From NCBI RefSeq assembly GCF_008014645.1, contig NZ_VOWY01000001.1:1-64000 (forward strand): a DNA stretch of 64,000 nt. The letters run 5' to 3'. The stretch comes from Collinsella sp. BA40 (lineage in GTDB: Bacteria; Actinomycetota; Coriobacteriia; Coriobacteriales; Coriobacteriaceae). Shown here piece by piece: positions 1 to 64,000 of this stretch (its first letter is position 1; each line of letters begins with the position of its first letter). The translations under genes and the position numbers were made by a program. The notes under the pieces were generated by a model that saw nothing but the letters and a program-made list of their open reading frames with translations, searched no databases and was not told where the DNA came from.

Positions 1-244
1 GGAGCCCTCCCTATTTGTCACCATCGAGATGTAAACAACGTCTTGGCACTTAACAGCTAGCGCTCTCGCGCTGGCGCTTTTCTTTCGCGTTCGCGGATTC
101 CGCACCGCCGTGCGTTCATCTCTCAATATGCAAATAATCTAAGTCTTTATCGCTTAGGTTTTATGAGCACCAATGTGGGTACGATAGGTGCCGTCAATGA
201 AGGGGGCGCCCCATGCGCGCCCCGCTGTATGGAGGGATGTGCGC
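1..244. other. non-coding region upstream of htpG
   Basis: No credible gene is seen here. A short stem (57-63 with 68-74, loop TCTC) is followed by CGCTTTTCTTT and may be the terminator of a gene left of the window. AT-rich sequence at about 128-165 is the likely htpG promoter zone, but no hexamer pair is convincing. I looked for CIRCE and HAIR heat-shock operators and did not find a full inverted repeat. Confidence 0.4.
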
Positions 245-2269
245 ATGCGCGAGTTTAAGACCGAGAGCAAGAAGCTGCTCGACCTCATGATCAATTCCAT
301 CTACACCAACAAGGAGATCTTCCTGCGCGAGCTGATCTCCAACGCGTCGGACGCCGTCGACAAGCTCAACTTCAAGAGCCTGACGGATTCGAGCATCCAG
401 CTCGACCAGAGCGACCTGGCCATCCGCGTCTCGTTCGACCGCGATGCGCGCACGCTTACGGTGTCCGACAACGGTATCGGCATGACCGCCGACGACCTCG
501 AGCGCAACCTGGGCACCATCGCCCACTCGGGTAGCCAGGAATTCAAGCGGGAGAACGCCGAGAGCCAGGGCAGCGCCGTGGATATCATCGGCCAGTTCGG
601 CGTCGGCTTCTATTCCGCCTTCATGGTGGCCTCCAAGGTGCGCGTGGTGAGCCGCGCGTTCGGCGAGGATGCGGCGCATGTATGGGAGAGCGACGGCCTC
701 GAGGGCTATACCATCGAGGCGGGCGAGCGCGCCGAGCACGGCACCGACGTCATCTTGACGATCCGCGAGAACACGCCGGGCGAGAACGGCGAGCCGGGCG
801 AGAGCTACGACACCTTCCTCACCGAGTGGGGCCTGAAGGACCTCATCACCCGTTACAGCAACTACGTGCGCTATCCCATCCAGATGATGGTGTCGAAGAG
901 CCGCGAGCTGCCCCGTCCCGAGGACGCTGGCGACGACTACCAGCCGCAGTACGAGGACTACCAGGAGCTCGAGACCATCAACTCCATGACCCCCATCTGG
1001 AAGAAGCGCAGCTCCGATGTGGAGCAGGAGGACTACAACGAGTTCTATAAGTCCACCTTCCACGACTGGGACGACCCCGCGCGCACCATCAGCTTCCATG
1101 CCGAGGGCGGTCTCGAGTACGACGCGCTGCTCTTCATCCCCGGCCGCGCTCCGTTCGACCTGTATAGCAAGGAGTACGAGAAGGGCCTGTCGCTCTACAG
1201 CTCCAACGTCATGATCATGGAGAAGTGCGCCGATCTGCTGCCCGATTACTACAATTTCGTGCGCGGCGTGGTCGATTCCGCCGATATCTCGCTTAATATC
1301 TCGCGCGAGACCCTGCAGCAGGACCGCCAGCTGCGTGCTATCGCCAAGCGCATCGAGAAGAAGATCAACAGCGAGCTCAAGATCATGCGCGACGAGGACC
1401 GCGAGGCATACGAGGCGTTCTTCGAGAACTTCGGCCGCGGCCTGAAGTTCGGCATCTATTCGAGCTACGGCATGAAGTCTTCCGAGCTGGCCGATCTGCT
1501 GCTGTTCTGGAGCGCCCGCGAGAACAAGATGGTCACGCTGGCCGAATACGCGGCCGCTATGCCCGAGGGCCAGAAGGCCATCTACTACGCTGCGGGCGAT
1601 AACCGCGATCGCCTGGCCAAGATGCCGGTGGTGCGCGGCGTGCTCGAGCGCGGCTACGATGTGCTGCTGTGCACGATGGACGTCGACGAGTTCACCTTCC
1701 AGGCCATGCGTGCCTATCATGCGTGCGGCCTGCCCAAGGTCTACGAGGACGATGCGGCTCGCGAGGCCGCTGCGAAGGCCGTGGCCGACGGCGCCGAGCC
1801 CGAGCTCGAGGACCGCGACATCGAGTTCAAGAACGTTGCCACCGGCGACCTGGATCTGGCGACCGAGGACGAGAAGAAGGAGGCCGAGGACGCTACGCGC
1901 GAGCATGGCGACCTGTTCGCCGCCATGAAGGACGCGCTGGGCGATAAGGTCGAGAAGGTCGCGGTCTCCGCGCGCCTGACTGATGCTCCCGCCTGCATCA
2001 CCACCGAGGGACCGCTGTCGCTCGAGATGGAGAAGGTCCTCGCCCGCGATGCGTCGGCCGATATCGAGGGCATGCCCAAGACCGTGCGCGTACTGGAGCT
2101 CAACGCGAAGCATCCCGTGTTCGCCAAGCTCTCCGCCGCCCAGGAGGCGGGCGATGCCGAGAAGGTCGAGCGCTATGCCGGCTTGCTCTATGACCAGGCC
2201 TTGCTGGTCGAGGGTATTTTGCCCGAGGATCCCGTTGCGTTTGCCCAGAACATCTGCAGCCTGATGTAA
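245..2269 (+). CDS. htpG: Molecular chaperone HtpG (Hsp90 family)
   Basis: 674-residue cytosolic ATP-dependent chaperone, close to the usual HtpG length. The N-terminal GHKL ATPase domain shows FLRELISNASDA (catalytic-type Glu29, Asn33) and DNGIGMT from residue 75, followed by a GQFGVGFYSAF lid segment. Middle and C-terminal dimerisation domains follow. The start at 245 is chosen because GGAGGG at 231-236 sits 8 bases upstream and MREFKTESKKLL is the normal family N-terminus; the frame stays open 19 codons further up to 188 but that extension looks like leader. It is monocistronic, and a hairpin follows the stop. Confidence 0.96.
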   Translation: MREFKTESKKLLDLMINSIYTNKEIFLRELISNASDAVDKLNFKSLTDSSIQLDQSDLAIRVSFDRDARTLTVSDNGIGMTADDLERNLGTIAHSGSQEFKRENAESQGSAVDIIGQFGVGFYSAFMVASKVRVVSRAFGEDAAHVWESDGLEGYTIEAGERAEHGTDVILTIRENTPGENGEPGESYDTFLTEWGLKDLITRYSNYVRYPIQMMVSKSRELPRPEDAGDDYQPQYEDYQELETINSMTPIWKKRSSDVEQEDYNEFYKSTFHDWDDPARTISFHAEGGLEYDALLFIPGRAPFDLYSKEYEKGLSLYSSNVMIMEKCADLLPDYYNFVRGVVDSADISLNISRETLQQDRQLRAIAKRIEKKINSELKIMRDEDREAYEAFFENFGRGLKFGIYSSYGMKSSELADLLLFWSARENKMVTLAEYAAAMPEGQKAIYYAAGDNRDRLAKMPVVRGVLERGYDVLLCTMDVDEFTFQAMRAYHACGLPKVYEDDAAREAAAKAVADGAEPELEDRDIEFKNVATGDLDLATEDEKKEAEDATREHGDLFAAMKDALGDKVEKVAVSARLTDAPACITTEGPLSLEMEKVLARDASADIEGMPKTVRVLELNAKHPVFAKLSAAQEAGDAEKVERYAGLLYDQALLVEGILPEDPVAFAQNICSLM

Positions 2270-2297
2270 GCGCGGACCGTTCTATCGAGCCGTCATG

Positions 2298-2328
2298 CGA
2301 CCCCGCCCGATCGATTCGAGCGGGGTCG
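2298..2328 (+). terminator. hairpin after htpG
   Basis: A 9-bp GC stem, CGACCCCGC (2298-2306) with GCGGGGTCG (2320-2328). There is no good T tract after it, so termination strength is uncertain. Confidence 0.45.
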
Positions 2329-2373
2329 TGCGCTATCAGGCGGCTTGCGGACCGGCGCTCTGCGGCGAGCTGC

Positions 2374-2379
2374 TAGAAT
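2374..2379 (+). promoter_or_regulatory. probable -10 of the 2421 gene
   Basis: TGCTAGAAT gives an extended -10 element 40 bases before the start codon. No -35 is seen at normal spacing. Confidence 0.35.
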
Positions 2380-2420
2380 AGGGGGCTAGTCGAAGCGCTG
2401 GAAGGCTTGGGGGAAAGCGC

Positions 2421-3017
2421 ATGGCAAGCTCATATGGAACCGATGCCGACAAGACCGCGTTGCGTGCCGGGTACCTGGCCGCGCGCCGCCAGCTGCCCGC
2501 CGGCCTGAAGGCCGAATCCGATCGCGCTATCCGGACCTCGCTTTTCGCGTTCGATATCTTCAACCAGGCGCCGTTGGTGCTCACCTATGTATCTCGCGGT
2601 GCCGAGGTCGATACGTCTGCCATTGTGGAGCATGTGCTCGCGCAGGGTCGCGCGGTGGGCGCTCCCGTGGTCGATCCGACCACCAAGGAGCTGGCGTTCT
2701 ACCGTATCGAGGGCGCGGGGCAGCTGGTTGCAGGATATAAGGGCATCCTCGAGCCCGATACGCGCGTCTGCGCCCGCATCGATGCCGCGGAGCTCTTCGG
2801 TTCGGTGTGCCTGGTTCCGGGGCTGGTGTTCGATGCACAGGGGCATCGCATCGGTTACGGTGGCGGGTGCTATGACCGCTTCCTGTGGCATTATCCGGGC
2901 GATAAGATCGCGCTCGCCCGTATCATGCAGATCAGTTCCAACCCGTTGCCAATCGACGGCTTCGACGTCCCGGTCGATTTCATCGCAACCGAGCATCGGG
3001 TCTGGGCCTGCCGTTAG
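2421..3017 (+). CDS. 5-formyltetrahydrofolate cyclo-ligase
   Basis: 198 residues, the normal size for this family. It converts 5-formyl-THF to 5,10-methenyl-THF using ATP in one-carbon metabolism. The family signature near the C-terminus, GYGGGCYDRFL (from about residue 147), forms the nucleotide/folate-binding loop, and the N-terminal K-x9-RR segment (KTALRAGYLAARRQL) matches the ATP-binding basic residues. AAGGCTTGGGGGAAAGCGC precedes the ATG. It is a single gene, closed by a GC hairpin with T tail at 3055-3076. Confidence 0.9.
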   Translation: MASSYGTDADKTALRAGYLAARRQLPAGLKAESDRAIRTSLFAFDIFNQAPLVLTYVSRGAEVDTSAIVEHVLAQGRAVGAPVVDPTTKELAFYRIEGAGQLVAGYKGILEPDTRVCARIDAAELFGSVCLVPGLVFDAQGHRIGYGGGCYDRFLWHYPGDKIALARIMQISSNPLPIDGFDVPVDFIATEHRVWACR

Positions 3018-3054
3018 CGCAGCGCGTATTACAGCCATATATATAGAGAACGTA

Positions 3055-3076
3055 GGGGGGCGACGCCCCCTTTTCC
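3055..3076 (+). terminator. intrinsic terminator after cyclo-ligase gene
   Basis: GGGGGC (3056-3061) pairs with GCCCCC (3065-3070), followed by TTTTCC. Confidence 0.7.
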
Positions 3077-3212
3077 TTGGATGTCAGCTTCATGGGATGC
3101 GGGCCGGCACCTGCCTGCTGTTCTTAACAGACACATTAAAATAATGAAACAAATGTTAGATATGCTTCGAATGTGCTTCTTTTCTGCACAGCTGGGTACC
3201 ATGATTCTCCCC

Positions 3213-3232
3213 ATGTGTACGTTTGTACACAT
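3213..3232. promoter_or_regulatory. perfect palindrome, likely operator of the YhgE/Pip operon
   Basis: ATGTGTAC-GTTT-GTACACAT is an exact 8-bp inverted repeat with a 4-bp centre, about 97 bases before the likely start of the next gene. A TATAGT (3239-3244) follows at once, so a bound dimer would overlap the promoter. TetR-type regulators commonly accompany YhgE/Pip genes, but no regulator gene is adjacent here, so the binder is unknown. Confidence 0.5.
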
Positions 3233-3328
3233 CCGTTGTATAGTGCAGAAAATCATGTGAAAGATTACTGCCGGGGCGCCTGCCGAGCGCGGGCCGCCGC
3301 ATGCGGGGAACAGAGTCGATCAGGTTGG

Positions 3329-5995
3329 ATGGTGCAAGTGAAGAAGGCAGTTGAAATATTCAAGCGGGATGTCAGGCGTCTCCTAAGAAATCCGGTGGCG
3401 CTTGTGATCACCATCGGCGTGTGCATCATCCCCTCGCTATATGCCTGGTACAACATCGTGGCGAACTGGGATCCATACGGAAACACGCAGGGCGTGCGCG
3501 TCGCTATCGCCAACAACGACGAGGGCGTGACAAACGACCTGGTGGGAACGCTCGATGCGGGCGGCCAGACGGTCGAGAAGCTCAAGCAGAACGATAAGCT
3601 CGGCTGGGAGTTCACCACGACCGCCGAAGCGAAGGAGGGCGTGGAGTCCGGCGAGTACTATGCGGCCATCGTGATTCCGAAAGACTTTAGCCAGGACCTC
3701 ATCAGCATGCTCACGGGCACGTTCGACAAGCCCCGTCTCATCTACTACGTGAACGAGAAGAAGAACGCCATCGCGCCCAAGGTGACCGACACCGGCGCGC
3801 AGACCATCGAGGAGCAGATCAACGAGACCTTCGTCTCCACGGTAAGCGAGACCTTGGTGGAGCAGCTGCAGGCGGCGGGGGTGCAGATCAACGAACAAGG
3901 CGGCGATGCGCAGAGCGGCCTGATGCATGGCGTCCAGCAGGCTGTCGGTGCGCTCGACGGCGTGCGCGAGGCGCTGGGTGGCACCACGGGAACCATCGAC
4001 ACCACCAAGGGCGCGGTTGCGTCGGCGAAGAAAACGCTGGCCGCCATGTCCGACGAGGTGCCGGCTCTGACCGATGCCCTGCGCAAGGGCGATGCGCTTC
4101 TCACCACGTCCCGTGCATCTGCTCGAGATTTCGGCTCCGCGCTCAATGTTGCGCTGTCTGGCGGCATGGCCCAGTTGGGCGCGGCGTCCGCCAAGGCGAA
4201 TACCGCCATCGGTCAGGCTGCCGGTTCTATCACGGGGGCGGCGGGCAAGGTCGACGGAGCCCTGGCCGACGTGCAGATGGTCATCAACGACATCAACCAG
4301 ATCCTGAGCGACATCAAGGACATCACGGGCGTCGGAGATACCAGCGCCATCATCGGCGCGCTCGAGGCCCAGCTGGGACAGTTGCAGACGGTCAAGGACG
4401 CGCTGCAGACGCAAAGCGACGACGTGAAGAATACCGCAGCGGCCGTGGCCGGCGCGTCCAGCGCCATGAACGATGCGGCCCAGCAGGGTATCGCATCGGT
4501 CTCGGGTGCTCAGCAGGATTTTGCAACCAATGTGATGCCGAAGCTATCCAGCGGCATGGATTCGTTCTCAGCGGTTTCCGGAGACCTTACGGGCGTCGTC
4601 GCGGGGCTGCAGCCAACGGTGCAGCAGGCGATCGGCCTGCTCGACCAGCTTGATGCGACGCTCGACCAGGCCAAGACGGCGGTGTCGCAGACGGATACCT
4701 CGCTTGGGAAGCTCAAGGACACTCTCAACGACACGGTGACCGACGTGGCGGCCCTGCGCAGCTCGGGGTCGCTCGACAAGCTCTCGGGGCTGTTCGATGT
4801 CGATCCGCAGGACATGGCCGATTTCATGTCGAGCCCGGTCAAGTTGACGACCAAGGCTGTGTACCCGGTTGATAACTACGGCTCGGGCGTAGCTCCCTTC
4901 TATACCAACCTGGCGCTCTGGGTGGGAGGCTTCGTGCTCATCGCCATTATCAAGCTCGAGGTCGATCCCGAGGGCCTGGGAGAGTTCAGCGCCCGTGAAG
5001 CGTATTTCGGCCGCTGGCTGCTGCTGGTGGCGCTGGGCGCGGTGCAGGCGCTCATCGTGTGCGCGGGCGACCTGATGCTGGGGGTGCAGTGCGTGCAGCC
5101 TGCGCTCTTCATGCTGGCAGGCGTCTTCATCTCCTTCGTGTACGTGAATATCATCTACGCGCTGGGAATCACGTTCAAGCATATCGGCAAGGCCATCGCC
5201 GTCATCCTGGTGATCGTGCAGATTCCCGGGTCGTCGGGCATGTATCCCATCGAGATGATGCCGGCGTTCTTCCAGGGGCTGCATCCCCTGCTGCCCTTCA
5301 CCTACGGCATCAATGCGATGCGCGAGACCATCGGCGGCATGTACGGCATGGACTACCTGTATAACCTGCTGGTGCTCGGCGTATTCCTGGCCGTGGCGCT
5401 CACCATCGGCGTCTTCCTGCGTCCGCTGGTGCTCAACCTCAACCTGCTGTTCGACCGCGAGCTGGCGGCGACCGGCGTGATGATCTGCGAGAAGGACGAC
5501 CGTCCGCGCGAGCGCTACTCGCTGCGCGTGGCCATGCGCGCCCTGCTCGACGTGCAGACGTACCGTCGCGATCTGGTCGAGCGCGCCGAGCGCTTCGAGA
5601 CGCGTTACCCCTCCCTGATCAAGGCCGGCTTCGTGCTCGTGTTCGGCCTTCCGGTGCTGCTGTTCGTGCTCACGGCGACGTTGGACCTCAGCATCGACGG
5701 CAAGATCGTGATGCTCGTGCTGTGGATCGTGGCGATCATCGCGGCCGATGCCTACATGATCGTGGTCGAGTATTTCCGCGAGAGCTTCCATATGCAGCTG
5801 CGCGTGGCCGAGTTGTCCGACGAGGGTTTGCGCCGCGAGATCTCCGAACATGTCTCGGTGTCGCCGCTGGCGGCGCGCGCTGCCGGCATGACGATGCCGG
5901 CCGAGCGCCGCGCGCAGGAGGCGTCGGCGGAGGCGGCGCGCACGGCCGAGGTGGCCCTGCCGCGCTATGACATGACGAAAGGGGGCGATGAGTAA
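3329..5995 (+). CDS. YhgE/Pip-family membrane protein (large)
   Basis: About 888 residues from the proposed ATG at 3329; GTG at 3332 or 3338 are alternatives and the frame is open back to 3173. There is an N-terminal membrane segment (ITIGVCIIPSLYAWYN), then a long extracytoplasmic helical stretch with many Ala/Gln/Asp repeats, then an ABC-2-type membrane domain with about six segments. Two extra C-terminal hydrophobic segments near residues 770 and 795 are not in the partner gene. YhgE/Pip relatives act in phage infection and in secretion of small effectors (ESX/T7SS-linked). Its stop overlaps the next start (TAATG), so the two are translationally coupled. The specific substrate is not known. 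Confidence 0.85.
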   Translation: MVQVKKAVEIFKRDVRRLLRNPVALVITIGVCIIPSLYAWYNIVANWDPYGNTQGVRVAIANNDEGVTNDLVGTLDAGGQTVEKLKQNDKLGWEFTTTAEAKEGVESGEYYAAIVIPKDFSQDLISMLTGTFDKPRLIYYVNEKKNAIAPKVTDTGAQTIEEQINETFVSTVSETLVEQLQAAGVQINEQGGDAQSGLMHGVQQAVGALDGVREALGGTTGTIDTTKGAVASAKKTLAAMSDEVPALTDALRKGDALLTTSRASARDFGSALNVALSGGMAQLGAASAKANTAIGQAAGSITGAAGKVDGALADVQMVINDINQILSDIKDITGVGDTSAIIGALEAQLGQLQTVKDALQTQSDDVKNTAAAVAGASSAMNDAAQQGIASVSGAQQDFATNVMPKLSSGMDSFSAVSGDLTGVVAGLQPTVQQAIGLLDQLDATLDQAKTAVSQTDTSLGKLKDTLNDTVTDVAALRSSGSLDKLSGLFDVDPQDMADFMSSPVKLTTKAVYPVDNYGSGVAPFYTNLALWVGGFVLIAIIKLEVDPEGLGEFSAREAYFGRWLLLVALGAVQALIVCAGDLMLGVQCVQPALFMLAGVFISFVYVNIIYALGITFKHIGKAIAVILVIVQIPGSSGMYPIEMMPAFFQGLHPLLPFTYGINAMRETIGGMYGMDYLYNLLVLGVFLAVALTIGVFLRPLVLNLNLLFDRELAATGVMICEKDDRPRERYSLRVAMRALLDVQTYRRDLVERAERFETRYPSLIKAGFVLVFGLPVLLFVLTATLDLSIDGKIVMLVLWIVAIIAADAYMIVVEYFRESFHMQLRVAELSDEGLRREISEHVSVSPLAARAAGMTMPAERRAQEASAEAARTAEVALPRYDMTKGGDE

Positions 5996-8193
5996 TGAAG
6001 AACATCTGGAAGATCTTCCGCGATGATATGGAGCATATCCATACGAGCGTCATCGGCCTCATCGTGATGGTGGGCCTGGTGATCGTGCCGGTCCTGTATG
6101 CGTGGTTCAATATCGCGGGCAGCTGGGATCCCTATGGCAATACCGGCAACCTCAAGGTTGCCGTAGCCAACGAGGACGAGGGCTATCTGAGCGACCTCAT
6201 TCCCATCAAGGTGAACATGGGCGACTCCGTCACCTCTTCGCTGCGCGCGAACGACGCGCTCGACTGGGTGTTCGTGGATGAGGACAAGGCTATCGAGGGC
6301 GTGAAGGCGGGCGACTACTACGCCGCCGTGGTGATCCCGCGCGATTTCTCAGCCAATATGATGACGCTCTTCTCCACCGAGGTGAGGCACTCGGACATCA
6401 TCTACTACGAGAACCAAAAGGCCAACGCCATCGCCCCGCGCGTCACGGATAAGGGCGCGAGCACCATACGCCAGCAGATCGACGAGACGTTTACCTCTAC
6501 GGTGGGCGATATCGGGCTGGCCGCTACATCGAGCCTGCTTGACTTTATGAGCGGTGACGAGGTGGTGAACTTCGTGGCCAACTTGAGCGGCACGCTCGAT
6601 ACGGGTATCGAGAGCCTGCGCGACGCCGCGGCGAACACGGGCACGTTCGGCGACCTGGTGGGCTCGGCTTCGGGCCTTATGGAGTCGACGGGCACCCTGC
6701 TGGGCGATTCCGGTACGACGTCGGACGACGCTGCGGCCCTGCTCGGCGATGCAAAGGCGGGTCTGGTGGACATCCAGGATGCGCTCGGCGGCGCCACAGG
6801 CGCCATCAACCAGGCGCTCAAGGACAGCGCTTCGAGCTTCGACGCCGTGTCGCAGGCCGTCGACAAGGCTTTTGGCGCGGTGGGCCAGCAGTCGGGTGAC
6901 ACGCAGGGTCAACTGCGGGCGGTTGCCGCCGAGGTGGGTTCGCGCGCGGCGAAGACCGAGTCCCTGGCTCGGGATGTGCGCGATCTGGACGCCAAGCTCC
7001 CCGACGGCTTGCTGAAGCCCACGATCTCCGCGAAGCTCCAGGCCATCGCCACCAAGCTCGACTCGATCGCGACCAAGCAGCGCCAGCTCGAGGGCGCGCT
7101 GAACGGCGCGGCGGACGACCTGGCTGCCGGCACAGCCGATATCGAGCAGAGCCGTAGCGATATCAAGCAGCTCATTGCCGATGCCAAGGCGAGCATTACG
7201 CAGGTGAAGTCGGACTACGAGCAGACGCTCAAGGGCCAGGCGGGCGAACTCGCGGACTCCGTGGAGTCGATTACGGCCGCGAGCGCCAACATCGCGGACG
7301 GCTTGGATGAGACCGTCGACGGATTGAGCGCGGCCTCTCATTCGCTGGCAAAAGACCTTGCGTCGGTGCAGGGCGTGCTGGGCGACGCCGCACGGGTGCT
7401 CGATACCTCTGCAACCGATCTGCAGCAGGTGAAGGACAAGCTGGACCTTGCTGCCCAAACCGGCGATATCCAGGCGATTCGCTCCTTGATCGGCAACGAT
7501 CCCGAGGCGCTCGCCCATGCCCTGGCAGCCCCCGTGGGGCTCGACAAGCGCCCGGTCTTCCATATAGAGAACTACGGTTCGGCCATGGCGCCGTTCTATA
7601 CGATCTTGTCGCTGTGGGTGGGCGGTATCGTGCTGGCGGCCATGCTCAAGGTGGGTGTCGACGACCGCGTGAAGCAGCGGCTCGATGATGTGCGCCTGCA
7701 CGAGCTGTATCTGGGGCGCTTTGCGCTCTTCGCCCTGCTGGCGCTGTGCCAGAGCACGCTCGTATGTGCGGGCGACATCCTGTTCTTCGGCATCCAGTGC
7801 CTGCATCCCTGGCAGTTCCTGCTTACGGGCTGGCTGGCGAGCTTCGTGTTCTGCAACATCATCTACACCCTTACCGTGTCGTTCGGCGATATCGGCAAGG
7901 CGCTCGCCGTGGTGCTGCTGGTCATGCAGGTCGCAGGGTCGGGCGGAACGTTCCCCATCGAGATGACGGCCGACTTCTTCCAGTCCGTCTATCCGTTCCT
8001 GCCGTTCACGCATGGGATCAACGCGATGCATGCGGCCATGGCCGGTGCCTATGGTTCCGAGTATTGGGTCGAGATGGGATTGCTTGCGAGCTATCTCATT
8101 CCGTCGCTCGCCCTGGGCCTCGTGTTCCGCCGTCCGGTGATCCGTGCGAACAACTGGATCATCGAGAAGCTCGAGGAGACCAAGCTCATGTAG
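5995..8193 (+). CDS. YhgE/Pip-family membrane protein (small)
   Basis: 732 residues with the same architecture as its upstream neighbour: an N-terminal membrane helix (IGLIVMVGLVIVPVLYAW), a WDPYGNT motif shared by both proteins, an extracytoplasmic coiled-coil-like region (about residues 190-500), and a C-terminal ABC-2-like membrane domain (about 520-720). The shared motifs show that the pair arose by duplication and probably work as a heteromer. The start codon overlaps the previous stop by one base. A terminator lies at 8231-8260. Confidence 0.86.
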   Translation: MKNIWKIFRDDMEHIHTSVIGLIVMVGLVIVPVLYAWFNIAGSWDPYGNTGNLKVAVANEDEGYLSDLIPIKVNMGDSVTSSLRANDALDWVFVDEDKAIEGVKAGDYYAAVVIPRDFSANMMTLFSTEVRHSDIIYYENQKANAIAPRVTDKGASTIRQQIDETFTSTVGDIGLAATSSLLDFMSGDEVVNFVANLSGTLDTGIESLRDAAANTGTFGDLVGSASGLMESTGTLLGDSGTTSDDAAALLGDAKAGLVDIQDALGGATGAINQALKDSASSFDAVSQAVDKAFGAVGQQSGDTQGQLRAVAAEVGSRAAKTESLARDVRDLDAKLPDGLLKPTISAKLQAIATKLDSIATKQRQLEGALNGAADDLAAGTADIEQSRSDIKQLIADAKASITQVKSDYEQTLKGQAGELADSVESITAASANIADGLDETVDGLSAASHSLAKDLASVQGVLGDAARVLDTSATDLQQVKDKLDLAAQTGDIQAIRSLIGNDPEALAHALAAPVGLDKRPVFHIENYGSAMAPFYTILSLWVGGIVLAAMLKVGVDDRVKQRLDDVRLHELYLGRFALFALLALCQSTLVCAGDILFFGIQCLHPWQFLLTGWLASFVFCNIIYTLTVSFGDIGKALAVVLLVMQVAGSGGTFPIEMTADFFQSVYPFLPFTHGINAMHAAMAGAYGSEYWVEMGLLASYLIPSLALGLVFRRPVIRANNWIIEKLEETKLM

Positions 8194-8230
8194 GGCGCGC
8201 GTTCAGAGGAAGCGTGCTTCAGGTAAGGCG

Positions 8231-8265
8231 AATGGGCGCTCGCGTATGCGGGCGCCCATTTGTTG
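8231..8265 (+). terminator. terminator of YhgE/Pip operon
   Basis: AATGGGCGC (8231-8239) pairs with GCGCCCATT (8252-8260), followed by TGTTGTT. Confidence 0.65.
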
Positions 8266-8302
8266 TTAGGGGGGGTCGGTTCGAGCGGAGAGCGGGCATC
8301 CG

Positions 8303-8341
8303 CGCGAAAAAAGAAAGGACCCGAGCATGTGCCCGGGTCCT
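8303..8341 (-). terminator. minus-strand terminator of a structured RNA
   Basis: Read on the minus strand, AGGACCCG (8341-8334) pairs with CGGGTCCT (8323-8316) and is followed by TTCTTTTTTC. The T tract shows the transcript comes from higher coordinates, where there is no ordinary gene before 8850. Confidence 0.75.
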
Positions 8342-8640
8342 AGAGTCGCTTCGTTTGCGCTGCGCGTCCGCTGTGCGAGGAAGGGGATACACACGGTGAC
8401 GCTTCATGCAGCCGTAGAAACGAACGGTCCAGCCTATGCCCTTACATGAGGCCGCTGGAAAGATCGGTGGAGTCGAGGAGGCCAGTTCTCTGTGTCGGGG
8501 GGAAGGAGAAATGGTTCGCACGTCGGGATAGCCGTACTTGGGAAGTACGAGCTGCGTCTTTGGGAGAATGCATGCGTCGACCTCCTCGTCCGTCCACCTG
8601 TACCATACGCACCGCAGTCGCTGCTCTGGCGATGCGCTGT
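8316..8640 (-). ncRNA. candidate structured non-coding RNA
   Basis: The minus strand carries a promoter-like TTTAAA (8672-8667), 16 bases, GATAAT (8650-8645), then about 300 nt ending in the terminator at 8316-8341. Inside are several exact stems: GGTGGA (8598-8593) with TCCACC (8471-8466), CGAGGAGG (8588-8581) with CCTCCTCG (8481-8474), and an apical CGTACTT-CCC-AAGTACG hairpin (8549-8533). A further GU-containing stem pairs GCGCATC with GGTGCGT near 8608-8636. A 43-codon minus ORF (8573-8442) begins after the GAGGAGG, so a leader peptide or small protein whose ribosome site is buried in the stem is an alternative. I do not see the conserved cores of tmRNA, RNase P RNA or SRP RNA. The Collinsella-1 RNA motif is a known class to compare with. 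Confidence 0.55.
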
Positions 8641-8644
8641 ACCT

Positions 8645-8672
8645 ATTATCACCGCTCCTTCGCGTTTTTAAA
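8645..8672 (-). promoter_or_regulatory. promoter of the structured RNA
   Basis: Minus strand: TTTAAA (-35 like), 16-base spacer, GATAAT (-10 like). The next 180 bases towards 8850 are AT-rich and hold nothing else that I can assign. Confidence 0.4.
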
Positions 8673-8849
8673 GCTTAATTCTCACTTACACGTTATGGCA
8701 CATTGTGTAAAAGTGCAGGTAGATAAAGAAAAAGTGACTATAACCTACCGCTTAACCCTGAATAAAATACCGTCTACCGTGGTGCTCTCGTGGTGAAATG
8801 GTCGATGAAACGTGGAGAAGGTGCCTTGTTATCCGTTGATAGTGCGCAT

Positions 8850-9731
8850 CTAGCTGCGCATATGTCGATCGGCAGCACGAACGGTCGCAACGACGTGCTC
8901 CATGGTCTCGTCGATGCGCGCCTTCTTGAGCTCGCATTCCCAGACGGTGATGGCGGTCCAGCCGAGGTCCTCGAGCGCGGCGATGGCCGCGGCATCGCGC
9001 TCGACGTTACGGCGGAACTTCGCTTCCCAGAATTCGGTGTTGCGCTTCGGCACGCTCGGGTTGCAGTGCGGGCATCGGTGCCAGAAGCAGCCGTTGACGA
9101 AGATGGCGACCTTTCGCCCCGGAAACGCGATGTCGGGCCTGCCGGGCGCTTTCTTCCATTGGAGCCGGTAGCCGGTGAGGCCGGCCGCCCGGAGTCGCTG
9201 CCGCACGAGCATCTCGGGTTTGGTGTCGGCCCGCTTGTTGCCCTGCATCGATCTCTTGCTGTCTCCGCGACGCTTGACCTGGCGTGCGTCCCCTTCGGCG
9301 TCTCCCGCTCCAACGAGGGCGTCTACTAGGCCGATATCGGCGGGCATCCAGGCGAGCTCGGCGAGCGAGGCGCGTTTGACCCAGCGAATCTCCTGCTGTT
9401 CGGTCTGCGTGATCTCGCCTGATTCGATGCGGCAGAGAAAGCAGTCCATCGAAAGGTGGAATGCGGGGTAGTCGTATTCCACGGTGTAGAAATCGCGCAG
9501 GTCGGTCACGGTGATGGCGAGCTCTTCGCGCAGCTCGCGTACGCAGGCTTCCTCGGCGGTTTCCCCGCGCTCGATCTTGCCGCCCGGAAATTCCCAGAGT
9601 CCCGCCATCTCGCCGTAGCCGCGCTGCACCGCCAGCACCTCGTCGCCTGATTCGTCGCATATGATGCCTGCCGCTACGCGTACGGTCTTCACGATGGTCC
9701 GTTCTCTTCGGGGGCTGGTCGAACTATCCAT
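8850..9731 (-). CDS. Nudix hydrolase - Vsr endonuclease fusion
   Basis: 293 residues from ATG 9731; GTG at 9692, giving KTVRVAAGII as N-terminus, is an alternative start. Residues about 14-150 are a MutT-type Nudix domain with a complete box, GGKIERGETAEEA then VRELREEL (Gly51-Glu70), expected to sanitise 8-oxo-dGTP or similar. Residues 162-293 are a complete very-short-patch repair endonuclease: GRPDIAFPG with the metal Asp, NGCFWHRCPHC with the zinc-site His/Cys, and NTEFWEAKFRRNVERD. Vsr nicks at T:G mismatches made by deamination of methyl-C. One uninterrupted frame joins them through a charged linker. No cytosine methyltransferase is adjacent. The fused pair suggests a joint role in limiting G:T or oxidised-base mutations. 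Confidence 0.85.
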   Translation of the reverse strand: MDSSTSPRRERTIVKTVRVAAGIICDESGDEVLAVQRGYGEMAGLWEFPGGKIERGETAEEACVRELREELAITVTDLRDFYTVEYDYPAFHLSMDCFLCRIESGEITQTEQQEIRWVKRASLAELAWMPADIGLVDALVGAGDAEGDARQVKRRGDSKRSMQGNKRADTKPEMLVRQRLRAAGLTGYRLQWKKAPGRPDIAFPGRKVAIFVNGCFWHRCPHCNPSVPKRNTEFWEAKFRRNVERDAAAIAALEDLGWTAITVWECELKKARIDETMEHVVATVRAADRHMRS

Positions 9732-9872
9732 GATAGCGTCTCGGCTGCGCTGCAGCGCTGGCGTCCCGCGCTGCCCTCGCGTCAACCTTACGAAAACGAA
9801 AGTGAGGCGTAAGTCAAATCGATGGTTGCCAACAGGGGCTCTTGCGAGTATAGGGTCAAGGAGGTGTTCGTT

Positions 9873-10049
9873 ATGAAGTATACGAACGATATGGCATATC
9901 CCAATCCCTACGAGGCTTCCTATGTGCAGGAGCCCCGCGGCGTGGTGGTCCGTGCGGGCCTTACGGCCGTTCAGATGGTCGGCTGCCTCGTGGTCATGGC
10001 GGTGCTGTGCTTGGGCATGATCTGGATCATGTCCGCCGCCTCCCGATAA
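9873..10049 (+). CDS. small single-pass membrane protein
   Basis: 58 residues from ATG 9873, with AGGAGG at 9859-9864 eight bases upstream. The N-terminal half is polar with several Tyr and Pro. Residues about 31-54 (AGLTAVQMVGCLVVMAVLCL) are one membrane helix. It lies 24 bases before an ABC ATPase gene and is probably in the same transcript, so it could be a small accessory subunit of that exporter. No family recognised. Confidence 0.6.
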   Translation: MKYTNDMAYPNPYEASYVQEPRGVVVRAGLTAVQMVGCLVVMAVLCLGMIWIMSAASR

Positions 10050-10073
10050 GCGCGCGAAACGAAGGAGTAGCTC

Positions 10074-10916
10074 ATGGTTGCGAATAGCGCTTCCCCCAAC
10101 GGTCTCATCGGTCGGCACGCCGTGTCCCCGGGTGGCTCGTCGACGTCGGTCCAGCCCGTGCTGGAGGTCCAGCATATCGAGAAGGTCTACGGTGCCCGCG
10201 GCAACGTGATGCGCGCTCTGGACGACGTGTCGTTCACCGTGCAGCGCGGCGAGTTCGTCGCCATTATGGGCCCCTCGGGGTCGGGTAAGTCGACGCTGCT
10301 CAACTGCGTGTCGACCATCGATACGGTAACCAGCGGCTCGGTGCTGATCAACGGCGCCGATGTCACCAAGATCAAGCACGATAAGCTCACGCGCTTCCGT
10401 CGCGAGCAGCTGGGCTTCATCTTCCAGGACTCCAACCTGCTCGATACGCTTACGGCGCGCGAGAACATCGCGTTGCCGCTCACCATCGCGCGTGTTCCCG
10501 CGAAGGAGGTGCTGACGCGCGTCGAGGCGGTCGCCAAGCGACTCTCGATCGCCGAGACGCTCGACAAGTATCCCTACCAGATGTCCGGCGGCCAGCAGCA
10601 GCGCGTCGCCGCCGCTCGCGCCCTCGTTACCAACCCCGCTGTGATCATGGCCGACGAGCCCACCGGCGCGCTCGATTCCAAGAACGCCCGCCTGCTGCTC
10701 GAGAGCCTCGAGACCATGAACCAGCGCGACCAGGCCACGGTCCTCATGGTGACGCATGACAGTTTCGCGGCGAGCTACACCAACCGCGTGCTGTTCATCC
10801 GCGACGGCCGCATCTTCACCGAGCTGCGCCGCGGCGATAGCCCCCGCCGCGCGTTCTTCGACCGCATCATGGAGGTCGTGGCCATGATGGGCGGGGAGGG
10901 TTCCGATGCTCTGTAA
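10074..10916 (+). CDS. ABC transporter ATP-binding protein, BceA type
   Basis: 280 residues. Walker [10 protein letters not shown] (about 65-73), Q-loop [10 protein letters not shown], signature [15 protein letters not shown], Walker [14 protein letters not shown] and switch HD are all present, so it should be active. The first 30 residues before [12 protein letters not shown] are an unusual extension. With the overlapping permease it forms a BceAB-type exporter; this family detoxifies cell-wall-targeting peptides such as bacitracin. No two-component system or other sensor lies beside it. Confidence 0.9.
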
Positions 10917-13110
10917 GCTCGCTTGGGGCAACGTGCGCCGCGCGGGTAAGGACTACCTGGTCTACCTGCTCACGCTCACGTTGGCCGTCACGGTGTTCTA
11001 TGCGTTCAACACCATCTCGGTTCAGGCGTCTATCGTTTTGCAGGAAGAGGGGCTGCCGGAGCTGCTCGGCTCCATCATGAGCGGCCTCACCATGTTCCTG
11101 GCGCTGGTGATGGGCTTCCTCATGGTGTACGCCAACGGCTTCATCATGAAGCGGCGAAAGAAGGAGTTCGGCCTCTACCAGGTCCTCGGCATGAGCCGCG
11201 GCCAGGTTTCGCGCGTGATGGCGCTCGAGACCGCCATCGTGTCGGGTGCCGCCCTGGTGCTCGGCATCGTGTTGGGCGTGGGGTTCTCCCAGCTCATGAC
11301 GTTCTTCACGGCCTCGCTGTTCAAGACGCAGATCGCTGATTTCCACTTCTTCTTCTCGATGAAGGCGTTCGGCATAACCGTGGGTTGCCTGCTCGCGATC
11401 TTCATGGTGACGCTGCTGTTCAACCTGGGCGTGGTGCGCCGCGCCAAGGTGATCGACCTTATGAGCGCCGGGCGCAAGAACGAGGCCGTCAAGACGCGCA
11501 ACCCCATCCTGTCCGCCGTCATCTTCATTATGGGCGCGGGCTTGATCGGCTGGGCGTACTACCGCCTCCTGCGCGACGGCCTGCCGGTCGATGCGGCACC
11601 CAGCGAGTACGACGAGGCCCTTCAGCAGTTCATGGTGACGACGGGCATCGTTATCGCCGGCACCATCCTGTTCTTCTTCGGCTTCTCGGGCTTCCTGCTC
11701 AAGGTGCTGCAGAGCGCCCGCGGCATGTATTGGCGCGGTCTCAACATGTTCACCATGCGCCAGCTTGCGGCGAAGGTGAACACCGTGAGCTTCTCGATGG
11801 CGGTCATCGCCATGATCTTGTTCCTGGCCATCACGAGCGTGACGGGCGGCATGTCCATCGCCAACGTGATGAATACGAGCGTGGAGCGCAACACGCCGGC
11901 GGACTATACGCGCATTCTCATGTACTACGGGCCCGACGTGGTGAACGACCCCGAGCAGGTCGCGGCGTACGAGGCCGAGGGTTATCCGCCCATGAAACTC
12001 GCCGAGAAGCCCGTGGACATCTTGCAGGCGAGCGAGAACAACGTGGTCGATCCGGAGAAGGCCGACGAGGAGCGCTTCGACCTCGCGCGCATCATCGGAG
12101 AGCACGTGCAGGTGGATGTATACGACTCGCATCCTGCGGGGGCGGGCGACCCCGTGGTCACCCTGAACCAGATCGCGGACGCCGTCGACATGCCGTTGCC
12201 CGCGGGCACCGCGTCGAGCAACGTCACCTTGCTGGGTCTGCAGGTGATGGGGGAGAGCGATTACAACCGCTATCTCGATTTCCGCGGCAAGCCCCGTGTC
12301 GACCTGGGTAAGGACGGCTACCTGCTCACGAGCGATATGGGCGAGACGGTGAACGCCATCTACGACGCTGCGCTTGCGCAGGGCGTGCCCATCAAGCTCG
12401 CCGGAAGGACGCTGGCACCCGTAGCCGATCGCGTCGACGACACCGCGAGCTCCTTCGCCAACGCCTCGATGGGAAGCAACTCCGGAACCATCATCGTGCC
12501 GGACGCCGTCATCGATGACCTCGACCTGCCCCTCTATAGCAGCTATCTGCTGGCCAACTACAAGCTCGGTCTTTCCTATGACGAGACGGAGGGCTACGTG
12601 CGCCGCGACCGTTCGTGGGGCAACGTCCTGAACGCCGACGGTACCCAGAGCGGCCTGTGGGGTATGGAGATGACGCGTTCGCAGAGTTACGAGAGCACCA
12701 ACTCCATGAACGGCCTCATCAGCTACCTGGCTATCTACATCGGTTTCGTGCTGGTGGTCGCATGCGCGGCAATCCTGACGATCCAGCAGCTGTCGGGCGT
12801 GGCCGATTCGAGTAAGAACTATCGGATCCTGTCCGAGCTGGGCACCTCGAAGCGCGAGATCACGCGTTCCGTGTTGGCGCAGCAGGCGGTGTTCTTCATC
12901 TTCCCGCTCGTCATGGGTATCGCGCACTCGATGGTGGCGCTGCAGGTGGTCATCGAGATCATCAAGCTGTTCGGCGGGCTTTCCATCGGCTTCACCGTGG
13001 GCTTCACCTGCGCGATCTTCTTGCTGTGCTACGGAGGGTACTTCCTGGTCACCTATCTTATGAGCAGGGGCATCGTGACCGATGCCATCCGCACGCGGCA
13101 GACGGCTTAG
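10906..13110 (+). CDS. ABC transporter permease, BceB type (FtsX domain)
   Basis: 734 residues, overlapping the ATPase gene by 11 bases and translated from GGGGAGGG within it. About ten membrane segments; a FtsX-like block at residues 55-190, and a large extracytoplasmic domain between about residues 320 and 590 as in BceB, followed by three C-terminal helices. This domain binds the peptide or lipid target in studied homologues. The target here cannot be deduced. A 12-bp stem terminator lies at 13215-13260. Confidence 0.88.
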   Translation: MLCKLAWGNVRRAGKDYLVYLLTLTLAVTVFYAFNTISVQASIVLQEEGLPELLGSIMSGLTMFLALVMGFLMVYANGFIMKRRKKEFGLYQVLGMSRGQVSRVMALETAIVSGAALVLGIVLGVGFSQLMTFFTASLFKTQIADFHFFFSMKAFGITVGCLLAIFMVTLLFNLGVVRRAKVIDLMSAGRKNEAVKTRNPILSAVIFIMGAGLIGWAYYRLLRDGLPVDAAPSEYDEALQQFMVTTGIVIAGTILFFFGFSGFLLKVLQSARGMYWRGLNMFTMRQLAAKVNTVSFSMAVIAMILFLAITSVTGGMSIANVMNTSVERNTPADYTRILMYYGPDVVNDPEQVAAYEAEGYPPMKLAEKPVDILQASENNVVDPEKADEERFDLARIIGEHVQVDVYDSHPAGAGDPVVTLNQIADAVDMPLPAGTASSNVTLLGLQVMGESDYNRYLDFRGKPRVDLGKDGYLLTSDMGETVNAIYDAALAQGVPIKLAGRTLAPVADRVDDTASSFANASMGSNSGTIIVPDAVIDDLDLPLYSSYLLANYKLGLSYDETEGYVRRDRSWGNVLNADGTQSGLWGMEMTRSQSYESTNSMNGLISYLAIYIGFVLVVACAAILTIQQLSGVADSSKNYRILSELGTSKREITRSVLAQQAVFFIFPLVMGIAHSMVALQVVIEIIKLFGGLSIGFTVGFTCAIFLLCYGGYFLVTYLMSRGIVTDAIRTRQTA

Positions 13111-13114
13111 AGCC

Positions 13115-13213
13115 GTGGACGGCTTCGTGCCCGTGTTTGCGGGCGGGTCGACGCTGTTGGACATCGCCCTGGTGGCGGGCATGCTCGCGGGCCTGTGGCT
13201 GGGCCTTCGATAG
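13115..13213 (+). CDS. possible 32-residue hydrophobic micropeptide
   Basis: A GTG-initiated frame directly after the permease stop encodes a peptide with one Leu/Ala/Gly-rich helix (LLDIALVAGMLAGLWLGLR) and ends at the base of the terminator. The preceding ribosome site is poor. It mirrors the small membrane protein upstream of the ATPase and might be a regulator, but chance is quite possible. Confidence 0.25.
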   Translation: MDGFVPVFAGGSTLLDIALVAGMLAGLWLGLR

Positions 13214-13214
13214 A

Positions 13215-13266
13215 AACGCGCCCCAATCGCTTCGGTTTGGCCGGGCGGTTGGGGCGCGTTGTGGTT
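13215..13266. terminator. bidirectional terminator after bceB-type gene
   Basis: AACGCGCCCCAA (13215-13226) pairs perfectly with TTGGGGCGCGTT (13249-13260). On the minus strand the stem is followed by TCTAT after the final TT, so it may serve the convergent small gene too. Confidence 0.65.
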
Positions 13267-13312
13267 TGGCGGACGCGCGCTGCGGGCGCGCCGTGTTTCT
13301 GCTTGAGATGCG

Positions 13313-13606
13313 TTAGACGAACGCGGCGTAGGGTCGATAGGGCCACTGCTCCGAAGGGCTCGGAGACGCCATGGCGTCGGACCCGGGCTTTTGCGACGCG
13401 CGTTTGAACGCTTCGTAGGCGTTCTTGAGGTTGGCGCGCGTGGCGCCGGCGTCGCTTTTTGCCAAGGTGATGCGGGCGGGGGCGTGCTTGACCGCACGCG
13501 CCGGCGCGATCGCGGCGGGGGCGGCGAGGGCGGTGAGTTCGTTGGCATGATGCGCGGAGGAGAAGGGCGTACGGCCCGGCTTCTTCTCGTGCGTGGTGCG
13601 GCGCAT
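13313..13606 (-). CDS. hypothetical small basic protein
   Basis: 97 residues, Ala-rich and basic, with no signal peptide or membrane helix and no recognised family. GGAG lies 8 bases before the ATG (13618-13615 on the minus strand), which supports translation, and the gene ends facing a shared terminator. A short helical segment, ATRANLKNAYEAFKRASQK, is the only structured-looking part. Confidence 0.45.
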   Translation of the reverse strand: MRRTTHEKKPGRTPFSSAHHANELTALAAPAAIAPARAVKHAPARITLAKSDAGATRANLKNAYEAFKRASQKPGSDAMASPSPSEQWPYRPYAAFV

Positions 13607-14166
13607 GGTATCAGCTCCATTTCAGCGTTGCCCGCGATCTGAATGCGCGCGGGCGGTCGGTGTGCGCATGATGTATGTACCACGCGGCGGCCCGGATAAT
13701 CGACCTTCATGCGGGAAGCGAAAAAGCTTCACGCTTTCGTAAGGACCCCGCGCCGGGCCGTCCGCGAAAGACCCTGGGACAAATGAATGCAGGTAGATGG
13801 CAATATGCGTGGCGACAGGTGCGTTCTTGCTCCACAGATTCGTCCATTTTGCCAGATAAACCAATATATCCTGTGAGATATCCAGCGTGGCGCGCGGCTA
13901 AATTTGTAGGCGATGGGGCGCCGCCAGGGGGCTTGCTATGGTATTCTTACGAGCATGGGTGATTTCTCGGCGAATGGTCCTAAATGCCGCGTGAACGTGA
14001 AATCCTTTCCACCCAGCGGGCAGTATGCACGGATGAACGGCCACTTGCAGGTGGCTGGTGGGAAGTATGCACAAACGGGGTCGTTTTCCATCATTCTCCG
14101 GGATCCAATATATCCGTGCGCGAGCTCCCAACGCGCACCGTAGACTCTAGGAGAGTGGTCACAATA
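13607..14166. other. long leader/promoter region of pflB
   Basis: No gene is supported; short frames here look random. It contains two copies of CCAATATATCC (13861-13871 and 14105-14115), two AGTATGCAC copies near 14022 and 14066 flanking a GCCAC/GGTGGC stem, and GTGCGCG-9-CGCGCAC (14116-14138). This fits a regulated promoter with a structured 5' leader for a fermentation gene. Confidence 0.4.
14116..14138 (+). repeat. inverted repeat just before pflB
   Basis: GTGCGCG (14116-14122) and CGCGCAC (14132-14138) form a perfect 7-bp stem with a 9-base loop, 28 bases before the pflB start. Confidence 0.45.
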
Positions 14167-16287
14167 ATGCAGGAGGCATGGGAAGGCTTCGAGGGCGGCA
14201 ATTGGCTGAACGAGGTCGACGTACGCGACTTTATCCAGAAGAACTACACCCCCTACGAGGGCGATGAATCGTTCCTCGTCGGTCCCACCGAGCGCACCAC
14301 GAAGCTCTGGGACGACGTCATGGCTCTGCTGCTCAAGGAGCGCGAGCAGGGTGGCGTCCTCGACATGGACACCAAGACCGTCACCGGCATCGTGAGCCAC
14401 CCCGCGGGCTACATCGATGCCGCTCACCCCGAGCGCGAGACCATCGTCGGTCTCCAGACCGATAAGCCGCTCAAGCGCGCTCTGCACGTCAACGGCGGTA
14501 TCCGCATCTCCATGCAGGCCGCGGCCCAGCATGGCTACGAGATCGACCCCTCGGTCGTCGAGAACTACACCTTCAACCGCAAGACGCACAACGCCGGCGT
14601 CTTCGATGTGTACACCCCCGAGATGCGCGCCTGCCGCTCGGCCCACATCATCACCGGTCTGCCCGACGGCTACGGCCGCGGCCGCATCATCGGCGACTAC
14701 CGCCGCGTCGCCCTGTACGGCGTCGACTTCCTGATCAAGGACAAGGAGGCCCAGAAGGCCTCTACGCCGCAGGTCATGACCGAGGAGAACATCCGCGATC
14801 GCGAGGAGCTGCAGGAGCAGATCCGCGCCCTCGGCGAGCTCAAGATGATGGCCGATTTCTACGGTTTCGACATCTCCAAGCCGGCCAAGAACACGCAGGA
14901 GGCCATCCAGTGGATGTACTTCGCCTACCTCGCGGCCGTCAAGGAGCAGAACGGCGCCGCCATGTCCATCGGCCGCACCTCGACGTTCATCGACATCTAC
15001 GCCGAGCGCGACCTTAAGAACGGCACCTTCACCGAGGAGCAGATCCAGGAGTTCGTCGACCACTTCATCATGAAGCTCCGCATGGTCAAGTTCGCCCGTA
15101 CCCCCGAGTACCAGAACCTCTTCTCCGGCGACCCGCAGTGGGTCACCGAGTCCATCGGCGGCATGGGCGTCGACGGCCGCACCCTGGTCACCAAGATGAG
15201 CTTCCGCTACCTGCACACGCTCGAGACCATGGGTACCAGCCCGGAGCCCAACCTCACCGTTCTGTGGTCCACCAAGCTGCCCACGGCCTTCAAGGAGTTC
15301 TGCGCCAAGGCCTCCATCGCCTCCTCGTCCATCCAGTACGAGAACGACGACGTCATGCGCGTGTACCACGGTGACGACTACGCCATCGCCTGCTGCGTGT
15401 CCTCCATGCGCGTGGGCAAGGAGATGCAGTTCTTCGGCGCCCGCGCCAACCTGGCCAAGTGCCTCCTCTACGCGCTCAACGGCGGCGTGGACGAGGTCTC
15501 CAAGAAGCAGGTCGGCCCGAAGTTCCGCGCGGTCGAGGGCGACACCCTGGACTTCGACGACGTGATGGCCAAGTACAAGGACATGATGCAGTGGCTTGCC
15601 GGCGTGTATGTCAACTCGCTCAACATCATCCACTACATGCATGACAAGTACTGCTACGAGCGCATCCAGATGGCTCTGCACGACAAGCACGTGCACCGCT
15701 GGTTCGCCACCGGCATCGCCGGCCTCTCCGTCGTGGCCGACTCCCTGTCCGCCATCAAGTACGCGAAGGTCCATCCGATCCGCGACGAGCAGGGCGTTAT
15801 CGTCGACTTCGAGATCGAGGGCGACTTCCCCAAGTACGGCAACGACGACGACCGCGTCGACGTCCTCGCCCACGACGTGGTACACCAGTTCATGGAGTAC
15901 ATCCGCATGAACGACACGTACCGCAACTCCGTGCCCACGACCTCGGTTCTCACCATTACCTCCAACGTCGTGTACGGCAAGAAGACCGGTGCCACCCCCG
16001 ACGGCCGCAAGGCCGGCGTGCCCTTCGCCCCGGGCGCTAACCCCATGCACGAGCGCGACACGCACGGCGCCATCGCCTCGCTGTCCTCCGTCTCCAAGCT
16101 TCCGTTCCGAGATGCCCAGGACGGCATCTCCAACACCTTCTCCATCATCCCGGGCGCGCTCGGCAAGGAGGACCAGGTGTTCTTCGGCGACCTCGATCTT
16201 TCGGGCGACATCGAGATCGAGAACGTCGTTCCGTGCTGCGACTGCACCGATTCCTCGGCTCCCGAGGGCGCGTGCGACTGCCAGTAA
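14167..16287 (+). CDS. pflB: Pyruvate formate-lyase catalytic chain lacking the glycyl-radical domain
   Basis: 706 residues from ATG 14167 (AGGAGAG upstream). It converts pyruvate plus CoA to acetyl-CoA plus formate. The body is full PFL: the adjacent catalytic cysteines are Cys409-Cys410 in ACCVSSM. The family normally ends with a C-terminal RVSGYA radical loop, but here the chain stops after [17 protein letters not shown] and an extra Cys-rich tail, [20 protein letters not shown] (five Cys). The missing domain is encoded 177 bases downstream as a separate gene. Ends are clean, so a natural split is more likely than a frameshift. PflA for activation is at 18130. Confidence 0.9.
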
Positions 16288-16293
16288 GGCTCG

Positions 16294-16345
16294 TTCTACG
16301 AGGGCGCGGGCGGCCGTACGACCGCCTTCGCCCCTCGTTTCGTAT
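16294..16345 (+). terminator. hairpin after pflB
   Basis: ACGAGGGCG and CGCCCCTCGT form the outer arms, with an inner GGCGG/CCGCC stem, followed by TTCGT. It would partly separate transcription of the two PFL genes. Confidence 0.5.
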
Positions 16346-16382
16346 GAAGCTTGCGTAGTCCTAAGAAAATGTTGCCGTCTCA

Positions 16383-16411
16383 GTGGCAATGACTTCATAT
16401 CGGGATATAAT
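16383..16411 (+). promoter_or_regulatory. promoter of the glycyl-radical domain gene
   Basis: GTGGCA (16383-16388), 17 bases, TATAAT (16406-16411), a perfect -10, 54 bases before the gene at 16465. Confidence 0.6.
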
Positions 16412-16464
16412 CTCGATAGCGACTTTGGTAACAGCCCCTCAGCGGGCATTAAAGGAGGCAAAGA

Positions 16465-16716
16465 ATGAAGGTTTCGGACGTCCCCCAGACTCAGGCAGAT
16501 AACCTGGTTGGCATGATCGACGCGTATGCCGAGAAGGGTGGCCACCACCTCAACGTCAACGTGTTCAACCGTGACACCCTGCTCGATGCCCAGGCTCATC
16601 CCGAGAAGTACCCGCAGCTCACCATCCGCGTGTCCGGCTATGCGGTGAACTTCCACAACCTCACCAAGGAGCAGCAGGACGAGGTCATCTCCCGTACCTT
16701 CCACGAGGGTATGTAA
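16465..16716 (+). CDS. stand-alone glycyl-radical domain of pyruvate formate-lyase (GrcA-like)
   Basis: 83 residues. It is the C-terminal PFL domain alone: [25 protein letters not shown], then [14 protein letters not shown] with the radical Gly58, then [19 protein letters not shown] lies 7 bases upstream. Autonomous domains such as E. coli GrcA/YfiD repair oxygen-cleaved PFL as a spare part; here the main enzyme lacks its own copy, so this protein should be an obligatory subunit. It should be activated by PflA and fit against Cys409/Cys410 of the large chain. It has its own promoter and terminator, so its level can be set separately. Confidence 0.88.
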
Positions 16717-16768
16717 GAGATACGTTCCGCATGCGTTCCTTGCGATACGCAAGGAAATACCGTGTATG

Positions 16769-16801
16769 AAGGGCGTCCGAGCAATCGGGCGCCCTTTCTT
16801 G
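16769..16801 (+). terminator. terminator of the radical-domain gene
   Basis: 12-bp stem 16769-16780 with 16785-16796 (one GU), GCAA loop, then TCTTGT. Confidence 0.75.
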
Positions 16802-16836
16802 TGGGTGGGAATGCGCTGCGCGCATCGAGCGCTTGC

Positions 16837-17982
16837 TTAGAGCACGTAGGGTGCGACGACGAGGCTGCACCCAAGCAAGACGGCGAGCAAGGATACGTTG
16901 ACGATAGCGAACCAGAGTAGATAGCGCTTGGTTTGGGCATGCGGCATGGCGGCGTAGATGCGTAGCGAGATCAGGCTGGCCAGGCTTGCCACGGGGGTGC
17001 CGAGCCCGCCGATATTGGTGCCGACCAGCAGCGCCTGGGCGTTGTCGGTAAATCCGGATAGCATGATCGCGGCGGGCACGTTGCTTATGACCTGGCTGGC
17101 GAGCGCGGACACCAAGATCTCCCTGCCCGCGATCGCGGACGAGAGAAGCTGCGCGACCGCGGGGGCCTGGCCAAGGTTCCCTACGAAGATGAAGAAGCAG
17201 ACGAATGTCGCCAGCAGGCTGTAGTCCACGTTGCTGAAGACCCTGCGGTCGAAGGCGAGGCAGGCGGCCACGACCGCGATGCAGCAGGGTTCCCAGCGAA
17301 TCAGGCGCGCCACGCAGGCGATGCATATGCCGAAGAGCAGGCCGTAGAGGGACAGCAGGCGCGCGTTGCAGGTCGTTTCGTGCGTGGATGCGGTTTCCTG
17401 CAGCCGTTCGTCCGGAACGAGCGCAACCAGCGCTATGCAGCAGATATAGCTGGCGATTCCCAAGGGAGCTACGGTGCGGAAAAACGCTGCCATGTCCATC
17501 TGATAGGCCGAAACAAGGTAGATGTTTTGCGGATTGCCGATGGGCGTGCACAGCGAACCAAGGTTGGCGGCCACCGTGAGGGAGACGACAACCGCGATGA
17601 CGGTTCGCGGGCTCGCATCCATGAAGAGCGCAAGCGCCAGGGGCACGAAGGTGATGAGCGCGACGTCGTTGGTAACGAGCATCGACGTGGCGAATACGAC
17701 GTTGATAAGCAGGAGGGCGAGCCGTCGGGCCGAAGCCGTGCGGCCCATGAGCCACGTGCGCACGCGATCGAGCGCGCCGGCGCGTCCGAAGCCGGCGACG
17801 ACGGTCATGAGGCAGAAGAGCAGGGCGATCGTTCGCAGGTCAATATAGCCTGCGTAAGTTGGCGCGGTGGCGGGGGTGAGCGGATAGATGGCGCAGGACG
17901 CGAGCGCGGCGACGGCGGCGATCATCAAGACCGCTTCGGCACGTATAAAGGATCGCAGACGTGAGAGCAGGTCGTACGCCAT
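16837..17982 (-). CDS. ArsB/NhaD-type ion permease
   Basis: 381 residues, about ten membrane segments. It carries the superfamily's NDVALITFVPLAL and TPIGNPQNI motifs in the first half and NVPAAIMLSGF plus GTNIGGLGTPVASLASLIS in the second, the inverted-repeat discontinuous helices of the ion transporter superfamily. The substrate could be sodium/proton, arsenite or a dicarboxylate; it cannot be told apart from sequence alone. No ars genes are nearby. The start at 17982 follows GGGGGACCCT. It sits on the opposite strand between the two PFL genes and pflA. Confidence 0.8.
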   Translation of the reverse strand: MAYDLLSRLRSFIRAEAVLMIAAVAALASCAIYPLTPATAPTYAGYIDLRTIALLFCLMTVVAGFGRAGALDRVRTWLMGRTASARRLALLLINVVFATSMLVTNDVALITFVPLALALFMDASPRTVIAVVVSLTVAANLGSLCTPIGNPQNIYLVSAYQMDMAAFFRTVAPLGIASYICCIALVALVPDERLQETASTHETTCNARLLSLYGLLFGICIACVARLIRWEPCCIAVVAACLAFDRRVFSNVDYSLLATFVCFFIFVGNLGQAPAVAQLLSSAIAGREILVSALASQVISNVPAAIMLSGFTDNAQALLVGTNIGGLGTPVASLASLISLRIYAAMPHAQTKRYLLWFAIVNVSLLAVLLGCSLVVAPYVL

Positions 17983-18068
17983 AGGGTCCCCCTTCAAATT
18001 GCAGCTTATCGATGATACGACATGCGCAAGGCGCCGCATGCCCGCGTACATGCGATAAAACAAGCACA

Positions 18069-18095
18069 TTGCAGGCGCGACGGGTGGACTAGAAT
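18069..18095 (+). promoter_or_regulatory. possible pflA promoter
   Basis: TTGCAG (18069-18074) and TAGAAT (18090-18095) with a rather short 15-base spacer, 35 bases before pflA. Confidence 0.35.
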
Positions 18096-18129
18096 GGACG
18101 GCAGGAACGAAAGAGAAAGAGGGGCGACG

Positions 18130-18948
18130 ATGGCGCAAAAGCTGTTCGAGGGAGATGCCTGCGCGGCAACATCCTCCTATACGTTGGGACGAATCCATTC
18201 GGTGGAAACGATGGGCACGGTCGATGGACCGGGTATCCGCTTCGTGGTGTTCACGCAGGGATGCCCCATGCGCTGCGCGTACTGCCACAATCCCGATACC
18301 TGGGCGGTCAATGCCGGCAGCATGGTCTCGGTCGAGAAGCTGCTGGTGGAATTCGAGAGCAACCGTCAGTTCTACAAGTCGGGCGGTATCACCGTGACGG
18401 GCGGAGAGCCGCTGTTGCAGCCCGATTTTCTGGCCGACCTGTTTGAGGCGGCGCACGCCGCTCCGCGCGGGCGCATCCATACGTGCCTCGATAGCTGCGG
18501 CTACGCTTACGATGAGCGCCATCCCGAGCGCTTCGACGCGGCGCTCGCGGCAACCGACATGGTGCTGCTCGATATCAAGCACGCCGACCCGGCGGGCCAT
18601 CGGGAGCTTACGGGCTGCGACCCGCAGCGCATCATCGCGTTCGGCAACGAGATCGCCCGACGGGGCATCAAGACGGTTATTCGCCATGTCATCGTGCCCG
18701 GCATCACCGATACGGTGGAGGAGTGCGAGAAGCTGGGCCGTCTGATCGCGCCGTGGCGCAACGTGGTCGGCTTGGAGCTGCTGCCCTACCACACCATGGG
18801 TATCGTGAAGTACGAGAAGCTCGGTATCCCCTATAAGCTCGACGGCGTGCCCCCTATGGACAAGACGCGCATCCCCGAGCTGCGCGATGCGGTGATGCGC
18901 GGCATGCGCGCAGGTCGCGCGGAGCACCGAGACGCATATGGCGCCTAG
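18130..18948 (+). CDS. pflA: Pyruvate formate-lyase activating enzyme
   Basis: 272-residue radical SAM enzyme that puts the glycyl radical on PFL. The 4Fe-4S motif CPMRCAYC (Cys45, 49, 52) is present, as are DGPGIRFVVFTQGCP, the TVTGGEPLLQ SAM-binding loop and LLDIKH. The start at 18130 is preceded by GAGGGG; the frame is open to 18022. It overlaps moaA by 11 bases, which couples PFL activation to molybdenum cofactor synthesis in one transcript. Confidence 0.95.
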   Translation: MAQKLFEGDACAATSSYTLGRIHSVETMGTVDGPGIRFVVFTQGCPMRCAYCHNPDTWAVNAGSMVSVEKLLVEFESNRQFYKSGGITVTGGEPLLQPDFLADLFEAAHAAPRGRIHTCLDSCGYAYDERHPERFDAALAATDMVLLDIKHADPAGHRELTGCDPQRIIAFGNEIARRGIKTVIRHVIVPGITDTVEECEKLGRLIAPWRNVVGLELLPYHTMGIVKYEKLGIPYKLDGVPPMDKTRIPELRDAVMRGMRAGRAEHRDAYGA

Positions 18949-20053
18949 CGTATCGTCTCGTGCGGGCGCGCCCGGCGCATCCGAAGCGGGCCCGCGCGGG
19001 GCCGGTGTCGACGGTTGCGGACGCGGCATCTCGTACCTGCGTATCGCGGTAACGGATAAGTGCAATTTCCGGTGCGTGTACTGCATGCCGGCCGAGGGCG
19101 TGCCTCCTCGTTCTCACGAGGAGATGCTGAGCGCCGAAGAGATCGCGCGCTTCGTGCGGATCGCTGCGCGCGAGGGAATCGCGAGCGTCCGCCTGACGGG
19201 CGGCGAGCCGCTGGTGAGCCATCGCATCGTGCCCCTTATACGCGAGCTGCGCGAGATTCCCGGTATCGAGGATATTTCGCTCACCACCAACGGGGCGCTG
19301 CTGCCGCGCATGGCGGGCGCGCTCAAAGACGCCGGCCTCGACCGCGTGAACATCTCGCTCGATACGCTCGATCCGGTGCAGTTTGGCGCTATCACGCGCC
19401 TGGGCCGCGTTGAGCAGGCGCTCGCTGGTATCGATGCGGCGTTGTCGCATGGCTTTCATCCGGTGAAGGTGAACTGCGTGGTCGTACGCCGCCTGCAGCA
19501 AGATGTATTCGGCATGGCCCGCCTCTCGCTCGAACGGCCCGTCCACGTGCGCTTCATCGAGTACATGCCCATCGGCAGCGACGAGGAGCGCGGCTTTCGG
19601 GCTGCGGATGCCGGCGAGGGGCCGGCGGGCGAGCTGCGTCCCGAGGCGTGGGATGCGAGCGACACCGTGCCCTCGCGCGAGCTGCGCGAGCGCATCGACG
19701 CCGAGGCCGCGGCGGCGGGCATGGGGCCGCTCGAGGCGGCTGCCGAGGGCGGCGCGCCCGCGGGCGCGGGTCCGGCGCGCTACTGGCGCTTTCCCGATGC
19801 GGCTGGAACCGTGGGGTTCATCTCGGCCATGTCGAATCATTTCTGCGCGAGCTGCAACCGCATGCGCCTGACGGCCGATGGCGCCATTCGTCCCTGCCTG
19901 TTCTCCGACGCCGAATACCGGGTGTTCGATGCCCTGCGCGCCGGCGATGACGACGCGGTCGCGCGCATCTGGCGCGACGCCGTGTCGCATAAGCCCCGCG
20001 AACACGAGGTTATCAAGGGCACCGAGCGCTTCATGTCCCAGATCGGCGGCTAG
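18938..20053 (+). CDS. moaA: GTP 3',8-cyclase MoaA
   Basis: 371-residue radical SAM enzyme for the first step of molybdopterin synthesis. The N-terminal cluster is CNFRCVYC (Cys42, 46, 49); the C-terminal substrate cluster is C303-x2-C306-x13-C320. TGGEPL is present. Two departures from the usual are an Ala/Gly-rich N-terminal extension of about 28 residues and an Ala-rich insertion around residues 220-280. The usual C-terminal Gly-Gly is retained. The next gene supplies MoaC and MobB activities. Confidence 0.93.
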   Translation: MAPSVSSRAGAPGASEAGPRGAGVDGCGRGISYLRIAVTDKCNFRCVYCMPAEGVPPRSHEEMLSAEEIARFVRIAAREGIASVRLTGGEPLVSHRIVPLIRELREIPGIEDISLTTNGALLPRMAGALKDAGLDRVNISLDTLDPVQFGAITRLGRVEQALAGIDAALSHGFHPVKVNCVVVRRLQQDVFGMARLSLERPVHVRFIEYMPIGSDEERGFRAADAGEGPAGELRPEAWDASDTVPSRELRERIDAEAAAAGMGPLEAAAEGGAPAGAGPARYWRFPDAAGTVGFISAMSNHFCASCNRMRLTADGAIRPCLFSDAEYRVFDALRAGDDDAVARIWRDAVSHKPREHEVIKGTERFMSQIGG

Positions 20054-20144
20054 CTCGCTCGGCGCGGCGCCCCGTGCGCCGCGCTGCCGGGGGCGAGCGC
20101 GATGCCGCCGGCATCCCTTGCAGCGCCGGCGCCTGCGTCCGCGC

Positions 20145-20150
20145 TACAAT
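20145..20150 (+). promoter_or_regulatory. -10 like element before moaC-mobB
   Basis: TACAAT 36 bases before the start codon, suggesting separate initiation in addition to read-through from moaA. No well-spaced -35 was seen. Confidence 0.3.
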
Positions 20151-20185
20151 GGGGCGACATTCGCTTCGAGCACAAGGAGCCCGCT

Positions 20186-21349
20186 ATGGCAGACGCTGCA
20201 TCCCGCGACGCGTATCGCGATGAACTCACGCACGTAGACGAACGAGGCGACGTGCGCATGGTCGATGTATCCCAGAAGGAGGCGACGCAGCGCACGGCCG
20301 TGGCCGAAGCGAGCATCCTTATGCACCCCGAGACGCAGGCGATGGTGCTCGAGGACCGCGCGAAGAAGGGCGACGTGCTCGCCTGCGCGCGCGTGGCCGG
20401 CATCATGGCATCCAAGCGCGCGAGCGACCTCATCCCCATGTGCCACCCGCTCAACATCACCAAGAGCAAGGTCGAGATCGAGCCCATCCCCGCCCAGGGC
20501 CCCGGTGCGCGAGCAGACGGCCGCGCGGGCTTCCACGTGCTCGCCACCTGCGGCGTCACCGGGGTGACGGGCATCGAGATGGAGGCCCTTACCGCCGCGA
20601 GCGTGGCGGCGCTCACCATCTACGACATGTGCAAGGCGGTCGATCGCGGCATGGAGATCGTCGATACGCGCTTGCTGCTTAAGGAGGGAGGCCGTTCCGG
20701 CACCTGGGCGCGCGTGCCCGAGGCCCCGGAGGATGACGTGCGCTCCCGCGTGGACGGCGGCTCGCTTTCGTGCGTGTTCGCGGCGGTTGACGGCGAATCC
20801 GCCCCGCCCGCGCTCGCTCCGGCTCCCGTGGTCGCGTTCATCGGCTACCAGAACTCCGGAAAGACCACGCTGGTCGAGAAGGTCATCGCCGAGCTCTCGG
20901 CGCGCGGCATGCGCGTGGGCTCCATCAAGCACCACGGGCATCACGGCTTCGACATCGACGTGCCTGGTAAGGACTCCTGGCGCCACGCCCAGGCGGGCAG
21001 CCGCCATGTGGGCCTTATCTGCGCGAACCGCTATGCCGAGTACGCCGATACCGACAACGAGCTGCCGCTCGATGTGCTGTTGGACCGCTTCGTCGACGTT
21101 GATATCGTGATCGTGGAAGGCTATAAGGCGGCTGGCCTCGCCAACGTGGTGGTGGCGCGCTCCGGCGTCGACCGCCTGCGCGGTCAAAGCTCGCTCGACC
21201 TGGTGGGCGAGGGCACGCTGGCGCTTGCGTGCAACGACGCGCTGGCGAATCGCGTGCGCCTGGATCAGCCGGTCGTCGATATCAACGACGCGGGCGCCGT
21301 GGCCGACGTGGTCGAGGCCCATTGGCGGCGCGAGCGCTCGAACGTCTAG
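20186..21349 (+). CDS. MoaC-MobB fusion: cyclic pyranopterin monophosphate synthase and Mo-cofactor guanylation adaptor
   Basis: 387 residues from ATG 20186, after CAAGGAGC. Residues about 15-180 are MoaC: MVDVSQKEATQRTA, DLIPMCHPL, TGIEMEALTAASVAALTIYDMCKA. A linker of about 35 residues leads to MobB (about 214-387) with P-loop GYQNSGKTTL, SIKHHGH and VIVEGYK. MoaC makes cPMP with MoaA; MobB is the GTPase that assists MobA in making the guanine dinucleotide form. The frame is open upstream to 20102. moaD, moaE, moeA and mobA are not in this window. Confidence 0.92.
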   Translation: MADAASRDAYRDELTHVDERGDVRMVDVSQKEATQRTAVAEASILMHPETQAMVLEDRAKKGDVLACARVAGIMASKRASDLIPMCHPLNITKSKVEIEPIPAQGPGARADGRAGFHVLATCGVTGVTGIEMEALTAASVAALTIYDMCKAVDRGMEIVDTRLLLKEGGRSGTWARVPEAPEDDVRSRVDGGSLSCVFAAVDGESAPPALAPAPVVAFIGYQNSGKTTLVEKVIAELSARGMRVGSIKHHGHHGFDIDVPGKDSWRHAQAGSRHVGLICANRYAEYADTDNELPLDVLLDRFVDVDIVIVEGYKAAGLANVVVARSGVDRLRGQSSLDLVGEGTLALACNDALANRVRLDQPVVDINDAGAVADVVEAHWRRERSNV

Positions 21350-21506
21350 CCGCGCCGGGCCCGCGCTTTCGCGCCCACGGTCGGCGCCCCGCGCCGCGGG
21401 CATATGGAGCCGTATCTCCGAACCGTCCGTGCGCCCCGTGGGTGCCAAGGCAACGTGCTAGGATAGTGAGTATCCGAGTCCCATCTGTTCGAACGAAAGG
21501 GAGCCC

Positions 21507-22448
21507 ATGAGCAACGTTCTTGTTTTTGGCCACCAGAACCCCGATAACGACGCCATCATGTCCACCGTCGTCCTGTCCCAGCTGCTGAACCAGGTCGAGT
21601 TTGCCGGCAACACCTACACCGCGTGCTGCCTGGGTCCGCTGCCGGCCGAGTCCGCCAAGCTGCTTGAGGACGCCGGCGTTCCCGCCCCGACGCTGATCGA
21701 TGCCATCGAGCCCGCGGCCGACGGCGACGAGGCCCAGCTCGTCATCCTCACCGACCACAACGAGCCCGGCCAGTCCGTCGCGGGCCTTGAGAACGCCACC
21801 ATCTTCGGCGTCGTCGACCATCACCGTTTCGGCGATTTCACCACCGCCGCCCCGTTGCACATCGTGGCGCTGCCCTGGGGCTCCTCCTGCTCCATCGTGG
21901 CCAAGCTGTTCGAGGTCATGGGCGTCGAGCCCACGGATACCCAGGCCAAGCTGCTGCTCTCTGCCATGATGACCGACACCCTCATGCTCAAGAGCCCCAC
22001 CGCCACCGCCGTGGATGCTGCTATCGCCGCCAAGCTCGGCGAGCAGCTCGGCGTCGACCCGGTCAAGTTCGGCATGGAGGTCTTCCTCACCCGTCCGTCC
22101 GGCTCCTTCACCGCCGAGCAGATGGTCGGCAACGACATCAAGATGTTCGAGGTTGCCGGCAAGAAGCTCCTCATCGGCCAGTACGAGACGGTCGATAAGT
22201 CCCGCGCGCTCGGCATGATCCCCGAGATCCGCGAGGCCATGCGCGCCTATGCTGCCGATAAGGCCGCCGACGGCATCGTGCTGTGCCTCACCGACATCAT
22301 GGAGGAGGGCTCCCAGGTGCTGCTCGAGGGCGACACCGCGGCCGCTCAGAAGGGCCTCGAGATCGAGGACGTGGCCGAGGGCGTGTGGATGCCCGGCGTG
22401 CTCTCCCGCAAGAAGCAGGTCGCCGCTCCTATCCTGGCTGCAAACTAG
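21507..22448 (+). CDS. ppaC: Manganese-dependent inorganic pyrophosphatase
   Basis: 313-residue family II (DHH) cytosolic pyrophosphatase. Metal motifs are GHQNPDND at residue 8, ILTDHNE, and VVDHHR (the DHH), and the C-terminal DHHA2 domain ends with SRKKQV that binds pyrophosphate. Length is typical, and no CBS insert is present, so it is not the nucleotide-regulated form. ACGAAAGGGAG precedes the start. It is monocistronic with a strong terminator. Confidence 0.95.
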   Translation: MSNVLVFGHQNPDNDAIMSTVVLSQLLNQVEFAGNTYTACCLGPLPAESAKLLEDAGVPAPTLIDAIEPAADGDEAQLVILTDHNEPGQSVAGLENATIFGVVDHHRFGDFTTAAPLHIVALPWGSSCSIVAKLFEVMGVEPTDTQAKLLLSAMMTDTLMLKSPTATAVDAAIAAKLGEQLGVDPVKFGMEVFLTRPSGSFTAEQMVGNDIKMFEVAGKKLLIGQYETVDKSRALGMIPEIREAMRAYAADKAADGIVLCLTDIMEEGSQVLLEGDTAAAQKGLEIEDVAEGVWMPGVLSRKKQVAAPILAAN

Positions 22449-22485
22449 CGCCAAGCGGATTATCCGCTCGTACCCGCTCTATGGC

Positions 22486-22526
22486 AACGCCCCCGCATCT
22501 CCCAAGGAGGTGCGGGGGCGTTTTCG
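22486..22526 (+). terminator. terminator of ppaC
   Basis: AACGCCCCCGCA (22486-22497) with TGCGGGGGCGTT (22511-22522), then TTTCG. Confidence 0.85.
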
Positions 22527-22562
22527 TGTGCGTGGTCCTTGTATACGCGCGCGGTTCGCAGC

Positions 22563-23522
22563 CTAGCGCAGAATCGCGGAGGCGAGGTAGATGATGTAGA
22601 ACATCACGAAGATGAGACCGCAGCGGCGCGAGAAGGTGCGCGTGCGGCCCACGAAGGTGAACACCACCATGCACACGGCGAAGATCGCGATGAGTGCGAG
22701 GTCGAGGTTGTGGACCGGGTTGAACGCGACGGGCGCGAAGAGCGCCGGCGCGCCGGCAACGAGCAGCAGGTTGGTGATGACGGAGCCCATGACGTTGCCC
22801 ACGGCGGTATCGGCGTTGCCCTTGAAGGCGGCCACGGAGCTGGTGACCAGCTCGGGCAGGGCGGTGCCGACGGACACGATGGTGAGGCTGATGAGGACCT
22901 GGCTCACACCGAGCGCGCTGGCGATGGCGACGGCGTTGTCGACCACAAAGTCGGCGCCGAACTTGAGCAGGGCGATGGCGATCACGATGAACACGAAGTC
23001 CCGGACGAGGGAGTGGCCGTCATCGGGCTCCTCGGCCGCCTTCACGCCGGCCTTCTCGTCGTCTTCGACCTCGCGCATGCCCGCGATGACGCTGTTGGCG
23101 ATGAAGAGGAGGAACAGCAGCACCAGGATGCCGCCCTCGACGGCGTTGATCGAGTTGCCGGTGTTGGCGAAGAGCGCGAACACAAGCACGGCGCCGATGC
23201 TCATGGGAACCTCGACGCGGGTGGTGCGGTGGGCCAGGTTCAAGGGCACGATGATGGCCGATACGCCCAGGATGAGCAGGAGGTTCGCCATATCGCTGCC
23301 CATGATGTTGCCCACGGCCATGCCGGAGTTTCCGCCGATGGTGGAGGTCACGCTTACGAAGACCTCGGGCATGGAGGTGCCTACGGCGCAGATGGTAAGG
23401 CCCGCCACGCGGTCGGACATGCCGAAGCGCTTGCCGATGTGCGTGGCGCCCTCGACGAGCTTGTCGCCGCCCAGGACCAGCATGGCGATGCCGAGAAAGA
23501 CGAGTACGAGGTTCAAGACCAT
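22563..23522 (-). CDS. calcium/sodium antiporter (YrbG/CaCA family)
   Basis: 319 residues in two homologous halves, each with the alpha-repeat: GTSMPEVFVSVTST..GNIMGSDMANLLLILG in the first and GTALPELVTSSVAA..GNVMGSVITNLLLVAG in the second. These are the ion-binding repeats of Ca/cation antiporters. About ten membrane helices, with a charged loop near residue 165. AGGAGA lies before the ATG. It probably exports Ca or another cation in exchange for Na. Confidence 0.92.
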   Translation of the reverse strand: MVLNLVLVFLGIAMLVLGGDKLVEGATHIGKRFGMSDRVAGLTICAVGTSMPEVFVSVTSTIGGNSGMAVGNIMGSDMANLLLILGVSAIIVPLNLAHRTTRVEVPMSIGAVLVFALFANTGNSINAVEGGILVLLFLLFIANSVIAGMREVEDDEKAGVKAAEEPDDGHSLVRDFVFIVIAIALLKFGADFVVDNAVAIASALGVSQVLISLTIVSVGTALPELVTSSVAAFKGNADTAVGNVMGSVITNLLLVAGAPALFAPVAFNPVHNLDLALIAIFAVCMVVFTFVGRTRTFSRRCGLIFVMFYIIYLASAILR

Positions 23523-23602
23523 ATCGCGGGTCTCCTGTCTCGGAGGGGCGCACCCCGTCCGTTCGAAGGGAACAGGTGGCGCATGGGGTCTTTACTCAGA
23601 AG

Positions 23603-23632
23603 TCGGCACCTCTGCAAAGGCAGGGGTGCCGA
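23603..23632 (-). repeat. 13-bp hairpin in the leader of the Ca/Na antiporter gene
   Basis: The arms 23603-23615 and 23620-23632 pair over 13 positions with one GU and an AAAG loop. Neither strand has a T tract after it, so it is not a simple terminator. It lies about 80 bases before the antiporter start. Confidence 0.5.
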
Positions 23633-23805
23633 GATATGGGTGAAGCTATGCGCACGGTATCGATGCTTCCATACTACCCAAAAGACGGGCCGTTCTGCAG
23701 GGTTTTGCCAGTTAATGGACGTTTTATGGGCGAGTTGTAGACAAGATGCGCGCCCGCGTCGCGACCGATTTCCTGCAGTTTTGTAATCGCTATGGAACCG
23801 ATATT

Positions 23806-23817
23806 GGACATATGTCC
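23806..23817. promoter_or_regulatory. palindrome upstream of nhaA
   Basis: GGACATATGTCC is an exact 12-bp palindrome 122 bases before nhaA. It may be an operator; the binder is unknown. Confidence 0.4.
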
Positions 23818-23938
23818 CATTAATGACGCCGCTGGGTAGGATGGATTGCAAGTACCGGTGGGTGCGCGGGTGCGCGCCCTGTATGCCAGGCATCCCGGGC
23901 GGCGCATGGAGTGCGGGCGCCGGGGAGCGAGGAGGGCC

Positions 23939-25294
23939 ATGGACGCTCGCGAGAAGCTCTTTACGGAAGCACAGCGCCGCCGCATTCGTCTGCACGACAT
24001 GTGGGAGCGCATTTCGGAAAACGGGACCATCGCCGCCGCGGTGATGGTGCTTGCCGCCGTGGCGGCGGTGGTCTGCGCGAATAGCGACGCCGCCGAGGCG
24101 ATCCATCATGTCTTGATGGAACCCGTGCACGTCGGTTTGGGCACGCACGAGGTGGTGCTGTCGCTCGAGGTGTTCGTGAACGATTTCCTTATGGCGATCT
24201 TCTTCTTGCATGTGGGTATCGAGCTGAAGTACGAGATGACCGTGGGGGAGCTGCGCCGGCCCCGTCAGGCGCTGCTGCCCATGTTGGCCGCCATCGGCGG
24301 CGTGGTCGCTCCCGCCTGCATCTACGCGGTCTTCAACAAGGGCGGGGCGATGCACGGCTGGGCCATCCCCATGGCAACCGACATCGCGTTCGCGTTGGGC
24401 GTGCTGTCGTTGCTGGGCGATCGCGTGCCCGCCGGGGTGCGCGTGTTCTTCTCGACGCTCGCCATCGCCGACGACCTGGTGTCTATCGCGGCTATCGCCA
24501 TCTTCTACGGCAGTACGCCCGACCTCTTCTGGCTGGCGTGCGCCGCCCTGGTCACGGCTGCCCTGTTCTGGCTCAACAAGACGCAGCACTTCCTGCTTCC
24601 TCCGTATCTGCTGCTGGGCTTGGTTCTTTGGGTCTGCCTTTTCAAGTCGGGCATTCACGCGACGCTCGCGGGCGTGATCGTGGCGTTTGCCGTGCCCGCG
24701 CGCTCGGGGATCAGGCTGGGCAACCTCAACGACTGGATGGACGATTACATGCCCGATATGGTCGAGCGCTACGATGAGGACGCGCATATTCTGGCCCAGC
24801 CCGAGTTCACCGAGGCGACCCTGGGCGCGGAGCGGGTGATGCATCGCGTGGCGCCTCCGCTGGTGCGCCTCGAGCGCATGATCGCGACGCCGGTGAACTT
24901 CATCATCCTGCCCGTCTTCGCGTTCGTGAACGCCCAGGTGCGTTTGGTCGGGGTCGACCCGCTGGCCCTGGCGCTCGATCCGGTTGCCATGGGCACCTAT
25001 TTCGGCATGGTGCTGGGCAAGCCGCTGGGGATCATCGGCATGACGGCGCTCATGGTGCGCTCGGGCATCTGCGACCTGCCGCGCGGGGTTTCGTGGGGGC
25101 ATATCGTCGGCGTGGGCTTGCTGGGGGGCATCGGATTCACGATGTCGATCCTCATCGCCGGCCTTGCGTTTCCCGTCGAGCCCGCGGAGGTCTTGGCGGC
25201 GAAGGCGGCTATTCTGCTGGGGTCGCTGACGGCTGCGGCTATAGGCATGGTGTACATGAGGCGCGTGTGCGGCCGGGCGGCGTCGACCGACTAG
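23939..25294 (+). CDS. nhaA: Na+/H+ antiporter NhaA
   Basis: 451 residues from ATG 23939 (GAGGAGGG close upstream). Hallmarks: FFLHVGIELKYE, PMATDIAFALGVLSLLG with the Asp of the assembly, and TLAIADDLVSI with the transport Asp pair. About 12 helices. A hydrophilic loop of about 60 residues (WMDDYMPDMVERYDEDAH) makes it longer than E. coli NhaA. It expels sodium using the proton gradient. Confidence 0.94.
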   Translation: MDAREKLFTEAQRRRIRLHDMWERISENGTIAAAVMVLAAVAAVVCANSDAAEAIHHVLMEPVHVGLGTHEVVLSLEVFVNDFLMAIFFLHVGIELKYEMTVGELRRPRQALLPMLAAIGGVVAPACIYAVFNKGGAMHGWAIPMATDIAFALGVLSLLGDRVPAGVRVFFSTLAIADDLVSIAAIAIFYGSTPDLFWLACAALVTAALFWLNKTQHFLLPPYLLLGLVLWVCLFKSGIHATLAGVIVAFAVPARSGIRLGNLNDWMDDYMPDMVERYDEDAHILAQPEFTEATLGAERVMHRVAPPLVRLERMIATPVNFIILPVFAFVNAQVRLVGVDPLALALDPVAMGTYFGMVLGKPLGIIGMTALMVRSGICDLPRGVSWGHIVGVGLLGGIGFTMSILIAGLAFPVEPAEVLAAKAAILLGSLTAAAIGMVYMRRVCGRAASTD

Positions 25295-25312
25295 GAAAGG
25301 GCCTCAAGAGGG

Positions 25313-25340
25313 GCGCGGGACCATGGTTCCGCGCTTTTTT
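25313..25340 (+). terminator. terminator of nhaA
   Basis: GCGCGGGACC with GGTTCCGCGC and a T6 tail at 25335-25340. Confidence 0.8.
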
Positions 25341-25609
25341 ATGCAATCTGACGGCAAAAAAATGCATAAACCATTGATATGAACAAATGGTAAATACACA
25401 TATACGCGTAAATGAGCAGCTATCTATTCTGCTAAAGTGCTGGTTCACATAGGGCGGACCACTGGCCGATGAAAACTGCCCGCACGCGAGCGGCTTCTAT
25501 CGGCCATACCAGTTTATTCATCGTCGGGGCTACTATGAAACATGCGGTCGATTGCCTGGTTCGTGTGCGGCGCCTTGCCGCGAGCAATCGGCCAAGGAAG
25601 GAGAGCGAT
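25341..25609. other. leader region of the C69 dipeptidase gene
   Basis: AT-rich at 25355-25440, probably the promoter. ACCATT-10-AATGGT (about 25371-25392) is a small inverted repeat. TGGCCGAT and ATCGGCCA (25463-25506) are exact inverted copies, and ATCGGCCA recurs just before the ribosome site near 25588. No gene assigned; the frame is open here but lacks a good start. Confidence 0.35.
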
Positions 25610-27733
25610 ATGCTCAAGATCAATTCACCTCACGGAGGCGGCGCGCTTCGCTTTAAGAAGTTCGCGTGCGGCCTCATGGTCGGAGCCGCGCTGATCGGCG
25701 CTGCGCCCCTGAGCGCCCTTGCGTGCACGCAGGTGTGGGTGCCCGGTCAGTACACCGCCAACGGCGACCGCTACGTCGGCCGCTCCGAGGACTATGCATC
25801 GCGCCATGTGAAGATCTTCGGTATCCAGGAGCCCCAGAAGAACACGCACTATACGTCTGACGAGTCCGACTTCGACTGGACGAGCGACAAGACGTCGTAT
25901 CGCTACACCTACGTGCGCGACCATCCTAGCGACTGGAACGACCGCCACGACGCGTATTCGGAGGCCGGCATCAACGAGCACGGCGTCTCCTGCTCCGCTA
26001 CGCTGACCACCAACTACAACGCCGACATCAAGGCGGTCGACCCCAGCACCAAGACGGGTATCGGCGAGTACACCTACGCCGGCGTGATCCTGGGCGAGTC
26101 CAAGACGGCGCGCGAGGGCGTGGAGCTGCTCGGCCGTCTGATCGACGAGCAGGGTGCCAGCGGCCGCGACCAGATCACCATCTCCGATACCAACGAGACC
26201 TGGCTGTTCTGCGCGCTTTCCGGCCACCAGTGGGTCGCCTACATCATGCCCGAGGACCAGGTTTCCGTGAATCCCAACATGGGCAACCTACGCTTCAAGG
26301 TCGACCTGGACGACACCAAGACCTGCCTGCACTCCAAGGGCCTTATCTCCGTGCCCGAGGAGGCCGGCCTGCTCAAGACGTTTGAGGACGGCACCCCCGA
26401 TATCGCCTCCACCTACGGCGTCTCCGATGTGGACCACAGCAGCGGCACCACCACCCGCTATGTCCAGGGTCGTCATTACTTCGAGGCTCCGCTTGCCGCC
26501 GATCGCTACACCGTGGTGCCCGGCAAGGGTGTGACCAACCTTACCGAGCCCACCCAGTTCTTCACGCCCGGTCGCGGCGGCTGGACCACGAACGAGATCC
26601 TGCGCTCGCTTGCCGCGCGCGGCGAGGGCACCGATGTCGACGCCAACAAGGATGCTGCGTTCGGCGCCATCGGCAACAACCGCACGGTCGAGAGCCACAT
26701 GTTCCAGATCCGCGACGGCCTGACCGCCGACATCGCCACCGTCCAGTGGGAGGCGCTGTCCCGCGCCGAGTTCTCCGTCTTCGTGCCGCTGTACTCCGCC
26801 CTCCTCACCGAGGTGAGCCCGTACTTCAGCGACCTCAACTGCGACGAGACCCATCAGGGTCCTGGCCAGAAGGACAACGTCGAGTGGGCTATGAAGGAAG
26901 AGCCCGAGAACTCCCTGCCCTTCGTGCTGATGGATATCAACACCCTTGCGTACAACCATCGCGATAGCATGGCTGCGGGCACCCGTGCCTACCTCGATGC
27001 CCTGCAGGCCCAGATCATCGCCCAGCAGGACGTCGTCGACGCCGTCATGAAGAGCACGCCCGCCGAGGGCCGCACCGCTCTTGCCAACAAGGCCCAGATG
27101 GCCGTCGTCGAGCAGACCTACCTCAAGTGCGACAAGCTGCTCGATGAGATGCGCGCCTACATTACCGCCGGCGACTTCTCCAAGCCCTTCGCAGCTTCCG
27201 ACATGAACGCCGAGGGCACCGACCTTGCCACTCCCGTGCTGTACGCCGATGCCGTTGTGGCTCCGCAGATCACCCAGCAGCCCGCCAGCGCCACCTATGA
27301 GCAGGGCGCCCAGGCTGCCGACCTGATCGTTGCCGCCAAGAACGCCCACGGCGAGGGCGCCCTGGCCTACGAGTGGTTCGTGAAGGACGGCGAGACCTTC
27401 GTCTCCACCGGCGTGAAGGCCGCCGCCATGCCCGTCGATACCGCCACCGTCGGCGACAAGACCTATTTCTGCCGCGTGACCAACGCGAGCGGCTTGGTTG
27501 CCGATTCGACCGCGGCCACCATCACGGTGACGGCGCCCGCCGTCAAGCCGGAGCTCAAGCCCGAGACGCCTGCCCAGAAGCCCTCTCAGAAGCCCGGTAC
27601 CCCGGGCCACCTGGCTCAGACCGGCGACCCCGCGAGCATGCTCGCGCTCGCATCGCTGGCGAGCGCCGGCGCCGGGGCCGTCGCGGTCGGCGTTCGCCGT
27701 ACCCGTCGCAACAATCGCGACCGCGTCTGCTAG
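25610..27733 (+). CDS. secreted, wall-anchored C69-family dipeptidase
   Basis: 707 residues from ATG 25610 (AAGGAAGGAGAG upstream). Signal peptide about 1-38 ends ALSALA; cleavage would expose Cys39 of CTQVWVPGQYT, the N-terminal nucleophile of C69 hydrolases (PepD type). GDRYVGRSEDY, GINEHGVSCSAT and GRDQITISDTNETW follow as in the family. Residues about 570-650 form an Ig-like/beta domain, followed by a Lys/Pro-rich linker, LAQTG (668-672, a sortase-type variant), a hydrophobic helix and RRTRR tail. It should digest peptides at the cell surface. Confidence 0.9.
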   Translation: MLKINSPHGGGALRFKKFACGLMVGAALIGAAPLSALACTQVWVPGQYTANGDRYVGRSEDYASRHVKIFGIQEPQKNTHYTSDESDFDWTSDKTSYRYTYVRDHPSDWNDRHDAYSEAGINEHGVSCSATLTTNYNADIKAVDPSTKTGIGEYTYAGVILGESKTAREGVELLGRLIDEQGASGRDQITISDTNETWLFCALSGHQWVAYIMPEDQVSVNPNMGNLRFKVDLDDTKTCLHSKGLISVPEEAGLLKTFEDGTPDIASTYGVSDVDHSSGTTTRYVQGRHYFEAPLAADRYTVVPGKGVTNLTEPTQFFTPGRGGWTTNEILRSLAARGEGTDVDANKDAAFGAIGNNRTVESHMFQIRDGLTADIATVQWEALSRAEFSVFVPLYSALLTEVSPYFSDLNCDETHQGPGQKDNVEWAMKEEPENSLPFVLMDINTLAYNHRDSMAAGTRAYLDALQAQIIAQQDVVDAVMKSTPAEGRTALANKAQMAVVEQTYLKCDKLLDEMRAYITAGDFSKPFAASDMNAEGTDLATPVLYADAVVAPQITQQPASATYEQGAQAADLIVAAKNAHGEGALAYEWFVKDGETFVSTGVKAAAMPVDTATVGDKTYFCRVTNASGLVADSTAATITVTAPAVKPELKPETPAQKPSQKPGTPGHLAQTGDPASMLALASLASAGAGAVAVGVRRTRRNNRDRVC

Positions 27734-27801
27734 CAGCGGGCGTTGCCCATCGATGCGCCCATGCGGTTTCGAGCTGCTTCGTAGCTTGAGGCTGTAACCA
27801 C

Positions 27802-27842
27802 AAGCGGACGGAAAGCCCATCGGGGCTCTCCGTCCGCTTTTT
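27802..27842 (+). terminator. terminator of the dipeptidase gene
   Basis: AAGCGGACGGA (27802-27812) with TCCGTCCGCTT (27829-27839), then a T run. Confidence 0.85.
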
Positions 27843-27843
27843 C

Positions 27844-27894
27844 ATGCCAGCGGGCCGTGCATGCGGGCGCCCCGCGTGCACGGCCCGCTGGCAT
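27844..27894. repeat. very long perfect hairpin
   Basis: The 18-base arms 27844-27861 and 27877-27894 are exactly complementary. The stem continues past one mismatch as GCGGG/CCCGC. Neither strand has a T tract directly after it. It lies between a plus terminator and the 3' end of the minus gene at 27901. Confidence 0.7.
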
Positions 27895-27900
27895 CGCGCC

Positions 27901-28158
27901 TTACTCGACGGTGCCGTATGTCGCGCCCCAGCCGTGCGCGGCGAGGGCGGAGTTGATCTGGTCGCACAGGCGCTGGCGATCGTAGGTGCCCGGCGGGAGC
28001 AGCTCGACGATCTCCATGAGGTCGGGCACCAGATCCAAGATCTCGGCCTGCACGACCATGTCGAGCCGGTCGACCGTGGCGCGTCCGTCCGAGAAGATGC
28101 CGTCTACCAGACGTTGCAGGTCGCCGAACTCCTCGGCTTGAAACATTCCCATCTGCAT
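27901..28158 (-). CDS. hypothetical small acidic protein
   Basis: 85 residues from ATG 28158, with GGAGGAATC directly upstream; the frame is open to 28188. Mostly helical and acidic, with LDMVVQAEILDLVPDLMEIVELLPPGTYDRQRLCDQIN. No signal or membrane helix. No family recognised. It is divergent from the aminotransferase gene. Confidence 0.6.
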   Translation of the reverse strand: MQMGMFQAEEFGDLQRLVDGIFSDGRATVDRLDMVVQAEILDLVPDLMEIVELLPPGTYDRQRLCDQINSALAAHGWGATYGTVE

Positions 28159-28208
28159 GATTCCTCCAAGTTGAACGGCGCGGAGCATGGGTCGTTCATC
28201 AGAATAGC

Positions 28209-28214
28209 TATACT
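28209..28214 (+). promoter_or_regulatory. -10 element of the aminotransferase operon
   Basis: TATACT 44 bases before the start codon; the -35 is weak. Confidence 0.4.
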
Positions 28215-28258
28215 ACTTGAGCATGAGTGGGTAGGTATCGCCAAAGGAAGGTTTCCCC

Positions 28259-29560
28259 ATGCAGACGATGTATCAGCAGATGGACGCAGCCGAGCTCGAT
28301 GCTGCAATCTCCACGCTTCGATCCCAGGTAGATGCCGTGAAAGCGCGCGGGCTCGCGCTCGATATGGCGCGCGGCAAGCCCTCTCCGCAGCAGGTCGATA
28401 TCTCGCGCCCCATGCTCGACCTGATCGATTCCGCTTCCGATCTGCACGACGGTGCGGTCGACTGCTCCAACTACGGCTGCTTCGAAGGCATTCCCTCGGC
28501 GCGCTCGCTTGCAAGCGAGATGCTGGGCGTTCCCGCCGAGCAGACGCTCGTGCTGGGTTCCTCCAGCCTTCTGATCGAGCACGACGTGTGCGGCCAGTTC
28601 TGGCGTTGCGGTACCCTGGGCGGCGAGCCCTGGGGCTCGTATGCCGCCAACCACGACGGCAAGACCGTGAAGTTCCTCTGCCCGGTCCCCGGCTACGACC
28701 GCCATTTCGGCATCTCGGCGGACCTCGGTATCGAGAACGTCCCCGTTCCCATGACGGGGGAGGGCCCCGACATGGATGTCGTCGAGGCCATGGTCGCCGC
28801 GGACGACAGCATCAAGGGCATGTGGTGCGTTCCCAAGTACTCCAACCCCACCGGCGAGACCTATTCCGAGCAGACGGTGCGCCGCCTGGCCACCATGAAG
28901 ACGGCCGCGGCCGATTTCCGCATCTTCTGGGACAACGCCTACTGCGTGCACGACCTGTACGACGAGACCGACGACCTGGCCAATATCTTCGACTATACCG
29001 CCGGCACCGAGTTCGAGGACCGCGTCGTGGCCTTCGTCTCCACCTCCAAGATCACCTTCCCGGGCGCCGGCGTGGCCTTCGTGGGCGCGTCGCCCGCCGT
29101 CATCGCCGAGGTCGCCTCGTCGCTCAAGATGGGCCTCATCAGCGCCGATAAGATGAACCAGCTGCGCCACGCGCGCTTCCTGCCCAACCTCGACGCCGTC
29201 CGCGCGCACATGAAGAAGCATGCCGATTTCCTGCGCCCCCGCTTCGAGGCGGTCGAGCGCAAGCTGTCCGAGGGCCTGGGCGAGACGGGTTGCGCCACCT
29301 GGACGCATCCGCGCGGCGGGTACTTCGTTTCCTTCGACGGCCCCGCGGGCTCTGCGAAGCGCGTGGCGGCCCTGTGCGCCGAGATGGGCGTCAAGCTCAC
29401 GCCTGCGGGCGCCACATGGCCGGGCGACGATCCGCTCGATACGAACATTCGCATCGCGCCCAGCTATCCCGCGGTCGAGGAGCTCGAGGCGGCGCTCGAC
29501 GTGCTCGTGCTGGCTGTCAAGCTCGTATCCTCCGAGCTCGCCGCGGAGGCGCGCGCCTAG
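28259..29560 (+). CDS. class I-like aminotransferase, aspartate aminotransferase type
   Basis: 433-residue PLP enzyme of the divergent aspartate-aminotransferase subgroup with DMARGKPSPQQVDIS at the N-terminus. Motifs: NYGCFEGIPSAR, VPKYSNPTGETYSEQT, FWDNAYCVHDLYDE and the PLP lysine in STSKITFPGAG. The C-terminal HPRGGYFVSF and NIRIAPSYP bind substrate carboxylates. Probably interconverts aspartate and oxaloacetate; other acceptors are possible. Nearly adjoins the next gene (1-base gap). Confidence 0.85.
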   Translation: MQTMYQQMDAAELDAAISTLRSQVDAVKARGLALDMARGKPSPQQVDISRPMLDLIDSASDLHDGAVDCSNYGCFEGIPSARSLASEMLGVPAEQTLVLGSSSLLIEHDVCGQFWRCGTLGGEPWGSYAANHDGKTVKFLCPVPGYDRHFGISADLGIENVPVPMTGEGPDMDVVEAMVAADDSIKGMWCVPKYSNPTGETYSEQTVRRLATMKTAAADFRIFWDNAYCVHDLYDETDDLANIFDYTAGTEFEDRVVAFVSTSKITFPGAGVAFVGASPAVIAEVASSLKMGLISADKMNQLRHARFLPNLDAVRAHMKKHADFLRPRFEAVERKLSEGLGETGCATWTHPRGGYFVSFDGPAGSAKRVAALCAEMGVKLTPAGATWPGDDPLDTNIRIAPSYPAVEELEAALDVLVLAVKLVSSELAAEARA

Positions 29561-29561
29561 C

Positions 29562-30266
29562 ATGGCCGATGCGCATGCCGAGCGCGTGAAGGGTATCTTT
29601 TCGCAGATCGCTCGCAAATACGATGTGTTCAACGCGCTGTCTAGCTTCGGTATCTACCGGAGCTGGCTGCGTCGCGTCGCTCAAGCCGCTGCTTGCACGG
29701 GCGACGACCGCGTGCTCGATGTGGCGGGCGGTACGGGCGACGTCGCCTTCGCGCTGTGCGATGCCTGCCCGCCCGCGTCGATCGAGCTGACGGACTTTAC
29801 GCCCGAGATGCTCGACGTGGCGGGGGAGCGCATCGCGTCGGGTGCCGGCCGCGGGGTCGCGTGCGCGCTCAACGTGGTGGATGCGCACCAGCTGCCGTAT
29901 GCTGACGGTTCGTTCACGGTGGTCACCTGCGCGTACGGCCTGAGGAATTTCTCCCAGCGTCGCCGTGCCATGGCGGAGGCGGCGCGCGTGCTCGCTCCGG
30001 GCGGGCGCTACGTCGTGCTCGAGTTCGGCACGCCGCCGAATGCGCTGTGGCGGGCGCTGTACCGGTTCTACCTAGCGCACATGATCCCCTTCGTCGGCGG
30101 TCTGGTTACGGGGGATCGGTCGGGTTTCGAATACCTGCGCGATTCCATCCAGGCGTTCCCCCCGCAGGAGGTCGTTGCGGGCGAGCTGCGCGAAGCCGGC
30201 TTCTCGCAGGTAGCGTATGAGAACCTCACGGGCGGCATCGTGGCGGTGTACACCGCGGTCCGCTAG
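29562..30266 (+). CDS. demethylmenaquinone methyltransferase
   Basis: 234 residues from ATG 29562, one base after the aminotransferase stop. SAM-dependent UbiE/MenG fold: YDVFNALSSFGIYRSWLRR, motif I VLDVAGGTGDVAF, DFTPEMLDVA, and TCAYGLRNF, which is characteristic of UbiE/MenG. It performs the last methylation of menaquinone, so this anaerobe probably has a respiratory quinone. The frame is open inside the upstream gene but the start here fits the family. Confidence 0.9.
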   Translation: MADAHAERVKGIFSQIARKYDVFNALSSFGIYRSWLRRVAQAAACTGDDRVLDVAGGTGDVAFALCDACPPASIELTDFTPEMLDVAGERIASGAGRGVACALNVVDAHQLPYADGSFTVVTCAYGLRNFSQRRRAMAEAARVLAPGGRYVVLEFGTPPNALWRALYRFYLAHMIPFVGGLVTGDRSGFEYLRDSIQAFPPQEVVAGELREAGFSQVAYENLTGGIVAVYTAVR

Positions 30267-30330
30267 GCGGCCCGAGCGTTCCGTGCATGCAAATCGCGTG
30301 CATTCTTCACGACCGTCCGGTCGATGCGGC

Positions 30331-30336
30331 TACAAT
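30331..30336 (+). promoter_or_regulatory. -10 element before the 30376 gene
   Basis: TACAAT, 39 bases before the ribosome-site-supported start at 30376. Confidence 0.35.
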
Positions 30337-30375
30337 ACAACGCATATGAACGTTGCGGACATACGGAGGCAGTGT

Positions 30376-30765
30376 ATGAACGACGAGTTTTTCGACGACG
30401 AGCAAGAGCTCATGGAGGCTCAGGTCGCAGCGGCTTCCGAGGATACCGTCATCGTGGAGGACGCCGCCGCGCCGGCGGACGCCGAAGCGCCAGAGCGCGA
30501 GCCCTCCGCGCGCCGCGATGCGCCGCCGTTCTGGATGGTTCTGGCCATCGCCGCCATCTCGCTGGTGCTCGGCGTGGTGATCGGCTACCTGGTGGGAACG
30601 ACGGCGACCATCTCGAAGCTCGAGAGCGAGAGCGCCCAGATGTCCCAAGCTCAGGCGGGCGCCGGCGATGCCTCCTCGGCTACGCTGCCCGATGGCCATC
30701 CCCAGCTCGCCATCAACGAGGACGGGAGCGCCTCGCTCGCCGATGACGCCTCGTCCGAATCGTAG
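30376..30765 (+). CDS. single-pass membrane protein of unknown function
   Basis: 129 residues from ATG 30376 with CGGAGG six bases before; ATG 30346 is an in-frame alternative without a ribosome site. Acidic N-terminus (FFDDEQELMEAQ), a membrane helix at about residues 52-74 (FWMVLAIAAISLVLGVVIGY), then an outside acidic tail of about 50 residues. Eight bases separate it from the TPR gene, so they may form a membrane complex. Confidence 0.65.
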   Translation: MNDEFFDDEQELMEAQVAAASEDTVIVEDAAAPADAEAPEREPSARRDAPPFWMVLAIAAISLVLGVVIGYLVGTTATISKLESESAQMSQAQAGAGDASSATLPDGHPQLAINEDGSASLADDASSES

Positions 30766-30773
30766 GGGGCGGC

Positions 30774-31478
30774 ATGGCTTTTTCGAATGACCAGAGCCGC
30801 CGCGTCCGCTCGGCGGTCGTGGTCGTCTTGCTCATCGCCGTGATCTCCATCGCCGCCGTCGTGCTGTTCGGCGGCGTTCCCGCAGCGCCCAAGGGCGATG
30901 CTCCGGCCGGCTCCGCGCAGCGGCATGCCGGCGTCCAGCAGGAAGGGCAGGCTGACGGCCACACCATGGCGGACGTCGACGCGAGTTACGGGGCGGCGGC
31001 CCAGCAGCTGCGCGCCAAGTACGATGCCAACCCGGCCGACCCCTCTACGCTGCTCAATCTGGCGAACGGCTACTTCGACTGGGGTGCGACGGCGATGACG
31101 CACACGCAGGGGGCCGAGGACGAGCAGCACGTGACCGACTTATTCAACGAGGCCATCGGTTATTACGACCGGTACCTCGCCGAGCACCCCGGCTCCAAGT
31201 CCGCCGAGGTGGACCGGGCGGTGAGCATCTTCTATGCGGGGGACCGCGCCAAGGCTGTCGATACGCTGGAGGCGTTCGTTGCCGCAGACGCGGATTTTGG
31301 ACCCGCTTGGGCCAACCTCGGCATGTTCTACGAGGCCGACGGCCGCGTCGAGGACGCTCGCACGGCGTATGGGCGCGCTATCGAGGCGGATGCCCAGAAC
31401 ACCTATAACGCCCGGGCGTATGCCCAGCAGCGGCTCGATGCCCTGGACGGTGCTCCCGCGGGTTCCTCCGAGCGCTAG
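30774..31478 (+). CDS. membrane-anchored TPR protein
   Basis: 234 residues: N-terminal membrane anchor (about 13-34), a linker, then three tetratricopeptide-like units from about residue 85 (PSTLLNLANGYFDWG, AIGYYDRYLAEHPGS, AWANLGMFYEADGRVEDARTAYGRAI). TPRs bind other proteins. The layout resembles CcmH/NrfG-type C-terminal halves, but no cytochrome c maturation genes are seen, so I leave the role open. Confidence 0.75.
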   Translation: MAFSNDQSRRVRSAVVVVLLIAVISIAAVVLFGGVPAAPKGDAPAGSAQRHAGVQQEGQADGHTMADVDASYGAAAQQLRAKYDANPADPSTLLNLANGYFDWGATAMTHTQGAEDEQHVTDLFNEAIGYYDRYLAEHPGSKSAEVDRAVSIFYAGDRAKAVDTLEAFVAADADFGPAWANLGMFYEADGRVEDARTAYGRAIEADAQNTYNARAYAQQRLDALDGAPAGSSER

Positions 31479-31524
31479 CGAAGCGTCCGATTCATTGATG
31501 TTCTGCAAGATAAAGGAGTAAGAC

Positions 31525-31839
31525 ATGGAACTGGTCATCGAAACCAATCCCTCGCCCGAGCGCTATCTTCTGAGCGTTGCCGGTGAAATCGATATCTCGT
31601 GTGCCGATAAGCTGCGCGAGGCCATCGATTACGCGCTGGCCCAGCCCACCGAGAAGATCGTGCTCGATTTCGCCGAGGTGTCCTATATAGACTCGACCGG
31701 CATCGGCGTGCTGGTGGGTGCGGCCCATCATGCGCACGACGGCGGCAAGGGCTTCGAGGCCGTTAACGCCCAGCCCAACGTGCTGCGCGTGGCCCAGCTG
31801 CTGGGCCTCGATCAAGAGATCGGTATCAGCGCTGCGTAA
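31525..31839 (+). CDS. STAS-domain anti-sigma-factor antagonist
   Basis: 104 residues, a single STAS domain. DSTGIGVLVGA carries the conserved phosphorylatable Ser57, as in SpoIIAA/RsbV. It should bind an anti-sigma kinase when unphosphorylated and free a sigma factor. No kinase or sigma gene is adjacent in the window. AAAGGAG lies 7 bases before the start. Confidence 0.9.
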   Translation: MELVIETNPSPERYLLSVAGEIDISCADKLREAIDYALAQPTEKIVLDFAEVSYIDSTGIGVLVGAAHHAHDGGKGFEAVNAQPNVLRVAQLLGLDQEIGISAA

Positions 31840-31878
31840 AGCCCGCGCATGTTCGCGCCCGCATCGCGTCGCGCGGGG

Positions 31879-31884
31879 TATACT
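31879..31884 (+). promoter_or_regulatory. -10 element of the tat operon
   Basis: GGGGTATACT, 73 bases before tatA; -35 unclear. Confidence 0.4.
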
Positions 31885-31956
31885 CGTACAGTTGACTACT
31901 TGGGGGCCGCAGCGCGCAACTGCGGCTCCCTTGCATGAAGAACTCTTGGAGGCATC

Positions 31957-32526
31957 GTGTTTGGAATCAGTTCCACCGAGCTGATGATCATCGTGATCTT
32001 CGGCTTCCTGCTCTTCGGTCCCGACAAGCTGCCGCAGATGGGCCGTACGCTTGGTCGCGCCCTACGTCAGTTCCGCGAGACGCAGGAGAAGATGACCTCG
32101 GTCGTTCAGTCCGAGGTCATCGATCCCATGGCGGCCGCTGCGGCTGCGCCCGTCAGGCCTAAGAAGTCGACCGCCGAGGCCCAGGCATCCGATGACGACC
32201 TCGATGCCGACCTGGCCGATGGGGCCGAGGCCGCGCCGCGCCGCAAAGAGACCTTTGCCGAGCGTCGTGCCCGCCTGGCTGCCGAGAAGGCCCAGAAGGA
32301 GCAGGAGGGCGGCGAGCCCGGCGCTGCCGCTTCCGAGCCGGCCGCCGACAGCGTCCCCGCGGTCGAGCCCGAACCCGAGGAGGAGCCCGCACCCGAGGCC
32401 GAGCAGATCCGCACGACTGAGGACCTCTATGCGCGCCGCCCGCGCAAGCGCCGCGCCGTCGAGGCCGCGTCTGACGCCGACGCCGACGCCGCGTCCGTCG
32501 CCGTCGAAGAGGGGAGTGAGAACTAA
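31957..32526 (+). CDS. Sec-independent translocase TatA/TatB-type subunit
   Basis: 189 residues from GTG 31957 (GGAGG four bases upstream). N-terminal membrane helix MFGISSTELMIIVIFGFLLFGPDKLP with the conserved FGPDKLP hinge and an amphipathic helix after it. A long acidic/Ala-rich tail (about residues 60-189) is unusual for TatA and nearer to TatB in length. It pairs with TatC one base away to export folded proteins with twin-arginine signals. Confidence 0.88.
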   Translation: MFGISSTELMIIVIFGFLLFGPDKLPQMGRTLGRALRQFRETQEKMTSVVQSEVIDPMAAAAAAPVRPKKSTAEAQASDDDLDADLADGAEAAPRRKETFAERRARLAAEKAQKEQEGGEPGAAASEPAADSVPAVEPEPEEEPAPEAEQIRTTEDLYARRPRKRRAVEAASDADADAASVAVEEGSEN

Positions 32527-33305
32527 TGCCCATCGGACCCGCCCGCATGCCGCTGTTCGACCATCTCGGCGAACTGCGCCGCCGTCTCACCATCGTGGTC
32601 GTTTCGGTGCTCGTCGCATCTTTCGTGATGTACTTCGCCACGCCCGTCGTGATCGATATCCTGCAAGACCCCATCCGCGAGTTCGCCGACAAGTTCTATG
32701 TCATGACGGCCCTCGGCGGCTTCAGCGTCCGCTTCTCCATTGCGTTCAAGCTCGCGCTTGTCATGTGCTGCCCCATGATCATCTGGCAGGTCCTTGCGTT
32801 CTTCCTGCCGGCGCTTAAGCCCAACGAGCGCCGCTGGGTCGTCCCCACCATCCTCAGCGCCACCGCCCTGTTCTTCCTGGGCATGCTGTTCTGCTATTTC
32901 GTGATCTTGAGGCCGGCCTTCGGCTTCCTCATCGGAGAGACCGAGGCCATCGGCGCGGCCCTGCCCGATCTGGTGGACTACATCAACACCGAGATCCTGC
33001 TCATGATCGGCTTCGGTGTGGCATTCGAGCTTCCGCTTATCGTGTTCTACCTTGCGGTGTTCCATATCGTTCCGTATGTGAAGTTCCGTGAGGCCTGGCG
33101 CTATGTATACGTCGGTCTGCTCGTGGTCGCGGGCGTCGTCACGCCCGACGCCTCCCCGGTCACCATGGGCTATATGTATGCGGCCATGATCGGCCTATAC
33201 GAGCTCGCCCTGTTCGTGACGCGCTTCGTGATCATGAAGCGCGACGGCAAGGCCGGCCTCAAGGAGGGCCGTCTCAGCCTGTTCGATGACGAGGACGAGG
33301 AGTAG
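32526..33305 (+). CDS. tatC: Sec-independent protein translocase TatC
   Basis: 259 residues, six membrane helices. Signature HLGELRRRL near the N-terminus, FLPALKPNERRW, and VVTPDASPVTM in the last periplasmic loop. An acidic C-terminus follows. The start overlaps the tatA/B stop (TAATG). Forms the twin-arginine signal receptor. Confidence 0.94.
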   Translation: MPIGPARMPLFDHLGELRRRLTIVVVSVLVASFVMYFATPVVIDILQDPIREFADKFYVMTALGGFSVRFSIAFKLALVMCCPMIIWQVLAFFLPALKPNERRWVVPTILSATALFFLGMLFCYFVILRPAFGFLIGETEAIGAALPDLVDYINTEILLMIGFGVAFELPLIVFYLAVFHIVPYVKFREAWRYVYVGLLVVAGVVTPDASPVTMGYMYAAMIGLYELALFVTRFVIMKRDGKAGLKEGRLSLFDDEDEE

Positions 33306-33313
33306 GCGCAACC

Positions 33314-33667
33314 GTGCATGAGCTAGGTGTTGTGTCGGGAATCATAGATGTTGTGCTGCGTACGGCGCGCGAGGCCCAGGCTTCGCGCGTCGTCGCCGTT
33401 TCGCTGCGCATCGGCGATATGCGCGAGCTCGTGCCCGAGGCGCTTGATTTCGCGTGGCGGTCTTTGCGCGATGAGCACGAGCTTACGCGCGGCGCCGAGC
33501 TGCGCATCGAGCACGTGTCCCCTCGCAGCGCCTGCATCCGCTGCGGCGCGGAGTTCGATCACGACCGCCTGCGCTGCCGCTGCCCGATATGCGGCAGTGG
33601 ACAAACGTTAACGCTGCGCGGCCGCGAGCTCGATATCATCAGCGTGGAGATTGACAGCCCCGATTGA
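33314..33667 (+). CDS. hypA: hydrogenase nickel-incorporation protein HypA
   Basis: 117 residues from GTG 33314, giving the invariant MHEL N-terminus whose Met/His ligate nickel. The zinc site is CIRCGAEFDHDRLRCRCPICG (two C-x2-C pairs). With HypB it delivers nickel to NiFe-hydrogenase or another nickel enzyme. The start is 8 bases after tatC; Tat and Hyp genes together fit export or maturation of a membrane hydrogenase, though no hydrogenase is in the window. Confidence 0.92.
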   Translation: MHELGVVSGIIDVVLRTAREAQASRVVAVSLRIGDMRELVPEALDFAWRSLRDEHELTRGAELRIEHVSPRSACIRCGAEFDHDRLRCRCPICGSGQTLTLRGRELDIISVEIDSPD

Positions 33668-33755
33668 CGCGCCCGCATGCGCGCGGTTCGGGTCTCGGTG
33701 CGCGGCATGTCGACTGGCGCGCGTCCGTCGCAACGAGGTTGGAAGGTAGGCGCGC

Positions 33756-34433
33756 ATGGCGGCTCGAACCATCGATATCGCACAGCCCGTGCTCTCGCGC
33801 AACGAGCGCATGGCAGCCGAGCTGCGTGCACGGTTCCGCGCGTCGCGGACGTTCGTGGTCAACGTGCTTTCCAGCCCCGGTTCGGGCAAGACCTCGATGA
33901 TCCTGGCAACGCACGAGCGCTTGCGCGAGCGGTTTCGCTGTGCGGTCATCGAGGGCGATATCGCCTCGGATGTGGATGCCCTGGCCGTCAAGGCGGCTGG
34001 TATGCCGGCCATCCAGATCAACACGGGCGGGCTGTGCCACCTCGAAGCGGCCATGATCGGCCAGGCCGCCGACGCGCTCGACGAGGCCGTGGGCCTCGAC
34101 GCCCTGGATGTGGTCTTCATCGAGAACGTGGGCAACCTGGTGTGCCCCGTCGATTTCGACCTGGGCGAGAACCTCTCCGTGATGCTCCTCTCGGTGCCCG
34201 AGGGCGATGACAAGCCCTTGAAGTACCCGGGTATCTTTCAGCACGCCGGCGCGCTTCTGCTCAACAAGATGGACGTGGCGCCCGCGTTCGATTTCAACAT
34301 GGACTGCTACGGCGCCGCGCTCGACGGGCTCAATCCTTGCGCGCCGAGGTTTTGCGTGAGCGCGACGCGCGGAGACGGCATGGATGCCTGGTGCGCGTGG
34401 CTGGCGGGGCAGGTGGAGGCCGCGCGCGCATAG
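33756..34433 (+). CDS. hypB: hydrogenase maturation GTPase HypB
   Basis: 225 residues. P-loop SSPGSGKTS (Gly42-Thr46), ending in the NKMDV guanine motif region; metal-site Cys-His in GGLCHLEA and Cys in NLVCPVDFDLGE. There is no His-rich nickel-storage N-terminus, unlike some HypB. It works with HypA in nickel insertion. The distal hyp genes are not in the window. Confidence 0.92.
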   Translation: MAARTIDIAQPVLSRNERMAAELRARFRASRTFVVNVLSSPGSGKTSMILATHERLRERFRCAVIEGDIASDVDALAVKAAGMPAIQINTGGLCHLEAAMIGQAADALDEAVGLDALDVVFIENVGNLVCPVDFDLGENLSVMLLSVPEGDDKPLKYPGIFQHAGALLLNKMDVAPAFDFNMDCYGAALDGLNPCAPRFCVSATRGDGMDAWCAWLAGQVEAARA

Positions 34434-34556
34434 ACGGGCGCGCGCATTCGGCGCGAGGGCCGAGCGGCTTGGAGCAGCGTCGCCCGCCGCGCCCGGCGCC
34501 GGCTCGATCTTCCATAGAGGCTTGGATCTGCCCGTCCGCGCAGAAATCGTGCATGA

Positions 34557-34585
34557 TTCGCCATCGCCGCGCAAGTCGCTATACT
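34557..34585 (+). promoter_or_regulatory. topA promoter
   Basis: TTCGCC (34557-34562), 17 bases, TATACT (34580-34585), 36 bases before the TTG start. Confidence 0.5.
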
Positions 34586-34621
34586 TCTGACATTACCTGT
34601 ACGTGTAGCGAAGGAGCGACG

Positions 34622-37261
34622 TTGAAGCTCGTCATTGCAGAGAAGAATATCGCCGCGCAGAAGATTGCGCAGCTGCTGGCCACCGGTAAGCCCAAGAACG
34701 ACAAGGTGTACAACACCCCGGTCTACCGTTTCGACGTGGATGGCGAGGAGTGGGTCTCCATGGGCCTGGCCGGCCATATCCTGGCGCCGGACTTCCCCGA
34801 CGAGATCCTCTTCGACAAGAGCGAGGGTTGGTACTCGCTGACCGAGGACGGCGAGGTGCTGCCCGCCGCGGTGCCCGACGGCCTGGCCCGCCCGCCCTAC
34901 GACACCAAGCGGCGTCCCTTCCTGGCCAACGGCATCAACATCAAGGGGTGGAAGGTCGAGAGCCTGCCATATCTCACCTGGGCGCCCGTCATCAAGAACC
35001 CCGCGGAGAAAGAGATCATCCGCGTTCTCAAGAACCTGGCTAAGAAGGCCGATTCCGTCGTGATCGCAACGGACTTCGACCGCGAGGGCGAGCTTATCGG
35101 TTCCGATGCGCTCTCCTGCGTACGCGAGGTCGCACCCGACGTCCCCGTAAGCCGTGCGCGCTATTCGGCGCTCATCAAGGGCGAGGTGACCGAGGCGTTC
35201 AACAACCTGGTCGAACTCGACCAGAACCTGGCCGACGCTGGCGAGAGCCGCCAGTACATCGACCTCATCTGGGGCGCGGTTCTCACGCGCTACCTCACGC
35301 TCGCCAAGTTCGGCGGTTTCGGCAACGTGCGTTCGGCCGGTCGCGTCCAGACGCCCACGCTCGCCCTGGTGGTCGAGCGCGAGCGCGAGCGCATGGCGTT
35401 CGTGCCCGAGGATTACTGGCAGATTCGCGGCCTTGCCTGCGCCTCCGAGCAGGAGTTCAAGATCGGGCACGCCACGGCGCGCTTCACCGATAAGGAGGCG
35501 GCCGAGACGGCATACGGACACGTGGCCGAGGCGACTGCCGGCACCGTGACCGATGTCGCCCGGCGCTCGCGCAAGCAGCAGCCGCCCGTTCCGTTCAACA
35601 CCACGGCACTGCAGGCCGCTGCCGCATCCGAGGGTATCAGCCCGGCGCGCACCATGCGCATCGCCGAGAGCCTCTACATGAGCGGTTTCATCTCCTACCC
35701 ACGCGTCGACAACACGGTGTATCCCAAGTCGCTCGACTTGGAGGGCATCGTCAACGGGCTGGCTGCCAACTCGCCGGCGCTGGCGCCCGTGTGCAAGAAG
35801 GTGCTCGCAGGCCCCATGCAGCCCACGCGCGGCAAGGTGGAGACGACCGACCATCCGCCCATCCACCCTACGGGCCAGGGCGACCCCACCACGCTCGACG
35901 GCGGTCAGCTCAAGCTCTACAACCTCATCGCGCGCCGCTTCCTGGCAACGCTCATGGGGCCCGCGACCATCGAGAACACCAAGCTGTCCATCGATGTGGC
36001 CGGCGAGCCCTTCACCGCCAGCGGCGACGTGCTGGTCGATGCCGGTTTCCGCGAGGCGTATCCCTACGGACTCAAGCGCGATGAGCAGCTTCCCGCGCTC
36101 GAGGCGGGCGACACCGTGGACGTGCACGATATCAAGCTCGAGGCCAAGCAGACCGAGCCGCCCGCGCGCTATAGCCAGGGCAAGCTCGTCCAAGAGATGG
36201 AGAAGCGCGGCCTCGGCACCAAGTCCACGCGCGCGAGCATCATCGAGCGCCTGTACACGGTGCGTTATCTCAAGAACGACCCGATCGAGCCCAGCCAGCT
36301 GGGCATGGCCATCATCGACGCGCTGTCGCAGTTCGCGCCGCGCATCACCACGCCCGAGATGACCGCCGAGCTCGATGCCGACATGACGCACGTGGCCGAG
36401 GGTGCCGACACGCAGGAGCACGTTGTGGACCATTCCCGCGCGCTGCTTGCCGGCATGCTCGATGCGCTCATCGAGCACAAGGACGACCTGGGCGAGGCCA
36501 TTTCTGACGCCGTCACCGCCGACGCCCGCGTGGGCGCTTGTCCCAAGTGCGGCAAGGACCTGGTCATGAAGACGAGTGCCAAGACCCGCGGCAGCTTTAT
36601 CGGCTGTATGGGCTGGCCCGACTGCGACGTGACCTATCCGGTCCCGAGCGGCGTGAAGGTGAGCCCGCTCGAGGGCGAAGCGGCCGTGTGCGAGCACTGC
36701 GGTGCGCCGCGCATCAAGTGCCAGCCGTTCCGCCAGAAGGCGTATGAGCAGTGCGTGAACCCCGTGTGCCCCACTAACTACGAGCCCGATCTCAAGGTGG
36801 GCGAGTGCCGTGTGTGCGCCGAGGCGGGCCGCCATGGCGACCTCATCGCCCATAAGAGCGAGAAGAGCGGCAAGCGCTTCATCCGCTGTACCAACTACGA
36901 CGACTGCGGCGTGAGCTATCCCTTGCCCGCCCGCGGCAAGCTCTCCGCAACCGGCGAGGTCTGCGAGCACTGCGGCGCACCCGTGGTGATTGTCGAGACC
37001 GCCCGCGGTCCATGGCGCATCTGCGTGAATATGGACTGCCCGGGTAAGGAGAAGAAGGAGAAACCCGCCCGCGGCAAGGCTTCGGCGGCGAAGTCGACCA
37101 CGAAAAAGGCTGCTACGGCGAAGAAGCCTGCCGCGAAGAAAGCCGCGGCGAAGAAGCCCGCCGCGAAGAAGCCGGCTGCGAAGAAGGCCGCGGCGAAGAA
37201 GGCCGCGGCGGAGAAGCCGGCTGCGAAGAAGGCTGCGGCGGAGAAGCCGGCTGCGGAGTAG
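34622..37261 (+). CDS. topA: type IA DNA topoisomerase, archaeal-like, with Lys/Ala-rich tail
   Basis: 879 residues from TTG 34622, chosen because AAGGAG lies 5 bases upstream and the Toprim domain begins at once. Toprim: KLVIAEKNIAAQKI (Glu7) and IATDFDREGELIG (Asp151, Asp153). Active-site Tyr359 is in SGFISYPRVDN, followed by TVYP. These motifs read like archaeal topoisomerase I/reverse gyrase rather than the bacterial LVIVESPAKA and TYMRTDS forms. Four Cys zinc ribbons occupy about residues 640-810, and a tail of about 55 residues repeats KKPAAKKAAA, like histone H1. It relaxes negative supercoils. Confidence 0.9.
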   Translation: MKLVIAEKNIAAQKIAQLLATGKPKNDKVYNTPVYRFDVDGEEWVSMGLAGHILAPDFPDEILFDKSEGWYSLTEDGEVLPAAVPDGLARPPYDTKRRPFLANGINIKGWKVESLPYLTWAPVIKNPAEKEIIRVLKNLAKKADSVVIATDFDREGELIGSDALSCVREVAPDVPVSRARYSALIKGEVTEAFNNLVELDQNLADAGESRQYIDLIWGAVLTRYLTLAKFGGFGNVRSAGRVQTPTLALVVERERERMAFVPEDYWQIRGLACASEQEFKIGHATARFTDKEAAETAYGHVAEATAGTVTDVARRSRKQQPPVPFNTTALQAAAASEGISPARTMRIAESLYMSGFISYPRVDNTVYPKSLDLEGIVNGLAANSPALAPVCKKVLAGPMQPTRGKVETTDHPPIHPTGQGDPTTLDGGQLKLYNLIARRFLATLMGPATIENTKLSIDVAGEPFTASGDVLVDAGFREAYPYGLKRDEQLPALEAGDTVDVHDIKLEAKQTEPPARYSQGKLVQEMEKRGLGTKSTRASIIERLYTVRYLKNDPIEPSQLGMAIIDALSQFAPRITTPEMTAELDADMTHVAEGADTQEHVVDHSRALLAGMLDALIEHKDDLGEAISDAVTADARVGACPKCGKDLVMKTSAKTRGSFIGCMGWPDCDVTYPVPSGVKVSPLEGEAAVCEHCGAPRIKCQPFRQKAYEQCVNPVCPTNYEPDLKVGECRVCAEAGRHGDLIAHKSEKSGKRFIRCTNYDDCGVSYPLPARGKLSATGEVCEHCGAPVVIVETARGPWRICVNMDCPGKEKKEKPARGKASAAKSTTKKAATAKKPAAKKAAAKKPAAKKPAAKKAAAKKAAAEKPAAKKAAAEKPAAE

Positions 37262-37280
37262 GATCACTGCGGGGAAGCCG

Positions 37281-37349
37281 GTTGCGGCGACGGCCCGTGG
37301 CGAGGCACCGGCTGCGGCGACGGCCCGCGGCGAGGCACCGCCTGCGGCG
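37281..37349 (+). repeat. 30-bp tandem repeat after topA
   Basis: Two copies differing at two bases plus a partial third (CCTGCGGCG). It reads as AAATARGEAP in the +1 frame relative to the topA end. Confidence 0.65.
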
Positions 37350-37390
37350 TCGCGGCGGTTACGTATGGTTGTTGCCACTTTTCAAGTTGC

Positions 37391-37442
37391 GCGTATGGTT
37401 TTGTGCCGCTTTGAGAGTCTTGAACAGCACAAAGCCATACGC
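37391..37442. repeat. 16-bp inverted repeat
   Basis: GCGTATGGTTTTGTGC (37391-37406) and GCACAAAGCCATACGC (37427-37442) pair with one GU. The right arm runs into the tandem array, sharing its CCATACGCAC core. Confidence 0.65.
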
Positions 37443-37509
37443 ACAACGCCCCCGCCATACGCACAACGCCCCCGCCATACGCACAATGCCCCCGCCATAC
37501 GCACAACGC
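37434..37509 (+). repeat. 20-bp tandem repeat array
   Basis: Three full units of GCCATACGCACAACGCCCCC (third with one T change) and a partial fourth. There are no spacers, so it is not CRISPR. The 20-bp period is close to two helical turns, which would place iterated binding sites on one face. Confidence 0.8.
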
Positions 37510-37752
37510 TAGGCCGTGTAAGCGAGGTTGGGGCGCGCGCCAGGCGGAATGGACGCAGCGGCTGCTGTGCGAGGTACTGACCACGGACTGACAGCCGCCG
37601 TTCACGGATCGGTAACAGCCGTTTACGGAATAATTCTGGGCTTGATTTCATTTGATGTCGCTTTGAGCTGTGGTGTTAGGCGGCCTCGATTTGCTTGTTG
37701 GAGAATTGTTCGGCAAGCGTTTGCTATGGTGCCCGCTGGAAGGAGGTCGGGC

Positions 37753-38730
37753 ATGGGCAGAAGAGGCCAGAAGATCGCTAGTCGGATTTTAGACGGGGCG
37801 GAGGCAGAGGGTCGATTTGCATTCGCGATCGAGCGGTTCGAAGCACGATCGCTTCAACGTGCCTGCGCAGCGGGTGAAGCCGTCGAGGTTTCCCGAGGCT
37901 ATTTTGCTCGAGTGTGCTATCACGACGGCCTTCCGCGGCGGGCGCGTGCGATGCATCTGATACGTGCGGTTGCCCGCAAGCACCCGAGCTGGGTGTTCGC
38001 ATCTTTTTCGGCTGCCTTGGTCTATGGCCTGCAGGTTTCCAACGGGTTGACCGACGTTGTTCATCTCGCGATGAGCGAGTGCGAGAACCGGTCTGTTGGA
38101 GACGGGCGGTTTCATTGCCATCTGGTGAGGGACGCTTCGTTCGTGACGGTTGCGGGCATACGTGTGACGCCTCTTAAGACAACGCTGCTCGACTGCCTGT
38201 GCCAGGCGAATTTTTCCCAGGGTCTGGCGATTGCCGATTCAGCGCTCCATTGGCGCCTGGTCGATGCGGACGGCCTGCGAGAGCATGTCGAGCGTTCGGG
38301 TTTCCGGCGTAAGGGGATCCGGACGGCTCGACGGGTGCTGCGATGGATGGACGGCAGGAGCGATAACGGCGGGGAGTCGATGGCGCGAGCGGTTATGATC
38401 GAGCTGGGATTTCAGCTGCCTGAGCTTCAGGTCGAGGTTGCCGATCCGTTGACTCCGGGCGGAATGTGGCGGGTCGATTTCTGTTGGCGCCTTCCAGATG
38501 GAAGGGTGGTGATCGGCGAGTTGGACGGCGGCGGCAAGTATCTTGCTGACGGCGAGGGCGCTGCCGAGGCGCTGGACCACATGAGGCGGGAGCGCTTGAG
38601 GGCGCCGCGCCTGAACCTTACGGGGGCGATGGTGATCAGGTTTTCATTCGAGCAGGCGATGGATCGGGCATATATGGAACGCTTGCTTACGAACGCCGGA
38701 GTCCCCCGCCGCGTGGATGCGTGCCTTTGA
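37753..38730 (+). CDS. AbiEi-like antitoxin/regulator with nuclease-like C-terminal domain
   Basis: 325 residues from ATG 37753 (AAGGAGG six to seven bases upstream); an in-frame extension to 37528 looks non-coding. The N-terminal half has the AbiEi-type layout: winged-helix start (SRILDGAEAEGRFAFAIERF), VSRGYFARV, then FASFSAALVYGL. The C-terminal part, WRVDFCWRLPDGRVVIGELDGGGKY, has the D..E-x-D spacing of PD-(D/E)XK/DUF559-like folds. Composition is less GC-rich than neighbours, which suggests later acquisition. No toxin partner is adjacent. Function is uncertain: regulator, defence or nuclease. Confidence 0.6.
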   Translation: MGRRGQKIASRILDGAEAEGRFAFAIERFEARSLQRACAAGEAVEVSRGYFARVCYHDGLPRRARAMHLIRAVARKHPSWVFASFSAALVYGLQVSNGLTDVVHLAMSECENRSVGDGRFHCHLVRDASFVTVAGIRVTPLKTTLLDCLCQANFSQGLAIADSALHWRLVDADGLREHVERSGFRRKGIRTARRVLRWMDGRSDNGGESMARAVMIELGFQLPELQVEVADPLTPGGMWRVDFCWRLPDGRVVIGELDGGGKYLADGEGAAEALDHMRRERLRAPRLNLTGAMVIRFSFEQAMDRAYMERLLTNAGVPRRVDACL

Positions 38731-38814
38731 GGGCCTTTGCGGGGTTTTGTGCGGGGAGAAAAAGGGTCGCGGTATGATGGAGTCTGAAAAAGCAGGTGCA
38801 AGGAGGGTGCCGGA

Positions 38815-39441
38815 GTGGCTCGAGGTTTGTTTATCACCGTGGAGGGCGTGGACGGCTGCGGAAAAACGACGCAGGCGGCGCGTATCGCCGCAGCGCTCGA
38901 GGCGGCGGGCCACGATGTACTGCGTCTGCGGGAGCCGGGCGGCGTCGCCATCTCGGAGAAGATTCGCGGCATCCTGCTCGATCCCGCGCACGGCGAGATG
39001 GGTGACGCCTGCGAGCTGCTCTTATATGAAGCTGCCCGTGCTCAACTGGTGCATGAGGTGATCGCTCCGGCGCTGGCGGCGGGCAAGACCGTGGTGTGCG
39101 ACCGCTTCTATGATTCGACGACGGCATATCAGGCGTATGCCAACGGATTCGACCTCGAATCGGTTAAGCGTGCGAACGCGTTGGCCGTGGGGGAGTGTCG
39201 ACCGGACGTGACGCTCGTGTTCGACGTCGATGTCGATGTGGCGGCGGCTCGCAGGCACGGCCGGGATGCGGCCGATCGCCTGGAGCTCAAGGGGCTCGAG
39301 TACCAGCGTCGCGTGGCGCGCGGCTTTCGTGCGATCGCAGCGGAGGAGCCGCGGCGCGTGCGCGTTGTGGACGCATCGCGCGGCATCGATGAAGTGTTCG
39401 CATCCGCCTGGCAGATGGTGGTTTCGTGCCTGGAGCGCTAA
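38815..39441 (+). CDS. tmk: thymidylate kinase
   Basis: 208 residues from GTG 38815 with AAGGAGGG upstream. Walker A EGVDGCGKTT at about 10-19, the DR(F)Y motif VVCDRFYDSTTAYQ, and the lid region DAADRLE. It makes dTDP from dTMP. It starts a DNA-synthesis cluster with holB and ricT, a common bacterial order. TATGAT at 38773 may be its -10. Confidence 0.94.
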   Translation: MARGLFITVEGVDGCGKTTQAARIAAALEAAGHDVLRLREPGGVAISEKIRGILLDPAHGEMGDACELLLYEAARAQLVHEVIAPALAAGKTVVCDRFYDSTTAYQAYANGFDLESVKRANALAVGECRPDVTLVFDVDVDVAAARRHGRDAADRLELKGLEYQRRVARGFRAIAAEEPRRVRVVDASRGIDEVFASAWQMVVSCLER

Positions 39442-39494
39442 CGGTGCGTTAGCGTGCGTGCCGAGGGATATGGACGAGAGGAGCGGGGCGGCAG

Positions 39495-40631
39495 ATGGCG
39501 AACGAGATAATCGCGGAGCGCTCGTTGCTGGCGCGGCTGGAGACGCAGCCGCGTGTACGCGACTTTTTGGCGCAGGCGGTGGCGACGGGCCGGGTGAGCC
39601 ACGCGTATCTGTTTTTGGGTGCGCCGGGGTCGGGCAAGCTCGATGCCGCCTGGGCGCTCGCGCAGCAGCTCATATGCGAGGATGGCGGATGCGGGTCATG
39701 CGATGCGTGCGTTCGCGTGGCACGGCAGACCCATCCCGACGTTCACTACTTTGCGCCCGAGTCGGCCGTAGGCTACCTGATCGACCAGGTGCGCGCGCTG
39801 TTGGCCGAGGTCTCGCTGTCGCCCATTCGTTCCAGGCGCAAGGTCTACATCATTGACCGTGCAGAGCAGTTGCGCGCGAATACCGCCAACGCGCTGCTCA
39901 AAACGCTTGAGGAGCCGCCGGCGAACGTGGTGTTCATCCTGCTCGGTCCCAGTGCCGATATGATCTTGCCCACCATCGTATCCCGCTGCCAGTGCGTTCC
40001 GTTCCGTACGGTGCCGCAAACGCGTTCGGCGGAGCTCGTCGAGCGTGCCACGGGCGTCTCGCCCGAGCGCGCCCGCATGGCTGTCGCGGTGGCAGGCAGT
40101 CCGGCGCGGGCAGCAGAGTTCCTCAAAAGCGCTGAACGGCAGGAGGTTCGTCGCGCGATGCTTCGTCAGGTCGACTACCTTGCTCGTGCGGATGAAGCGG
40201 ATATCCTCACGTCGATCAAAGACCTTATGGCCGTGATCAAGGCGCCGCTCGACGAGGTGAAGTCTACGCAGCAAGCCGTGCTCGATCGCGATTCCGAGTA
40301 CCTCACGCGTGGAGCATTAAAGCAGCTCGAAGACCGTTTCAAGCGCGAGCTATCCCATCGGGAGCGTTCGGGTATCATGGAAGCGCTGGCGTGCGCTCGC
40401 TCGCTTTTGCGCGACGCCCTGCTGCGCTTGCAGGGCGTGGACGAGCCCATCGTGAACGAGGATGTCTCGGAGATGGTCGATCGTCTTTGCGCGACCGCGA
40501 CCGTTGCCGGCGTCACCGCGGCGCTCGATGTGGTGGCGCAAACCGAGCGGCGTCTCGCTCGCAACGTAACCCCTCAGCTGGCCCTCGAGGTCATGCTCCT
40601 CGATATAAGGAAGGCCCTTACATGCCCGTAG
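39495..40631 (+). CDS. holB: DNA polymerase III delta' subunit
   Basis: 378 residues, clamp-loader AAA+ fold. P-loop GAPGSGKLD (a modified Walker A ending in Lys-Leu-Asp), zinc-binding CEDGGCGSCDAC, sensor KTLEEPPANVVFIL and the SRC motif in IVSRCQ. The altered P-loop fits a subunit that need not hydrolyse ATP. It overlaps ricT by 10 bases. Confidence 0.9.
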   Translation: MANEIIAERSLLARLETQPRVRDFLAQAVATGRVSHAYLFLGAPGSGKLDAAWALAQQLICEDGGCGSCDACVRVARQTHPDVHYFAPESAVGYLIDQVRALLAEVSLSPIRSRRKVYIIDRAEQLRANTANALLKTLEEPPANVVFILLGPSADMILPTIVSRCQCVPFRTVPQTRSAELVERATGVSPERARMAVAVAGSPARAAEFLKSAERQEVRRAMLRQVDYLARADEADILTSIKDLMAVIKAPLDEVKSTQQAVLDRDSEYLTRGALKQLEDRFKRELSHRERSGIMEALACARSLLRDALLRLQGVDEPIVNEDVSEMVDRLCATATVAGVTAALDVVAQTERRLARNVTPQLALEVMLLDIRKALTCP

Positions 40632-42229
40632 TTGTTCCTGTTAAATTCGCGTTCGCCTCGCGCGAGCTGTGGTTCGATCCGCAGCGCCTCGATATCCTCG
40701 CGGGCGATCACGCTATCTGCTCTACCGAGCGCGGCACCGAGATCGGCTTGGTCACGGCCGATCCCTTCGAGGTCCCCGCTTCGGAGCTTGCGGCGCCGCT
40801 CAAGCCCGTGCTGCGCGTCGCTACCGACGATGACCTCGATCACGCCGACGAGCTTGCCGATCGCGGTGAGGACGCGATGCATGATTTCCGCCGACTTGTT
40901 GAGCGAAACGGCCTCGATATGAAGCCGGTCGCCGTCGAGTATCTGTTTGGCGGCGAGAAGGCCGTCTTCTATTTCGCAGCCGAGGATCGCGTCGACTTCC
41001 GTCAGCTCGTCCGCGATCTGTCGAGCTTCTTCCATGTGCGTGTTGATATGCGCCAGATCGGAGTGCGCGACGAGACGCGCTTGGTGGGCGGCTACGCCAC
41101 CTGCGGTCAGGAGCTGTGCTGCGCGCGTTTTGGCGGCCAGTTCGAGCCGGTGTCCATTCGCATGGCGAAGGAACAGGACCTTCCGCTCAACTCGTCTAAG
41201 ATCTCGGGCGTGTGCGGCCGTCTTATGTGCTGCCTGCGTTACGAGTTCGAAGCATATAAGGATTTCAAGTCCCGCGCCCCGAAGAAGAAGGCGCTTATCG
41301 ATACGCCGCTGGGCAAGGCCAAGGTGCAGGAGTACAACACGCCCCGCGAGGAGCTTGTCCTGCGTCTGGAGAACGGCAAGGTCTTTCGCGTGAACCTCGC
41401 GGACATGACATGCTCGGAGGGCTGCAAGAAGAAGGCGAGCGAACAGGGTTGCTCGTGCCGTCCCGACTGCGTGACGCGCGATGTGCTCGAGCGCATCGAG
41501 TCGCCCGATATCGCATTGGCGCTGCTCGAGCTCGATCGCGAGAACGGTGTGGACGTGGGGGATGGCCTCGATCGCGCCGACCGTATCGCCGCCAGCGGTC
41601 CGACGCCGCGCCGTCGCCGTATGCGCGACGAGGAGGCGGCAAAGTTTGGCGGTAAGGGCTCCGCGAACCCGAAGGCCGCTCGCTCCGGTGTCGCCAAACA
41701 GGACGATTCCGAGCAGGCCGCCGCGCCGTCGCGCCGCCGTCGGCGCCGTCCGGCTTCGGCCGAGGCCGCCGACGCCGCGCAGCAGAACGGTTCGCGCCGT
41801 GCCGCCCAGGGTGCCCAGCAGGAGGGCGCGCCGTCTTCGTCGCGCCGTCGTCGCAGGCGCCTGACGGGCGAAGAGCGCGATGCGGCCTTCCTCAGCGCCG
41901 CGCGAGCCGAGCAGAAGCGCGCCGCTAGCGAGGCCGCGCCTAAGGCGGGCGAGCAGGAGGCGTCGGCGGGTAATCGCTCGCGTCGTCGCCATACCTCCAA
42001 GAAGCCCGAGGTGGCTTCCGTGGCCGAGCAGGTCTCCGGTGGGGACGTCAAGGTCACGCGCCGTCGTCCCGGCGATGGCGGTGGCCAAGCTGCGGAGAAG
42101 CGCGCGGCCGGCAAGCCTGCAGCCGAGGGTTCTGCCGAGGGCGCGCCCAAGAAGCGCCGTCGCCGCAGGTCTCGAAAGCCCAAGCAGGGCGGTGGCGAGC
42201 AGCCCAATTCCGACGCTTCGCACGAGTAA
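40622..42229 (+). CDS. ricT: RicT/YaaT-family PSP1 protein with long basic tail
   Basis: 535 residues from ATG 40622. The PSP1 core (residues 1 to about 270) carries the conserved Cys set: CGQELCCARFGG, GVCGRLMCCLRYE and CSEGCKKKASEQGCSCRPDC. In Bacillus RicT binds Fe-S with RicA/RicF and steers RNase Y. Beyond residue 320 is a roughly 200-residue Arg/Ala-rich extension with repeated SRRRRRR-type blocks, absent from the family's usual form, which may bind RNA. Lies directly downstream of holB, as in Bacillus. Confidence 0.88.
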   Translation: MPVVVPVKFAFASRELWFDPQRLDILAGDHAICSTERGTEIGLVTADPFEVPASELAAPLKPVLRVATDDDLDHADELADRGEDAMHDFRRLVERNGLDMKPVAVEYLFGGEKAVFYFAAEDRVDFRQLVRDLSSFFHVRVDMRQIGVRDETRLVGGYATCGQELCCARFGGQFEPVSIRMAKEQDLPLNSSKISGVCGRLMCCLRYEFEAYKDFKSRAPKKKALIDTPLGKAKVQEYNTPREELVLRLENGKVFRVNLADMTCSEGCKKKASEQGCSCRPDCVTRDVLERIESPDIALALLELDRENGVDVGDGLDRADRIAASGPTPRRRRMRDEEAAKFGGKGSANPKAARSGVAKQDDSEQAAAPSRRRRRRPASAEAADAAQQNGSRRAAQGAQQEGAPSSSRRRRRRLTGEERDAAFLSAARAEQKRAASEAAPKAGEQEASAGNRSRRRHTSKKPEVASVAEQVSGGDVKVTRRRPGDGGGQAAEKRAAGKPAAEGSAEGAPKKRRRRRSRKPKQGGGEQPNSDASHE

Positions 42230-42232
42230 GAC

Positions 42233-42252
42233 TTCAGGGCGAAAACCCTGAA
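42233..42252 (+). repeat. small hairpin after ricT
   Basis: TTCAGGG-CGAAAA-CCCTGAA, an exact 7-bp stem, without T tract. Confidence 0.5.
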
Positions 42253-42290
42253 TGGCCCCGGCGAATACGGGGTATAACAGCAGAACACGG

Positions 42291-42330
42291 GCCCTCTCTC
42301 GTTTGCGTACGGGAGAGGGCTGTTTCTTTT
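42291..42330 (+). terminator. terminator of tmk-holB-ricT
   Basis: GCCCTCTC (42291-42298) with GAGAGGGC (42313-42320), then TGTTTCTTTT. Confidence 0.7.
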
Positions 42331-42353
42331 GACTGCAATATCACAAGGGGAGC

Positions 42354-42467
42354 ATGGAGCGCTGGACGAAGCGTTGCATGGGGCTTGCGGGGCTTTGGAA
42401 GAGGCGGTGCATGGGGCCTGCGGCGGCCTGGGCGAAGCGGCGCGCGGCCCGATGGCAGGGCGTCTAG
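42354..42467 (+). CDS. possible 37-residue leader peptide overlapping comF
   Basis: An ATG behind AAGGGGAGC opens a basic Trp/Arg/Met-rich frame of 37 codons that ends 16 bases inside the likely comF start at 42452. The segment is internally repeated (GCATGGGGC twice). It could couple translation of comF; it could also be the accidental second frame of a longer ComF N-terminus. Confidence 0.3.
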   Translation: MERWTKRCMGLAGLWKRRCMGPAAAWAKRRAARWQGV

Positions 42468-43213
42468 CGTCGGTGCTCAACTGGTTGGGCGCGCAGACGC
42501 TCGAGGCCCTGTCGCCCACGCGTTGCGCGGGCTGCGAGGCGCCGGGACAGCTTGTCTGCAGCGGCTGCCTCGAGCGTTTGGAGCTGATCGACCCTGCTTG
42601 GGCGTGCGCGAGATGCGGCGCGCCGTTTGGCAGGATGCTGTGCACCGAATGCTATGGCCGGACGATGGCGACGGATCGGTGCTTGGCGGTGGCGGTGTTT
42701 CAAGACCCGCTTGCCCGTATGATCCGCATGTACAAGGACGCGGGGGAGCGGCGGTTGGCGGAGCCTTTTGCCGAGATGCTGTACGACGCCGCGCTGCATG
42801 CGCAGGCCGAGGATGCCGAGCGCTTCAGCGGCTTGCTCGCAAGAGCAGACGCCTTGGTGTTCGTGCCCGCTACGGCGCGCGCGTTTCGCCGCCGCGGTTT
42901 CGACCATATGGAGGCCATCGCCCGCGTTTTGGCCGAGCTGTCCGGGGTGCCCGTGCTTGATGCCCTGGTGAAGCACGGAGCGGGGGACCAGCGTGCATGG
43001 GGCAGGTTGGAGCGCCTGATGCGCTCGCACGGCGCGTACGAGGTGGTGCCCGATGCGTTCGGGGCCCTCGCCGGCGCGCGCGTGCTGCTGCTGGATGACG
43101 TGATCACTACGGGCGCCACCGTGACGGCGGCAGCGTCGGTTCTGCGCGATGCGGGTGCCGACGGCGTCGATGCCCTCGCGCTCGCGCGCGTCATGGGGCC
43201 GGGCGCGGGATGA
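42452..43213 (+). CDS. ComF-family phosphoribosyltransferase-like protein
   Basis: 253 residues from ATG 42452; the frame is open to a TTG at 42329, which would add a repeated ALxEAxHGACG segment. Zinc-ribbon Cys pairs (CAGCEAPGQLVCSGC and CARCGAPFGRMLCTEC), then the PRTase core with FVPATARAFRRRGFDHM and the PRPP loop VLLLDDVITTGATVT. ComF proteins act in DNA uptake for transformation. The start is unsettled; the stop is firm. Confidence 0.82.
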   Translation: MAGRLASVLNWLGAQTLEALSPTRCAGCEAPGQLVCSGCLERLELIDPAWACARCGAPFGRMLCTECYGRTMATDRCLAVAVFQDPLARMIRMYKDAGERRLAEPFAEMLYDAALHAQAEDAERFSGLLARADALVFVPATARAFRRRGFDHMEAIARVLAELSGVPVLDALVKHGAGDQRAWGRLERLMRSHGAYEVVPDAFGALAGARVLLLDDVITTGATVTAAASVLRDAGADGVDALALARVMGPGAG

Positions 43214-43730
43214 GCCATGCCCGTGCGCATGCGAGGGGCTCGGTGGTCGTTTGCGTGGCTCGCGGGCAATGCCGGCCGCCGTTTCCTCGTGCGCGGCAGT
43301 TGGTTGAAGCGCATGCTTTAGCCTGCGGAAATGCGGTGCATGCCTATGGCATCTCCGCGATCTCCTGCTATAATGCCCCTCGTTCCTTCCAGGCTGTGGT
43401 TGCGGCGGGGCCTTCGGCGCTCCTCCTAGTCCATGACAGACGCGGTCAAAGGGATCCACGTAAGCCGCGGCGTGCGCGCCAAGGCGATCATGGCGCGTCC
43501 TAGAAGTAAGACGTACCGTCCGGTCTATTCTTTCGAGGCAATAGGTGCCTCACGGGCGAGCGGGTTAGTCGTGATGCCGTTGCGGCGGCTGAGCAAACGC
43601 CCCGGTGCGCAAGTGTGGGGTCAAATACCAGGTCAGCTGGGGGAACAGTGGCGACGCTCGCCGGCCGTGCGGCCCGTAGGCGTCGTCTTTCATAACAAGA
43701 CGCGCTTGCCGAATGCGGGGGGATTTGGGA
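43214..43730. other. 516-base region with promoter and long leader of the solute-binding gene
   Basis: No gene is supported. A TATAAT at 43369 with ATGGCA 17 bases upstream implies a transcript with a leader of about 350 nt before 43731. GCGCGCC-11-GGCGCGT (about 43475-43499) and GAGGCA-5-TGCCTC (near 43536-43553) are stems in it. It does not show the conserved boxes of lysine, T-box or cobalamin elements that I know. Confidence 0.4.
43346..43374 (+). promoter_or_regulatory. promoter of the solute-binding protein gene
   Basis: ATGGCA (43346-43351), 17 bases, TATAAT (43369-43374). Confidence 0.55.
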
Positions 43731-44720
43731 ATGATCAAGGGACACGCGCGCCGTACGGCGCATCATGCGATGTGCGTGCTGGCGGCCGCGGCCACGCTGG
43801 GCCTTACCGGGTGCACGCTGCTCACCCCGTCCCGTTCCGAGCTGCCTCCGCGTCAGCTCCATGCGCAGGTATCCGAGCCCGCTATCGGCGCCTCGGGCGT
43901 GCTGCGCGTGGCCATCGATGCGAGCGATGCCCCCCAGTCCATGATCGATGGGCAGGGCAAGATGGTCGGCTATGCCGTCGATGTCGCGCATGCGCTGGGC
44001 GACCGCCTGGGCCTGCGCGTAGAGTTCGTCACCGACGTACGTCCGGATAAAGTGGGGTCGCCGCGCACCGCCGATATCTATATCGGCGCCCACGAGGATG
44101 ACGAGGATGACGCGGTCACGGTAGTGGCCCCCTATCTCGAAAGTGCCCCCGCCCTTTTCGCCAAGACCATGGCGGGCAAGGCTTCCCCGCTCTCGTCTTC
44201 CGTCGATGATCTTGAGGGCGCGACGGTGGGCGTGCAGTCTTCCTCCGCGGCGCAGGATATGCTCTCCTCCCTGGGGACGAGCGCCGAGCAGAAGACGTAT
44301 GCCAATGTGAACGAATGCCTCAGCGCCCTCGATAAGGGCGAGGTTGATTTCGTGGCCTGCGATGCCACGGCCGGTGCCTACCTCTCCCGTGCGTACGGCG
44401 ACATCGTGTTCGCGGGCGCGCTCGACGAATCTGATAGCTACGGTATCGCCGTGAAGGCGCGCAACGAGGAGCTTCGCGAGGCGATCGTCGACGCGCTCGA
44501 CGAGATCGAGGCCGACGGCACGCTCGATGCCATCCATACGGCGTGGTACGGCACCATGCCGGTGGGTATCGGGGAATCGCTCGTCGCCGGGCTCTCCGCG
44601 CGTCCATCCAAGCTTCCTGCTCCCGACTCGGGCGCGGACGATGACGCGCCGGTCGACGATGAGGGGGAGGACGCCGGCGCGCTTTCGATATCGGGCAACC
44701 TCAACGCGCTGTCCGAGTAG
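43731..44720 (+). CDS. extracellular solute-binding lipoprotein, amino-acid ABC type
   Basis: 329 residues from ATG 43731 (GGGGGG region upstream; ATG 43713 is the alternative). Signal peptide with lipobox GLTGC, acylated at Cys28. The type II binding-protein fold of polar amino-acid receptors follows: GVLRVAIDASDAPQSMIDGQGKMVGYAVDVAHALGDRLG, DLEGATVGVQSSSAAQDML, and AWYGTMPVG. An acidic tail (DDDAPVDDEGEDAG) follows. No permease or ATPase is adjacent, so it is an orphan receptor or serves a distant transporter. Confidence 0.85.
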   Translation: MIKGHARRTAHHAMCVLAAAATLGLTGCTLLTPSRSELPPRQLHAQVSEPAIGASGVLRVAIDASDAPQSMIDGQGKMVGYAVDVAHALGDRLGLRVEFVTDVRPDKVGSPRTADIYIGAHEDDEDDAVTVVAPYLESAPALFAKTMAGKASPLSSSVDDLEGATVGVQSSSAAQDMLSSLGTSAEQKTYANVNECLSALDKGEVDFVACDATAGAYLSRAYGDIVFAGALDESDSYGIAVKARNEELREAIVDALDEIEADGTLDAIHTAWYGTMPVGIGESLVAGLSARPSKLPAPDSGADDDAPVDDEGEDAGALSISGNLNALSE

Positions 44721-44740
44721 GTCGCACGGCTTCAGGGCTC

Positions 44741-44782
44741 CATACCGCAAGCGCTCGCTCAGAGCGCGCTCGCTTCGGTATG
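44741..44782 (+). repeat. hairpin after the solute-binding gene
   Basis: CATACCG (44741-44747) with CGGTATG (44776-44782) and inner AAGCG/CGCTT. No clear T tract. Confidence 0.5.
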
Positions 44783-44892
44783 CGGCGGTATGTACTTCGT
44801 TAGCGGACGACCCCATCTTTTCCTATGAAGGTGCATAAAAGTGGGTACAACCTAATCACGAAGTCATATCCCCGGATAGATTGGAGTCACGT

Positions 44893-45480
44893 ATGGATAT
44901 CAAGGTTACGGGTCGCAAGACCACGGTTACCGATGCTCTGCGTGCTCACGTCGACGAGAAGATCGGCGAAGCCTGCAAGGTGTTCGATATCGAGCCCATG
45001 TCGGTTGATGTTGTCCTTCGTTACGAGAAGAATCCGTCCAACCCCAGCCCCGCTATCGTCGAGGCTACCGTCCGCGTGCGCGGCTCGGTCATTCGCGTTG
45101 CGGAGCATGGCACCGATATGTACGCCGCGATCGATCTGGCTGCCGACAAGGTGACGCGCCAGCTCCGTAAGTTTAAGACCAAGGTCGTCGACAACCGCCA
45201 GAGCGGCCCCAGCGCTGCAGACGTGGCGCCCGTGCCGCGCGTCGAGGACCTCGCAGACCTGCTGATTCCCGAGGAGGAAGAGGACGGTCAGCTCGTGCGC
45301 GAGAAATTCATCGAGCTCGTGCCCATGTCCGAGGAGCAGGCCCTCGTCCAGACCGATCTTCTGGGTCATGACTTCTACGTGTTCGAAGACGCCGCGACCG
45401 GCATGGTGAATGTGGTGTATCACCGTAAGAATGGTGGATACGGCATCATCAAGCCCAAGTTCGAGGTGCCCACCGAGTAA
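44893..45480 (+). CDS. hpf: ribosome hibernation promoting factor, long form
   Basis: 195 residues from ATG 44893 (GGAG six bases upstream). The N-terminal domain (about 1-100: MDIKVTGRKTTVTDALRAHV..KI) binds the small subunit; the C-terminal domain (about 135-195: ALVQTDLLGHDFYVFEDAATG..VVYHRKNGGYGII) drives 100S dimer formation. This two-domain form is the standard in Gram-positive lineages. It stores inactive ribosomes in stationary phase. Confidence 0.94.
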   Translation: MDIKVTGRKTTVTDALRAHVDEKIGEACKVFDIEPMSVDVVLRYEKNPSNPSPAIVEATVRVRGSVIRVAEHGTDMYAAIDLAADKVTRQLRKFKTKVVDNRQSGPSAADVAPVPRVEDLADLLIPEEEEDGQLVREKFIELVPMSEEQALVQTDLLGHDFYVFEDAATGMVNVVYHRKNGGYGIIKPKFEVPTE

Positions 45481-45503
45481 AATGCCAGTAGGTGCATGAA
45501 TAG

Positions 45504-45541
45504 GATGGCGGCCATCCCGTGCGGGGTGGCCGCCATCTTTC
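45504..45541 (+). terminator. terminator of hpf
   Basis: 15-bp stem 45504-45518 with 45523-45537 (one GU), then TTTCG. The next gene begins just after it. Confidence 0.8.
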
Positions 45542-45557
45542 GTATGGAAAGGCGTTC

Positions 45558-46514
45558 ATGAACACTTCTACTCTTTCAGCATGCCGCAACCCGCACTGTC
45601 GTATCGTCGTCGATACGTGCTCCGACCTCACGCCCGAGGTGGCCGCCACGCTCGACGTCGATATCCTGGGCTTCCCCTATATCCTCGATGGCGTCGAGTA
45701 CACGGATGACATCTGGGCCTCGATCACGCCCAAGGAGTTCTACGATAAGCTGCGCGCCGGCGTTCGCGCATCCACCTCGGCCGTCTCGCTCGGCCGCTAT
45801 ATCGAGTACTTCACCCAGTGCGCCGAAGAGGGCACCCCTACGGTGTACCTGTGCTTCACCAGCGCCCTCTCTTCGAGCTACAATTCGGCGCTTCACGCCG
45901 CCGAGGAGGTCATGAGGGCGCATCCGGGTTTCGAGCTCTACGTGGTCGATAACAGCCTGCCTTGCGCGTGCGGAGAGCTGCTCGCCCTCGAAGCCGTGCG
46001 CCAGCGCTCGGCCGGCTTGTCCGCCGAGGAGCTTGCTGCCTGGGCGAACGAGGCCAAGCGCTACGTCCACGGCTACTTCACGCTCGAGAGCCTCGATGCG
46101 CTGGCCGCTGGCGGCCGCATCCCGCCTGCGGCGGCGCAGCTCTCCAGCAAGCTCGACATCAAGCCCGACCTCTCTTTCGATCTTTCGGGCTCGCTGTCGC
46201 TGCTGGGCGTGAGCCGCGGCCGCAAGAAGGCGCTCAAGTCACTGGTCAAGTCTTTTAACGAGAACCGCGTGGCCGACCCGAGCCTGCCCATCGCCATCGT
46301 GTCGTCGGACGCCGAGAAAGACGCCGACTGGCTCGAGGCGGCCATTCGCAAGGAGGAGGGATGCGAGGGCATCACCGTCCTGCGCGGTTCGGTGGGCACG
46401 GCCATCGGCGCGCACGTGGGACCCGGTATGGTGGGCGTCGCGTTCTGGGGCGGCGACCGCGCTGAGAAGATCTCGCTGTCCGATCGCATCGCCAGGCGCG
46501 TCCGCAACGCATAG
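45558..46514 (+). CDS. DegV-family fatty-acid-binding protein
   Basis: 318 residues from ATG 45558. Family motifs: IVVDTCSDLTPEVA at the N-terminus, STSAVSLGRYIEYF, YLCFTSALSSSYNSA with the head-group-binding Ser, and ALAAGGRIPPAAAQLSSKLDIKPDLSF. FakB-type members hand exogenous fatty acids to the FakA kinase; no FakA in the window. Two Cys in CACGELLAL are unusual. Confidence 0.9.
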   Translation: MNTSTLSACRNPHCRIVVDTCSDLTPEVAATLDVDILGFPYILDGVEYTDDIWASITPKEFYDKLRAGVRASTSAVSLGRYIEYFTQCAEEGTPTVYLCFTSALSSSYNSALHAAEEVMRAHPGFELYVVDNSLPCACGELLALEAVRQRSAGLSAEELAAWANEAKRYVHGYFTLESLDALAAGGRIPPAAAQLSSKLDIKPDLSFDLSGSLSLLGVSRGRKKALKSLVKSFNENRVADPSLPIAIVSSDAEKDADWLEAAIRKEEGCEGITVLRGSVGTAIGAHVGPGMVGVAFWGGDRAEKISLSDRIARRVRNA

Positions 46515-46565
46515 GCGTCCCGCGCGTCCTACCGCCTGCAATCAACCAACCAGTAAGGAGAAGAT

Positions 46566-47666
46566 ATGTCCAACCACAACACCAAGGTCGCCTTCATCGG
46601 CACCGGCATCATGGGTGCTCCCATCGCCGGCCACATCCTGGATGCCGGCTATGAGCTGAGCGTCTACAACCGCACGCCGGGTAAGGCGCAGCCCCTCGTG
46701 GACCGCGGTGCCGTATGGGCCGAGGCCCCGGCCCTGGCCGTCGAAGACGCCGACGTGATCTTTACCATGGTGGGCTACCCGCAAGACGTCGAGGAGCTTT
46801 ACCTCGCCGGCGACGGCCTGCTGGCCTGCGCAAAGCCGGGCGCCTACCTCATCGACCTCACCACGAGCTCGCCCGAGCTCGCACGCGATATCGCCGAGGC
46901 GGCCGAGGTGAGCGGCAAGCACGCGTTTGACTGCCCGGTCACGGGCGGCGAGTCCGGTGCCATCGCCGGCATGCTCACGGCTATCATCGGCGCCACCGAG
47001 CACGACATCGAACCGGTCCGCCCGCTGCTCGAGACCTTCGCTGCCAACCTCTTCTGCTTCGGCGGCGCCGGCAAGGGCCAGGCCGCCAAGCTCGCGAACC
47101 AGGTCGCCCTGGGCGCTTCGATGGTCGGCATGGCAGACGCCCTGGCGCTCGCCCAGCAGTGCGGTCTCGACCTGGAACAGACGCGGCAGATGATCTGCGG
47201 CGGCACCGGCAAGTCCGGCGTTATGGAGCAGCTCGCTCCCAAGGCACTCGACGGTGACTACAAGCCGGGCTTCATGGTCGAGCATTTCATCAAGGACCTG
47301 GGCCTGGCGCTGCAGGTTGCCGAGGAGAAGGAGATCGCCCTTCCCGGTGCAGACACCGCCTTCACCCTCTACGACATGCTCGACGCCATCGGCGGAGCGC
47401 GCATGGGCACGCAGGCCATCACCCTGCTGTACCAGGAGGAGGCCGATGCCGTGGCCGCAGGTCTTGACTGGTCGCTTTACACGAACGCTCACGAGGAGGA
47501 TGGCTGCGGTTGCGGTTGCGACCATGACCATGACCACGAGCACGAGTGCGCCTGCGGCCACGACCACGACGACGACCACGAGTGCTGCTGCGGCGGCCAC
47601 GACCACGATGACGACCACGAGTGCTGTGGTGGCCACGGCGATGGCTGCTGCCATCACGGGGAGTAG
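46566..47666 (+). CDS. 3-hydroxyisobutyrate/tartronate-semialdehyde-type dehydrogenase with Cys/His metal-binding tail
   Basis: 366 residues. Residues 1 to about 300 are a beta-hydroxyacid dehydrogenase: FIGTGIMGAPIAGHI for NAD(P), FDCPVTGGESGAIAGML for substrate, and the catalytic Lys in GKGQAAKLANQ. From Cys314 a 53-residue tail carries 12 Cys and 13 His with Asp/Glu, in repeated GHDHDDDHECC units. Such tails in HypB or SlyD bind nickel or zinc. The repeat is perfect enough to be recently expanded. It may store metal or regulate the enzyme. The next gene follows after 6 bases. Confidence 0.87.
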   Translation: MSNHNTKVAFIGTGIMGAPIAGHILDAGYELSVYNRTPGKAQPLVDRGAVWAEAPALAVEDADVIFTMVGYPQDVEELYLAGDGLLACAKPGAYLIDLTTSSPELARDIAEAAEVSGKHAFDCPVTGGESGAIAGMLTAIIGATEHDIEPVRPLLETFAANLFCFGGAGKGQAAKLANQVALGASMVGMADALALAQQCGLDLEQTRQMICGGTGKSGVMEQLAPKALDGDYKPGFMVEHFIKDLGLALQVAEEKEIALPGADTAFTLYDMLDAIGGARMGTQAITLLYQEEADAVAAGLDWSLYTNAHEEDGCGCGCDHDHDHEHECACGHDHDDDHECCCGGHDHDDDHECCGGHGDGCCHHGE

Positions 47667-47672
47667 CCGTCT

Positions 47673-48086
47673 ATGTCGGGATTCTCGTTTATCGTGCTGT
47701 CGGCCCTGCTCTTCGTGTTCTTCGCGTACCTGGGCGTCCAGGTGGGCGCCTGGGCGGGTGAAAAGGCCGTCACCAGCGGTGACTACTGGAAGATGAACGT
47801 CATCGCGGTGGGCATCGCCGTGCTGTTCACCATGCTGTTTGCTCCGCTTCCGCTGCTCTATTCCGCGATCATCGGCATGCTCGCCGGCGCCATCGTGGGC
47901 CTCAAGCTCGCCTTCGGCGAGTCCGTGGGCCCGTGGAAGGTGCTCGATCGCTTCCTGAACGTCAATCGCCAGCATCGTCGCACCGCGGCCGCCGGGACCG
48001 GCGAGGAGCGCCGCGCGCGCCGCAAGGCGGGGGAGAAGGCGCCCGACCTCATTTCGGTGAACAACGACAAGAAGGATTCGAGGTAA
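47673..48086 (+). CDS. hypothetical membrane protein
   Basis: 137 residues with three membrane helices (about 4-24, 41-57, 59-78) and a cytoplasmic basic tail (RRTAAAGTGEERRARRK). No recognised family. It lies 6 bases after the metal-tailed dehydrogenase and 4 bases before the next gene, so the three are likely one operon; a link with metal handling is a guess. Confidence 0.65.
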   Translation: MSGFSFIVLSALLFVFFAYLGVQVGAWAGEKAVTSGDYWKMNVIAVGIAVLFTMLFAPLPLLYSAIIGMLAGAIVGLKLAFGESVGPWKVLDRFLNVNRQHRRTAAAGTGEERRARRKAGEKAPDLISVNNDKKDSR

Positions 48087-48090
48087 TCGT

Positions 48091-48783
48091 ATGGCAGAGC
48101 AGAAAGAACGTGGGCTGAGCGCCGAGGAGGCCGGGCTGCTGGAGCGCATCCAGCAGGATTCATCCGTCCTGGACGAGCTGGCAGAGGACCTCTCGGCCCG
48201 AACGCGCCGCAAGCGTCAGCTGGCTGCATGCGTGTTCAGCCTGGCGGGTCAGCGCGAGCCCGCCGCGCTGACCCCGTATGTCCCCGCGCTGGTGGACGCC
48301 CTGGACCTCTCCGAAGCCCAGACCCGCTGGGAGGTTCTCGATGCGCTTACCTCGCTGGTGCCCGTGTGCCCGCAGGAGCTTTCCGAGGCCTATGAGGGGG
48401 CCGAGGACGCGCTGTTCGACGAGGACTCCGCGACGCTGCGCTTCTCGGCGTTTCGTTTCTTCACGGCGTGGGGTGCCACGAGCAAGGAGCGCTCGCTCAA
48501 GGCATGGCCCCTCATCGACGAGGCCATCCAGTGCTTCCATGGCGACCTGGAGTATCGCGATATGCTTGTCTGCCTGCATGATTTTGCCAGCAGTAAGATC
48601 GACGACACCGTTGCCGCCGAGCTCGCCGGCCGCATCAAATTCGATGCCGAGCACGGCAAGGGCGCGTTCATCAAGGCGCGTTCCGCCGAGATCTACGATC
48701 TGCTGCTCGAGACGTTCAAGCTGGATGCGCCCAAGAAGCGCGCCCGCACGGTGACATCCGCCGATACCGACGACGAAGAGTAG
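48091..48783 (+). CDS. HEAT-like repeat protein
   Basis: 230 residues, all-helical: RRKRQLAACVFSLAGQREPAALTPYVPALVDALDLSEAQTR resembles a HEAT unit and more follow. A basic tail (APKKRARTVTSAD). No catalytic motif is seen. It is probably an interaction scaffold. Stop TAG overlaps the ribosome site of the next gene (TAGGAGG). Confidence 0.65.
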   Translation: MAEQKERGLSAEEAGLLERIQQDSSVLDELAEDLSARTRRKRQLAACVFSLAGQREPAALTPYVPALVDALDLSEAQTRWEVLDALTSLVPVCPQELSEAYEGAEDALFDEDSATLRFSAFRFFTAWGATSKERSLKAWPLIDEAIQCFHGDLEYRDMLVCLHDFASSKIDDTVAAELAGRIKFDAEHGKGAFIKARSAEIYDLLLETFKLDAPKKRARTVTSADTDDEE

Positions 48784-48792
48784 GAGGTCGCG

Positions 48793-49887
48793 ATGGCCCA
48801 CGAAGTTGTGCTGATTCCCGGCGACGGGATCGGTCCCGAGATCACGTCCGCGATGCGCCGCGTCGTTGATGCGACGGGCGTCGCCATCGAGTGGGACGTG
48901 CGCGATGCCGGAGCCGGCGTCATGGAAGCGTACGGAACCCCGCTTCCCCAGCACGTCTTGGACGCTGTCGGGCGCGCCAAGGTGGCAATCAAGGGCCCCA
49001 TCACCACGCCGATCGGTACGGGCTTTCGCAGCGTCAACGTGGCGCTTCGCAAGCATTTCGATCTGTATGCCTGCGTTCGGCCCTGCCTGTCGCAGCCCGG
49101 CGACGGCTCGCGCTACGAGGGCGTCGATATCGTGATCGTGCGCGAGAATACCGAGGACCTGTATGCAGGCATCGAGTTCGACGAGGGCGCAGCCGAGGTC
49201 GCCGCCTTATCCGAGCTCGTTTCCGCTTCGGGCCAGAAGGCGTTTCGCCCCGATTCGGCCATTTCGGTCAAGCCTATCTCGATCGAGGGATCGCGCCGAA
49301 TCGTCGAGTACGCCTTCGAATATGCGCGCCGCTGCGGCCGTCGCAAGGTGACGGCCGTTCATAAGGCCAATATCATGAAGGCTACCGACGGGCTGTTCCT
49401 GCGTGTGGCCCGCGAGGTCGCGCAGCGTTATCCCGACATCGCCTTCGAGGATAAGATCGTAGACGCTACCTGCATGGGCCTGGTGCAGAATCCCGCCGAT
49501 TTCGACGTGCTGGTCCTGCCCAACCTGTACGGCGACATCGTGAGCGATTTGGGCGCGGGCCTGGTGGGCGGTCTGGGCATGGCGCCCGGTTCCAATATCG
49601 GCGCCGATATCGCCGTTTTCGAACCTACGCACGGATCGGCACCCGATATCGCGGGCAAGGACATCGCCAACCCCACCGCCGAGATCCTCTCCGCCGCCAT
49701 GATGCTCGACCACGTGGGCGAGCAGGAGGCCGCCGAGCGAATCCGCCGAGCGGTGCGCGCTGTTCTCGCCGAGGGGGCGGCCGTAACCGGCGATGTGCGC
49801 CGTGCCCAGACGGGCAGTGCGCGGGGCGCCGTGGGAACTCAGGCGTACGCCGATGCCGTTATTGCATCGCTGCGCGCCGAGGCTTAA
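48793..49887 (+). CDS. isocitrate/isopropylmalate dehydrogenase family, probably NAD-isocitrate dehydrogenase
   Basis: 364 residues. Motifs: PGDGIGPEI, the substrate helix SVNVALRKHFDLYACVRP (the Ser-Val-Asn pattern of isocitrate dehydrogenases), RENTEDLYAGIE, catalytic KANIMKATDGLFL, and GTHGSAPDIAG-type ETHGSAPDIAGKDIANPTA (here PTHGSAPDIAG). Leucine-pathway genes are not adjacent, which favours isocitrate. It makes 2-oxoglutarate in a partial TCA cycle. Confidence 0.85.
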   Translation: MAHEVVLIPGDGIGPEITSAMRRVVDATGVAIEWDVRDAGAGVMEAYGTPLPQHVLDAVGRAKVAIKGPITTPIGTGFRSVNVALRKHFDLYACVRPCLSQPGDGSRYEGVDIVIVRENTEDLYAGIEFDEGAAEVAALSELVSASGQKAFRPDSAISVKPISIEGSRRIVEYAFEYARRCGRRKVTAVHKANIMKATDGLFLRVAREVAQRYPDIAFEDKIVDATCMGLVQNPADFDVLVLPNLYGDIVSDLGAGLVGGLGMAPGSNIGADIAVFEPTHGSAPDIAGKDIANPTAEILSAAMMLDHVGEQEAAERIRRAVRAVLAEGAAVTGDVRRAQTGSARGAVGTQAYADAVIASLRAEA

Positions 49888-49907
49888 GGTAAAGATAAGT
49901 GTGGGCG

Positions 49908-49948
49908 CGGGCCGTCTTGCGGTATGGTGAGACGGCCCGTTATTTTAT
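49908..49948 (+). terminator. terminator after the dehydrogenase
   Basis: CGGGCCGTCT (49908-49917) with AGACGGCCCG (49930-49939), then TTATTTTATG. Confidence 0.8.
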
Positions 49949-49964
49949 GTGAAAGGTGAAACCT

Positions 49965-51107
49965 ATGGGTTTGGAACAGAAGAAAGACGAGCGCGAGGTC
50001 GTCGACGGAGTCGAGGTCATCGAGCGCAGCGATGTCCCCGACGATCTGCCCGAGGCGGCTTACGATCTGGTCGAGGGTGCTTCGGCGGAGGACATCGCCG
50101 CCGAGCGGGACGACGAGGTCGTCGAGGAGGCTTCCGCAGCAGAGGTGCGCGATGACGCCGCGGAGGAGCCGCAGGACGCCGACGCGAACGAAGCCGAGGC
50201 CGAGCCCGCGGCCGACGGCGAGCAGCCCGCGTCCGCCGATGAAGCGTCCGCGCCTGTCGTGGAGCACGCTGATGCGAGTAAGAAGCGCCATACCATGTAC
50301 ATCGCCATCGCCGTCGTCGCCGTGATCGTTGCCGCTATCGGCGGTTATTTCTTTGGTAGCGGCGGTTTTGGGGCCAAGGGCGCCGGTTCGGCTACGCTCA
50401 CCGAGGGCCAGCTGGATGCTCCGGTCGCCTCGTTCAACTTCAATGGCGCGACCACCAAGATCTCTGCTCGCGATGCAATTGAGAGCCAGTATAGCCTTGA
50501 CGCCGTGAAGGGCGCCGACGGCACCTATCCCGCGCCGAGCGGCGAGATGATCTTGGGGTACGCCCGTAATAAAATCCTGGTCTCCGAAGCCGAGTCCCGC
50601 GGCCTTTCGGTGAGCGACGACCAGCTCAAGGAGTACGCCGAGGGTCGACTGGGCACCTCCGATTTCAAGGCGATCGCCGAGAATTACGGTGTGAACGAGG
50701 ACCAGGCCAAGCAGATCGTGCGCGATAACGCCCTGGTGGGCCAGCTGTACGAGCAGATCGTCCCCAAGGCCTCCGAGGCCCCTGCCCCCGAGGCCCCGGT
50801 GCAGCCTGCCGATGGCAACACCACGGCGCCTACGAAGGATTATGCCGAGTACATCATCGGTCTGCTGGGCAAGAACTGGGATAGCGAGAAGGGCACCTGG
50901 GCCAACGAGGACAACGAGTTCTTCTCGGCTCTGAAGGGTTCCACCTTCACTCCCGAGGGCGCTTCCTATGAGGATGCCCAGACCGCGTTCTACGTTGCCT
51001 ACGAGCTCTACGCCAGCCAGGCCCAGGAGGCCAACAAGGCGTGGACGCTGTTCGCTAACGATCTGTATGCGAAGGCCGATGTCGAGCTGTACGGCCTGTT
51101 CGTCTAG
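49965..51107 (+). CDS. membrane-anchored SurA/parvulin-like N-terminal domain protein
   Basis: 380 residues from ATG 49965. A very acidic cytoplasmic region (1 to about 105), a membrane helix (YIAIAVVAVIVAAIGGYFFG), then an outside helical domain with ILGYARNKILVSEAESRGLSVSDDQLKEYAEGRLG, which resembles SurA/trigger-factor-like chaperone N-domains. No catalytic parvulin domain is recognised. Likely an extracytoplasmic folding factor; the acidic N-terminus is odd. Confidence 0.65.
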   Translation: MGLEQKKDEREVVDGVEVIERSDVPDDLPEAAYDLVEGASAEDIAAERDDEVVEEASAAEVRDDAAEEPQDADANEAEAEPAADGEQPASADEASAPVVEHADASKKRHTMYIAIAVVAVIVAAIGGYFFGSGGFGAKGAGSATLTEGQLDAPVASFNFNGATTKISARDAIESQYSLDAVKGADGTYPAPSGEMILGYARNKILVSEAESRGLSVSDDQLKEYAEGRLGTSDFKAIAENYGVNEDQAKQIVRDNALVGQLYEQIVPKASEAPAPEAPVQPADGNTTAPTKDYAEYIIGLLGKNWDSEKGTWANEDNEFFSALKGSTFTPEGASYEDAQTAFYVAYELYASQAQEANKAWTLFANDLYAKADVELYGLFV

Positions 51108-51174
51108 CGCATACCTAAAAGATTGCGCACCGGCGCGCTTTATGGCGCCAAGCGCGAACCAACGGGTTTACGAT

Positions 51175-51206
51175 AACGCCGCGGCGCCGAGCCGCGGCGT
51201 TTTTTC
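51175..51206 (+). terminator. terminator after the SurA-like gene
   Basis: AACGCCGCGGC (51175-51185) with GCCGCGGCGTT (51191-51201), then T5C. Confidence 0.85.
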
Positions 51207-51228
51207 ATGCGAAGGAAAGGAATCCGCG

Positions 51229-51702
51229 ATGATCTACGGTGCACTGGAAGATCTCGCCCGCTATGCGGGATTCTGCAAGAGCCTCGACATCCTCATCGAT
51301 TGGCTGGCGGACAACGATCCGGCCGAGCTCGCCTGCGGGTGCCATGAGATATGCGGCGCGAAGGTGTTCGCCAACGTTATGGCACCGACCACGCGTTCCA
51401 ACAGCGGTTCTCACTATGAGACGCATCGTCGTTACCACGATCTGCAGGTCGATGTGGAGGGCCGCGAGGCGTTCAGGGTTGCTCTGGGCGAAACGGCGCA
51501 GGTCGAACCCTTCAACGAGGCCGATGATTTCGAGCTCGTGGACGCGGCTCGCTTCATCGAGGGCGATCTGGCCGAAGGGCGCTTCGCATTATTCGTGGCG
51601 GGCGAGCCACATCTTCCGACGCTGCAGTTTCCGGGTGATGGACCCGTCCAGATCAAGAAGATCTGCTTCAAGCTGATCGCCGATGAGTATTTCGACGAGT
51701 AG
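51229..51702 (+). CDS. YhcH/YjgK/YiaL-family protein
   Basis: 157 residues from ATG 51229 (GAAGGAAAGG upstream). Double-stranded beta-helix family: ETHRRYHDLQVDVEG carries the metal-site His and Glu, FVAGEPHLPTLQF a second His. Members are linked with sialic acid or sugar-acid anomer handling and with biofilm regulation. No sialic acid genes are adjacent, so the substrate is open. Confidence 0.82.
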   Translation: MIYGALEDLARYAGFCKSLDILIDWLADNDPAELACGCHEICGAKVFANVMAPTTRSNSGSHYETHRRYHDLQVDVEGREAFRVALGETAQVEPFNEADDFELVDAARFIEGDLAEGRFALFVAGEPHLPTLQFPGDGPVQIKKICFKLIADEYFDE

Positions 51703-51822
51703 AACCGTCCGTTCGCTTGAAGCTTCTCCCATCCCAGTCGTTACGTGGGTATGCTTGAAACACGGTTGATTTCGCGCCGCATCCGCATCGCGCGGGGCGG
51801 CGCGCGTGCAAGGAGGTATTCC

Positions 51823-52701
51823 ATGGCAGAGGAAGAGCTGGCGGCATATTGCGCGCCGAGCATGGCTGATTGCAATGCAGAAGCTGTAATTGGTAAGGAA
51901 GAGCTGGCGGCATATTGCGCGCCGAGCATGGAGCATCCCGTCGCGATCGTCCTTGGCAGCGGCCTGGGCGCCCTGGCCGAGCGCGTTCACGTGGTGCGTC
52001 GGATTCCCTATGAGGACATCGAGGGTTTTCCTCGAGAGGCCATCCCCGTCGAAGGGCATAGGTTCGAGGTCCTGGTGGGCACGATCGACGAGGTTCCGGT
52101 CGTTGTGTATCCCGGCCGCGTGCATCTGTATCAGGGCTACTCGGCCTTGCAGGTCACATCGCTCGTCCGCCATGCGAAGCGCCTCGGCTGCCGCGACATC
52201 ATCTTGACGTGTGCATCCGGAGCGGTGGGGGATATCGAACCTGGAACGTTCGGCCTGATCACGGATCATATGAACCTCACGGGCTGCAATCCGCTCTCCA
52301 CGCCGGAAGGCGCCGCCCATTCGCTGTACGATACGCCGTTCGTGCCGGTTGCCGGGGCTTACTCGAACTACCTGACCGAGTTCGCACGCGAGGCAGCCGC
52401 CGAGGTGGGCGCTCCTGTGGCGGAGGGCACCTATGTGGGTATGCTCGGACCGAGCTACGAGACGGATGCCGAGGTCAACGCCTTGCGGGTCCTGGGAGCG
52501 GATTTCGTGGGATGCTCCACGGTATGCGAGGTCATCATGGCGCAGGCGCTACGTATGCAGGTGCTTGGCCTTACGCTCGTGACCAACAAGGCCGGCCGTC
52601 CCGATAACAACCATGCCGAGGTTGTCGCGGCAGCCGAGGCGGCGGCGGATAAGACGACCGGCGCCCTTCTGGGCGTGCTGCGGCGTTTGCGGGAGCTGTA
52701 G
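51823..52701 (+). CDS. purine nucleoside phosphorylase with duplicated N-terminal segment
   Basis: 292 residues from ATG 51823 (AGGAGG upstream). Class I PNP: VAIVLGSGLGALAE phosphate loop, FPREAIPVEGHR, VYPGRVHLYQGY, LGPSYETDAEVN, CSTVCEVIMAQ and LTLVTNKAG. It cleaves purine nucleosides with phosphate. The first 44 residues hold EELAAYCAPSM twice, encoded by exact 35-base copies (51831-51865, 51897-51931), so the N-terminus was recently extended by duplication. Confidence 0.88.
   Translation: MAEEELAAYCAPSMADCNAEAVIGKEELAAYCAPSMEHPVAIVLGSGLGALAERVHVVRRIPYEDIEGFPREAIPVEGHRFEVLVGTIDEVPVVVYPGRVHLYQGYSALQVTSLVRHAKRLGCRDIILTCASGAVGDIEPGTFGLITDHMNLTGCNPLSTPEGAAHSLYDTPFVPVAGAYSNYLTEFAREAAAEVGAPVAEGTYVGMLGPSYETDAEVNALRVLGADFVGCSTVCEVIMAQALRMQVLGLTLVTNKAGRPDNNHAEVVAAAEAAADKTTGALLGVLRRLREL
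51831..51931 (+). repeat. 35-bp direct repeat inside the PNP gene
   Basis: Exact copies at 51831-51865 and 51897-51931, with a 66-base period that keeps the frame (22 codons). Confidence 0.9.
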
Positions 52702-52737
52702 GGGGAGCGATCTTTTTCGAAAAGCAAGAATGAACCC

Positions 52738-52766
52738 TTGCGCTTTTCGAGTCAAACCCGTAGTAT
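52738..52766 (+). promoter_or_regulatory. promoter of tRNA-Thr
   Basis: TTGCGC (52738-52743), 17 bases, TAGTAT (52761-52766), 34 bases before the tRNA. Confidence 0.5.
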
Positions 52767-52799
52767 ATTTAGCAGTCGGCACTCGTGCCGTCCATGCGT

Positions 52800-52875
52800 G
52801 CCAGCATAGCTCAGTTGGTAGAGCACCGCTCTCGTAAAGCGGGGGTCACCAGTTCAAGCCTGGTTGCTGGCTCCA
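52800..52875 (+). tRNA. tRNA-Thr (anticodon CGT)
   Basis: 76 bases with encoded CCA. Acceptor GCCAGCA/TGCTGGC, D-arm GCTCAGTTGGTAGAGC, anticodon stem CCGCT/AGCGG with loop CTCGTAA (anticodon CGT, reads ACG), T-arm ACCAG-TTCAAGC-CTGGT. All arms pair. Confidence 0.96.
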
Positions 52876-52885
52876 TTGATTATTA

Positions 52886-52912
52886 AAGCGCCTCTTCGGA
52901 GGCGCTTTTTTG
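52886..52912 (+). terminator. terminator of tRNA-Thr
   Basis: AAGCGCCTC-TTCG-GAGGCGCTT with a T tail. Confidence 0.88.
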
Positions 52913-53360
52913 TTATATCGCGCGGAGTCGTAATGCGCGACCTATCGATCGAAACGGGCGGAAGAGCAACGCCGGTAAAATATGAACACCGTTCACTGCT
53001 CATTTCATACCGTTTGTAATTTCAGCTGAATGCGTATACCGGCATGATACAACTCCATACACCTTCATAAATAACCAGCAGGTGAGGGGCATGCTTGTAA
53101 AGATCGGGGCATGGAGGTATGCAGGCTGAAATGAATACGGTTTCGCTGGTCCGGAGTCCATGAATTCAAGTCTCTAGCTGGTAAAGGTAGGTAAAGTCTG
53201 TGAACGGTGCGTATGTTCCTACGGACGGCATCAAAGTACGCGAGAAAACAAAAATAAATTGACGAAACCTACACGGGTGCTAAGATATGGAAGAACTTAT
53301 CACGTGGTTACAACCAGTTGCGGAGAAGTCCGCAAGTTCCCGAGCAAAAGGAGACGTTGG
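52913..53360. other. PTS operon control region
   Basis: No gene; a long AT-richer leader. It holds CACCGTTCAC (52987-52996) and its exact inverse GTGAACGGTG (53200-53209), the palindrome TTCAGCTGAA (53021-53030) and the TGGTTACAACCA operator (53305-53316). Several TAT-rich stretches could be -10 elements, and I cannot choose between them. Confidence 0.5.
53305..53316. promoter_or_regulatory. GntR-type operator, copy 1
   Basis: TGGTTACAACCA, a near-perfect palindrome (TGGTT-AC-AACCA), 45 bases before the EIIA start. The same 12-mer occurs before agaS at 57525. The regulator at 56754 is the natural candidate. Confidence 0.65.
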
Positions 53361-53804
53361 ATGATTGGCTTTATCCTGACGGGTCACGGTCAGTTTTCGA
53401 ATGGTCTGAAGAGCGCGCTCGATATGGTTGCTGGCGATCAGCCCGCTTTCCAGATCGTTCCGTTCGAGGGCTCCGAGGCGGCTACGTACGGCGATGACCT
53501 GCGTGCTGCCATCACCGCTATGCGCGCCGAGTGCGAAGAGGGCGTCATCGTGTTCGTCGACCTCCTCGGCGGTACCCCGTTCAACCAGTCTATGATGATC
53601 GCCAACGACGTCGATAAGCTCGAGATCGTCACCGGCACCAACCTGCCGATGGTTATCGAGCTGCTCTTTGCCCGCAACGGCGCCACCGACGTGACCGCGC
53701 TTGCCGAGCAGGCCGTCACCGCCGGTAAGGACGCCGTCACCCGTCAGTCCCTCGCTTCCGTGATGGGCGCTGCGGACGAAGCCACCGATGAGGACGGCAT
53801 TTAA
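53361..53804 (+). CDS. PTS EIIA component, mannose family
   Basis: 147 residues from ATG 53361 (AAAGGAG upstream; the frame is open to 53259). GFILTGHGQFSNGL carries the phospho-His9 of EIIA-Man type domains; VFVDLLGGTPFNQ follows as in the family. It accepts phosphate from HPr and passes it to EIIB. First gene of the PTS operon; one base overlap with yajC. Confidence 0.9.
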   Translation: MIGFILTGHGQFSNGLKSALDMVAGDQPAFQIVPFEGSEAATYGDDLRAAITAMRAECEEGVIVFVDLLGGTPFNQSMMIANDVDKLEIVTGTNLPMVIELLFARNGATDVTALAEQAVTAGKDAVTRQSLASVMGAADEATDEDGI

Positions 53805-54088
53805 TGGCTGATTTTGGAGCCAACGTCCTTGCTTCTTCGGTCGCCCTGCTCATCCTCATTGCGGTCATGGGCCTTGTCTACTACTTCTGGTCCAAGTCCA
53901 ATATCAAGAAGAAGAGCAAGTACTTCGAGAAGATCCACACCGAGTTGGCCCCTGGCCAGAAGGTGATGTTCGCTGGCGGTATCTTTGGAACCGTTAAGAG
54001 CGTCGACGGCGACGTTGTCGAAATCAAGGTGCGTTCCGGCGCAGTCCTTGATGTCTCCCGATATGCAATTCAGGAGATTAGCCAGTAG
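53804..54088 (+). CDS. YajC-family membrane protein in the PTS operon
   Basis: 94 residues: one N-terminal membrane helix (SSVALLILIAVMGLVYYFW), a basic segment, and the YajC domain (GQKVMFAGGIFGTVKSVDGDVVEIKV). YajC is a Sec accessory, but YajC paralogs also sit in mannose-family PTS operons for amino sugars and glycosaminoglycan fragments, so here it probably helps assemble the PTS. Start overlaps the EIIA stop (TAATG). Confidence 0.85.
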   Translation: MADFGANVLASSVALLILIAVMGLVYYFWSKSNIKKKSKYFEKIHTELAPGQKVMFAGGIFGTVKSVDGDVVEIKVRSGAVLDVSRYAIQEISQ

Positions 54089-54161
54089 GCATTCATTGGA
54101 AGGCCAAAAGGCCACCAGTAATGTATGAGCCAGATCACGTATACGAAAGGAACGGATCAAC

Positions 54162-54644
54162 ATGGCAGAGCCCAACATTCTTCTTACCCGTATCGATAAC
54201 CGCCTGATTCATGGTCAGGTTGCTACCCAGTGGAACTCCACCCTGGGCTCCAACCTCATCCTCGTTGCCAACGACGAGGTTTCCACCAACACCATGCGTC
54301 AGAACCTCATGAAGATGGCTGCGCCGGCCGGCGTCGCCACCCGTTTCTTCTCGCTGGACAAGACTATCGAGATCATCGGTAAGGCTTCCCCCAAGCAGAA
54401 GATCTTCATAGTGGCCGAAACTCCGCAGGACGTGCTTAAGCTCGTCAAGGGCGGGGTGCCTATACGTAAGGTCAACATCGGCAACATGCACATGGCAGAG
54501 GGAAAGCGGCAGGTGGCCACTTCTGTGGCTGTCGACGACTCCGATGTCGCCGCTTTCAAAGAGCTGCAGGAACTGGGGGTGGAGCTGGAGATTAGGCGTG
54601 TTCCGAGCACGCCGGTCGAGGATACGTCCAAGCTGTTCTCGTAA
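54162..54644 (+). CDS. PTS EIIB component, mannose/GalNAc family
   Basis: 160 residues. RIDNRLIHGQVATQW carries the phospho-His17; AAPAGVATRFFSLDKTIE and the VNIGNMHMAEGKR loop are typical. It phosphorylates sugar entering through EIIC/EIID. The last codons form the left arm of a 15-bp hairpin. Confidence 0.92.
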   Translation: MAEPNILLTRIDNRLIHGQVATQWNSTLGSNLILVANDEVSTNTMRQNLMKMAAPAGVATRFFSLDKTIEIIGKASPKQKIFIVAETPQDVLKLVKGGVPIRKVNIGNMHMAEGKRQVATSVAVDDSDVAAFKELQELGVELEIRRVPSTPVEDTSKLFS

Positions 54645-54660
54645 GAGCTTGGACGTATCC
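54620..54660 (+). repeat. intra-operon hairpin at the EIIB stop
   Basis: 54620-54634 and 54646-54660 are exactly complementary over 15 bp; the EIIB stop TAA is in the 11-base loop. The sequence after it (AACCGC) is not a T tract. It may stabilise the upstream mRNA or dampen EIIC/EIID expression. Confidence 0.75.
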
Positions 54661-54736
54661 AACCGCATTCGTTCATCCGATCGAATGCACTTGTTAGTTT
54701 TCTCATGTAAACATTTTTTGAAAGGAGGAGCATAAG

Positions 54737-55534
54737 ATGGACGTCTCGTTTGTTCAGGTCGCACTTATCTTCGTGGTTACCTTTATCGCCGCTATCGACC
54801 AGTTCGACTTCCTCGAGTCCCTGTATCAGCCCATCGTTACCGGCGCTGTCGTTGGTGCGATCCTCGGTGATGTGCAGACCGGCCTTGTCGTCGGTGGTAC
54901 GTATCAGCTGATGACCATCGGTAACATGCCGATTGGTGGTGCTCAGCCGCCTAACGCTGTTATTGGTGGCATCATGGCTGCAGTCTTCGCTTGCTCTCTC
55001 AACATGGATGTCAACGTTGCTGTTGCCGCTGCTATCCCGTTTGCTCTTCTTGGTCAGTACGGCGTTACCCTGTTCTTTACGCTCCGTGCTCCCATGCTCG
55101 AGTCTTTCCGCGCTGCTGCTGTGAAGGCTGACACGAAGGCTATCACCCGCCTGACCGTCATCTCCGAGGTTATCCTCGGCCTCATCTTCGCCGCTATCGT
55201 CACCCTGTTCTTCATCGGTGGCCAGGCCTTCGGCGAGACTGTTGTTAACGCCATCCCCGAGTGGGTTAACACCGGCCTTTCCGCTGGCGGCGGTATGATG
55301 AAGTTTGTCGGCTTCGCCATCCTTCTGAAGATCATGATGAACCGCGACATGTGGGGCTTCTTCTTCATGGGCTTTGGCCTTGCCCTCATCGCGGTCAACA
55401 TCCCGGCTATCGCCGGCCCTGCCCTGCTTATCCTGACCTTTATCGGCTTCGGCATCGCTTTCTGGGACTTCCAGCAGCAGACCGAGCTCAAGGGCGCTGC
55501 TTTTGACGGAGGTGACATGAGCGATGGCATCTAA
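54737..55534 (+). CDS. PTS EIIC component, mannose family
   Basis: 265 residues, about seven to eight membrane segments. AAIDQFDFLESLYQPIVTGAVVG and TGLVVGGTYQLMTIGNMPIGGAQPPN form the sugar-binding core. AAAGGAGG upstream. It overlaps EIID by 11 bases. The EIIC/EIID pair is the permease. Confidence 0.92.
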   Translation: MDVSFVQVALIFVVTFIAAIDQFDFLESLYQPIVTGAVVGAILGDVQTGLVVGGTYQLMTIGNMPIGGAQPPNAVIGGIMAAVFACSLNMDVNVAVAAAIPFALLGQYGVTLFFTLRAPMLESFRAAAVKADTKAITRLTVISEVILGLIFAAIVTLFFIGGQAFGETVVNAIPEWVNTGLSAGGGMMKFVGFAILLKIMMNRDMWGFFFMGFGLALIAVNIPAIAGPALLILTFIGFGIAFWDFQQQTELKGAAFDGGDMSDGI

Positions 55535-56603
55535 TGAGTTTGTTGTACCTGCACAGTATGAGGATCTTACTCCCGCTCCGCAGGTTGATTCGAAGACCCT
55601 GAACCGCATGGCTCTTCGTTCCTACTGGCTGCAGTCCTCGTTCAACTATGAGACCATGCAGTCCGGTGGCTGGCTGTTCGCTATGATCCCCGGCCTCGAG
55701 AAGGTTCACACCAACAAGAACGACCTCGCTGCGTCGATGTACCACAACCTGGACTTCATCAACACGCACCCGTTCCTGGTCACCTTCGTTATGGGTATCG
55801 TTCTCTCCCTCGAGCAGAACAAGCTTGATACCCAGACCATCCGCGCCGTCCGCATCTCCGCTGCTTCCCCGCTGGGCGGCATCGGCGACGCTCTGTTCTG
55901 GCTGACGCTCGTGCCGATCACGGCCGGCATCACCTCGAACATGGCTATCGAGGGCAACATCGCTGCTCCGTTCATCTTCCTGCTTATCTTCAACCTGGCT
56001 CAGGCTGCTTGCCGCTTCGGCCTCATGAAGTGGGCTTACAAGGTTGGTACCGGTGCTATCGATGCTCTGACTGCTAACATGCAGGCCTTCACCCGCGCTG
56101 CTTCCATCCTCGGCGTCTTCGTCGTTGGTGCCCTTACCGTCACCATGGGTGGTACGCAGATCAACCTCACCATCCCCAACGGCACCACCCGTGGCCTTGC
56201 TGCCCACACCGTGGTTGTCAACAACAAGGATGCTGAGAACTTCGCTGACCTCGAGGGCATCGACACCGAGGAGGCTGAGCCCGGCACCCTGGCTCTGACC
56301 GACATCGATGGCAACGCTCTCACCGCTGTCGCCGGCGAGGATGCCGTCGAGTGCGGCATCGTTGACCTTGGTAACGGCATGAGCTCCGTTACCTACGCTG
56401 AGGTTACCGAGACCGAGGTTAACTACTCCGTTGCCTCTACGCTCGACACCGTTCTCCCCAAGCTGGTTCCGCTGGCTCTCGTGCTTATGCTGTACTTCCT
56501 GTTCGCTAAGCACAACTTCACGCCGATCAAGGGCATCGTTCTGCTGCTCGTCCTCGGCCTGCTCGGCGCTGGCCCCTTCGGCCTGTGGCCCAGCATCTGG
56601 TAA
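55524..56603 (+). CDS. PTS EIID component, mannose family, with a large insertion
   Basis: 359 residues; usual EIID proteins are about 270-300. N-terminal cytoplasmic helices (SYWLQSSFNYETMQSGGWLFAMIPGLEK), EQNKLDT..VRISAASPLGGIGDALFW and two C-terminal helices fit the family. An acidic, beta-like insertion of about 80 residues (about 208-300) sits before the last membrane helices and should face outside. It may take part in substrate capture. Confidence 0.9.
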   Translation: MASNEFVVPAQYEDLTPAPQVDSKTLNRMALRSYWLQSSFNYETMQSGGWLFAMIPGLEKVHTNKNDLAASMYHNLDFINTHPFLVTFVMGIVLSLEQNKLDTQTIRAVRISAASPLGGIGDALFWLTLVPITAGITSNMAIEGNIAAPFIFLLIFNLAQAACRFGLMKWAYKVGTGAIDALTANMQAFTRAASILGVFVVGALTVTMGGTQINLTIPNGTTRGLAAHTVVVNNKDAENFADLEGIDTEEAEPGTLALTDIDGNALTAVAGEDAVECGIVDLGNGMSSVTYAEVTETEVNYSVASTLDTVLPKLVPLALVLMLYFLFAKHNFTPIKGIVLLLVLGLLGAGPFGLWPSIW

Positions 56604-56617
56604 GGCTCTGAGGCCCC

Positions 56618-56643
56618 GTGCGCTCATAGCGATATGAGCGCAC
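56618..56643 (+). repeat. hairpin after EIID
   Basis: GTGCGCTCATA-GCGA-TATGAGCGCAC, an exact 11-bp stem with a tetraloop, no T tract; it precedes the terminator. Confidence 0.65.
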
Positions 56644-56673
56644 AGCCCCTTACTTCTGTGTGTGTGTATTTTG

Positions 56674-56711
56674 GGCCGTGACTCGTACGTATCGGGTCAC
56701 GGCCTTTTTCT
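56674..56711 (+). terminator. terminator of the PTS operon
   Basis: GGCCGTGAC (56674-56682) with GTCACGGCC (56696-56704), then TTTTTCTA. Confidence 0.85.
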
Positions 56712-56753
56712 ATAGGTTCAGACTCTGTACGCGAATGAAGGAGGCGAGTAGAG

Positions 56754-57485
56754 ATGGCGATTGTTGCTCGTAAGCAACCTCTCTACGATCAGCTCGTAGA
56801 CATTCTCACCGAGAAGATCGACCATGAATATCGCCCCGGTGACCTTATGCCGTCCGAGCGCGAGCTTTCCGAGCGTTATGGACTTTCGCGCACGACCGTC
56901 CGCCTAGCCCTGCAGGAGCTCGAGCGCCTTGGCCTCGTCGTGCGTCAGCACGGGCGCGGCACCTTTGTCGCCGACCGCTCCGTGCAAACCACCAACCTCA
57001 TGCATTCGTATAGCTTTACGGATCAGATGCGTGAGATGGGCCGCGATCCGCAAACAACCATTCTTGAGTTTTGCGAGTTCGAGGCCGATAAGAATCTTGC
57101 CGAGCATATGGGTACGCGCATCGGTGATCGCCTGTTCAAGCTGAAGCGCTTGCGTTCCGCCGACGGCATGCCCATGATGGTTGAACGAACCTACATGCCG
57201 GTCCGTAAATTTCTCTCCCTGAAGCGTCCCTTGCTTGAGCATAAGTCGCTGTACGATGTGATCGAGCAAGATTTTCGTCAGAAGATCCGCGTGGCGGAGG
57301 AGGAGTTCTTCGCGAGCATCGCACGCCCCGCCGATGCGCGCCTCCTTGAAATCAGCGAAGGGGCCCCTGTTCTCGATTTGGTCCGCACCACATATAACGA
57401 GAGCAACGAGATCGTCGAATACACGCTGTCGGTTGCACGAGCCGACCAGTTTAAATACAAGATCTTCCACCAGCGCAACGATTAA
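56754..57485 (+). CDS. GntR-family (HutC/UTRA) transcriptional regulator
   Basis: 243 residues. Winged helix at about 8-75 (PLYDQLVDILTEKI, LMPSERELSERYGLSRTTVRLALQELERLGL, GRGTFV), then a UTRA effector domain (about 95-240) ending in VEYTLSVARADQFKYKI. UTRA regulators of amino-sugar genes (NagR/DasR/AgaR type) sense sugar phosphates. It lies between PTS and agaS; both carry the TGGTTACAACCA palindrome, which it should bind. Confidence 0.92.
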   Translation: MAIVARKQPLYDQLVDILTEKIDHEYRPGDLMPSERELSERYGLSRTTVRLALQELERLGLVVRQHGRGTFVADRSVQTTNLMHSYSFTDQMREMGRDPQTTILEFCEFEADKNLAEHMGTRIGDRLFKLKRLRSADGMPMMVERTYMPVRKFLSLKRPLLEHKSLYDVIEQDFRQKIRVAEEEFFASIARPADARLLEISEGAPVLDLVRTTYNESNEIVEYTLSVARADQFKYKIFHQRND

Positions 57486-57513
57486 CATATATGGTGGGAT
57501 TGTATGGTTTCTA

Positions 57514-57547
57514 CATTGGCAAACTGGTTACAACCAGCAAACCAATG
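57514..57547. promoter_or_regulatory. GntR-type operator, copy 2, inside a larger palindrome
   Basis: CTGGTTACAACCAG (57524-57537) is flanked by CATTGG (57514-57519) and CCAATG (57542-57547), which are also inverted. The same GCAAAC-type spacers lie on both sides. It sits 52 bases before agaS. Confidence 0.65.
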
Positions 57548-57598
57548 CAGGCATATACTACAAGGTAGTTGGCCTACTGTGAAAGAGAGGTATTGTCA

Positions 57599-58765
57599 AT
57601 GTTCGAGAAGGATCTTGAGAGCCTGAAGGCCCTCGGCGCCGACATCACCGCCGGTGAGATTAAGCAGCAGCCCGAGCTGTGGCTGGACACCCTCAACATC
57701 TACAAGGAGAACAAGGACGCTATCGATGCGTTCCTGGCCGAGGCTCGCGCCATGGGCGAGGGCCGTCTGTCCGTCGTCTTCACCGGTGCTGGCACCTCCG
57801 ATTACGTCGGCGATACCTGCGCTCCGTATCTGCGCCATGCCGGCGATACCGCGCTGTATGACTTCAAGCCCATCGCTACCACGGACATCGTTTCCGCTCC
57901 GCGCGATTTCCTGAACCCTGACGAGCCCACGGTTCTGGTGTCTTTCGCCCGCTCCGGCAACAGCCCCGAGTCCCTTGCCGCCGTCCAGGTTGCCAAGACC
58001 TTCGTGAAGAACGTCAAGTTCATCAACATCACCTGCGCTCCCGAGGGCAAGCTTGCCGTCGAGTCTGAGGGCGATGCCGATCAGCTCACGCTGCTCATCC
58101 CGCGCGCCAACGACAAGGGCTTCGCCATGACCGGCTCCTATAGCTGCATGACGCTGCTCTCCACCCTTATCTTCGACTCCGCCGATTTCGACACCAAGGA
58201 GGCCTGGGTCAAGCAGGCTGCCGAGATGGGTGCCGAGGTCATCGAGCGCGAGGCCGAGATCGCCGACGTTCTGTCCGGCGACTTCAACCGCGTCACCTAC
58301 CTGGGTTCCGGTTCCTTCGTTGGCCTGGCTCAGGAGGCTCAGCTTAAGATCCTCGAGCTTGCTCACGGCCTGGTTGCCACCTCTTGGGATTCCTGCATGG
58401 GCTACCGTCACGGGCCGAAGTCCTTCGTCGATGACAAGACCCTCGTCTTTGTCTTCATGAACAACGACGAGTACACCCGTAAGTACGATCTCGACATCCT
58501 CAACGAGATCAACGGCGACGAGATCGCCCAGAAGACCTTCGCTATCCAGCAGGATATGGCTCCGTCCTTCGAGGGCGCTTCCTTCACCTTCGCCGGCCGC
58601 GAGGCTCTGCCCGAGGGCTATCTGGCGCTTCCCTTCGTGATGTTCGCCCAGGTCGTCTCCCTGCTCAACTCCATCCGCGTGGGCAACACCCCCGACACCC
58701 CGTCGCCCACCGGTACCGTGAACCGCGTGGTCAAGGGTGTTACCATTCACCCGTTCGAGGCCTAA
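57599..58765 (+). CDS. AgaS-type sugar-phosphate isomerase/deaminase (SIS domains)
   Basis: 388 residues from ATG 57599 (GAGAGG upstream). Two SIS domains: VVFTGAGTSDYVGD..VSFARSGNSPES and VTYLGSGSFVGLAQEAQLKILELAHG..YRHGPKSF. AgaS proteins deaminate and isomerise galactosamine-6-phosphate to tagatose-6-phosphate. The neighbouring deacetylase and tagatose-type kinase and aldolase agree. Confidence 0.88.
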   Translation: MFEKDLESLKALGADITAGEIKQQPELWLDTLNIYKENKDAIDAFLAEARAMGEGRLSVVFTGAGTSDYVGDTCAPYLRHAGDTALYDFKPIATTDIVSAPRDFLNPDEPTVLVSFARSGNSPESLAAVQVAKTFVKNVKFINITCAPEGKLAVESEGDADQLTLLIPRANDKGFAMTGSYSCMTLLSTLIFDSADFDTKEAWVKQAAEMGAEVIEREAEIADVLSGDFNRVTYLGSGSFVGLAQEAQLKILELAHGLVATSWDSCMGYRHGPKSFVDDKTLVFVFMNNDEYTRKYDLDILNEINGDEIAQKTFAIQQDMAPSFEGASFTFAGREALPEGYLALPFVMFAQVVSLLNSIRVGNTPDTPSPTGTVNRVVKGVTIHPFEA

Positions 58766-58821
58766 TTTTCTGCCTCTGTGCGTGATTTCTGATCTATTCC
58801 GATCAACAATCCTCGCTTGAT

Positions 58822-58862
58822 AGGCGCCCGCCCGGTCTGCTTGGACGGGCAGGCGCCTTTTG
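58822..58862 (+). terminator. terminator after agaS-type gene
   Basis: AGGCGCC and GGCGCCT (58822-58828, 58852-58858) with inner GCCCG/CGGGC, then TTTTGG. Confidence 0.75.
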
Positions 58863-58907
58863 GGTATATAGAGACTCAATTGCACCAACTGTCTTAAGGA
58901 GACTGGT

Positions 58908-60068
58908 ATGAGCACCTATGCAATCAAGGCCGATGCGTTCTATCTTCCCACGCGCGTGGCACGCGGTGGCTACCTCATGGTCGAGGACGGCGTCTTCGGA
59001 GCCTATGTAACCGAGAAGCCCGACTGCGATATCGTGGACTACAGCGGCAAGCAGATCGCCCCCGGCTATGTTGACACCCACATCCACGGGTTCGACAACC
59101 ACGACATCATGGACTGCAAGGCCGAGAGCGTCGCCGCCGTTTCCCGCGGCATCCTGCGCAACGGCGTTACCAGCTACCTTCCCACCACGCTGACCGCAAG
59201 CACGGAGCAGCTCGAGAAGGCGTGTGCCAGCGTAGCCGAGTACGTGGAGGCCGGCGACGATACGCCGCACGCCCGTATCCACGGCATCTTCCTCGAGGGC
59301 CCCTTCTTCACCGAGAAGTACAAGGGCGCCCAGAACCCCGCCTATCTCTCTGCCCCCACGATGGACAAGCTTGAGAGCTGGCAGAACGCCGCCCACGGTC
59401 TCGTCAAGAAGGTCGCCGTGGCTCCCGAGTACGACGGTGCCGCCGAGTTCACCGCCCAGGCCGTCGCCTCCGGCGTCGTCGTGGCGCTCGGTCACTCCGC
59501 CGCCACCTGCGAGCAGGCCCAGGCCTGCCTCGATGCCGGTGCCAAGGTCTTCGTGCACACCTACAACGGCATGAGCGGTCTGCACCATCGTGAGCCCGGC
59601 ATGGTAGGTGCCGCGCTGTCCAGCCAGGACAAGTCCTATTCCGAGCTCATCTGCGACGGCCATCATGTGAATCCCATCTCCGCCGGCATCGTTATGAATG
59701 CCAAGGGCCACGAGCACGTCGCGCTTATCACCGACTGCATGTGCGCCGGCGGTATGCCGGAAGGCGACTACTTCCTGGGCGAGCTTCCCGTCGTGGTCGC
59801 CGGGGGCACCGCGCGCCTGAAGGACGGCGGCTCGCTCGCGGGCTCCATCCTCAACATGAAGGATGCGGTGAAGAACGTCGTCGAGTGGGGCATCGCCACC
59901 AAGCAGGAGGCTGTCTACATGGCCACCCAGGCGCCCGCCGAGGCCAACGATATCGCCGACGAGTGCGGTTCCATCCGTCCGGGTCGCAACGCCGACTTCG
60001 TCGTTCTCGAGGACGATATGACGCTCGTCGAGACGTACCTGGCCGGCGAGTCCGTGTATCGCGCGTAA
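58908..60068 (+). CDS. nagA: N-acetylhexosamine-6-phosphate deacetylase
   Basis: 386-residue amidohydrolase. DTHIHGFDNHD metal site, FLEGPFF with the metal Glu, LGHSAAT and HTYNGMSGLHHREPG metal His residues, catalytic Asp in ALITDCMCAGG. It removes acetate from GlcNAc-6-P or GalNAc-6-P; the locus suggests the galacto form. AAGGAGACTGGT precedes the start. Confidence 0.93.
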   Translation: MSTYAIKADAFYLPTRVARGGYLMVEDGVFGAYVTEKPDCDIVDYSGKQIAPGYVDTHIHGFDNHDIMDCKAESVAAVSRGILRNGVTSYLPTTLTASTEQLEKACASVAEYVEAGDDTPHARIHGIFLEGPFFTEKYKGAQNPAYLSAPTMDKLESWQNAAHGLVKKVAVAPEYDGAAEFTAQAVASGVVVALGHSAATCEQAQACLDAGAKVFVHTYNGMSGLHHREPGMVGAALSSQDKSYSELICDGHHVNPISAGIVMNAKGHEHVALITDCMCAGGMPEGDYFLGELPVVVAGGTARLKDGGSLAGSILNMKDAVKNVVEWGIATKQEAVYMATQAPAEANDIADECGSIRPGRNADFVVLEDDMTLVETYLAGESVYRA

Positions 60069-60149
60069 CGCATCTGCATGGAATGAGCGGCGCCGCCGGT
60101 CTTCGCGACCGCGATGCGCCGCTCCCCAGGATGCACGAAGGAGATTGCA

Positions 60150-61025
60150 TTGGAACACGTCCTTACCAACGGCGAGCTCACGGTTGCGCTGACGAGCGCC
60201 GGCGGCTCGTTTACCTCTCTGAGGGCGAACGGCCGCGAGTATCTCTGGCAGGGCGATCCTGCTGTATGGAGCGGTCAGGCGCCTATCTGCTTCCCCACCT
60301 GCGGTGGTCTGCGCGACGGCGCCGCGGTTACGGCCTCGGGCAAGCGAATCGAGCTGGCGCGCCATGGCTTCGCACGCAAGCAGGAGTTCGAGCTGATCGA
60401 CGCGCAGGATGCGACCTGCGCGTACCGACTTGCTAGCAAGCCCGAGCTGCTCGAGCAGTATCCGTTCCCGTTCGAGCTCGTGGCCCGCTATGCCATCGAG
60501 GGAAAGCGCCTGAACGTGTCCTACGAGGTCACCAATACCGGTAGCGAGGACATGCCCTTCTTCATCGGCGGCCATCCCGGTTTCGCCTGCCCGCTCGATG
60601 TGGGCGAGTCCTACAGCGATTACAAGCTGCGGTTCGAGGCCGATGAGGCCGACGAGCTGTGCTGCGCTGTGCCCGACACCGGCCTGATCGACGTGGAGGG
60701 TCGCGTGCCCAACCCCATGGTCGGGCGAGAGCTGCCGTTGACGCACGAGCTGTTCGACTTCGCCGAGACCATTTTCGACGTGCTGGAGAGCCGCGTGGTC
60801 GAGCTGGTGAAGAACGATGAGGAGAAGGGCGTACGCGTCCGGTTCGACGACATGCCGTATCTCATCGTGTGGGGCAAGACCGAGGGCGATTTCGTTGCCA
60901 TCGAGCCCTGGGGTGGTCTGTCGACTTGCTCCGATGAGGACGACGTGTTCGAGCATAAGCGCGGATGCCTCGTTGCCCATCCGGGCGAGACCGTGGAGCG
61001 CGGCTTTAGCATCGAGGTGCTGTAG
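60150..61025 (+). CDS. aldose 1-epimerase-like protein
   Basis: 291 residues from TTG 60150, chosen because AAGGAG is six bases upstream and LEHVLTNGELTVAL begins the fold; the frame is open to 60114. Galactose mutarotase superfamily: GHPGFACPLD carries a catalytic-type His, LARHGFAR another, and the C-terminal WGGLSTCSDEDD.. region closes the site. Members include hexose-6-phosphate epimerases; it may convert sugar anomers for the PTS pathway. Confidence 0.82.
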   Translation: MEHVLTNGELTVALTSAGGSFTSLRANGREYLWQGDPAVWSGQAPICFPTCGGLRDGAAVTASGKRIELARHGFARKQEFELIDAQDATCAYRLASKPELLEQYPFPFELVARYAIEGKRLNVSYEVTNTGSEDMPFFIGGHPGFACPLDVGESYSDYKLRFEADEADELCCAVPDTGLIDVEGRVPNPMVGRELPLTHELFDFAETIFDVLESRVVELVKNDEEKGVRVRFDDMPYLIVWGKTEGDFVAIEPWGGLSTCSDEDDVFEHKRGCLVAHPGETVERGFSIEVL

Positions 61026-61111
61026 CGCCGAACCATCGGGAAGAACTGCGGGTGACGGTACGCCGCATGCCCGCGTTATTGGGAGAACGATTCGACGAAA
61101 GGAATCGAACA

Positions 61112-62047
61112 ATGATTCTCACCGTTACCATGAACCCTGCCATCGATACCGCCTATCAGCTTGATAAGCTGGTCATCGACGACGTGAACCGCGTCTCGCC
61201 CAAGAAGACCGCGGGCGGTAAGGGTCTCAACGTTTCGCGCGTCCTCACGCAGCTGGGTGACGACGTCGTGGCAACCGGCCTGCTGGGCGGCCACATGGGC
61301 GCCTTCATGGGCGAGCTGATGGACGCCGACGGCATCAAGCACGACTTCACCCCCATCTCGGGCGAGACACGCATCTGCCTGAACATCCTGCATGAGGGCA
61401 ACCAGACCGAGCTGCTCGAGAGCGGCCCCGAGGTCTCTGCCGACGAGCTCGCCGCCTTTACCGCGAAGTTCGAGGAGCTGGTCAAGCAGGCCGATTGCGT
61501 GACCATCTCCGGCTCGCTGCCCAAGGGTGTTCCCGCCGAGTATTACGTCGAGCTGCTGGCCCTGGCTACGGATGCCGGCGTGCCGCTGCTGCTCGATACG
61601 TCGGGTGCCGCGCTCAATGCCGCGCTCGAGAGCTCGTATGAGCCCACGCTCGTGAAGCCCAACCTCACCGAGATCAACGCGCTGCTTGGTACGAGCTATA
61701 CGCCCGACCAGGTTGCCGATCTTGCGGCTGCGCTGCAGGCCGACGAGCGCTTCCAGGGTATTCCCTGGGTCGTCGTGTCCATGGGGTCCGCCGGCTCTTT
61801 CGGTTTCCATGACGGCAAGGTGTACCGCGCCGTCGTGCCGCCTATTCCCGCCGTCAACGCTACGGGTTCCGGTGACTCTACGATCGCCGGCTTCGCGCAT
61901 GCCATCGCTGCGGGCGCCGATCCCGTGACCGTTCTGAAGACCGGCAATACCTGCGGTAAGCTGAATGCCATGGACCCGCAGACCGGCCATCTCGTTATCG
62001 AGAAGTGGGACGAGGTCTACAACGCCATCGAGGTTACCGAGCTGTAG
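61112..62047 (+). CDS. PfkB-family hexose-phosphate kinase (tagatose-6-phosphate or fructose-1-phosphate kinase)
   Basis: 311 residues from ATG 61112. TVTMNPAIDTAY, KTAGGKGLNVSRVL and the C-terminal NATGSGDSTIAGF with the catalytic Asp mark the LacC/FruK subgroup. In this locus tagatose-6-phosphate is the expected substrate, giving the bisphosphate for the aldolase at 63385. Confidence 0.88.
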   Translation: MILTVTMNPAIDTAYQLDKLVIDDVNRVSPKKTAGGKGLNVSRVLTQLGDDVVATGLLGGHMGAFMGELMDADGIKHDFTPISGETRICLNILHEGNQTELLESGPEVSADELAAFTAKFEELVKQADCVTISGSLPKGVPAEYYVELLALATDAGVPLLLDTSGAALNAALESSYEPTLVKPNLTEINALLGTSYTPDQVADLAAALQADERFQGIPWVVVSMGSAGSFGFHDGKVYRAVVPPIPAVNATGSGDSTIAGFAHAIAAGADPVTVLKTGNTCGKLNAMDPQTGHLVIEKWDEVYNAIEVTEL

Positions 62048-62077
62048 GGCGGCTGCACGGCTTCGATAGATTGCAGG

Positions 62078-62113
62078 ACGGGTCGCATGCCTTGGGCATT
62101 CGGCCCGTTCTTT
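62078..62113. terminator. terminator between kinase and DeoR genes
   Basis: 14-base arms (62078-62091, 62095-62108) with one mismatch and one GU, then TCTTTC on the plus strand. It separates convergent genes. Confidence 0.65.
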
Positions 62114-62137
62114 CATCTGGAGAGCGAAGCCCGAAAC

Positions 62138-62941
62138 TCAGGCAAGCCGCAACTCGGGGACTGGGGAACCCTCGGGCAGGTTCTGGAGCGCATGGGAGAC
62201 GAACCCATGGGGGTCCGCGTCCATGATGATGGCGTCGGCATCCGAGGCGGCGGCGAAGCAGATCATGCAGTCCGAGTTTGCCTTGCTGGAGTCCATAAGC
62301 ACGACCGTGCGCGCGGCGGCGCCGATGATTGCCTGTTTGAGCTGGGCCATTTGCGGGTAATCGGTCATGAATCCCCGGTTAGGAACGAAGCCGCCCGGAC
62401 ATACGACGGCGAGATCGGCATGGAGTATCTCGAGGGACCTCAAGGCGAGCAGGCCGCTGAGGTAGCGATGGCCCTTGCGCAGCGCGCCGCCGAGTACGAT
62501 CACGTCGACGTTCGGAAGATTCTGGTCGATGTAGTCGGCGATGGTGATGTCGGCGGTAATGACTGTGATATCGGTGCGAGAATCGAGCATACGGACGAAT
62601 TCCAGGGTGGTCGTGCCGGAATCGACGATGATGGTGTCGCCATCGTGGACGAGCTCGACGGCGCGGTGTGCGATGGCTTGCTTCGCATCGGCGTTGAGGT
62701 TGATCCGCTTGTCTTGGACGGAGACCTTCAGCGCCTTGTGGAGCGAGACGGCGCCGCCATGGGTTCGTCGAAGCTTTCCGTCGGCTTCAAGGGCGTCGAG
62801 GTCGCCGCGGATGGTGACCACGGATACGCCGAAGGTTTCAGCGAGCTCGGTGACCTGGACCGAAGTGCTTCGATCGAGCATGGACATGATGGCGCTGCGG
62901 CGCTCTTCGGCAAACGCGCGACCATGTGCGGAGGTGGCCAT
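62138..62941 (-). CDS. DeoR-family transcriptional regulator
   Basis: 267 residues. HTH at about 12-65 (ERRSAIMSMLDRSTSVQVTELAETFGVSVVTIRGDLDALEADGKLRRTHGG), then the DeoR sensor domain with the sugar-phosphate motifs VDSGTTTLEF, LGGALRKGH and LMDSSKAN. It probably senses a phosphorylated intermediate and controls the kinase/aldolase part of the locus. Its promoter contains a 13-G tract (C tract on its strand). Confidence 0.92.
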   Translation of the reverse strand: MATSAHGRAFAEERRSAIMSMLDRSTSVQVTELAETFGVSVVTIRGDLDALEADGKLRRTHGGAVSLHKALKVSVQDKRINLNADAKQAIAHRAVELVHDGDTIIVDSGTTTLEFVRMLDSRTDITVITADITIADYIDQNLPNVDVIVLGGALRKGHRYLSGLLALRSLEILHADLAVVCPGGFVPNRGFMTDYPQMAQLKQAIIGAAARTVVLMDSSKANSDCMICFAAASDADAIIMDADPHGFVSHALQNLPEGSPVPELRLA

Positions 62942-62996
62942 GGGCTTTCCTTTCGAGATCAGATGCCGCGGGAGCAGGGAGCCGCAATGGCCGGAA

Positions 62997-63009
62997 GGGG
63001 GGGGGGGGG
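62997..63009. repeat. 13-base G homopolymer
   Basis: Thirteen consecutive G on the plus strand, 56 bases before the DeoR start codon. It is the only homopolymer of this length I noticed in the window. Confidence 0.8.
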
Positions 63010-63098
63010 ACGGCTCCGAACGGGAGGGGCGGTTCTTGGGATACGTCTACGCAAGACATCCCGACGCGCCCAATTGTAGCGGAACTATGGAGAAGGCA

Positions 63099-63175
63099 TT
63101 TTCATTTCTTTCTTTTTAGGAAAGAAAACAAGTTTCTTTTTACTTGCAATTTGAAAAAAGAAAACGAATTGCAAA
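63099..63175. promoter_or_regulatory. TTTC/AAAG-rich operator block
   Basis: Several TTTCTTT/AAAGAAA units in both orientations, plus the inverted repeat TTGCAATT (63144-63151) / AATTGCAA (63167-63174). DeoR-type regulators such as AgaR, LacR and IolR bind TTTC-repeat operators, so it fits the divergent DeoR gene. Confidence 0.55.
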
Positions 63176-63384
63176 GCTGGACGCGTGACGGAGTTCGAAA
63201 ACCGCGCGGCTCCACTTTCTTTTTCTTCGCTACCGCCGACGGCGAAACCATTGCGTTTGGCAGGGTCATCGGCGCACGTAAAACGGGTTTTTCGTACAAT
63301 ACGGGCATGGAACGCCGAACAGCAGGGTTCGGCACTATGGCGCGCGATAACCCACATGAAGCGCGCAGGAGGGAGCGATAGCTC

Positions 63385-64000
63385 ATGCTCGTAACCACCA
63401 AGGAGATGCTGCTCGACGCGCAGAAGAACCACTACGCCGTCGGCGCCTTCAACGTCGAGAACCTCGAGTTCGTCATGGCCGTCCTGGCTGCCGCCGAGGA
63501 GACCAAGTCCCCCGTCATCATGCAGACCACTTCCGGCACCATCAAGAAGACCGGCCTCGATTACTTCTACGGCATGGTCAAGGCTGCCGCCGAGCGCGCT
63601 TCCGTGCCCGTGGCCCTGCACCTCGATCACGGCGACGGCTACGATCGCTGCATGAAGGCCCTGCGCACCGGTTACACCTCCGTCATGATCGACGGCTCCC
63701 ACGAGTCCTTCGAGGACAACATCGCCCTCACCAAGTCCGTGGCCGACGCCGGCGCCTGCATGGGCGTGCCCGTCGAGGCCGAGCTCGGCAAGGTCGGCGG
63801 CAAGGAGGACGACGTCGAGGTCGAGGGCGAGTCCCCCTACACCGATCCGGTCGAGGCCAAGGAGTTCGTCGAGCGCACCGGCTGCACCTCCCTCGCCATC
63901 GGCGTGGGCACCGCTCACGGCGTGTACACCGAGGAGCCCCACATCGACCAGGACGTCGTGAAGGCCATCCGCGCCGCCGTCGACGTGCCGCTGGTCCTGC
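63385..64000 (+). CDS. class II fructose/tagatose-bisphosphate aldolase (3' end beyond window)
   Basis: Partial: 205 residues to the window edge; AGGAGGGAG precedes ATG 63385. Zinc and substrate motifs: GAFNVENLEFV, ALHLDHGD (metal His), SVMIDGSH, VPVEAELGKVGGKEDD and AIGVGTAHGVY. Cleaves the ketose bisphosphate to dihydroxyacetone phosphate and glyceraldehyde-3-phosphate. Could serve central glycolysis as well as tagatose; the sequence does not decide. Confidence 0.92.
   Translation, partial: MLVTTKEMLLDAQKNHYAVGAFNVENLEFVMAVLAAAEETKSPVIMQTTSGTIKKTGLDYFYGMVKAAAERASVPVALHLDHGDGYDRCMKALRTGYTSVMIDGSHESFEDNIALTKSVADAGACMGVPVEAELGKVGGKEDDVEVEGESPYTDPVEAKEFVERTGCTSLAIGVGTAHGVYTEEPHIDQDVVKAIRAAVDVPLVL

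Follow-up and report, generated by a model that had tools for sequence, protein, structure and literature searches.

A candidate self-locking small-protein mRNA of the Coriobacteriaceae whose coding sequence is predicted to pair with its own Shine-Dalgarno sequence

In the rpoH and gnd mRNAs of Escherichia coli, a segment of the coding region pairs with the translation start region and represses initiation. A small gene on the minus strand of a 64,000-nucleotide stretch of the Collinsella sp. BA40 genome (contig NZ_VOWY01000001.1, positions 1 to 64,000; the whole stretch is hereafter called the window) resembles these mRNAs in that an internal coding segment, lying tens to hundreds of nucleotides downstream, is predicted to pair with the ribosome-binding region. 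However, the genes are unrelated, the stem described here is kept by compensation across a whole bacterial family and is accompanied by an invariant C-rich hairpin, and, unlike the temperature-responsive rpoH structure, it remains unmelted in silico. The locus also resembles the C-rich-loop RNAs (RNAIII/hld, LhrC, RsaE and FsrA, and the dual-function VcdRP) in combining a small-protein ORF, a UCCC-type loop that is predicted to be exposed and could bind SD sequences, and a promoter and terminator of its own; UCCC loops that block Shine-Dalgarno (SD) sequences have precedent among small RNAs (PMC4132741). It differs from these RNAs in that its C-rich loop is part of the coding sequence, in that it belongs to the phylum Actinomycetota, and in that a crude loop-complement search brought up no targets. 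The Downstream-peptide RNA of cyanobacteria (RF01704) has a similar layout of conserved RNA structure with a conserved short ORF in a small independent transcript (PMC2864571), but its motif is confined to the 5′UTR, whereas the present element reaches about codon 36 and has no Rfam match. The Collinsella-1 RNA (RF01700), which is likewise a candidate RNA of gut Actinobacteria and the namesake of the genus, does not match the element at gathering or permissive thresholds.

More broadly, no Rfam family was found in the region at the gathering score, and permissive searching (E up to 5) returned chance-level matches only. The Collinsella-1 and 6S models were both included and neither matches, and the initial annotation, which had been made from the sequence without database searches and had recognised no tmRNA, RNase P or SRP core, is upheld on this point by the covariance models. 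Elsewhere in the window, the raiA structured RNA (RF03072) lies at 43384-43645 on the plus strand (148.9 bits; gathering score 101.3). A literature search returned no description of the element, and no such dual-function RNA is reported for the Coriobacteriaceae in the literature covered. Two features of ORF-embedded SD-sequestering mRNAs are found here: a coding segment is complementary to the SD and predicted to be paired with it (58 of 58 relatives' sequences), and this pairing is maintained by compensatory changes among 59 distinct copies. The locus represents a new RNA and small-protein family, akin to ORF-embedded SD-sequestering mRNAs and to dual-function RNAs.

All parts of the element lie on the minus strand of the window, and its fold is dominated by two long-range helices. 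P1 joins GGUGGA (8593-8598) to UCCACC (8466-8471), with both arms supported by the fold, the arm-swap test described below and RNAalifold, and the 5′ arm also by pair counts. P2 joins CGAGGAGGUC (8579-8588), which holds the SD sequence GGAGG (8585-8581), to the anti-SD arm GGCCUCCUCG (8474-8483), which supplies the codons G-L-L and the first base of D. In full, P2 pairs 8588-8579 with 8483-8474, and the stem of 8581-8588 with 8474-8481 called by the initial annotation sits inside it; the other long-range stem and the hairpin claimed at that stage are likewise found on this strand where they had been placed. Upstream, the 5′UTR hairpin P0 (8607-8637; fold and arm-swap test) carries the loop AGCAGCGA, which reads AGCAGCA or AGCAGCG elsewhere in the family. 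Two hairpins fall within the ORF, namely the lineage-variable P4 (GUACUU-CCC-AAGUAC, 8533-8549; fold and arm-swap test) and P5 (8486-8510), which has a UUCUC/GAGAA stem and a C-rich loop and is delimited by invariance, arm-swap and unpaired probability. Within P5, and mostly in its loop, the sequence UCCUUCCCCCC (8507-8497) is identical in all 59 copies. The 348-nt transcript folds at -131.2 kcal/mol, compared with -114.1 +/- 5.2 kcal/mol in dinucleotide shuffles (z -3.29, 0/100), and the 146-nt core gives z -2.34, all folds being equilibrium predictions for naked RNA. The RNA structure at the locus is real, its conservation and the both-side changes described below placing it beyond chance, and the RNA element comprises the 5′UTR and about the first 36 codons.

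The ORF in the window, MHSPKDAARTSQVRLSRRANHFSFPPTQRTGLLDSTDLSSGLM (8442-8573), has 43 codons followed by TAA and is a truncated homologue of a family protein of 62-94 amino acids. In nearly all relatives, the ORF behind GAGGAGG runs for 62-94 codons, the SD stands 4-10 nt from the start codon, and indels within the ORF are codon-scale. The protein follows the pattern MHSS..AA....FSFPPTQR.GLL.S.T, then a variable-length linker, and then RSxDQxxNLxxSxxxLLDAL. In this C-terminal block the residues are kept and the codons are free (Leu, for example, is written by six codons with an entropy of 2.1 bits; pS 0.68, pN 0.38), and because conserved residues are here encoded by varying codons, the product is taken to be a real protein. 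Judged by these substitution patterns, the C-terminal helix of the relatives' protein is under protein-level selection. AlphaFold predicts only that helix (residues 45-74), with the remainder at low confidence, and searches of Pfam, NCBIfam, PHROGs and PDB with the encoded protein gave insignificant best matches. The window's frame ends at codon 44 (TAA), so that the C-terminal helix is gone while the promoter, RNA fold and N-terminus are kept. Past the TAA, the protein-profile match continues to 8400, in agreement with the alignment to the closest relative, and marks a degenerate in-frame remnant of the lost helix at 8400-8441 (GHRLDRSFLRLHEASP, compared with NQRVNLERSFHNLLDALSISP in relatives); in that closest relative, C. 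tanakaei YIT 12063, the protein is complete at 63 aa. By homology, the 43-codon ORF is thus the true N-terminus of the family protein, cut short. The earlier statement that the region holds no standard gene does not survive this comparison, and the proposed structured RNA unit with its own promoter and terminator is retained as to structure and signals, but it is not primarily non-coding: in relatives it forms the 5′ portion of a conserved gene for a small protein.

Two further observations concern the protein. In copy L020 (G002:C22:102533-102654), the invariant run of six Cs is five Cs long, the ORF is frameshifted and the fold persists; the missing C is either a sequencing error or a real polymorphism. 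Several relatives carry, at a distance of 5-9 kb from the element, a second small gene whose product has the C-terminal motif as well (RSxDQRxNLxxSYxxFLxA). It is found at 13313-13606 on the minus strand of the window, where its ORF ends in ...ATRANLKNAYEAFKRASQKPGSDAMASPSPSEQWPYRPYAAFV, at about 3700-3950 in L055 and at 4625-4714 in L070, and it has no Pfam or NCBIfam match above cut-off.

Searched as DNA, the core of the element (8466-8598, minus strand) matches 23 of 24 same-genus genomes and nothing in 15 other genera. A protein profile finds the small gene in 60 of the 67 family genomes and in five of six genera, a covariance model of the RNA core recovers again exactly 60 of 67, and neither model has a match in any other genus sampled from the class; therefore, RNA and protein travel together. 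The element is present as one copy per genome in Collinsella, Enorma and relatives, from which the 59 distinct copies were collected for comparison. Element and protein are both absent from three of 45 same-genus genomes (G012, G046 and G050) and from all four genomes of the sister genus g20 (G159, G214, G242 and G274). All genomes lacking the element are at least 94% complete, and these absences are apparent gene losses. A plasmid collection yielded one match, NZ_OY725717.1 (L168), a 900-kb Collinsella aerofaciens replicon named 'plasmid 6'; its genes look ordinary chromosomal, and it may therefore be a mislabelled chromosome fragment. The search of viral contigs gave a single weak match of 14 residues.

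Comparison among relatives carries the case for conservation, SD pairing and compensatory evolution, as it does for the coding nature of the ORF. RNAalifold recovered P1 and P2 from the sequence alignment with changes on both sides, 98% of P1/P2 cells are paired, and both-side changes occupy 17 cells, compared with 4.9 after shuffling (0/500), while slid controls gave no more than 2. When the changes were mapped on a tree from which the helix columns of that alignment had been withheld, three pairs showed about 11 inferred compensatory branch events across the 59 distinct copies; one P1 pair, which exchanges U-A, C-G and U-G, shows about five. The initial annotation had held that a lack of compensatory changes in homologous loci would speak against the candidate, and these counts show the opposite. 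Paired arms in different copies include CAAGGAGG with CTCCTTG, CGGGGAGG with CCTCCCCG and CAGGGAGG with CCTCCCTTG, and several such changes exchange Leu for Pro in the protein. A Leu-to-Pro change in the GLL motif matches an A-to-G change in the SD in four genomes, and copy L107 has the Leu/Pro swap without a matching SD change. Two P2 pairs also depart on one side only; on the minus strand these departures run from G-C to G-U or from C-G to U-G, which fits that strand being the RNA. In the arm-swap test, the pairing strength of each species' own arms was set against that of arms from other species, giving z -8 for P1 and P2 together, -5 for P1 alone, -12 for P0, -4.4 for P5 and -4.3 to -4.5 for the P4 region. 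A candidate helix around the start codon, P3, gained no support in this test and was rejected. An underpowered blind, phylogeny-aware scan of all column pairs against a tree-based null found no pair with E < 1, and the covariation claim therefore rests on the targeted arm-swap and pair-count tests. By these tests, compensatory changes have preserved the main stem, and some of them replace an amino acid of the protein.

The imprint of the RNA on the reading frame is visible in codon usage. Within the RNA element pS is 0.25, compared with 0.68 in the C-terminal domain, and Arg is always AGA in the former and CGN in the C-terminal block. The anti-SD arm GGCCTCCTCG codes for Gly-Leu-Leu and takes in one base of the codon that follows, and TCCTTCCCCCC is invariant across copies, with Ser, Phe and Pro written as TCC TTC CCC in 100%. 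The interior of the element is variable except for P5, where eleven loop and stem nucleotides are identical in the 59 copies, synonymous sites included, and where the UUCCCCCC loop has a mean predicted unpaired probability of 0.88 in relatives' copies. This invariant C-rich sequence exceeds the needs of a simple SD lock and thus hints at an extra function.

The promoter-like pair of the initial annotation, TTTAAA-16-GATAAT at 8645-8672, is present and is the sole one in 701 bases (0.4 expected by shuffling), but only its downstream half recurs in relatives. Alignment of the family's upstream regions reveals no conserved consensus -35; the -10 hexamer (GATAAT at 8645-8650; CATAAT, GATAAT or AATAAT in the family) is instead preceded by box-type elements. 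The putative activator box GTAAGTGAGAATTAAG (8674-8689; family consensus GTAAG-N5-CTTAAG) starts 38-39 or 48-49 nt upstream of the -10, two spacings about one helical turn apart, and an ACCTGC box (8715-8720), kept in many relatives, lies about 65-70 nt upstream of the -10. Because the conserved elements are the -10 and the GTAAG-N5-CTTAAG box rather than a -35, we infer that the promoter is probably activator-dependent, with transcription probably starting at about 8638-8640. A strict box-plus-ATAATG pattern is present in four of nine genomes tested, at the small-protein gene each time, and the regulon search across the nine found no other gene that carries it. At the other end, the U-tailed terminator that had been called is indeed present (8306-8341; stem 8341-8316 plus a T tract), and 31 of 56 copies have a strong hairpin with a T tract no more than 260 nt past the ORF. 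Immediately before the terminator, AGCGACTC (8343-8350) is common to about 18 relatives in the family form RGCGACTC. The same RGCGACTC precedes the terminator beside the paralogue with the C-terminal motif in L070 (4810), and it is possibly a 3′UTR element shared by the element copies and the paralogue. The genes flanking the element differ between relatives, and the element therefore stands outside any fixed operon. At the matching place in the one annotated Collinsella aerofaciens record examined no feature is listed, in a PLSDB gene table that is incomplete.

Our preferred explanation, to which as a whole we assign a probability of about 0.7, is that the locus encodes a small-protein mRNA that carries its own translational lock, and that the gene is restricted to the Coriobacteriaceae and forms a transcription unit by itself between an activator-type promoter and an intrinsic terminator. 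The predicted unpaired probability of the SD is at most 0.009 in all 58 relatives' sequences, in line with the original suggestion that GAGGAGG is sequestered in the main stem. Among in silico transcripts, SD accessibility averages 0.17 in those that end before the C-loop and 0.10 in those that end just before the anti-SD arm, so that the SD is more accessible there but not fully free in either. Codons 31-34 would fold back over more than 100 nt onto the SD as P2, lengthened by P1, and the P0 hairpin and P5, with its exposed invariant C-rich sequence, would complete the fold. As codons 31-34 are predicted to pair with the SD, we propose that translation of the finished mRNA is repressed. Ribosomes would load only before the anti-SD arm is transcribed and folded, or after P2 is opened by a trans factor, which may be an RNA or a protein and would most likely act at P5 or P0; ribosomes passing codons 31-34 would then keep the SD open. 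Restricted loading of this kind would cap the amount of protein made from each transcript and make it conditional. The SD is predicted closed in the full RNA and more accessible in shorter transcripts, and we therefore favour a lock that is released during transcription or by a factor acting in trans. That factor may have its site at the invariant loop, or the loop may target other mRNAs, as UCCC small RNAs do. Alternatively, the pairing of the SD over a long range may serve passively to lower expression, without acting as a switch.

Among the rival explanations, a dual-function RNA is a possible but less likely reading: the transcript would encode the protein and also, like RNAIII, RsaE, SprD, FsrA and LhrC, act in trans by way of the exposed UCCUUCCCCCC, a complement of SD-like GGGGGGAAGGA; when translation ends, the SD lock would convert the mRNA into a stable regulator. 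The eleven P5 nucleotides unchanged even at synonymous sites, the open loop on a hairpin stem maintained by exchange, the described SD-blocking UCCC loops (PMC4132741) and a window fold that outlives the loss of the protein's C-terminus all point this way. However, in crude tests neither the complementary 10-mers GGGGAAGGAG (eight genomes) nor a 13-mer with one mismatch (seven genomes) were commoner than controls, which were reversed sequences for the 10-mers, and no conserved target gene stood out. An extended version, in which the mRNA throughout the family yields a small regulatory protein only in a brief co-transcriptional interval and then becomes a self-locked, SD-targeting regulator via its C-rich loop, with the RNA half alone surviving in some species, such as that of the window, that have largely lost the protein, seems to us unlikely. 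The opposite extreme, a plain non-coding structured RNA with an accidental ORF, would agree with the fold being kept where the ORF is truncated, as in the window genome, or frameshifted, as in L020, but it is very improbable, since almost all relatives keep the ORF at full length, its indels are codon-scale, the SD lies 4-10 nt from the start, and C-terminal residues are conserved through free synonymous codons.

The remaining readings concern how access to the SD might be set. A sensing leader, either a riboswitch or an autoregulatory structure, would bind a metabolite or the encoded protein in the domain enclosed by P1 and P2; a long-range stem closing a junction, invariant loop nucleotides and a short ORF recall the layout of Downstream-peptide RNAs (PMC2864571), but the element lies mostly inside the ORF, its interior is variable except for P5, and it controls one gene only, so that we regard this reading as quite unlikely. 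Sequestration of the SD in a stem would also suit an RNA thermometer, which we consider hardly credible: simulated heating to as much as 65 C leaves the GC-rich 10-bp P2 with P1 closed (SD unpaired probability 0.001 in the window copy), and the SD exposure on moderate warming that a thermometer entails does not occur in these predictions. Just as implausible is a type I toxin mRNA with a sequestered SD, for which the short ORF and long-range SD pairing would speak; the polar protein, predicted to have a single C-terminal helix and an N-terminus of low confidence, does not resemble a membrane toxin, the gene is single-copy and vertically conserved, and no antisense RNA was noticed.

The locus adds to the biology of a major gut lineage a conserved RNA and protein family that is absent from Rfam, Pfam, NCBIfam and PHROGs. 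In this family, the RNA pairing clearly dictates codons and even amino acids, as Leu/Pro exchanges track SD changes. The element offers a testable model for the control of translation by an anti-SD within the coding sequence, and the truncated copy in the window would provide a natural separation of its RNA and protein functions.
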